Positions 1-23,868 of a stretch of DNA of 23,868 nucleotides are shown here, piece after piece. Origin of the DNA: a virus; the IMG/VR virus record IMGVR_UViG_3300020005_000026, positions 1 to 23,868 of that record. One strand, given 5' to 3'. Both the position numbers and the translations under genes were made by a program. Within the stretch, counting starts at the first letter, position 1. Every line of letters starts with the position of its first letter. The notes beneath the pieces were generated by a model. That model made no database searches and was not told the origin of the DNA. It worked only from the letters and a program-made list of their open reading frames with translations.

Positions 1-830
1 TCATTCGCCCGACGCTGGGTCTCAACACGAACTCGCGGCGGAACTATCTGATCACTGCGGTGTCGGCACTGAGCATTTCAGTGCTGCCTCTCAACCGCAA
101 AGCGCCGACGATTGAGTCGACCGTTTCAGGCTGCACGTTCACATTCCCAGGCGGCATCACGTTCGTGCCTGAGACGGGGCACACCGACATCTACTACACC
201 TTCGAGGAATGGTTCCCCGAGGTGCCGCGCAGCCAGATCAATCAGGACTGCAAAGCGGCGTCGGTGAATGTGCGCTTGCCTGGGTCGGGTAACGCTGGAC
301 TGGACTGGACCTTCCTTGGCCTTGACCAGACCAAAGCTGCGACGCGCTATTTTTCGGCACCGACGAATGAAACGACAACCGGCGTCATGGTGGCGGCTGG
401 CGGTGCGCTGATCGTGAATGGCACGCGTCGCGGCACGGTCACCGATCTTTCATTCAATCTCGATGCTCGCGGTGCGGTGGCTGACCCGGTCGTCGGTGAC
501 GTGATCCGACCGGACGTGTTCACCGGGAAGCTGATGGCGAGCGGAAGCTTCACGGCCTACTATGACAGTGCAGACATTCCCGATCTTTACGATGATGAAG
601 TCGAGACGAGTATCGTCTCTGCGCTGGCGGCAAGCAATGCAGACACGGCGGACTTCAATACGTTTTCGCTGCATAAGATCAAGCTCAATTCCAGTACGCC
701 TGATGACGTTGAGACAGGGCTGAAGCGCACGTACAACTTCGTCGCGCTGTTCAACGATGTCGGCGGGCCGTTGCTGGCTGCAAACGCGACGACGATTGAG
801 CTTCAGGACAGCGCGGTCGTTCCTTCGTAA
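1..830 (+). CDS. Major tail tube protein, 5'-truncated by window edge
   Basis: The frame is open from the first full codon at position 3, through the GTG at 60, to TAA at 828-830, so the true start lies outside the window and GTG 60 is probably internal. About 275 residues are visible. The protein is beta-rich, rich in Gly, Ala, Thr and Asp, with no membrane segment or signal peptide. A tail tube role (subunit of the hexameric rings through which DNA passes) is inferred mainly from position: it precedes an assembly chaperone with a frameshift site and the tape measure, the conserved siphovirus order. The general look fits the 250-300 residue tail tube family, but I see no diagnostic motif. 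An alternative is a tube-like minor tail protein. The next gene starts 21 bases downstream with its own ribosome binding site. Confidence 0.7.
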   Translation, partial: IRPTLGLNTNSRRNYLITAVSALSISVLPLNRKAPTIESTVSGCTFTFPGGITFVPETGHTDIYYTFEEWFPEVPRSQINQDCKAASVNVRLPGSGNAGLDWTFLGLDQTKAATRYFSAPTNETTTGVMVAAGGALIVNGTRRGTVTDLSFNLDARGAVADPVVGDVIRPDVFTGKLMASGSFTAYYDSADIPDLYDDEVETSIVSALAASNADTADFNTFSLHKIKLNSSTPDDVETGLKRTYNFVALFNDVGGPLLAANATTIELQDSAVVPS

Positions 831-851
831 ACAAAACTCAGGAGAAGCATC

Positions 852-2171
852 ATGGCAGATGGCGACAAGCTCACAGGCACATTCGTCGGTACGTTCTCGG
901 GCACGTTCACGCCTGCGCCTGCGCCATCACCAGCGCCGTCTCCGACGCCACCATCGCCTGCACCTGGGCCGACACCGGCACCGCCTGCGGTGCAAGCCGA
1001 GAGCCCCAGCGGCACGACGCTGCCGCCTGCGCCTGCCATCTTCGATAGCCAAGGCGTGCGGTGGTCCGTGGCCAACGACAAGATTCGTCGCGACGGCGTT
1101 GATACCGTTTCGTCGAACGTGGCGCTGCTGCTTTATCACAGCGGCGTCGTCTATCAAAAGAACAACGCTGGTGGCTGGTGGAAGTGGCAAAACAATACGT
1201 GGGTCGATTCCTTCGATCCGCGCGTCTCGACATCAGCACCGCCGTCATCGCCAGCGCCATCGCCTGCACCTGGGCCGACACCGGCACCATCAGCGGATAT
1301 CCCGCTAGTGCAGTCGCACAATAATATGCTCCAGATGGGCAAGGACGTCACGTACTGGCTCGAAGACAATATGTGGGGCACGGCCGGTATGACGCGCGGC
1401 ACCTACACAGGCGTCACCGGCAACAAGTACGAATCGTCATTCGGGCGCGGTGCAACCGTTGGCCCGAATGGTGAAGTCGCGTGGCGTGTTGCTTGGAAAG
1501 TGCCGAAGGGATCATCCGAGGTCAAGGGCTATCACGCCGTGCTGTTTGGTGCAAAGCCTGGGTATCAATCGGATTGGAATAATCCAAGCGGCTTCGCTAT
1601 CACGTTGCCTGATGGAAGCGTCTCAACCAAGGCACCATCTGGTGCGACGCCTGGGTCGTTCTTGCCGATACCCGCGAATGGTCGACTGCCGCCGATCTAC
1701 TGTTCATTCGATTATCGGTATCCAACGGGACGCCCGCAAGGTTTGGGTCAACTGACCTTCGACATCTGGTTGCAGGATAGTCCGCAACAGATTCACGGCT
1801 TCAAGTGCCCACCGATCTCGCATGAGATCATGATCATCCTCGACAACTGGGGTGGCTATGGTGCGTATCCAACGGGGCGTAATCCGGGTTGGTACAGCCA
1901 TGACGTGACGCTTGATGGTCATCTCTGGCACGTGTTCTTTGTGCGGCCGTTCGCTGGTGGCTGGGCGTTCATCTGTTTTGTGCCGTCTACCAAGATCGAT
2001 CCCGGCACGCTGAACCTTGCCACGATCTTGAACCATCTCACGACGCGCACGGCCAAGGATGGCAAGCCATTCGCAACAGGCAACGAGCATCTCGTCGATA
2101 TCGAGTGCGGCGTCGAATCCGTCGAAGGCACGGGTGATGTGCAAGTGAGCAACTACAGAATATGGAAGTGA
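852..2171 (+). CDS. GH12-like glycosidase, probable virion-associated depolymerase
   Basis: 439 residues; AGGAG at 840-844 fixes the ATG at 852. Residues about 20-50 and 128-150 are Pro/Ala/Ser linkers. Between them (about 59-126) is a small Trp/Tyr-rich module with VVYQ and GGWWKW motifs, probably sugar-binding. Residues about 152-439 resemble glycoside hydrolase family 12 (endo-beta-1,4-glucanase or xyloglucanase, jelly-roll fold): a DNMWG motif at 172-176 matching the family's NNxWG, a Trp-rich strand near 210-225, HEIMII with candidate nucleophile E325, and CGVESVEGTG with candidate acid/base E422. Keeping both glutamates suggests catalytic activity. No secretion signal is visible, so I infer it is carried on the virion or released at lysis. 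It sits between tail tube and chaperone genes, where siphoviruses normally carry no enzyme. Family membership is from motif memory; the substrate is unknown. Confidence 0.62.
   Translation: MADGDKLTGTFVGTFSGTFTPAPAPSPAPSPTPPSPAPGPTPAPPAVQAESPSGTTLPPAPAIFDSQGVRWSVANDKIRRDGVDTVSSNVALLLYHSGVVYQKNNAGGWWKWQNNTWVDSFDPRVSTSAPPSSPAPSPAPGPTPAPSADIPLVQSHNNMLQMGKDVTYWLEDNMWGTAGMTRGTYTGVTGNKYESSFGRGATVGPNGEVAWRVAWKVPKGSSEVKGYHAVLFGAKPGYQSDWNNPSGFAITLPDGSVSTKAPSGATPGSFLPIPANGRLPPIYCSFDYRYPTGRPQGLGQLTFDIWLQDSPQQIHGFKCPPISHEIMIILDNWGGYGAYPTGRNPGWYSHDVTLDGHLWHVFFVRPFAGGWAFICFVPSTKIDPGTLNLATILNHLTTRTAKDGKPFATGNEHLVDIECGVESVEGTGDVQVSNYRIWK
951..1288 (+). repeat. 32-bp direct repeat pair coding for Pro-rich linkers
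   Basis: An exact 32-base direct repeat lies at 951-982 and 1257-1288 inside the GH12-like gene. The offset of 306 bases equals 102 codons, so both copies are read in the same frame as SPAPGPTPAP-type linker. The copies flank the Trp-rich module. Recombination between them would delete that module cleanly in frame. Confidence 0.9.
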
Positions 2172-2172
2172 T

Positions 2173-2646
2173 ATGGAATTAGATCAAGTTCAGGAAGAGC
2201 CCAACACGCAGCGCGTTGCTGTTGCCTGGGATGAAGAGGGCGAGCCGACCGATGGCTTCATCATCGTCGGCAAAGACTCGGAAGAGTACCAGCGCACGTT
2301 GTCGGGTCAGCGGCAGAAGGCCATTCGTCGGCAGGCGGTCAAACGCACGCGCTTTGATCTCAAGAGCGAAGAAGGTGCGGAGCAGCTTGACGCTACGTTG
2401 CGGCAAAACGAGTTCGAGATTGCCGCTGCGGTAGTCGTCGGATGGTTTGGCTTTACGTCCAAGGGTCAACCAGCGCCATTCGTCAAGGAACGTGTGACGC
2501 AGATACTTGCCGTCAAACCAAGTTGGAAGGATCGCATCCTTGCAGCACTCGAGGATGAGGCGGGTTTTTTGAAGCCATCACAGTCGACATCTGCTCATAC
2601 GTCGAAGCCGGTGCTCGCGGTGGCAAAAGAGGTAAAGACGGCGTAG
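2173..2646 (+). CDS. Tail assembly chaperone, short form (gpG-like)
   Basis: 157 residues, starting 1 base after the TGA of the preceding gene; GGAAG at 2164-2168 is the likely ribosome binding site. It is acidic and hydrophilic in its first 60 residues, with a central helical region and a low-complexity Ser/Lys tail after residue 132. In siphoviruses two chaperones from overlapping frames precede the tape measure and coat it while the tube polymerises; they are absent from the mature virion. Position, size and the slippery site at its end support this role. No individual motif is diagnostic. Terminating in the zero frame at 2646 gives this form. Confidence 0.75.
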   Translation: MELDQVQEEPNTQRVAVAWDEEGEPTDGFIIVGKDSEEYQRTLSGQRQKAIRRQAVKRTRFDLKSEEGAEQLDATLRQNEFEIAAAVVVGWFGFTSKGQPAPFVKERVTQILAVKPSWKDRILAALEDEAGFLKPSQSTSAHTSKPVLAVAKEVKTA

Positions 2647-2960
2647 CGTTGATCGAGACGCTGCATGTTGTTGAAAGGATGACGGGTGTTGCTCCTGACG
2701 AACTCACTGAACTTCGCAGCCATGTGCTGCCTCCTGGGACTGACTATCTTTGGGAGTGGTTCATTCGTCTTAGCAGCACGCGCACACCGGGCTTTGGTGG
2801 CTTTGCAGCTATCTCAGAGGCAGAGTTGCGCGCCTTCTTTGCTAACCGAAACATTGAGCCGACGCCGTGGGAATTCGACACGCTCGTTCGTATGGATAAG
2901 GCTTTGCGCGATGCATCTGCTGACGACGAGAAGAAGCCTGCCGAAGAAGTCGAGGAGTAG
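2173..2960 (+). CDS. Tail assembly chaperone, -1 frameshift product (gpGT-like)
   Basis: Ribosomes slipping back one base at 2562-2571 would join the first 132 codons to a frame open from 2568 to TAG at 2958-2960, giving about 262 residues. The -1 frame has no stop across the join. The extension carries LWEWFIRLSSTRT and a helical, acidic C-terminus (EEVEE) like gpT-type extensions, in which this part contacts tail tube protein while the shared part contacts the tape measure. The earliest start in that frame that would allow separate translation is TTG 2649, with no convincing ribosome binding site, so an independent gene is unlikely. The tape measure starts 3 bases after the stop. Confidence 0.8.
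2562..2571 (+). promoter_or_regulatory. Programmed -1 ribosomal frameshift site
   Basis: In zero frame the bases read G GGT TTT TTG, containing two overlapping heptamers of the X XXY YYZ form: G GGT TTT at 2562-2568 and T TTT TTG at 2565-2571. A purine-rich, SD-like stretch (GAGGATGAGG) lies just upstream at 2551-2560, a known stimulator of -1 slipping in bacteria. Downstream, TCGAC 2584-2588 could pair with GTCGA 2601-2605, only a weak stem. The site precedes the zero-frame stop by about 75 bases, as expected for G/GT pairs. Confidence 0.82.
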
Positions 2961-2963
2961 TCT

Positions 2964-5900
2964 GTGGACATAACTACACTTGGCATCGGTCTTGACTCGC
3001 GTCAAGTTGACGACGGGAGAAGGGCGCTCGATGACTTTTCGAAGTCTGCTGAGAAAGCAGAGAAGGCCGCTGAAGGTGTTGGCAAAGGCGCGAAGAAGGG
3101 TGCCAGCGATGTAAAGAGTTTTGAAGATCAAATGACTGCGGCGTCGGTCAAGGGTGCTCTTTTTGCTGACGCTATTCAGAAGGGTGTGCAGATAGCAATT
3201 GATGCCGTCAAGCAACTTTATGCATTGATGTCAGAGGCGGGTGATTACGCAGACCTTGCCGATATGACAGGCGCATCTGCGGTCAACATTGCGAAGCTCC
3301 AGACGGCGGCAGATGTGGCCGGTATATCCATGCAAAGCATGGCAGGCCACATGAGTGCGATGACGCGGATACTCAAGGCGACCGATGAAGAAGGCGACAA
3401 AGCAGCGCGAGCGTTGGCGCGCATCAACATCAAGTACGAAGACTTCATAAAGCTGGACCCGGCAGAACGCGTTGCGGCGCTCGGTGTTGCAATGGGCAAG
3501 TACGCAGATGGCGTTGAAAAGACAGAGATATTGCAGGCTGTGGCTGGCCGAGGTGCTGCTGAACTAGGTAAGGCAATAAAGGTTCTCGCAGATGAGACAG
3601 CGTTCGCAACGCGACTCAATAATGAAATGATTCAGTCGGTCGATGGCTTGAATGACGCTAACGCTGAATTCACATCGAAGTCGCGACAATACATTCAAGC
3701 GATACTAGTTGGCACTGTACCTGCGACCGAGGCATTCAAGCTCGTGATTAAAGAGACGACTGCATCCATGTTTGGGATGGGCGATGCGGCTGATGCACTC
3801 GGTGCGAATCAAGGGGCGAACAGTTTTTCTGAAGCTGTCGGGCACGGGCTTGCTGGTGCAATCACTGCTTTTCAGTTGATCTACCGGGTTGTTGAAAGTG
3901 TCATCAATGCTGTAGTGTCGTTAATTAAAGTCATCATCGACTTGGGTACGATGGACTTTTCAGCGGCATACAAGACCGTAGAAGATTTGGGCGAGAAGAT
4001 AAAATCTATTTGGTCCGAAGATTTTGCCGCGATCTCTTTTGGCAACACGCAAGGCTTCAAGGGAAGTTTTCAAAAGAAGCTCGATCTGATGTCCAAGGCT
4101 GCGCGAGAAGCAGCGGCAATGGCAGCGGGCGGTGAAGGTTCAGAAGAGGCGAAGGAAAGAATACGTCAGGGGCAAACCGACAAAGAAATAGCGGACGCCA
4201 AGAAGAAGGCAGATGAACTCGCAAAGATTGCGAAGAAGGCTGCCGAAGATGCAATCAAGCTAGCGCAAAAACAAGCCGATGATTTCGACAAGATCGTCGG
4301 CGGCGGCACTGCGAAGGCTGCTGGATACAACGATGACTTCATCGACTCGATGAAGATCATTAATGCCGAAAGCAAGAAGCGCAACTACACCGAAGAGCAG
4401 TACCGCACTATTGTTGATTCGCTGCTGAAGCAGCAACCGTTCTATGTGCAACAGCTCAAAGAGCAAGCTGAAGCGATGGAGAAGTACGTCGAGCTTGAGC
4501 AAAAGATGATCGACAAGGCGGCAACAGATGATGCCGCTACGCTAAAGGCATCAGCAGAAGCGGCGACGGCGGCAGAAACAGAACTCAAAAACTTCGGCAA
4601 GCTGAAGAGCGAGATTGCCGAGACGACGTTGCTGCGATTGAAAGATACGCTTGAGATGGTCAAGGCCGATCCGGTTAGCCGTGCCTTTTATCAGCAGCAA
4701 ATTTCGGATCAACAAAGAGTCGTGAATGCGTTGAAGGGCACAGAGTTGCTTGAGGCGCATAAGAAGTTAGCGGATGAAGCGAAGAAGGAATACGACAAAG
4801 CCTGGGAGCAGGTCGGACAATCGTTTGCCGATCAACTCATGCAAGGCGGTCGCTCTGCATCCGACTACATCAAGAATCTATTCAGGACGATGATTCTTCG
4901 TCCGACAGTCATGGCCGCATTTTCTGGCGGCGGTAGCGGCGGCGGTGCTGGCGGTGGCGGCATCAACATGGGCAACGCGACAAGCATGTACGGGATGTAC
5001 AACGCCTACAGCAGCGGCATGGGCTTGTCAGGGATGGCGGGCGGCGCAGGGGTCGGTGGCGCGGTGGGCAATATTGCGGCGGGCTACGCCGGGGCTACAG
5101 GCGGCGGCTTGGCGTTGTCAGGGGTGGGCGCGGCCGGACCCATCATGTCGACCAGCGGGGCGGCTGGCGCGGCCTTTGAGGGCTACATGGCCTCGACGGG
5201 CATCATGGCTGCGGAAGGCGGCACCCTGGCCGGTGCAGCCGGTGCCGGTGCAGCCGGTGGTGCCGGTGCGGGCGCGAGTGCTGCGCTCGCTGCGGTGCCG
5301 GTTGCCGGGTGGGTCGCGCTCGCGGCGATTGCCGCTTATGCAGCGTACAAGAAGTGGGGCAAGCACAAAGGCGGGCCAAAGGTCGAAGGCTCGTTCGGCT
5401 TGGATAGTGGCACGTTGATCGGCGCATACGGTAATCAGATGGACACCAACGCCGCACGTGCGGTGTCGGATTTGAACTCTCAGTATCGGCGCATGGCGAC
5501 GTTGCTTGGATCGTCGAATCAGAATATGCAATTCGGCGTTGGCTACTCGATGGACCCGGCTGGCACAGCGCCGTCGATGGTGCACATTCGCAGCGAGGTC
5601 AGCGAGTCGGTGAACAGAGAAGCCGGACGCACACCGGAAGAATTGGCGAAGGCGTTGGCCGAAGGATCGGCAACGGTGATGGTCGAAGCGTTGCGCAACT
5701 CTGGCATGGAGCCGCAGATGCTTGCCTACTTTGACAAGATCACTGTGGGCATGACGGATCAAGCGAAGCTCGGGGCATTCGAGCAAGTCGCGGCTGTCGG
5801 ACAATACTGGAAAGCAATGCAAGCGATGGGCGGCAACATGAAAGAGCTTCAGGGCATCTCGCTTGAAGCCGCAGTTGCGCTCGCAGAACTCTCCGGCGGT

Positions 5901-7415
5901 GTTGAACAGTTGTCGTCGAACATGTCGAGTTACATCGCCAACTACTACAGCGAGGCAGAGCAATTAAGCATCGGTTATCAGCAGTTGGCGAATCAACTTA
6001 ACGCTGCTGGCTCGGGGTGGCAAGGATGGTCGGAAGAGATTCTTCGTTCCTATGACAAGGAATGGTTTCGCAAGCAAGTTGAAGCGATTGATCTCACGAC
6101 AGAACTAGGGCAACGTCAATACGCGTCAATGCTTGCTGCAAGCGATGCCTTTGCCAAGCTCGACACAGCCGCGCGGTCAAGCACCGATTCGCTTGCTGGT
6201 CTGCAAGCGCACGTGCAGGCGATGGGTCTGAAGACATCCTACCTGGGCAAGATATCGGAAGACGCAGCGAAGAAGCTCGTCCTGCTTGCTGGCGGTGTCG
6301 ATAGTTTGGCGTCCGGTGTTGCGACGTATCAAGAGAAGTTCTACACCGACAAAGAGCGCGAGTCTTTGGCTTATCAACAGATGGCCGTGCAACTCAATGA
6401 ATCGGGTAGTGGGTGGACAGGCTTTTCAGAAGCAATTTTGCGTAGTTATACGCCTGCGCGTTTTCGTGAGATCGTTGAAGGTCTTAACCTCGAAGTCGAG
6501 GGGGACAGACAGCGTTATATTGCGCTGATGAAAGTTGCTGGCGCGTTCGCTGAACTCAAAGAGTCGACGGACGGTGCTATCAAGGCACAGGAAAGGTACG
6601 ACAAAGCGTTTGATACTTTGCGCGATGCTTATGAGCGTCACAAGAGTACCTTGATCGAGACGCGTGACGCGATGAAGTCCGCCACGCAATCGTTCTTGGA
6701 CTTCAATGCTTCGTTGAAGGTCGACGAGACCCTGACGACGCTCGATCCAAGTGCAAGGATGTGGGAGCTTCAGAATCAATACGGTTCGGCACGCAACAAA
6801 GCGGAGGCAGGTGGATACCAAGCTGAAGACGTATCGCGTATGCAAGAGGCTGCGCGGGCCTTGCTGCAAGGCGGCAGGGATTACTACGGCTCAGGCGAAG
6901 GCTACACCGAGTTGTTTAACCAGATCACGAAGGAAATGGAAGGCGCGGCGGCTGAGACAAAGATACGGCAGAACTATGCAGAGGCATCGTTGAAGAACCT
7001 CGAGTTGTCGGTCGGCTATCTCGTGAACATCGATAATCATCTCATTGATGTTTATACAGCCTTGACTCAGTTCCTGTCCGCGCGCACTGATCTTTATACG
7101 CTGGGCTATCCGCACGCCGAAGGTCTGTCGCGGGTTCCGTTCAACAATTATCCTGCGTTGCTTCACAAAGATGAATTGGTCTTGCCTGCACAGGAGTCGA
7201 ACTTCGTTCGCGGTCTGCCGGACTTCTCAGGGGAGTTGCGTGCGCTGCGTCAAGAGGTCGCATCACTGCGCAAAGAGAATCGGCAGGATGCAGGCAACAC
7301 TATCGGTGCGACGTTCACAGCGGCTGCGCAAGCAGCGCAAGTGCAAAGCGAAGCAACTATTCGGGCCGCGCGCCAGCGCGTCTATCAATCTCGTTCACGG
7401 CCTGTACTGGCCTAA
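2964..7415 (+). CDS. Tail tape measure protein
   Basis: 1483 residues from GTG 2964, with GAGGAG at 2952-2957 as ribosome binding site. The N-terminus is Lys/Ala/Glu-rich and helical. Hydrophobic segments lie near residues 295-330 and 772-796, typical of proteins that contact the inner membrane at DNA ejection. Long charged coiled-coil-prone stretches cover about 375-620. Residues about 653-772 form a Gly/Ala/Met-rich region at locally high GC. A module of about 100 residues is duplicated at about 970-1071 and 1102-1203. The C-terminus has the GYPHAEGLSRVPFNNYPALLH-like motif ending in KDELVLP that is typical of proteobacterial tape measures. The family sets tail length and is threaded through the tube; at about 0.15 nm per residue this predicts a tail near 220 nm (inference). 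Confidence 0.93.
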   Translation: MDITTLGIGLDSRQVDDGRRALDDFSKSAEKAEKAAEGVGKGAKKGASDVKSFEDQMTAASVKGALFADAIQKGVQIAIDAVKQLYALMSEAGDYADLADMTGASAVNIAKLQTAADVAGISMQSMAGHMSAMTRILKATDEEGDKAARALARINIKYEDFIKLDPAERVAALGVAMGKYADGVEKTEILQAVAGRGAAELGKAIKVLADETAFATRLNNEMIQSVDGLNDANAEFTSKSRQYIQAILVGTVPATEAFKLVIKETTASMFGMGDAADALGANQGANSFSEAVGHGLAGAITAFQLIYRVVESVINAVVSLIKVIIDLGTMDFSAAYKTVEDLGEKIKSIWSEDFAAISFGNTQGFKGSFQKKLDLMSKAAREAAAMAAGGEGSEEAKERIRQGQTDKEIADAKKKADELAKIAKKAAEDAIKLAQKQADDFDKIVGGGTAKAAGYNDDFIDSMKIINAESKKRNYTEEQYRTIVDSLLKQQPFYVQQLKEQAEAMEKYVELEQKMIDKAATDDAATLKASAEAATAAETELKNFGKLKSEIAETTLLRLKDTLEMVKADPVSRAFYQQQISDQQRVVNALKGTELLEAHKKLADEAKKEYDKAWEQVGQSFADQLMQGGRSASDYIKNLFRTMILRPTVMAAFSGGGSGGGAGGGGINMGNATSMYGMYNAYSSGMGLSGMAGGAGVGGAVGNIAAGYAGATGGGLALSGVGAAGPIMSTSGAAGAAFEGYMASTGIMAAEGGTLAGAAGAGAAGGAGAGASAALAAVPVAGWVALAAIAAYAAYKKWGKHKGGPKVEGSFGLDSGTLIGAYGNQMDTNAARAVSDLNSQYRRMATLLGSSNQNMQFGVGYSMDPAGTAPSMVHIRSEVSESVNREAGRTPEELAKALAEGSATVMVEALRNSGMEPQMLAYFDKITVGMTDQAKLGAFEQVAAVGQYWKAMQAMGGNMKELQGISLEAAVALAELSGGVEQLSSNMSSYIANYYSEAEQLSIGYQQLANQLNAAGSGWQGWSEEILRSYDKEWFRKQVEAIDLTTELGQRQYASMLAASDAFAKLDTAARSSTDSLAGLQAHVQAMGLKTSYLGKISEDAAKKLVLLAGGVDSLASGVATYQEKFYTDKERESLAYQQMAVQLNESGSGWTGFSEAILRSYTPARFREIVEGLNLEVEGDRQRYIALMKVAGAFAELKESTDGAIKAQERYDKAFDTLRDAYERHKSTLIETRDAMKSATQSFLDFNASLKVDETLTTLDPSARMWELQNQYGSARNKAEAGGYQAEDVSRMQEAARALLQGGRDYYGSGEGYTELFNQITKEMEGAAAETKIRQNYAEASLKNLELSVGYLVNIDNHLIDVYTALTQFLSARTDLYTLGYPHAEGLSRVPFNNYPALLHKDELVLPAQESNFVRGLPDFSGELRALRQEVASLRKENRQDAGNTIGATFTAAAQAAQVQSEATIRAARQRVYQSRSRPVLA
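5871..6575 (+). repeat. Duplicated ~100-residue module within the tape measure
   Basis: Two copies begin at about 5871 and 6267, an offset of 132 residues. Both show the same order of motifs: GGV(E/D)xL, a YY/FY strand-helix, YQQ(L/M)AxQLN, GSGWxG(W/F)SE(A/E)ILRSY, then FRxxVE with a GQRQY/GDRQRY helix ending in FA(K/E)L. The copies are diverged at DNA level, so the duplication is old. Confidence 0.8.
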
Positions 7416-7429
7416 AGGAGTTCACTCAA

Positions 7430-7873
7430 ATGCCTACAGCAAACAAGTACAACGACTACGTCATTCAAAAGAATAAAGGCGTGCATAACTGGCAGTCGCA
7501 TGTGTTCAAACTGTTCCTGTCTGCGACGTTGCCTGTTGCCACGCACACGATGCTTTCGCAAGCCGCGCAACTCGCTACGTCAGGCACCGGCTATACGGGC
7601 GGTGCTGGCGGCGGCGCAACCGTCACTGTGACCAACGCGGAAAATCCCGCAGGCACAATGGAGGTGAAAGGCGCGCAAGTTGTCATCACGGCGGCGGGCG
7701 CGGCGATTGGTCCGTTCCGCTACTACGGGCTATACAACGACACTGCGTCGGCTCCGGTCGATGCTCTTGTCATGTGGTGGGATCATGGCTCGAACGTGAC
7801 CCTGAATGACGGTGACTCATTCACTGTGAAGTTCAGCAACGCATCCCCAGGCGTGATCTTCACCGACGCTTAA
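7430..7873 (+). CDS. Small beta-rich tail or virion structural protein, unknown
   Basis: 147 residues; AAAGGAG at 7414-7420 overlaps the tape measure stop and gives a good start at ATG 7430. After about 45 residues it becomes Gly/Thr/Val-rich with alternating hydrophobic residues, a GGAGGGATVTVTN stretch and a C-terminal half (LYNDTASAP, MWWDHGS, LNDGDSFTV) reading like a beta-sandwich. No catalytic motif, Cys or membrane segment is seen. I do not recognise a named family. Lying between tape measure and tip genes, it is most likely a minor tail or tail-tip protein, or a surface decoration domain. Confidence 0.6.
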   Translation: MPTANKYNDYVIQKNKGVHNWQSHVFKLFLSATLPVATHTMLSQAAQLATSGTGYTGGAGGGATVTVTNAENPAGTMEVKGAQVVITAAGAAIGPFRYYGLYNDTASAPVDALVMWWDHGSNVTLNDGDSFTVKFSNASPGVIFTDA

Positions 7874-7877
7874 AGTC

Positions 7878-8102
7878 GTGGAAGCAACTTGCGTCGCGGC
7901 GGTGTTCATCGAGTCGCGCGCGCCGACGAGCGTCATCTATCGCAACGTTGAGAACGGCGTTAGATGGCGCATCGACGGCGTGTGCTGTCAGTGCGGTGAA
8001 TGCTGGGCAGGGATGACGAATCCCAAGCCGGTACTCGATTGCCCGGTCATGCCCACGATCAGCAAGTTCCCTAGCTGCACGCTGAGCGGCGAGTATCTCT
8101 AA
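7878..8102 (+). CDS. Small Cys-rich protein, possible metal or Fe-S tail-tip component
   Basis: 74 residues from GTG 7878, 4 bases after the previous stop; the ribosome binding site is weak. Seven cysteines lie at 5, 36, 37, 39, 42, 55 and 67, with the cluster CCQCGEC at 36-42. Its stop shares one base with the hub start (TAATG at 8100-8104), implying coupled translation and perhaps fixed stoichiometry. Lambda gpL carries an Fe-S cluster and gene transfer agents have an Fe-S hub protein encoded at the same locus, so a metal-binding tip role is plausible, but this is inference from position and Cys content; the sequence is too short for a family call. Confidence 0.6.
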   Translation: MEATCVAAVFIESRAPTSVIYRNVENGVRWRIDGVCCQCGECWAGMTNPKPVLDCPVMPTISKFPSCTLSGEYL

Positions 8103-11100
8103 TGGCACTCACGTTCAAACTCTTCTTCGGTGACGGTGTACCTGTAGCGCCACCGACAGGCGGGTCGAAGCACCCGAACCTGCCGCGTGCTGCGCCTGCT
8201 AAATACTTTGAAGCCGCAGCCGCCAGTGTTGAGAAAGCCATCACGACAACGGCTAAGGGCGGCACGCAGGTTGTTATCACTGCGCCGAATGACACCGACG
8301 ACGCAACGAAGGCGCAGTCATTCTATTTCTCCCGATTCAGTTCACCCTATCTTGCTGCGCAAACTATTCCGCAGCAGGAATTGACGGTCACATTCTGGGC
8401 CGGTCAGACGAGCGGTTCGGGGGCGACGCACGCTTGTCCTGTCATTTATATCTGGCGTCCAAATACGCAACAGGTTGTCGGCTATATCTGGGATGGCCGC
8501 AACAACCTGGGACCGACAGCGAACAAGAACGTCGAGTGGTTTGCTTCTGGCAACGTCGTCAATGAGTTCGACTTCTTCTCGCTCAATGCAACGGCGACGA
8601 CGGCGTTTACTGGTTTAACAGCAGCGAACTCGTTATCGAGTCCTGTCACTTGCGAAAACGGCGACGTGCTTGTCGTCGAGATGTGGGGCAATGTCTATCC
8701 ATATCAGGATATGTCCGGCGCGTGCCCACGCTCTATCGGCATCAATACAGTTAGCTCGTGGATCAACTTCACGAATGCGCTGACGTGGGGCACAGCGGCA
8801 CCTACTGGCGCGCAGACGATTAGCGTCGCGGACCCGTTGACCTATCCGCCGATGGGAATGGGCGCGGCGACAGACGTCGCTGTGCTCAGTAGCGTTGCGT
8901 CAGGCTTGCTCTTCTCGCCAATGCTCGGTGCCGATGCGACATCGACCGTGGGGCGTGCGCCGGTGTTGACCAGTAGCGTCGCGAATGCGGCCAGCTATTC
9001 GTACACGCCGTCAACGAACACGACGGCGACGGTGCTGAGGATCACCAACAGCGTCCCATCGCCTGCGGCAACGTATGCGGCGTCGGTGAAGAGCGCATCG
9101 GACAACATCGAGATCAGGGCTGGACCGCTGAACTTTGCCCCGATGGTGATGGGCGACGCGACATCGACAATTCAGATCGGTGTTGTCAATATCTCAAGCA
9201 TCGCGTCGGCTGCATCCTATTCGGTATCGACGACAACACCGACAACGGATGTTTTTCAAGCGTACAGCGTACCGACCCCAGCGGCATCTTATGCGACGGC
9301 TGCGGCTAATGCGACATCATCGGTAACGCGTGTCTACGCAAGCATTGCGGATGCGGCCAGCTTCGCAACGCAGACCGGTTCCTTCCCTGCAACGTCGAGC
9401 GTAAACGTCACCAGTGCTGCGTCGCTGGCGACGTTTGCGTTATTAGCGGCATCAGGCGAGCCGTACTTCAGCGGCGTCACCACCTTCTATTGCATCGGTG
9501 ATGCATCGAACATCACGATCACCGGCGGGCGATACGCGAACGTCACCTATCTGCCGCGCGGTCAGCATAAGGACGCAGCGAATGCCGGTATCGACGGTGT
9601 GCTGCATGATTGGTGGGGCGGCACCGGCAACGTCGTCAACCGCACGATCTCGTCATTTGCGAACACGACACCGCAGTCGTTCTACTTCGGCCGGTTCGTG
9701 TCGCGTCCACTCGCTGCGCAAACCATCCAGGCGCAGAATTGGAATTATGCAGCGATTGTTGGCGAGGGCACGACTGCATCAAAGACGTTCTTCGCGCCGG
9801 TCATGTATGTGTGGCGTCCGTCGACGGGCACGGTTGTCGGGCACATCTTTGATGGCTCGTATGTCGGCACGAATGAATGGCCCGCGACGCCTGCCACGGC
9901 AACGCGCAACATGGCCGGTGCAGCGGTCACGGTGCAAGACGGCGACATGCTGGTCGTCGAAGCCTGGGCAGTTGCTCAGCACACGACAGCCGCAGCGAAC
10001 ACGCAGACATGGCGGATCACGGACAAGACATCACCGATCTATTCGCAGTACAAAGTTCTGTACTTGCCGCACTCGCCGCTGTGGTTTACTTCGTTCATAG
10101 CGGGCACAGCGCCGAGTGCCGGAAAGAATGCGCCGTCGAACCTGCCGTTTGCGGTGACAGGCAGTGCGACGACAATCGCGAACGAGTATCTATGGTCGGA
10201 GGTTGCGCCTAACGACGTGACGCCACCGCAGACTGCGTTGAGTGTCGCTGCGAAGAACAACCTAGCTGCACCGCAGTCGTACTACATTGGCCGGTTCTCT
10301 TCGCTGCCGCTTGCAGCGCAAACGATTCCCGCGCAGGTCTGGGAATATGAAGTCTCTATCGGCGCGGGCAGCGTCAACTCGCATTCGTATTTCTGGCCGG
10401 TCATCTATGTGTATCGGCCATCGACGGGCACGGTCGTAAAACAGATATTTTCCGATCCAGCGGCGCAAGCTGGCATCGAGTGGCGTGCGCCGAATGATGA
10501 TCCACGACTAGAGCAACGCTTCGCAGGCGCGTCGGCAAACGTTCTCGATAATGACATACTTGTCGTCGAGATCTGGGGCGCGGGTCAGCAGACGACAACA
10601 GGCGGGCTTTACTTGCAGCGCATGTGGATGAATGCGCGCAACTCGCGCATCGTCTCGCCGTACAAACTGCAATACTACACCGGGCTGAAGCAGACGATCA
10701 CGTCGACGGCAGATCCGGCAACCTACGATCTTGCTGAAGCCGATGCGACCAGCGCCTACACGCTCGGGCGCGTCGACGTGCCATCGGAAGCGTCGCCAGC
10801 GACGTACGCCCAGGCGGCAACGGCAACGACGGCGTCGAGCGTCCAGGCCTTCAGCGTCGCCCAGGCGCTGACCTACCCGCTGATGGGGCTGGCTGCGGCC
10901 ACGTCGACCATTGCTGGGCTTAGCAACGCAGGCGCGGGCTCGTGGGCGCTTGGCGGGGCACTAGGCTATGGCAGCATTGGCAGGGTCTCGAACGGCCAGC
11001 CTGGGGCATTCTCGCAAGGCGTTTCCCAGGCCAGCGCCGGTGTTGCCACGACTGCCGCGCTTGCCAGCTATGCCTATAGCCCGACAGCAACGACGACCGT

Positions 11101-14100
11101 CTCGATTGGCCGCATCATCCCATCGACGGCGAATGCGGCCGGTTATGCATACACACCGGCGACGGTCACCGCCGATTTTGTTGCGCTCATTTCGTCGACC
11201 GTAGCGATTGGGTACAGCGGCAATTATGCGCCGACGACGAACACGATCTTTGTTCAGCCGATCTCGCAAGTGTCGGTTGCTTTGCCCGCGACCTATACAG
11301 TCGACGCAAAGAACACAACGGAATCGCTAGGGTTAGTCTATACGTCCGTTGCCTCGTCAACGTCGTTCAGTACAAACGCAGCGAGTGCATACGCTTATCA
11401 AGACCGCGTCGTTAGCACGTTGCCTGCTGCCTCCTATGGTTGGTCAGGCGCATCGGCATCGGCATCGCTAAGCAGAAGCTCTGTTGCGCTGAACGCAACG
11501 TACAGTTATTCACCGCAGAACACATTTGAAGGACAAGGGTTCGTCTACGCGTCCGATGCCTCGTCTGCATCGTTCAACCTTAACGCGATCAACGCCTATG
11601 CATATCAGGCACGCGTCACTAACGCGTTGCCCGCTTCCTATGGCTGGTCCGGCGCAGCGACGTCGCTAAGCCGGACATCGATTGCGCTCAATGTCCTTTA
11701 CGACTTCTCGCCGCAGTCGACGACGGTGGCGCTTGGCCGCATCATTCCGTCAAGCGCAGATTCGACATCGTTCCTTCTCCGATTGATCGATGCTTATGCG
11801 TCGCTCAATCTTGTTACCAATGCAGGCAGTCGCTCGTACGGGTGGTCGGGTGCATCGGCAACAAGTGGTCAGATTCGCGTCGTCGCTTCGGATGCAACTG
11901 GAGCGACCTACGGCTACACCGCAAAGGACGTGACGGCTGGCTTTACGCTGATCACGCCAAGTGATGCAGCGAAGGCAACCTACGCGTCGAATGCGCGCGA
12001 TGCATACGGCTATGCGGATCGTTCGTCGGTTGCGTCGTCATTGCCGTTTGCCGGTGTTAGCCTGCCAGCAACGACGACAACCAGCTTCGCGCGGCTCTCG
12101 ATGGCGCTGCCGGTGGAGTTCATTGTCTCCACGCCGACGACGACTTCGGTCATCAACACGCGGGTCATCAGCGACGCGTCGTCGTTTAGCTTCAAGACCA
12201 CCGGGCAGGTGGCCGTCAGCGGTGCCAACACAAACTCGGTTGCCGCGAGCACGACGTACGCTGCGACGGTGACGGTTGGGACGACCGCCGTCCCGTCAAA
12301 GAATTCGATAGCGTCTGGGACAAGCTATTACGCGACGACGCCGGATGCATGGTCCGGCCGCGTCACGTTCTCCGTTGCGCTGTCGCGGACATTTAGCCTC
12401 TCAGCGCCGGACACGGTCTCGTACATCCCAGGCAAGCAGACATCGACAGCGCTGCCCGCAACCTATAGCCTATCCACGACGGCGCAGACTGCGCATCGCT
12501 ATGGCTACGTCTCGCAAGCAGGCGCGGCACGGTATCTTCTGGAGTGCGTGCCTTGGCCTGCGTTTGACTTTGTCCCAAGCATCGTTAAGCCGCCGATAGT
12601 CTACCCGACGTACACGCCGCGAGCGCCGATTAGTGATGCGCAGTTTGCGACGTGGCTGGAAGACGAGCGCGCAGTTCGTGTCGTGTTGATCGAGACACGA
12701 TGCGTAGAGCCGATCACCAGCAACACGGAGCTTGTCTACTTTGCGTCGTCCGGCTTCGTCACAAAGATTGAAGATGGCGCGTCTGTTTATTATTCACCGC
12801 TGATGCGCGGCGGGCTTGAGTTTGCACAAACCATCGACCTCAATTTAAGCGGCAATCAATCGTATGGTGATATCGAGCTAGACAATTCCACCGGCGACCT
12901 TGATTGGATGTTCGACCGCATTTGGCTGTACAAAGAATTCAAAGCCTATGTCGGTGATGCGTCTTGGCCGCGCAGGGACTTCAGGCAAATATTCGACGGC
13001 AATATTGAAGACGTTGACAGCAGCCAGCGCGACACCGTGAACGTGCGCTTGCGCGATAAGTTCTTCCGGCTCGACATACCATTGCACGAAGACAAAGTGG
13101 GCGGCACCACAACCAACGCTGATCGGCTCTTGCCGTTCTCGGTTGGTGAATGTCATAACGTCACGCCGGTGTTGACCGATCCGAAACAGCTCTATTACGC
13201 GTATCACAACCACGCAGCCGAAGGCGTGTTCGAGGTTCGCGATAACGGCATCCCTGTCGATTACATATTCATGACGGGTGCGCCGATGTCGTTCAAGTTG
13301 TCGAAGCAGCCGTATGGCCGGATCACTTGCAGCTTGCAGGGCGACAAACTTGGCGGCGGGCATCCTGGCACTGGCTACGTGAACACCGTGGCTCCTATCA
13401 TCAGGCGTTTGATGATGGAGCACGGCACAGAGGCGGTGAACCGTTTCACGTCGGCAGATATTGATACCGACAACTTCACAGCATTTGATATTGCCAACAA
13501 ATATCCGGTCGGCTTATATACGACAGAGCGTATGACTGTGCTCGAAGCATGTCAAACAATCGCTTCGTCGATTGGTGCGCGTCTGACGATGACTGCGCTT
13601 GGCAAGGCGCAACTCGTGAAGCTGCAACTGCCGCCATCAACGGAATCGAGAACACTTGTCTATAACGGCGACTTCACTTCTGGGACAGATGGTTGGTCCT
13701 ATAGCGGCACCAATGGCGGCATCGTGCCTGATCCTGCTTTTCCATTTGCGACATCCATCAATCTTAACGGTGCTGGCGTTTGGAATATACCGGGTCAGTT
13801 TGTGTTCTTCTCGCATCAGGCCTCTGGCCCGACAAATCCAGCCTACTATTATGAGTACGCGAGTGCTCCAATTATCGTCGAGCCCGGTAAGCAATACACC
13901 GTGAGTGCATATACAGGCGCGCACAGATGCCGGGTTGAAGTTTGCTTCTGGGAATACACACAGAACGGCACGTTGCTTGGCTCGTCACCTTTGGCCGCTT
14001 CTGCGTCTAACGATGCACAGGGACAAGGCGGGCCTTATCCAACGGACTATAGTCTCTATACGCGAGTCACTGACACGGCAATAACGAGATCGAACACGTA

Positions 14101-14689
14101 CTATATTCGCGTGATGCTGCGCAAGTGGGATACCAAACCCGGCAATGTTGATTCGTGGATGTTCGTGACGGGTGTGAAGGTCGAAAGCGCCAGCACCGCT
14201 GCCGCAGCGCCCATCGTCGTTACTGAGTCGGACATGGTATTGGGCTCGATGCATATCGCGGATCGTCTGCCATTGGTGCCCGGTGGCGTCCTGGGCTATT
14301 GCAAGAACTGGACGGTGCAAGAAGACACTGCACAGGGTGTCCCTGAAGATCATAAGTCGATGTATGCGCGGGAGTGGCTCACGATTGCCATCGACGAGCA
14401 ACTTATGCGCTCGAAGTACGGCATACCGGGACAACCGGAACAAGAGAACTCGCTGTTGTTGGATAGACAGAGTGCTTTGACCGAATGCGGTCGTCGAGTG
14501 AATCTACGTTCTTCACAGCGGCATGTTTATGAGTTCGTTGGATTTGCTAATTTGATGTTCACGCCAGTGGGTGCGCCGATGACTGTCTTTCATCGTCGGT
14601 TTGGTTTGTCCGCAGGCAAGACGGGACAAGTCATTTCGGTCGCTGTAAACTGGCTGTCGTCCCAGGTCACAATAAAGGTGTTGATCTAA
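8102..14689 (+). CDS. Giant composite tail hub / host-interaction protein
   Basis: 2195 residues; start at ATG 8102 overlaps the previous stop. Order by residue: about 1-245, 470-660 and 670-865 are three copies of one beta-rich module, each with S(F/Y)Y(F/I)xRF, LAAQTI, P(V/M)(I/M)Y(I/V)(W/Y)RP and D(V/M/I)LVVE(M/A/I)W motifs. About 245-460 and 870-1478 are arrays of ~24-residue Ser/Ala/Thr repeats. About 1478-1850 and 2036-2195 look like the conserved tail-hub part of proteobacterial siphoviruses (WLEDERAVRVVLIE, YYSPLMRGGLEF, YGDIEL, RQIFDGNIE, VRLRDKFFRLD). A CBM4/9-like insertion at about 1851-2035 starts with NGDFTSGTDGW. The hub part probably closes the tube tip; the N-terminal modules probably project and bind host glycans. 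The hub call rests on motif memory and position. Confidence 0.78.
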   Translation: MALTFKLFFGDGVPVAPPTGGSKHPNLPRAAPAKYFEAAAASVEKAITTTAKGGTQVVITAPNDTDDATKAQSFYFSRFSSPYLAAQTIPQQELTVTFWAGQTSGSGATHACPVIYIWRPNTQQVVGYIWDGRNNLGPTANKNVEWFASGNVVNEFDFFSLNATATTAFTGLTAANSLSSPVTCENGDVLVVEMWGNVYPYQDMSGACPRSIGINTVSSWINFTNALTWGTAAPTGAQTISVADPLTYPPMGMGAATDVAVLSSVASGLLFSPMLGADATSTVGRAPVLTSSVANAASYSYTPSTNTTATVLRITNSVPSPAATYAASVKSASDNIEIRAGPLNFAPMVMGDATSTIQIGVVNISSIASAASYSVSTTTPTTDVFQAYSVPTPAASYATAAANATSSVTRVYASIADAASFATQTGSFPATSSVNVTSAASLATFALLAASGEPYFSGVTTFYCIGDASNITITGGRYANVTYLPRGQHKDAANAGIDGVLHDWWGGTGNVVNRTISSFANTTPQSFYFGRFVSRPLAAQTIQAQNWNYAAIVGEGTTASKTFFAPVMYVWRPSTGTVVGHIFDGSYVGTNEWPATPATATRNMAGAAVTVQDGDMLVVEAWAVAQHTTAAANTQTWRITDKTSPIYSQYKVLYLPHSPLWFTSFIAGTAPSAGKNAPSNLPFAVTGSATTIANEYLWSEVAPNDVTPPQTALSVAAKNNLAAPQSYYIGRFSSLPLAAQTIPAQVWEYEVSIGAGSVNSHSYFWPVIYVYRPSTGTVVKQIFSDPAAQAGIEWRAPNDDPRLEQRFAGASANVLDNDILVVEIWGAGQQTTTGGLYLQRMWMNARNSRIVSPYKLQYYTGLKQTITSTADPATYDLAEADATSAYTLGRVDVPSEASPATYAQAATATTASSVQAFSVAQALTYPLMGLAAATSTIAGLSNAGAGSWALGGALGYGSIGRVSNGQPGAFSQGVSQASAGVATTAALASYAYSPTATTTVSIGRIIPSTANAAGYAYTPATVTADFVALISSTVAIGYSGNYAPTTNTIFVQPISQVSVALPATYTVDAKNTTESLGLVYTSVASSTSFSTNAASAYAYQDRVVSTLPAASYGWSGASASASLSRSSVALNATYSYSPQNTFEGQGFVYASDASSASFNLNAINAYAYQARVTNALPASYGWSGAATSLSRTSIALNVLYDFSPQSTTVALGRIIPSSADSTSFLLRLIDAYASLNLVTNAGSRSYGWSGASATSGQIRVVASDATGATYGYTAKDVTAGFTLITPSDAAKATYASNARDAYGYADRSSVASSLPFAGVSLPATTTTSFARLSMALPVEFIVSTPTTTSVINTRVISDASSFSFKTTGQVAVSGANTNSVAASTTYAATVTVGTTAVPSKNSIASGTSYYATTPDAWSGRVTFSVALSRTFSLSAPDTVSYIPGKQTSTALPATYSLSTTAQTAHRYGYVSQAGAARYLLECVPWPAFDFVPSIVKPPIVYPTYTPRAPISDAQFATWLEDERAVRVVLIETRCVEPITSNTELVYFASSGFVTKIEDGASVYYSPLMRGGLEFAQTIDLNLSGNQSYGDIELDNSTGDLDWMFDRIWLYKEFKAYVGDASWPRRDFRQIFDGNIEDVDSSQRDTVNVRLRDKFFRLDIPLHEDKVGGTTTNADRLLPFSVGECHNVTPVLTDPKQLYYAYHNHAAEGVFEVRDNGIPVDYIFMTGAPMSFKLSKQPYGRITCSLQGDKLGGGHPGTGYVNTVAPIIRRLMMEHGTEAVNRFTSADIDTDNFTAFDIANKYPVGLYTTERMTVLEACQTIASSIGARLTMTALGKAQLVKLQLPPSTESRTLVYNGDFTSGTDGWSYSGTNGGIVPDPAFPFATSINLNGAGVWNIPGQFVFFSHQASGPTNPAYYYEYASAPIIVEPGKQYTVSAYTGAHRCRVEVCFWEYTQNGTLLGSSPLAASASNDAQGQGGPYPTDYSLYTRVTDTAITRSNTYYIRVMLRKWDTKPGNVDSWMFVTGVKVESASTAAAAPIVVTESDMVLGSMHIADRLPLVPGGVLGYCKNWTVQEDTAQGVPEDHKSMYAREWLTIAIDEQLMRSKYGIPGQPEQENSLLLDRQSALTECGRRVNLRSSQRHVYEFVGFANLMFTPVGAPMTVFHRRFGLSAGKTGQVISVAVNWLSSQVTIKVLI
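11342..11953 (+). repeat. Three higher-order repeats (69, 66, 69 residues) in the hub repeat array
   Basis: Within the ~24-residue repeat array, three consecutive blocks at 11342-11548, 11549-11746 and 11747-11953 each hold three subrepeats in the same order: one with (S/T)SF and a following AYAY-like motif, one with SYGWSGA, and one with A(T/L)Y followed by a (S/T)xQ/TxK loop. The third block is the most diverged. GCATCG also occurs three times in tandem at 11450-11467. All blocks are in frame and belong to the coding sequence. Confidence 0.78.
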
Positions 14690-15195
14690 TGTCGAACATA
14701 GTTAATGAGCGGGATAAGTTGATGCGCTTCGCACCGTTGCGCGTTGTTCCTGTGCAGCCTGTTCAAGAGAGCATTATTGCTGGCTACACAGGCATTAAAA
14801 TGACTTCGGACGCAGGCACGTGGGGCGCTTCGAATCATCCCTTGTACCGCATTCAACCGGGCTCGACGGGTCTGGTGAGACAGACGCTATGGATTCAGTT
14901 CAGCGGCATCGCAACCAACACGCCTATAACTTGGCACGTCGGTAAAGTGAACACCGCGTGGAATTCAACGAAGCTGGATTACGATTTCATATCGTATGAA
15001 GAACAGCCAGTGTCAGAGCACGGCATCATCTTGACGCCGTCCGCTGATCCAAACGTCAGGACGATAGAGATGACCAGCTATCCGCGCAGCTTGCCGTTCC
15101 CAGGTAAATACCAAGTGTTGAATGGGTCGGTCTTTGCGACGTGCACGTGGGCAGCAAAAGAGTTCGTCGCCTGGGCACTAATCATTCAGCACTAG
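14689..15195 (+). CDS. Putative tail-tip protein, unknown
   Basis: 168 residues; ATG 14689 overlaps the hub stop by one base (TAATG), with AAAGGTG at 14674-14680 as ribosome binding site. The protein looks like a single beta domain with many Trp/Tyr/Thr residues, no signal peptide, no membrane segment and no recognisable catalytic motif. Coupling to the hub and placement before another conserved tail gene suggest a hub-associated tip or receptor-contact protein. I do not recognise the family. Confidence 0.6.
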   Translation: MSNIVNERDKLMRFAPLRVVPVQPVQESIIAGYTGIKMTSDAGTWGASNHPLYRIQPGSTGLVRQTLWIQFSGIATNTPITWHVGKVNTAWNSTKLDYDFISYEEQPVSEHGIILTPSADPNVRTIEMTSYPRSLPFPGKYQVLNGSVFATCTWAAKEFVAWALIIQH

Positions 15196-15202
15196 GATCA
15201 TC

Positions 15203-16057
15203 ATGAGCAATCTTCGTATCGTCTGGGACAACGCAATAGATCGTGCGACGATCATTGCTTCGAGCGAAGCAGGCGCTCTCGTCGCTGCGAACCTTCGCTC
15301 AAACCTCAAGGCCAAAGTGTGGCGTGCTGCCGATGTCAACGCCGGTGTTATTTCAACGTGGACGACTGCTGAACAAATTAGTTGCGTCGTCGCTGCGTTC
15401 AATAACTTCACAGCGCAAGCAACCATGCGCGCAGTTGGCTATACGCGTGAGACAGACCTCCAGCCTGCGTTCGACACCGGGCTTGTCGAGTGCGCTGCGG
15501 CTCCCGGTCTGGGGCAATTCCTGTGGGGCACACCGCTAGGCGAGAACTTCTACCAGCGCGGCGGCGCGTCGCTCTTCTCCTATGGCTACGGCGGTTACGG
15601 CGTGCTATGGATACCGGGCGCGCATGCGGTGCGCAAACTCGAAGTGCACTTCTACGATCTCAATAATCCAGATACCTATATTGAGGTCGGCCGCTTAATC
15701 GCAGGTGCGGTTTGGTCGCCAACGTACAACTTCAACTTTGGGCACAGCGTCACGTACGTAGACTCGAGCAAGAACAAGCGCACCGAAGCTGGCGACCTGC
15801 GCGGCGAGCGCGGCCCGAAGTGGCGGCGCATCGAGTTTGAACTTGGCAATATGAACTCGGAAGATCGTGCATCGCTGATGCGATTCATTCGATTGAACGG
15901 CACGACTGAACCGATGTTCGTGAGTCTGTTCCCTGAAGATGATGACACGTTGCTCGAGCAGAGTTATCAGCTATGGGGCAAGTTTGCCGAGAACGCGCAA
16001 TTGTCTCAATCCAATTATGACCAATATGTCGCACGCGTTGCGATGGAGGAAGTGTGA
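15203..16057 (+). CDS. Conserved tail-tip protein (baseplate-like)
   Basis: 284 residues; AGGA at 15194-15197 precedes ATG 15203. The C-terminal half carries the pattern EVGRLIAGAVW, then an Asp/Ser/Lys turn, RGxxxPKWRRIEFEL and a helix ending in a Phe-Pro-Glu-Asp-Asp acidic stretch. I associate this with a widespread family encoded beside the hub in proteobacterial siphoviruses, generally annotated only as phage tail protein. The N-terminal half (VWDNAIDRATIIASSE) looks like a discoidin-type or similar beta domain. Its role is probably structural at the tail tip; the function is not established here. Its TGA overlaps the next ATG. Confidence 0.65.
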   Translation: MSNLRIVWDNAIDRATIIASSEAGALVAANLRSNLKAKVWRAADVNAGVISTWTTAEQISCVVAAFNNFTAQATMRAVGYTRETDLQPAFDTGLVECAAAPGLGQFLWGTPLGENFYQRGGASLFSYGYGGYGVLWIPGAHAVRKLEVHFYDLNNPDTYIEVGRLIAGAVWSPTYNFNFGHSVTYVDSSKNKRTEAGDLRGERGPKWRRIEFELGNMNSEDRASLMRFIRLNGTTEPMFVSLFPEDDDTLLEQSYQLWGKFAENAQLSQSNYDQYVARVAMEEV

Positions 16058-16464
16058 TGGCTACTTCACTACGCCCCTTCGACTATGGCAAGAAGGACTA
16101 TATCGACCGGCTGAATGATCTGTACACGCAGGGCATGACGCGCGTGCGGACCAGCGCGCTCGACCCCGACGCACCGGGCACAGACGTGACGGCTAGCAGG
16201 CAGATGCGCCTGGGCGACAACGGCTGCTGCGCCGATGTCAGAGCGAGCAACGTGGTCTTCACGCTTCATGCGGAATGCTTGGTAGACGGGTTCTCGTTCG
16301 TCATCAACGTCGTGACAGGCTCAGCGTCCGTCAACGTTGCCGGTATTGGCTTCTTCACAGATTCCGGCGGTACTCCAACGTCGAAGTCGATCTCAGTTGG
16401 CAACGCTGCAATCATTTCGAGCGATGGCATCGGCTTCCGAATCTTTCGGATGACTGCGGTTTAA
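16057..16464 (+). CDS. Small virion protein, unknown
   Basis: 135 residues. I choose ATG 16057 (TGATG overlap with the preceding stop) over GTG 16054 because GGAGG at 16045-16049 is 7 bases from the ATG and only 4 from the GTG. The first 60 residues are charged and carry CC at about 57-58; the remainder is Gly/Ser/Val-rich, with the look of a beta domain. No motif is recognised. Position among tip genes suggests a minor tail protein. Confidence 0.55.
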   Translation: MATSLRPFDYGKKDYIDRLNDLYTQGMTRVRTSALDPDAPGTDVTASRQMRLGDNGCCADVRASNVVFTLHAECLVDGFSFVINVVTGSASVNVAGIGFFTDSGGTPTSKSISVGNAAIISSDGIGFRIFRMTAV

Positions 16465-16473
16465 GGGCACATC

Positions 16474-18474
16474 ATGCCGCGCATCTTTGCACAAAGAACG
16501 ATCAGGCTTGCGCCGACCGGCATTCCGGTAAACGCACCGTCGGTTAACACGGTGCCAGTAGCGGCGCAGACAACGCCGCAAGGCACGGCGAAGCAATTCT
16601 CCGAGAGCGGCGGCAACGTCGTGAAGATTGCGGACGTCGATACGCCGATCATTACGACCACGGTTAGCTGCTCGGTCGGCACGGTCGAAGTGATCCCGAA
16701 TCCAGCAACGTTCATCTCATATAACAACACGACGCGCGTCATTGTCTCTGGCTCGGTTGCCAATGTGAATCGCGCGCTGAACGGGATGTACTATCGCCCA
16801 CCGCCTGCGACAGACGTGACGGCCGTTATTACGCTGCGCACTACGGACGGACTCAACGTCGACACTGACAGCTTCAACGTGACCGTTGGCATCGGGACGC
16901 CACCGCCCCCAACGCCGCAGCCGCCTGTCAATACTGTGACAAGTGCGAAGACGACAGCCTATCAAACGGCACTCAATCTGGCGAGCGCAAACATCAGCGT
17001 CTACGATGCCGACACGCCATCACTGACGACGACGCTGACGATGACAGGCGGTGCGTGCGGTGTGTCCGCTGCTGGCGGCGCTTCAGTGACCGGCAACAAT
17101 ACGGGGCTTGTCACGATCTCTGGCACGCAAGCGCAAATCAACGCAGCACTTGCAACGCTGGTCTATACACCAAGTGCAGGCTTCACGGGTGCCGGACAAA
17201 TTGCAATGTCGACATCAGATGGTTCGCTAGTGGACTACGACACCATTGCAATCACTGTTCAGGCTCCTGTCGGTGCGCCGGTCAACACGGTGCCAGTGCA
17301 ACGGTCAATGTCGATGAATGGCACGCAGACATTCTCCGTTGCTAATGGCTTTCCGATCTCTGTTGCCGATCCGAATTCAACGTCAGTGCAAGTCAACATG
17401 AGTTGCAATAACGGCAAGCTCAAGGCAGTCGTCACGGGCGCGGCTAACCTTGCTGATGGTTTTCCGCCGAAGATCAACTATGCGTTCTGGACTGCCTACG
17501 ATACGACATCGCTCTTGAATGTGAGTCAGAATTTCAACGTCATTGGATTGTTCAACTTTCGCAACGGCGGCAATGGCCTGGGCGGCGGCGCAGCGTCATG
17601 GCCGTGGGGTGCCGGTACGCCTTCACCGGGCGACGTAGCATCAGTGGTTGCACGCGGGCAAAGAGTGGTCGTCATCATAGGTGGCTACGGGAATACGTTC
17701 TTTTATCAGACGCAGCAAGAGTCGGACGCCTTGCTCGCTTCGCTGACGCCATTCATCAACGGGCTCGGCGGCGCAGCGGCTATCTCCGGTGTTGAATTCA
17801 ACAATTGGACAGGTGATCCTGTCGGTGATTACGCGACGCAGTTGATCTACATCGCAGGAAAGTTGAAGACGCAGTATGGCTCTAACTTCTCGATCTCTTT
17901 CCCGGTGAAGAATAACTCCACGGCTAACCGCAACCTGATGTTGGCGATGCACAATGCAGGCTGTCTGACGTGGGTGTCGCCGCAGTACACCGACAACGCT
18001 GCCTACAAGACGGCTGGCGTTCCGAAGGGTCAGATTGATACGTGGCTTGCTACGCCATTGCCTACGACAAAGGTGTTGATGGGACTCTCGTCTAATTACA
18101 ACACGACGACGGACTCGCTGACGATAGCAGAGTGCACGCGTGAATGGGATGCGGCCTATGCTGCGAATCCTACGCTGCGCGGCGTAAGCTGCTATAACGC
18201 GCACCTCGATCTTACGGCAACCAGTCCTAATCAATTCGCAAATACGTTCAAGGCCAGATTCGACACCGCCATGCAGACCGGCGCGGGCATCACCGGCAAT
18301 GATACGAACTCGCTTGCCATCTCTGGCACGCTTGCCCAGGTCAACGCTGCACTCGATGGCCTGACCTACAAGCCAAATAGCGCCTTCACTGGCGGCGACA
18401 CGATCACTATCACAACGAGTGACGGCACCTTGTCAGATACCGACACAATTGGCGTGATGGTCATAAACGCGTGA
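16474..18474 (+). CDS. Cadherin-like repeat protein with embedded degenerate GH18 domain
   Basis: 666 residues; AAGGG at 16463-16467 precedes ATG 16474. Repeat 1 (about 23-137) and repeat 2 (about 149-265) are Ig/cadherin-like, each opening with PxVNTV and ending with TTDG/TSDG, DTDSF/DYDTI and a final strand. Repeat 3 opens at 268, is broken at about 326, and resumes at about 603 to the C-terminus. The insert (about 334-597) has glycoside hydrolase family 18 barrel features: INYAFW strand, VVVIIGG at 398-404 and a following GVEFNNW at 439-445. The family needs DGxDxDxE; here the aspartates are changed and the catalytic glutamate position is W445, so hydrolysis is unlikely and a lectin-like role is inferred. 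Probably a tail fibre or tip adhesin recognising N-acetylglucosamine-type sugars. Confidence 0.7.
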   Translation: MPRIFAQRTIRLAPTGIPVNAPSVNTVPVAAQTTPQGTAKQFSESGGNVVKIADVDTPIITTTVSCSVGTVEVIPNPATFISYNNTTRVIVSGSVANVNRALNGMYYRPPPATDVTAVITLRTTDGLNVDTDSFNVTVGIGTPPPPTPQPPVNTVTSAKTTAYQTALNLASANISVYDADTPSLTTTLTMTGGACGVSAAGGASVTGNNTGLVTISGTQAQINAALATLVYTPSAGFTGAGQIAMSTSDGSLVDYDTIAITVQAPVGAPVNTVPVQRSMSMNGTQTFSVANGFPISVADPNSTSVQVNMSCNNGKLKAVVTGAANLADGFPPKINYAFWTAYDTTSLLNVSQNFNVIGLFNFRNGGNGLGGGAASWPWGAGTPSPGDVASVVARGQRVVVIIGGYGNTFFYQTQQESDALLASLTPFINGLGGAAAISGVEFNNWTGDPVGDYATQLIYIAGKLKTQYGSNFSISFPVKNNSTANRNLMLAMHNAGCLTWVSPQYTDNAAYKTAGVPKGQIDTWLATPLPTTKVLMGLSSNYNTTTDSLTIAECTREWDAAYAANPTLRGVSCYNAHLDLTATSPNQFANTFKARFDTAMQTGAGITGNDTNSLAISGTLAQVNAALDGLTYKPNSAFTGGDTITITTSDGTLSDTDTIGVMVINA

Positions 18475-18812
18475 TGATGTGGGACGACATTCAACAATGG
18501 ATACTCCGCTTCGCCGGTGTTGCAGGTGCGCTCGTGTCGATGCGATTCGTCAATGGTACGTTTTTTGAGCGCGTGCTGATGGTGATTGGTGGGGCGTTCT
18601 TTTCTTTCTACGCTACGGAGTGGGTTGCGCAATGGCTCGCGCTGCCGCAGGGGCTTACAGGCTTCCTCCTGGGCCTGTTCGGCATGTCCGTGCTTAGCCG
18701 GGTGTGGGAATGGGTGCAGTCGACAAACGCCGTGTCGGGCTTTCTGGACGCTTGGCTGCGCAAGCCGCCCCCGCCAACACCGCCAGCACCGCCAAAGGAT
18801 GACAAGAAATGA
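18474..18812 (+). CDS. Putative holin (three membrane segments)
   Basis: 112 residues from ATG 18474, which overlaps the previous TGA by one base; GTG 18471 and ATG 18477 are possible alternatives. Three hydrophobic segments lie at about residues 10-28, 33-55 and 60-79, followed by a Pro-rich then Lys/Asp-rich tail (PPAPPKDDKK), a layout common in holins. Holins form inner-membrane lesions that release endolysin at the lysis time. Position two genes before a lambda R-like endolysin that lacks a signal peptide supports this. The family is not identifiable by a motif, so holin versus antiholin versus other membrane protein is open. Confidence 0.6.
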   Translation: MMWDDIQQWILRFAGVAGALVSMRFVNGTFFERVLMVIGGAFFSFYATEWVAQWLALPQGLTGFLLGLFGMSVLSRVWEWVQSTNAVSGFLDAWLRKPPPPTPPAPPKDDKK

Positions 18813-19108
18813 TCGACATCTCTTTCTTATCTTCGGCCTGCTGGTTCTTCGTCGGAGTCTCGTCCCTCGTTGCGAGCTTCGCTGGGTACGTGCGCAAGAC
18901 CGTAATGGAATGCGTCGCGCTGGCCGGTGTTAGCCTGGGCGCGTTCTCGCGGTCCTACTATGTTTTCATCCGGCAAGAGACGGACCCTGATGCGTTATGG
19001 ATATCCATTGCGCTCGCGATCTATTGCCTTGCCATGTGGTATAAACTTATGTGGGTCGTTCCGCATCGTCCAGACTACAAGCCGCCGAGAAAATCGCGCT
19101 ATTACTGA
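18809..19108 (+). CDS. Small membrane protein, possible second holin or antiholin
   Basis: 99 residues; start overlaps the preceding stop by 4 bases (ATGA), and its own stop overlaps the endolysin ATG (TGATG). Hydrophobic segments at about 5-25, 33-50 and 62-82, with a basic Pro/Lys/Arg C-terminus. It has no lipobox, so it is not an obvious spanin lipoprotein. Coupled placement between putative holin and endolysin suggests a lysis-timing partner (antiholin or second holin). No sequence family recognised. Confidence 0.55.
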   Translation: MIDISFLSSACWFFVGVSSLVASFAGYVRKTVMECVALAGVSLGAFSRSYYVFIRQETDPDALWISIALAIYCLAMWYKLMWVVPHRPDYKPPRKSRYY

Positions 19109-20346
19109 TGGCAGACATCACGCTCACGGACTATATCGTCAAGCGCAACGTGCGGGCGTTCCTGTGGGCACTTCGCTATGGCGAGGGCACGCAGGGCGAA
19201 GAGGGATATCGCACGCTATTCGGCGGAAAGCTGTTCCTGGGGGCCGATGGCATCTATAGCACGTTCGATGACTTTGCCGATCATCCCCGCACGCGCATCA
19301 CGGTCACCCTAAAGAACGGCAAGCGGCTCACGTCGACTGCGGCCGGTGCCTACCAAATTCTCGAACGCACCTGGGACGGCGTCTGCAATCAATACGGCTT
19401 CTTGAACTTCGAACCGCCGACGCAAGACCTTGCCGCGATAGCCTTGATCGCTGGCCGCAAAGCACTCGAGGACATTGTCGAAGGCCGTATCCATATTGCG
19501 GTGTTGAAGTGCAACAAAGAATGGGCATCGCTTCCCGGCTCGCCCTATGGTCAGCCGGTCATTACGCTGGAGGAATTCAGGCGCGAGTATGAGGAGGCGG
19601 GCGGACTGTTTATGAACGAAGACACCGCACGCGATCCGCCGATGGTGCCGGTCGTGGCGCAGGCTAAACTACCGCACATCGCCAGCAAGACAACCGAGAT
19701 CGCTCGCGGCAGCACGGACCTCGGCGTCGAATTCCAACAGGAGAAAGCTATGCCAATACCTGCCGTCGTCGCGGCGCTGTTGCCCAGCCTGATTCAGCTA
19801 GTGCCGCAGCTGACGAAGATATTTGGATCGGGCTCTGAAGTCTCGCAGCGCAATATAGCAGCGGCCGAAGCCGTGTTCACTGTTGCCAAAGATGCCATCG
19901 GCGCAAAGAACGAACAAGAGGTGATCGAAGCTATAAAGGCCGACCCCGTCCAGGCGACGGCGGTGAAGACGGCCATCGAGAAGAACTACCTCCAGATTCA
20001 AGAGGCTGGCGGCGGCGGTATAGCGGCGGCACGCGACTATAGTATTGCCGTTGCACAGATGCGGACACCGGAAGGCCAGCCGCTATCGCTTTTGACGCAG
20101 CCCGCGTTCGTCATCTCCGTCGTCATGCTCGGGCTGGTCGTCATGATGGTGCTGGTCGTCCTTTTCCCTTGGGAAATATTCAGGGCGAACGGCGGACAAA
20201 TTTACACCGATGAAGTACGATTGATCGTGGTGACGGCTATCATTGGTTCCCTTTCGACCATCGGGGCCTTTTGGCTCGGGTCGTCCTTTGCAAGTCGACA
20301 GCCACCTCCCGCGCTTGGCACGCGCTCACGTTCAACTGACCTTTAA
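19108..20346 (+). CDS. Endolysin (lambda R-like lytic transglycosylase) fused to a membrane domain
   Basis: 412 residues from ATG 19108 (TGATG overlap); the earlier GTG 19051 lies within the upstream gene and would add an unrelated 19 residues. Residues about 12-165 match lambda gpR in order: RAFLWALRYGEGT with catalytic E26, FADHPR at 56-61, STAAGAYQ at 76-83, and EWASLPGSPYGQ at 138-149. This domain cleaves murein glycan strands. Lambda R ends near 158 residues, but here the frame continues through a linker (about 166-214) into a second part with an AGGGG motif and two membrane segments at about 333-354 and 371-394. That part resembles a separate holin-like or membrane protein usually encoded alone after endolysins. 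No N-terminal signal is seen, so release would need a holin unless the fusion tethers the enzyme. Confidence 0.85.
   Translation: MADITLTDYIVKRNVRAFLWALRYGEGTQGEEGYRTLFGGKLFLGADGIYSTFDDFADHPRTRITVTLKNGKRLTSTAAGAYQILERTWDGVCNQYGFLNFEPPTQDLAAIALIAGRKALEDIVEGRIHIAVLKCNKEWASLPGSPYGQPVITLEEFRREYEEAGGLFMNEDTARDPPMVPVVAQAKLPHIASKTTEIARGSTDLGVEFQQEKAMPIPAVVAALLPSLIQLVPQLTKIFGSGSEVSQRNIAAAEAVFTVAKDAIGAKNEQEVIEAIKADPVQATAVKTAIEKNYLQIQEAGGGGIAAARDYSIAVAQMRTPEGQPLSLLTQPAFVISVVMLGLVVMMVLVVLFPWEIFRANGGQIYTDEVRLIVVTAIIGSLSTIGAFWLGSSFASRQPPPALGTRSRSTDL
19739..19744 (+). promoter_or_regulatory. Internal ribosome binding site in the endolysin fusion gene
   Basis: AGGAGA at 19739-19744 lies 5 bases before the in-frame ATG at 19750, which is exactly where the membrane domain begins. 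It is a better match than the sites preceding many genes of this operon, suggesting that a shorter product is also made. Confidence 0.6.
19750..20346 (+). CDS. Internal-start membrane protein nested in the endolysin gene
   Basis: 198 residues, in frame with the endolysin and sharing its stop. The N-terminus MPIPAVVAALLPSLIQ is an amphipathic or hydrophobic helix; residues 28-85 are helical and charged, AGGGG lies at 86-90, and membrane segments at about 119-140 and 157-180 precede a short basic tail. I recall free-standing proteins of this layout encoded after phage endolysins and sometimes called holin-like. Whether this one is made alone, only as the fusion, or both cannot be settled from sequence. 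Its expression is inferred from the strong internal ribosome binding site. Confidence 0.5.
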   Translation: MPIPAVVAALLPSLIQLVPQLTKIFGSGSEVSQRNIAAAEAVFTVAKDAIGAKNEQEVIEAIKADPVQATAVKTAIEKNYLQIQEAGGGGIAAARDYSIAVAQMRTPEGQPLSLLTQPAFVISVVMLGLVVMMVLVVLFPWEIFRANGGQIYTDEVRLIVVTAIIGSLSTIGAFWLGSSFASRQPPPALGTRSRSTDL

Positions 20347-20355
20347 GGAGATCAC

Positions 20356-20571
20356 ATGAAACTCGAATGCACGCAAGCGTCCACCGGCGTATGGTCCTGG
20401 CGCTTCAAGAGCGATAACGGCGAGACCACCATCGCTGAAGGCGTGAAGTTCTTTGAGTCGAAGGCCGAAGCGCAGAAGGCAGTCGGCGCGTTCGCCGCAA
20501 GCGTTGGCATCAAGGCAAACGCCATCAGCTATGTCCCTCTCAACCCGGAGAAAGAAGAAGAGGAAAAGTAG
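20356..20571 (+). CDS. DUF1508/YegP-like small protein
   Basis: 71 residues; AAGGAG at 20345-20350, overlapping the previous stop, gives an ideal start at ATG 20356. The pattern WSWRFKSDNGE, then a short turn and FESKAEAQKAV, fits the DUF1508 (YegP-type) fold of a beta hairpin plus helix, whose function is unknown. The C-terminus is a Lys/Glu run (EKEEEEK). It is the last gene of the + strand operon and ends 3 bases from the stop of a convergent gene. Confidence 0.6.
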   Translation: MKLECTQASTGVWSWRFKSDNGETTIAEGVKFFESKAEAQKAVGAFAASVGIKANAISYVPLNPEKEEEEK

Positions 20572-20574
20572 GCG

Positions 20575-21048
20575 TCATGGCATGAGCCTGGGCAGGCGTT
20601 CGATAAGGGCTAGTGGTAGGGTGGCAGGCATGCGCGGGCCGCAGCGCCACGTGGCCATCTGGCCCAGGCTGGCGGCGCTGGCGACGGCTAGGTCGGCCAT
20701 CTGCTCGGGCGTCAGGGGCCGCAGGTCAACAAGCCACGTTCCCTGGCGGTTGCCGATCAGGCACCAGCATAGGCCACCGGCCCAGACGCGGCGCGAGGCG
20801 TAGATGATCTGGGACCGGCGCATGCCGTGGGCCAGCCCTAGCACCTGGGACGTGTCGCGCACCGGCGCGGTGTCGCTGAACTTCAATTCGATCCCACCTT
20901 GGATACCGTCGATGCAATAGTCGACGTCCGGCGTGCCATCGCTGACGATATTCTCGATGCGCTCCAGGTGGAACCGCAGGCCCATCGCCTGACAGTTGCG
21001 CACGAGGTTTGGCCGGATGCGATCCGACCAGAAGCCGACTTCATCCAT
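20575..21048 (-). CDS. PD-(D/E)xK nuclease (VRR-NUC-like)
   Basis: 157 residues, ATG at 21048, 3 bases after the stop of the upstream - strand gene. The core GTPDVDYCI followed by GGIELKF gives the nuclease triad D41, E54 and K56, with a helical N-terminus (FWSDRIRPNL). This matches the restriction-endonuclease-like superfamily, most like phage VRR-NUC or Holliday-junction resolvase-type enzymes. After residue 115 it has a Pro/Leu-rich tail of unclear role. As the last gene behind a DNA polymerase it probably acts in phage DNA recombination, branch resolution or host DNA breakdown; which of these is not decided by the sequence. Confidence 0.7.
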   Translation of the reverse strand: MDEVGFWSDRIRPNLVRNCQAMGLRFHLERIENIVSDGTPDVDYCIDGIQGGIELKFSDTAPVRDTSQVLGLAHGMRRSQIIYASRRVWAGGLCWCLIGNRQGTWLVDLRPLTPEQMADLAVASAASLGQMATWRCGPRMPATLPLALIERLPRLMP

Positions 21049-21051
21049 CGG

Positions 21052-21429
21052 TCACTTAAGCATCGACCGTGGGTCGATTCCCGTGCCGTTGCAGTCGGTG
21101 CAGCCGCTTCCCATTCCTCCGCTACCCGTGCCGTTGCAGCTTTGGCAGTCTTCAGGCGATGGGACTGCGAGCAAAACTTTGCGCGCTCGTTCTAGCGTGC
21201 CTTGAATGAAGTCACCGCATAGCCCAGGCATCGCGGGCAGCGGTGTGTCTTCCGGCACTGCCTTGATCCACAATTGCATGTGTTCAGCAACCATCAGCAA
21301 GTCACGCATTGTTTGCCCATTCGGCTCTTCGGCATACACTTCATCGAGTGCCGTCGAATACTCGGTATAGTCGGTGTCGTCGAGGTTGTTGCGCAAGTAG
21401 TGGTCGATCTTGTCGTATGCGTCACTCAT
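21052..21429 (-). CDS. Protein with two DnaJ-type CxxCxGxG zinc motifs
   Basis: 125 residues; ATG at 21429 overlaps the stop of the upstream gene by 4 bases, with AGAGG about 7 bases before it. Residues 1-90 are acidic and helical. The C-terminus has CQSCNGTG starting at C95 and CTDCNGTG starting at C110, two copies of the DnaJ central zinc repeat, together enough to bind one zinc ion. There is no J domain, so it is not a complete DnaJ. Such short zinc hairpins occur in phage replication-linked proteins and may mediate protein or DNA contact. Function unknown. Confidence 0.7.
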   Translation of the reverse strand: MSDAYDKIDHYLRNNLDDTDYTEYSTALDEVYAEEPNGQTMRDLLMVAEHMQLWIKAVPEDTPLPAMPGLCGDFIQGTLERARKVLLAVPSPEDCQSCNGTGSGGMGSGCTDCNGTGIDPRSMLK

Positions 21430-21701
21430 TTGCGTGCCTCTAGAATCTTGATTCGCTCTCGCATCAACTCCACTGTATGTGCAGCATGCAACGTGCGCTG
21501 CACAGCGTCAATGCTTGCACGATCACCGGAGATGCGATGCCCATCCCATGACAGTCCGCAGTCTTGCGGCCATTGGTCCGGTCCCTTCGCGCAGTATTCA
21601 ACACCGACGATGCCATCCCAGGTCGCTTGTTCGTCATGTGTGGCAACGATTCTTCCGTCTTTGATGAACACCCAGACGGGCGGATAGATGATCTCAGTCA
21701 T
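21426..21701 (-). CDS. Hypothetical protein
   Basis: 91 residues, ATG at 21701, overlapping the end of the upstream gene by 8 bases and the next gene by 4. It reads as a small alpha/beta domain (VWVFIKDGRIVATHDEQ, then CAKGPDQWPQDCG) with a C-terminal helix (VELMRERIKILEARK). No family recognised. Its place in the tight - strand operon supports it as a real gene. Confidence 0.6.
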   Translation of the reverse strand: MTEIIYPPVWVFIKDGRIVATHDEQATWDGIVGVEYCAKGPDQWPQDCGLSWDGHRISGDRASIDAVQRTLHAAHTVELMRERIKILEARK

Positions 21702-22005
21702 GTTGATTCAAGTTCAAGTAGTGCATTTGCGCGAGACTCGGACGCTCTAGCTTCGGTGTGAAGCCTTCAAGCTTCATCACAAATAGCAACGGCAAGTTCG
21801 TCTCGAGTGCCCAGTACTCTCGCTTGTCCATCTTCATGCGGCACACGAGAACCTCAATGGCGTTGTACTTCCTGCCATCGGCCGTCTCGATCTTTTCCTT
21901 GGACCTGACGACCACGCGTTCACCGCGCTCTTCGTTCACGTGCCTGGGGATGTCAATCGTCCCAAGCATCCGATCAGTCTCAGTCGACCACAATTCATAG
22001 ATCAT
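21694..22005 (-). CDS. Hypothetical protein following DNA polymerase
   Basis: 103 residues, ATG at 22005 overlapping the polymerase stop by 4 bases (ATGA), so translation is probably coupled. It looks like a small beta-rich domain, with a basic middle (VVVRSKEKIETADGRKY) and an aromatic C-terminal part. No known motif. Linkage to the polymerase suggests a replication-associated role, which is inference only. Confidence 0.62.
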   Translation of the reverse strand: MIYELWSTETDRMLGTIDIPRHVNEERGERVVVRSKEKIETADGRKYNAIEVLVCRMKMDKREYWALETNLPLLFVMKLEGFTPKLERPSLAQMHYLNLNQHD

Positions 22006-23868
22006 TCGCAGTTCCCCCAGTTGGTACCGCGCGATTGCTCAGCGATCACCGGCACGGATAATTCAAAGCTCGTTTCCATGATGTGTTTTACCTCCTTGGT
22101 TGCTTCCTGATGCGCCTTGCTGGCGGCGTTGGCGCTGTGACCAAGTTCATCATGCACCGTCAGCTTCGGCACGCCGATGACCTTGGTTGCTCCGCTGCGA
22201 TGAATCTGCCGCATGGCTTCCTTCATCAGGTCTGCCGCGCTGCCTTGCAGCAGACCGTTCAAGGCTTTGTGCGTATAGGCGCGGCGTACCTTCGGTCCCC
22301 ATTCGGCCACCGCGTCGTCATAGCGCATCGCCTTGCTGCTGCCTGACTTCGACCAGTGCTTTTCAAATAGATCGAAGCGCACGCGACGGCCACCGAAGGT
22401 CGTGATATAGCCACGCTCGGCCGCGCGCTTCTGGGCGATGTTATAAGTCGCGCGAACGAATGGCACAGCATTATGATATTGCTCAATGATGTACTCAGCT
22501 TCGTCGCGCGATAGGCCCAGGTGCGCAATCAGCGCATCGATGCCCATCCCATAAACAAGCCCGAAGTTGATTCCCTTCACCGGCTTGCGCCATTGCTTGC
22601 GCAGCGTCTTTGTGCTGATGTCCCATCCCGCGAACGGCGCGACGAAGTCCAGCGTCATCTCATGGAAGTCCGTGGTCGGGTCTGTGCGATAGCGCTCGCG
22701 CACCGCGTCGCCGGTGTCACCGCGCGCATAGTGGGCAAGGAACCGGTACTCGATCTGCGACCAGTCATGCCGGACCCACTCTTCACCTTCCTCGGGAATG
22801 AACAGCGCGCGAATCTTTGGTCCCCAATACTCGTCGCGCGATGGAATGTTTTGCAGGTTTGGAAGCGACGAGGAAAAGCGGCCGGTGACCGCACCATTCT
22901 CGTCGCCTTTAAGCTGATGAAAGAGCGCGTACAAGCGACCGTTGATATGCTTGTCAAGCACGTAGGCGCGCACGAATGTGTTGCGGTACTTCTGAAGCTG
23001 GCGGCGGTGTCGCACTAGCTCGCCAGCCGGGTGCTGCACGCGCTCGAGCCATTCCTTGACGAACGATGGCTGGCCTGTGGCCGTCTTGGGATAGGCAACA
23101 CCGGCCGCGTCAAATAGCGCAGCGAGATCGCCCTTGCTGATGTCCTTGTCCGGGTCGAGATTGTGCAGCACGCCACCGGACACCGCCTGCAAGCGGACGT
23201 CGGCCTCAAGGATGCCTGCGGTCAATTCGTCGTCCAGGCGCTTCGCGTATTCGATATCGACGCGCACGCCGTTCTGCCGCATCTCAATCATCATCGGGAT
23301 CAGTTCGGTCTCTAGATCGAACAGGCCCATCATCAACTGCTGCTCTAGGATCGGCTTCTGCTTATCCCAGATGCGCAGCGGCAGGTCGACGTCGCCTTCG
23401 GCATAGGGACCGACCAAGCAAGGCGGTGCGTGCCAGATATGCGCGCGATAATTGTCGGCGTCGCCATACGCAAGCTCGATCCATTTGGCGAGGTCCGTCT
23501 TGACCTTCGTCTCGCCCAGGTACGACTCGCCCAGCGCGTCGAGGCTGTAGGTGAATCGATTGCTGTCGATCAACGCTTCCGCGTGCTGGACGTCGATGAA
23601 TGGTCCCGTCACCTGCACGCCTTCGGACCATAGCGCGTCGACGTCGTAGGATAGATTCGCACCGACCTTGGCTTGGCCTTCGGTGCAAATGTTATCGCGC
23701 GCCCAGGCCAGCACGTGCGCCGGGTCGAGGTTTTGTTCCGGCGCGATCTCATGGCGCATCGGGAAGTACCAGCGCCCACCGTCCGGCGTGCCGACGCTCA
23801 TGCCCACGATGTGCGCGCCCTCTTCACCGGCGCGGCGGAAGCCTGGGCCTTTCTCGACCAGCGCCGGG
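22002..23868 (-). CDS. DNA polymerase, family A (Pol I type), 5'-truncated
   Basis: About 622 residues are visible; the frame stays open past GTG 23807 to the window edge, so the start and the first exonuclease motif lie outside. Proofreading exonuclease: NLSYD (Exo II) near 23643-23657 and YAEGD (Exo III) at 23391-23405. Polymerase: TGRFSSSLPNLQNIP, motif A DWSQIEYR near 22744-22770, motif B with KGINFGLVYG near 22542-22590, and motif C VHDE at 22146-22157. All catalytic residues I can check are present, so it should be an active replicative polymerase of the phage. The motif B phenylalanine (KGINF) is the residue type linked to discrimination against dideoxynucleotides in E. coli Pol I. It ends in a 4-base overlap with the next - strand gene. 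Confidence 0.96.
   Translation of the reverse strand, partial: PALVEKGPGFRRAGEEGAHIVGMSVGTPDGGRWYFPMRHEIAPEQNLDPAHVLAWARDNICTEGQAKVGANLSYDVDALWSEGVQVTGPFIDVQHAEALIDSNRFTYSLDALGESYLGETKVKTDLAKWIELAYGDADNYRAHIWHAPPCLVGPYAEGDVDLPLRIWDKQKPILEQQLMMGLFDLETELIPMMIEMRQNGVRVDIEYAKRLDDELTAGILEADVRLQAVSGGVLHNLDPDKDISKGDLAALFDAAGVAYPKTATGQPSFVKEWLERVQHPAGELVRHRRQLQKYRNTFVRAYVLDKHINGRLYALFHQLKGDENGAVTGRFSSSLPNLQNIPSRDEYWGPKIRALFIPEEGEEWVRHDWSQIEYRFLAHYARGDTGDAVRERYRTDPTTDFHEMTLDFVAPFAGWDISTKTLRKQWRKPVKGINFGLVYGMGIDALIAHLGLSRDEAEYIIEQYHNAVPFVRATYNIAQKRAAERGYITTFGGRRVRFDLFEKHWSKSGSSKAMRYDDAVAEWGPKVRRAYTHKALNGLLQGSAADLMKEAMRQIHRSGATKVIGVPKLTVHDELGHSANAASKAHQEATKEVKHIMETSFELSVPVIAEQSRGTNWGNCE

Follow-up and report, generated by a model that had tools for sequence, protein, structure and literature searches.

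A GH18-derived barrel without its catalytic residues, embedded in a cadherin-like repeat of a soil phage protein, probably holds host-surface sugars instead of cutting them

Introduction

The active site of GH18 enzymes includes the DGxDxDxE motif with the catalytic glutamate on strand beta-4, a catalytic tyrosine on beta-6 (QxYN) and a substrate-stacking tryptophan on beta-8. Phages are thought to alternate between cutting and merely holding surface glycans and, to our knowledge, a graded natural series inside one enzyme family is seldom available. It is already known that loss of catalysis in GH18 gives lectins and that phage receptor-binding proteins contain lectin-like parts (PMC13082707, PMC6363177). 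Chi-lectins and chitinase-like proteins (TCLL, YKL-39, SI-CLP, narbonin, concanavalin B, XIP-I) share the GH18 barrel but have no functional catalytic set, and several of these plant and animal proteins bind GlcNAc, chito-oligomers or LPS (PMC3662789). Among phages, receptor-binding proteins with CBM or lectin-like domains, such as KP32 gp38 and the R-pyocin fibre, have tail parts that bind sugar without catalysis, and for these a derivation from a GH18 enzyme is not reported (PMC13082707, PMC6363177). Neither chitinase nor GH18 is mentioned in a review from 2017 that covers virion-associated carbohydrate enzymes (PMC5380687), and our searches of open-access papers turned up none that describes a phage virion protein with a GH18-derived module.

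Unlike the plant and animal chi-lectins, the module described here is encoded by a phage and embedded in a repeat, and the loss of its site took place inside a phage clade. It lies in what we call the window, the whole stretch of 23,868 nucleotides analysed (IMG/VR record IMGVR_UViG_3300020005_000026).

Results

Genomic setting and domain layout

The 23.9 kb window matches, at 99.99%, part of a longer IMG/VR contig (59 kb) that comes from a different metagenome and, since this second contig has the same open reading frame (ORF) at 99.99% DNA identity, the ORF is not an assembly artefact. The ORF (16474-18474) lies between tail-tip genes and lysis genes, with a tail tape-measure gene (2964-7415, phrog_25966) and a gene for 2195 residues (8102-14689, phrog_8917) upstream, a holin gene directly downstream (18471-18812, phrog_2359) and an endolysin gene after the holin (19051-20346, phrog_90). 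Its product may be displayed on the virion and act in adsorption. The features of the ORF are as follows.

16474..18474, + strand: ORF of 666 residues with three cadherin-like repeats, the third bearing a GH18-like insert (ORF list, relatives' genes)
16534..16887, + strand: cadherin-like repeat 1, residues 21-138 (z 16.8 against repeat 2)
16924..17265, + strand: cadherin-like repeat 2, residues 151-264 (repeat alignments)
17266..17448, + strand: N-terminal half of repeat 3, residues 265-325 (alignment z, beta strands in the model)
17449..18273, + strand: GH18-derived (beta/alpha)8 module, residues 326-600, barrel modelled at 330-599 (profiles, AlphaFold2 model)
17785..17817, + strand: beta-4 motif SGVEFNNWTGD, residues 438-448, replacing DGxDxDxE (relatives' alignment)
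17806-17808 and 17809-17811, + strand: codons of Trp445 and Thr446
17983..17997, + strand: beta-6 motif QYTDN, residues 504-508, with Thr506 at the GH18 catalytic Tyr (alignment)
18193..18195, + strand: Tyr574, at the position of the beta-8 substrate-stacking Trp (alignment)
18274..18471, + strand: C-terminal half of repeat 3, residues 601-666 (alignment with repeat 2, z 19)

The first two thirds of the 8102-14689 product are rich in Ser, Ala and Thr and contain numerous short, irregular repeats (ASYxxS/ATY units, for example), and the PHROG match of this product is confined to residues 1513-1848. A further gene, 852-2171, encodes 439 residues and adjoins the tail tube gene; its C-terminal 280 residues are 47% identical to a domain of a 1992-residue fibre protein on contig L028, described below. 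This C-terminal domain had no Pfam or PDB match, and a GH12-like reading of it found no support.

A GH18 barrel splits the third repeat

Alignment of repeat 2 with the rejoined halves of repeat 3 scored 195, where shuffled sequences averaged 43 (z 19), with boundaries near residues 325 and 601; an earlier note on this sequence had proposed that an insert splits repeat 3 and that the C-terminal half resembles repeat 2, and both points held. By itself, the C-terminal half reached z 19 to repeat 2, and the N-terminal half gave a weaker match, with z 3.7 for repeat 2 and 7.5 for repeat 1. The 275-residue insert matched none of the repeats (z 0.3-0.8), and both halves of repeat 3 are beta strands in the AlphaFold2 model. 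Two profiles scored below their cut-offs, namely Big_9 on the flanking repeats (16.7 bits; cut-off 23.6) and NCBIfam tand_rpt_95 over residues 622-664 (E 2.8e-5, 24 bits; cut-off 90).

The insert descends from GH18, as seen in model superposition, in profile matches and in a relative with an intact DGVDWDLE. AlphaFold2 modelling of repeat 3 together with the insert (pLDDT 86, pTM 0.73) gave eight beta/alpha units at residues 330-599, and the modelled barrel superposed on 3ebv with Z 28.9 (rmsd 2.3, 254 residues) and on 3n18 with Z 28.7 (254-260 residues across the two structures). The L028 module, modelled at pLDDT 86, reached Z 30.9 in its structural match. The GH18-like barrel that the note had placed in the repeat was thus recovered by structure prediction and superposition (Z about 29); a different fold, which the note had named as counter-evidence, is not what the model shows.

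With the window protein alone, the insert had no match in Pfam, PHROGs or the PDB, which is a matter of sensitivity because profiles of its relatives succeed. As profiles grew from 3 to 5, 8 and 12 modules, the E value for PDB GH18 chitinases went from 0.002 to 9e-5, 1e-15 and 1e-16, and all 21 PDB matches of the 12-module phage profile at E<=0.01 were GH18 chitinases (best 1e-16). Profile-profile comparison with 11 bacterial GH18 domains gave a full-length match (prob 99.6, E 8e-25), and relatives L026 and L084 scored 29.3 and 29.1 bits with Pfam GH18, whose cut-off is 29.6. Bacterial chitinases of the ChiA / ChiNCTU2 type (3ebv, 3n11, 4tx8, 5kz6) share the full-barrel fold and the sequence profile; in contrast to them, the window module has shorter loops, sits within a phage Ig-type repeat and has DGxDxDxE, the beta-6 Tyr and the beta-8 Trp all changed.

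Relatives of the module and their architectures

Relatives were gathered by viral contig scans. Ten distinct copies are embedded in cadherin-type proteins (the window, L003, L012, L013, L019, L023, L024, L037, L041 and L074; not counted are L004, L014, L017 and L025, each truncated or nearly identical to another copy), with the insert in repeat 3 in every one, and the scans returned no cadherin-type protein without the insert. Because the ten form one clade and all lie in repeat 3, the insertion is old and single.

Seven copies of the same family, sister to the embedded clade, belong to fibre or hub proteins and are terminal, tandem or linker-joined. Two follow one another after a fibre-like N-terminus in L026. 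The L028 gene (54-6029) encodes a single protein of 1992 residues with a beta-helix, an unknown domain, the GH18-like module and GH8, a domain content that marks it as a multi-enzyme tail protein. The module is joined to CBM35 in L068 and to a beta-helix in L083, accompanies a sub-threshold CBM4/9 in L086 and, in L087 (4825-6612), forms the end of a baseplate hub (PF09931 + PF09356) after a Pro-Ala linker. The nearest relative outside these two clades is phage-borne L084 (IMGVR_UViG_3300032180_000001), a stand-alone GH18 of 332 residues that also has LysM and is probably an enzyme of the cell-wall or chitin type. L084 is the first branch of the tree, after which fibre/hub copies (82/94) and embedded copies (100/99) part. 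The L026 phage differs from the window's tape-measure phage by an internal virion protein (phrog_511); the module is therefore present in more than one type of phage.

A decayed GH18-like copy with internal tandem duplications was also seen on an Eleftheria terrae plasmid (L006 2900-3500 = NZ_CP106952.1 461361-461873), a possible hint to a host among the Burkholderiales.

Pfam and PHROGs leave the window's copy and its nearest relatives unrecognised, and tblastn against 50,697 annotated phage records gave no usable match to the family; annotation therefore misses the module. Two weak tblastn matches, VBv52 and MT835579, had no GH18-like features on reading. No relative was found in 84,980 genomes by two exact-short-peptide scans, of a kind that can miss distant ones. 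When viral proteins were searched by structure, the matches were GH18 enzymes of giant viruses, a few uncharacterised phage proteins and, as a further group, phage barrels of spherulation family 4 or GH5; among the matches listed, no phage protein was annotated GH18.

The catalytic set is lost in the embedded clade

Consistently with the earlier note, SGVEFNNW stands in place of DGxDxDxE (codons at 17785 onward; those of GVEFNNW occur once, at 17788-17808), the first Asp having become Ser and the middle Asp Asn. L084 keeps an intact DGVDWDLE. The fibre and hub copies read DGIDWNNFE, DGIDFNNFE, DGIDWNNYE, DGIDFNNYE, DGVDFNTFE, DGCDMNNYE and DGCEFAFFD, as in the window without the middle Asp, and with Glu at the Glu position in all copies except one, which has Asp. 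The embedded copies read DGIDFQCFD, DGVDFQNYD, DGIDIQFYD, DGIDFWCFD, DGIDFRNYI, HGVDFNNWY, DGVDFNNWV, DGVDFNNWN and, in the window and L003, SGVEFNNWT.

The note had the catalytic glutamate replaced by Trp, and automatic aligners likewise pick the ungapped register that puts Trp445 at the Glu place. This part needs correction: because diverse relatives keep Glu right after the aromatic residue (NNFE, NNYE), we favour a register with a one-residue bulge before the conserved aromatic-Glu pair, in which the lost Glu is probably Thr446, and its neighbour Trp445 corresponds to the hydrophobic residue that precedes Glu. We consider the ungapped reading, by which Glu would have become aromatic in all relatives, less likely, since it leaves unexplained a conserved Glu after the aromatic that is kept alongside the Tyr and the Trp. 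When the registers were compared by substitution scores, the bulge gained 0.5-12, which is about the size of a gap penalty and too little to decide between them. Whichever register holds, the catalytic residues are lost: neither Trp445 nor Thr446 is Glu, the middle Asp is gone, Thr506 and Tyr574 stand for the beta-6 Tyr and the beta-8 Trp, and no obvious replacement glutamate, which the note had named as counter-evidence, is apparent in the barrel.

As to whether relatives keep the glutamate, the two groups of copies differ. Glu, Tyr and Trp are kept in 7/8, 8/8 and 8/8 of the fibre, hub and stand-alone copies and in 0/10, 0/10 and 2/10 of the cadherin-embedded ones, counts that refer to members of clades (the embedded copies being one clade) and not to independent events.

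Selection, exchange and the barrel mouth

The GH18-derived module is under purifying selection. Seven pairs gave the insert a dN/dS of 0.08-0.22, close to the values for repeats 1 and 2; dS approached or exceeded 1 in most of these pairs and was saturated in some, and no stop codons were found in the module at the 13 places searched. Identity between the window and L003 is 68-78% over 16314-17063 and 82-95% over ~17064-18560, a plateau that spans repeat 3 with the barrel, reaches into the holin gene and is flanked by lower identity; this pattern suggests that repeat 3 and the barrel were recently exchanged as a unit.

The barrel mouth in the window carries the aromatics W339, Y342, W376, F409, Y411, W445, Y505, Y542 and Y574, of which W339, W376, F409, Y411, Y542 and Y574 are aromatic in nearly all copies. 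Conservation of the catalytic-face loops (0.41) was not above that of the rest of the barrel (0.43-0.55), and enrichment of conserved aromatics on the catalytic face was not significant (p 0.14); both results could have favoured ligand binding and neither did.

Discussion

These data identify a GH18 barrel within a phage repeat protein, and we think it fairly likely that an enzyme was here converted into a binding module on a phage adhesin, with the barrel acting as a chi-lectin. This reading is favoured because relatives of the module occur on fibre-like, hub and depolymerase-like proteins, and because the gene follows tape-measure and tip genes and adjoins holin and endolysin. Against it count the catalytic face, which is neither preferentially conserved nor significantly enriched in conserved aromatics, and the change of the beta-8 Trp to Tyr in the window. 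By analogy with the plant and animal proteins, sugar is the most likely ligand of the embedded barrel. The earlier suggestion of a chitinase turned tail-fibre lectin thus stands as regards the conversion, which is seen across relatives; sugar binding and a place on a tail fibre proper would be putative, the gene lying between the tail-tip and lysis genes and relatives of the module sitting on fibre-like and baseplate-hub proteins.

Binding of another kind is an unlikely alternative, in which the barrel would contact a protein of the host or of the tail, much as GH18-fold inhibitors of the XIP-I type bind proteins, or would act as mere bulk. XIP and XAIP, both without chitinase activity (PMC3662789), are indeed among the structural matches, and the catalytic face shows no preferential conservation; however, the mouth aromatics shared by nearly all copies argue against it, as does the pairing of the module with CBM35, CBM4/9 (sub-threshold), GH8 or beta-helix on fibre and hub relatives. 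We hold it slightly less probable still that the module continues to work as a depolymerase, slow or altered, with Glu441, Asp448 or Asp507 in place of the glutamate. The change of four catalytic positions together, including Tyr and the middle Asp, speaks against such a rebuilt site, as does the finding of T, V, N, Y or I where Glu would stand in 6/10 embedded copies, whereas conservation of Asp448 in the window's clade, the location of Asp507 at the Asn after the Tyr of bacterial GH18 domains, Asp at the Glu position in four other embedded relatives, the strong purifying selection and the fusion of one fibre-type relative (L028) to GH8 are all compatible with it. Random decay of a passenger domain on its way to being lost would account for the several active-site positions that differ among embedded copies, but is very improbable given the low dN/dS at such dS values and the ten intact, distinct copies free of stops wherever these were searched.

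If conversion into a lectin is the correct account, phage tail proteins would first have gained a GH18 chitinase-type barrel, and a single later insertion would have placed it in a loop of cadherin-like repeat 3. The barrel's catalytic set would then have decayed within the embedded clade, with the fold and the mouth aromatics held by purifying selection. Repeats 1 and 2 may form a stalk presenting the barrel, whose mouth would hold a beta-linked amino-sugar or related glycan of the host envelope, resulting in reversible adsorption with the receptor left undegraded. The dead barrel of this soil phage would thus, probably, grip a host-surface sugar polymer instead of cutting it.

More tentatively, living sequences may allow a path to be read from an active enzyme (L084) through Glu-keeping fibre and hub modules to an embedded lectin serving as a receptor-binding head, a proposal to which we give somewhat less than even weight. 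Intact, altered and lost sites, together with a change of architecture, lie on one tree, so that the order of loss is testable with natural proteins, and a GH18-derived binding module would join the known receptor-binding folds of phages.

Follow-up and report, generated by a model that had tools for sequence, protein, structure and literature searches.

A lambda R-type endolysin fused in frame to a TeaA-type holin domain, with a conserved internal start at the join

Holins and endolysins are normally separate proteins, and their separation sets the timing of lysis. The window analyzed here, a 23,868-nucleotide stretch of viral DNA (IMG/VR record IMGVR_UViG_3300020005_000026), contains a gene in which an endolysin appears to continue without interruption into a membrane protein, and it raises the question of whether such a fusion is real, what its membrane part is, and whether the gene specifies one product or two. 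The relevant features are as follows.

18471-18812, + strand: 113-aa membrane protein, first gene of the lysis block, matching holin family phrog_2359 (E 1.7e-13)
18809-19108, + strand: 99-aa membrane protein (TM prediction), its stop overlapping the start of the fusion as TGATG
19108-20346, + strand: fused endolysin-holin gene, 412 aa, a single open frame
19108-19617, + strand: lambda R-type lytic transglycosylase domain, aa 1-170, by phrog_90 match and 1am7 alignment, with Glu26 in SEGT/GEGT
19618-19749, + strand: variable linker, aa 171-214, with indels, high divergence and pLDDT mostly <50
19739-19744, + strand: internal Shine-Dalgarno-like AGGAGA, duplex dG -7.4
19747-19803, + strand: hydrophobic helix at the start of the membrane domain, aa 214-232 (TM prediction; helix also in the AF2 model)
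19750-20343, + strand: TeaA-type holin domain (phrog_1544, hhalign), aa 215-412, equivalent to a predicted free 198-aa product from ATG 19750
20110-20166, + strand: predicted TM helix, aa 335-353
20221-20277, + strand: predicted TM helix, aa 372-390
20356-20571, + strand: 71-aa soluble protein directly after the fusion, weak match to phrog_1422

The frame from 19108 to 20346 contains no internal stops, in agreement with the initial annotation, which had described an endolysin running without a stop into a membrane protein. That annotation had also proposed a complete lambda R-like catalytic domain, and here too our comparisons concur: the N-terminal domain matched the phrog_90 endolysin family with E 1.1e-38, its profile matched lambda lysozyme 1am7 with E 3.5e-31 over query positions 15-169, and the lysozyme structure 3d3d matched the profile with E 6.2e-31. 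The SEGT/GEGT motif aligned with that of 1am7, and E26 of this catalytic motif is retained in the window and invariant in relatives. By homology over the catalytic domain, the window enzyme is a lambda R-type endolysin. Two other classes were considered for it and set aside. A SAR endolysin was ruled out by TM prediction, in which an N-terminal hydrophobic segment is absent, and the class of Enc34 ORF39 and M4Lys was rejected on finding that the enzyme belongs to phrog_90, not phrog_873, with no notable BLASTP similarity. Searches of Pfam and NCBIfam with the fusion returned nothing useful, and an AF2 model of the full fusion (mean pLDDT 47.6) was too poor for use.

A sequencing error that deleted a stop, around 19600-19750, would be the simplest source of such a frame. 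We scanned IMG/VR twice and recovered 18 full-length relatives (16 of them non-identical to the window), together with two cut by contig ends. These full-length relatives were 80-100% identical to the window, and the join was open in all 18; with four divergent lineages described below, which are likewise all fused, they rule out the error. The catalytic and membrane domains are strongly conserved among the close relatives, and the linker between them is not: divergence at first and second codon positions was 0.30 and 0.24 in the linker, versus about 0.09-0.11 and 0.04-0.08 in the domains, and the linker carries indels within the window clade. In relatives of 51-60 kb, neither this endolysin nor this membrane domain had a match outside the fusion, and searches there for a further endolysin of the lambda R or GH108-like (phrog_315) type found none; the fusion must therefore be the enzyme, unless an endolysin of another family was missed. 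Two scans of genome contigs yielded no relatives, and no record of the phage collection searched matched the fusion in full. One relative, L016 (IMGVR_UViG_3300043499_000045, 59275 bases), is a much longer contig whose fusion is identical to that of the window; it probably derives from this virus or a near-identical one and can serve for reading the remainder of the genome.

As to the membrane part, all 14 aligned membrane domains matched phrog_1544, with a best E of 6.6e-6 (5e-4 for the window copy). This family, annotated as of unknown function in PHROGs, includes TeaA of Vibrio phage ICP1 (E 1.7e-53). TeaA was identified as a holin by experiment: it reduces the proton motive force, responds to dinitrophenol as a trigger, and alone can lyse V. 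cholerae; it was assigned to GTA_holin_3TM, PF11351 (PMC7182436). Direct BLASTP of the window copy with TeaA gave 26% over 91 aa, and the homology of this copy to TeaA is, by sequence comparison, remote. When the fused domains were compared by hhalign with free TeaA-like proteins, the result was 98.8% and E 4.9e-17 over 169 columns, and in this profile comparison M215 of the fusion aligned with Met1 of the free proteins. AF2 of the membrane domain alone yielded a moderate model (pLDDT 62.8), whose top viral match, at probability 0.98 but E 0.27, was Vibrio phage VHML ORF20, another of the free TeaA-like proteins. By these homologies the fused membrane part is a TeaA-type holin domain, more than an anchor, and this fused copy would presumably have holin activity. 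A lysis function is indicated for phrog_1544, which PHROGs leaves without one. The description of the domain as two-pass holds for the two strong TM segments predicted near its C-terminal end, and falls slightly short in that an extra hydrophobic helix lies at aa 214-232. One free phrog_1544 member, that of phage PBR31, carries the label 'putative spanin'; we do not favor a spanin identity, given the C-terminal position of the TM helices and the presence of TeaA in the same family.

The membrane part had been said to occur elsewhere as a free-standing gene, and free copies of this TeaA-like family are indeed common in phages. In PBR31, VP882, PVA1 and MAR, an endolysin gene is followed, immediately or across a 1-nt overlap, by a free TeaA-like gene (in MAR, a homologue of VHML ORF20 lies directly behind the endolysin), and in two Vibrio phages the free gene lies behind an M15-type peptidase gene. 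ICP1 is an exception, with teaA placed after the antiholin gene arrA. Inspection of 75 IMG/VR proteins related to that of PBR31 revealed no fusion; in 46 of the 75 the free gene is preceded by an ORF with a GH108-like EGGY motif, and in others the preceding ORFs resemble GH19, GH24 or M15 enzymes by eye, the GH labels being ones that we presume from motifs and general knowledge. Free TeaA-like genes usually come right after an endolysin gene, and these endolysins belong to several families. Ten free-gene loci in which the frame was open far upstream were examined as possible fusions and rejected, since the upstream residues contain no catalytic domain; in most of the ten they come from out-of-frame reading of a GH108-like gene. 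Often the start of the free gene overlaps the stop of the endolysin gene, whose end includes an AAAGGAG-like Shine-Dalgarno sequence, so that the join in the fusion resembles an ordinary junction of this kind minus the stop.

Both AGGAGA and ATG 19750 are present at the join, as first reported, and the question is whether they are more than a chance occurrence. We found divergent fusions in four further lineages, designated L050, L065, L081 and L051 (see below), and each of the five lineages has a start codon at the homologous position: ATG in four, and in L081 a GTG that is paired with a stronger Shine-Dalgarno sequence. The preceding Shine-Dalgarno-like sequences are CAGGAG in the window clade (with variants CGGGAG and CAGGGA), GCGGAG in L050, AAGGAG in L065, AAGGAA in L051 and AGGAGG in L081. 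In each of the five genes, the internal start ranks among the top 2-10% of codon positions by duplex energy, and Fisher's combination over the lineages gave p about 3e-4, a rough figure. Within the window clade, the wobble bases of the Shine-Dalgarno codons CAG and GAG are invariant, and only 14 of 89 comparable codons are. Shuffling of synonymous codons with the amino acids held fixed was not significant for single genes (P 0.08-0.67), since the residues Q-E-K already favor a Shine-Dalgarno sequence. The upstream start at 19108 lacks such a sequence (dG +1.9, vs -7.4 at 19750) and overlaps the preceding gene's stop as TGATG, and is therefore probably translationally coupled. Persistence of the start codon and Shine-Dalgarno sequence in five divergent lineages makes it likely that the fused gene specifies two products.

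The four further fusions came from wider scans. Their C-terminal domains are 49% (L050), 34% (L065), 32% (L081) and 37% (L051) identical to that of the window. L050, L065 and L081 have lambda R-type enzymes. In L051 (3542-4549), the TeaA-type domain is fused to an enzyme of phrog_873, the family of Enc34 ORF39 and M4Lys, and has its own internal ATG and Shine-Dalgarno sequence; either two endolysin types have acquired the membrane module, or one enzyme has replaced another. When 35 domains were placed in a tree, all nine from fusions grouped together with 100/99 support, in 100% of bootstrap trees; the scan seeds were drawn from the fused group, and free members of this clade may have been missed. 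Its branches are long. With the strong support for one clade, this shows that the fusion is old, and the data fit a single origin with an enzyme swap. These results bear on the proposal of the initial annotation that the gene arose by loss of one stop codon and could make both a membrane-anchored endolysin and a free membrane protein. The second element is favored by the internal start kept in five lineages, but loss of a stop as a recent event is not supported, the fusion being old. Moreover, in several free relatives the holin start at the endolysin stop is in another frame, so that loss of a single stop would by itself be insufficient to fuse the genes. The linker is unrecognizable between lineages, yet has remained open and in frame (rough chance estimate 5e-4). 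Separate genes evidently work in many other phages, and the linker nevertheless stays in frame here; retaining the fusion is therefore probably of benefit to these phages, and the same probably holds for the internal start.

Several known systems share single features with this gene. TeaA of ICP1 is homologous over the whole domain, with the same start position and C-terminal TM helices, but it is a free gene beside antiholin ArrA, whereas the domain described here is fused behind an endolysin and only remotely similar. Lambda R belongs to the same catalytic family (1am7), but in lambda the enzyme and holin S are separate genes. Enc34 ORF39 and M4Lys of Salmonella phage BSPM4, both of the Casjensviridae, likewise have an N-terminal enzyme and a C-terminal two-helix membrane part, Gram-negative hosts and a small membrane gene upstream. 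They differ in their catalytic family, phrog_873, in a short membrane tail with no TeaA homology, and in the lack of a strong internal Shine-Dalgarno sequence near that tail; L051 shares their type of enzyme, but with a TeaA-type domain. C-terminally anchored endolysins are therefore already known (PMC8943055, PMC7143992), and the route by which the Enc34 type reaches the wall is an open question (PMC8943055), on which the fusion bears for Enc34 and M4Lys alike. A natural fusion of holin and endolysin, of the TpeE family, occurs in Clostridium sporogenes (PMC9527704); there the order is reversed, with an unrelated holin of BhlA type in first position, the setting is Gram-positive, and the gene is not known to have an internal start. 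Lys170, CTP1L, LysIME-EF1 and LysP7951 (PMC9430671) have an in-frame internal start at the domain border that yields a C-terminal product, but these are from Gram-positive phages and the short product is a cell-wall-binding domain, where here it is a predicted holin. Anchored endolysins, a holin-endolysin fusion and internal-start endolysin genes are thus known separately; an endolysin with a TeaA-type holin and a conserved free-holin start was not found in the open-licence literature searched.

On balance, we think it probable that this old fusion gives rise to two proteins, an endolysin-holin tethered to the membrane and a holin on its own, and that the gene is a compact lysis device. Translation from 19108 would yield the 412-aa protein, in which a cytoplasmic lytic transglycosylase is tethered through a flexible linker to the C-terminal TeaA-type holin domain, and translation from ATG 19750, with its good Shine-Dalgarno sequence, would yield the free 198-aa holin. 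The long and short forms may co-assemble in the inner membrane, the catalytic domain presumably staying in the cytoplasm until triggering; holin triggering would carry the tethered enzymes to the lesion, or through it, where they would cut the wall. In lambda, two nested starts produce long and short holin forms, S107 and S105, the former only two residues longer, and the long form of the fusion may also slow triggering as S107 does. Against this interpretation, a separate phrog_2359 holin lies upstream in the window clade and could be the main holin instead of the fused domain. A bolder version, in which the single gene is a self-timed lysis machine whose free holin is accompanied by a full-length protein acting as both brake and wall cutter, each lesion bringing its own tethered endolysin, seems to us rather unlikely. 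Being old and stable, including a homologue of a proven holin and keeping a second start, the fusion offers a direct test of whether a holin stays functional with its endolysin attached.

Three other explanations merit comparison with the two-product device. Possibly only the fusion matters, the protein being an anchored endolysin like Enc34 ORF39 or M4Lys, with the start a leftover or a by-product of Q-E-K-x-M and the phrog_2359 protein the true holin or pinholin. We are doubtful of this, although those anchored endolysins act as full-length proteins, the phrog_2359 holin is conserved upstream and the synonymous shuffle was not significant, since five lineages whose linkers are unrelated all keep the start codon (a GTG in one of them) and the Shine-Dalgarno sequence, Enc34 and M4Lys lack a strong internal Shine-Dalgarno sequence near their tails, and the membrane part corresponds to an entire TeaA-type holin instead of a short tail. 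Alternatively, the short product may be the working holin and the long one mainly an antiholin that delays triggering, with tethered wall cutting secondary. The long and short dual-start forms of lambda S have opposite effects, and the much stronger Shine-Dalgarno sequence at the internal start would suit such an arrangement; high conservation of the catalytic domain, including its motif, and the failure to find another lambda R-type or GH108-like (phrog_315) endolysin in the 51-60 kb relatives make it very unlikely. The least probable of the explanations is that the fusion is a precursor whose linker is cut by a protease to free both parts: in its favor, the linker is long, variable and probably disordered, but it has no conserved cleavage motif, and a precursor would have no need of a conserved internal start.

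The setting of the gene is also conserved. All 18 relatives retain the 113-aa and 99-aa membrane genes and the 71-aa gene together as a block; the 99-aa protein had no PHROG match. Counting the two membrane proteins of 18471-19108 and the fused domain, there may be three holin-like proteins in the cassette, which could form a holin/antiholin set. The window also contains late-region ORFs of 2195 aa (8102-14689) and 666 aa (16474-18474), for the latter of which PHROG and Pfam gave no notable match. The DNA polymerase is nearest (about 49%) to those of phages of Variovorax, Stenotrophomonas and Pseudomonas and one of Microcystis, from which a Gram-negative host is likely. In three of the other fused lineages, genes neighboring the fusion (L081, about 4131-4532; L065, 3749-4183; L051, 3177-3545) specify a single TM helix and, after it, a coiled-coil-like stretch, and are possible candidates for inner-membrane spanins or holins.
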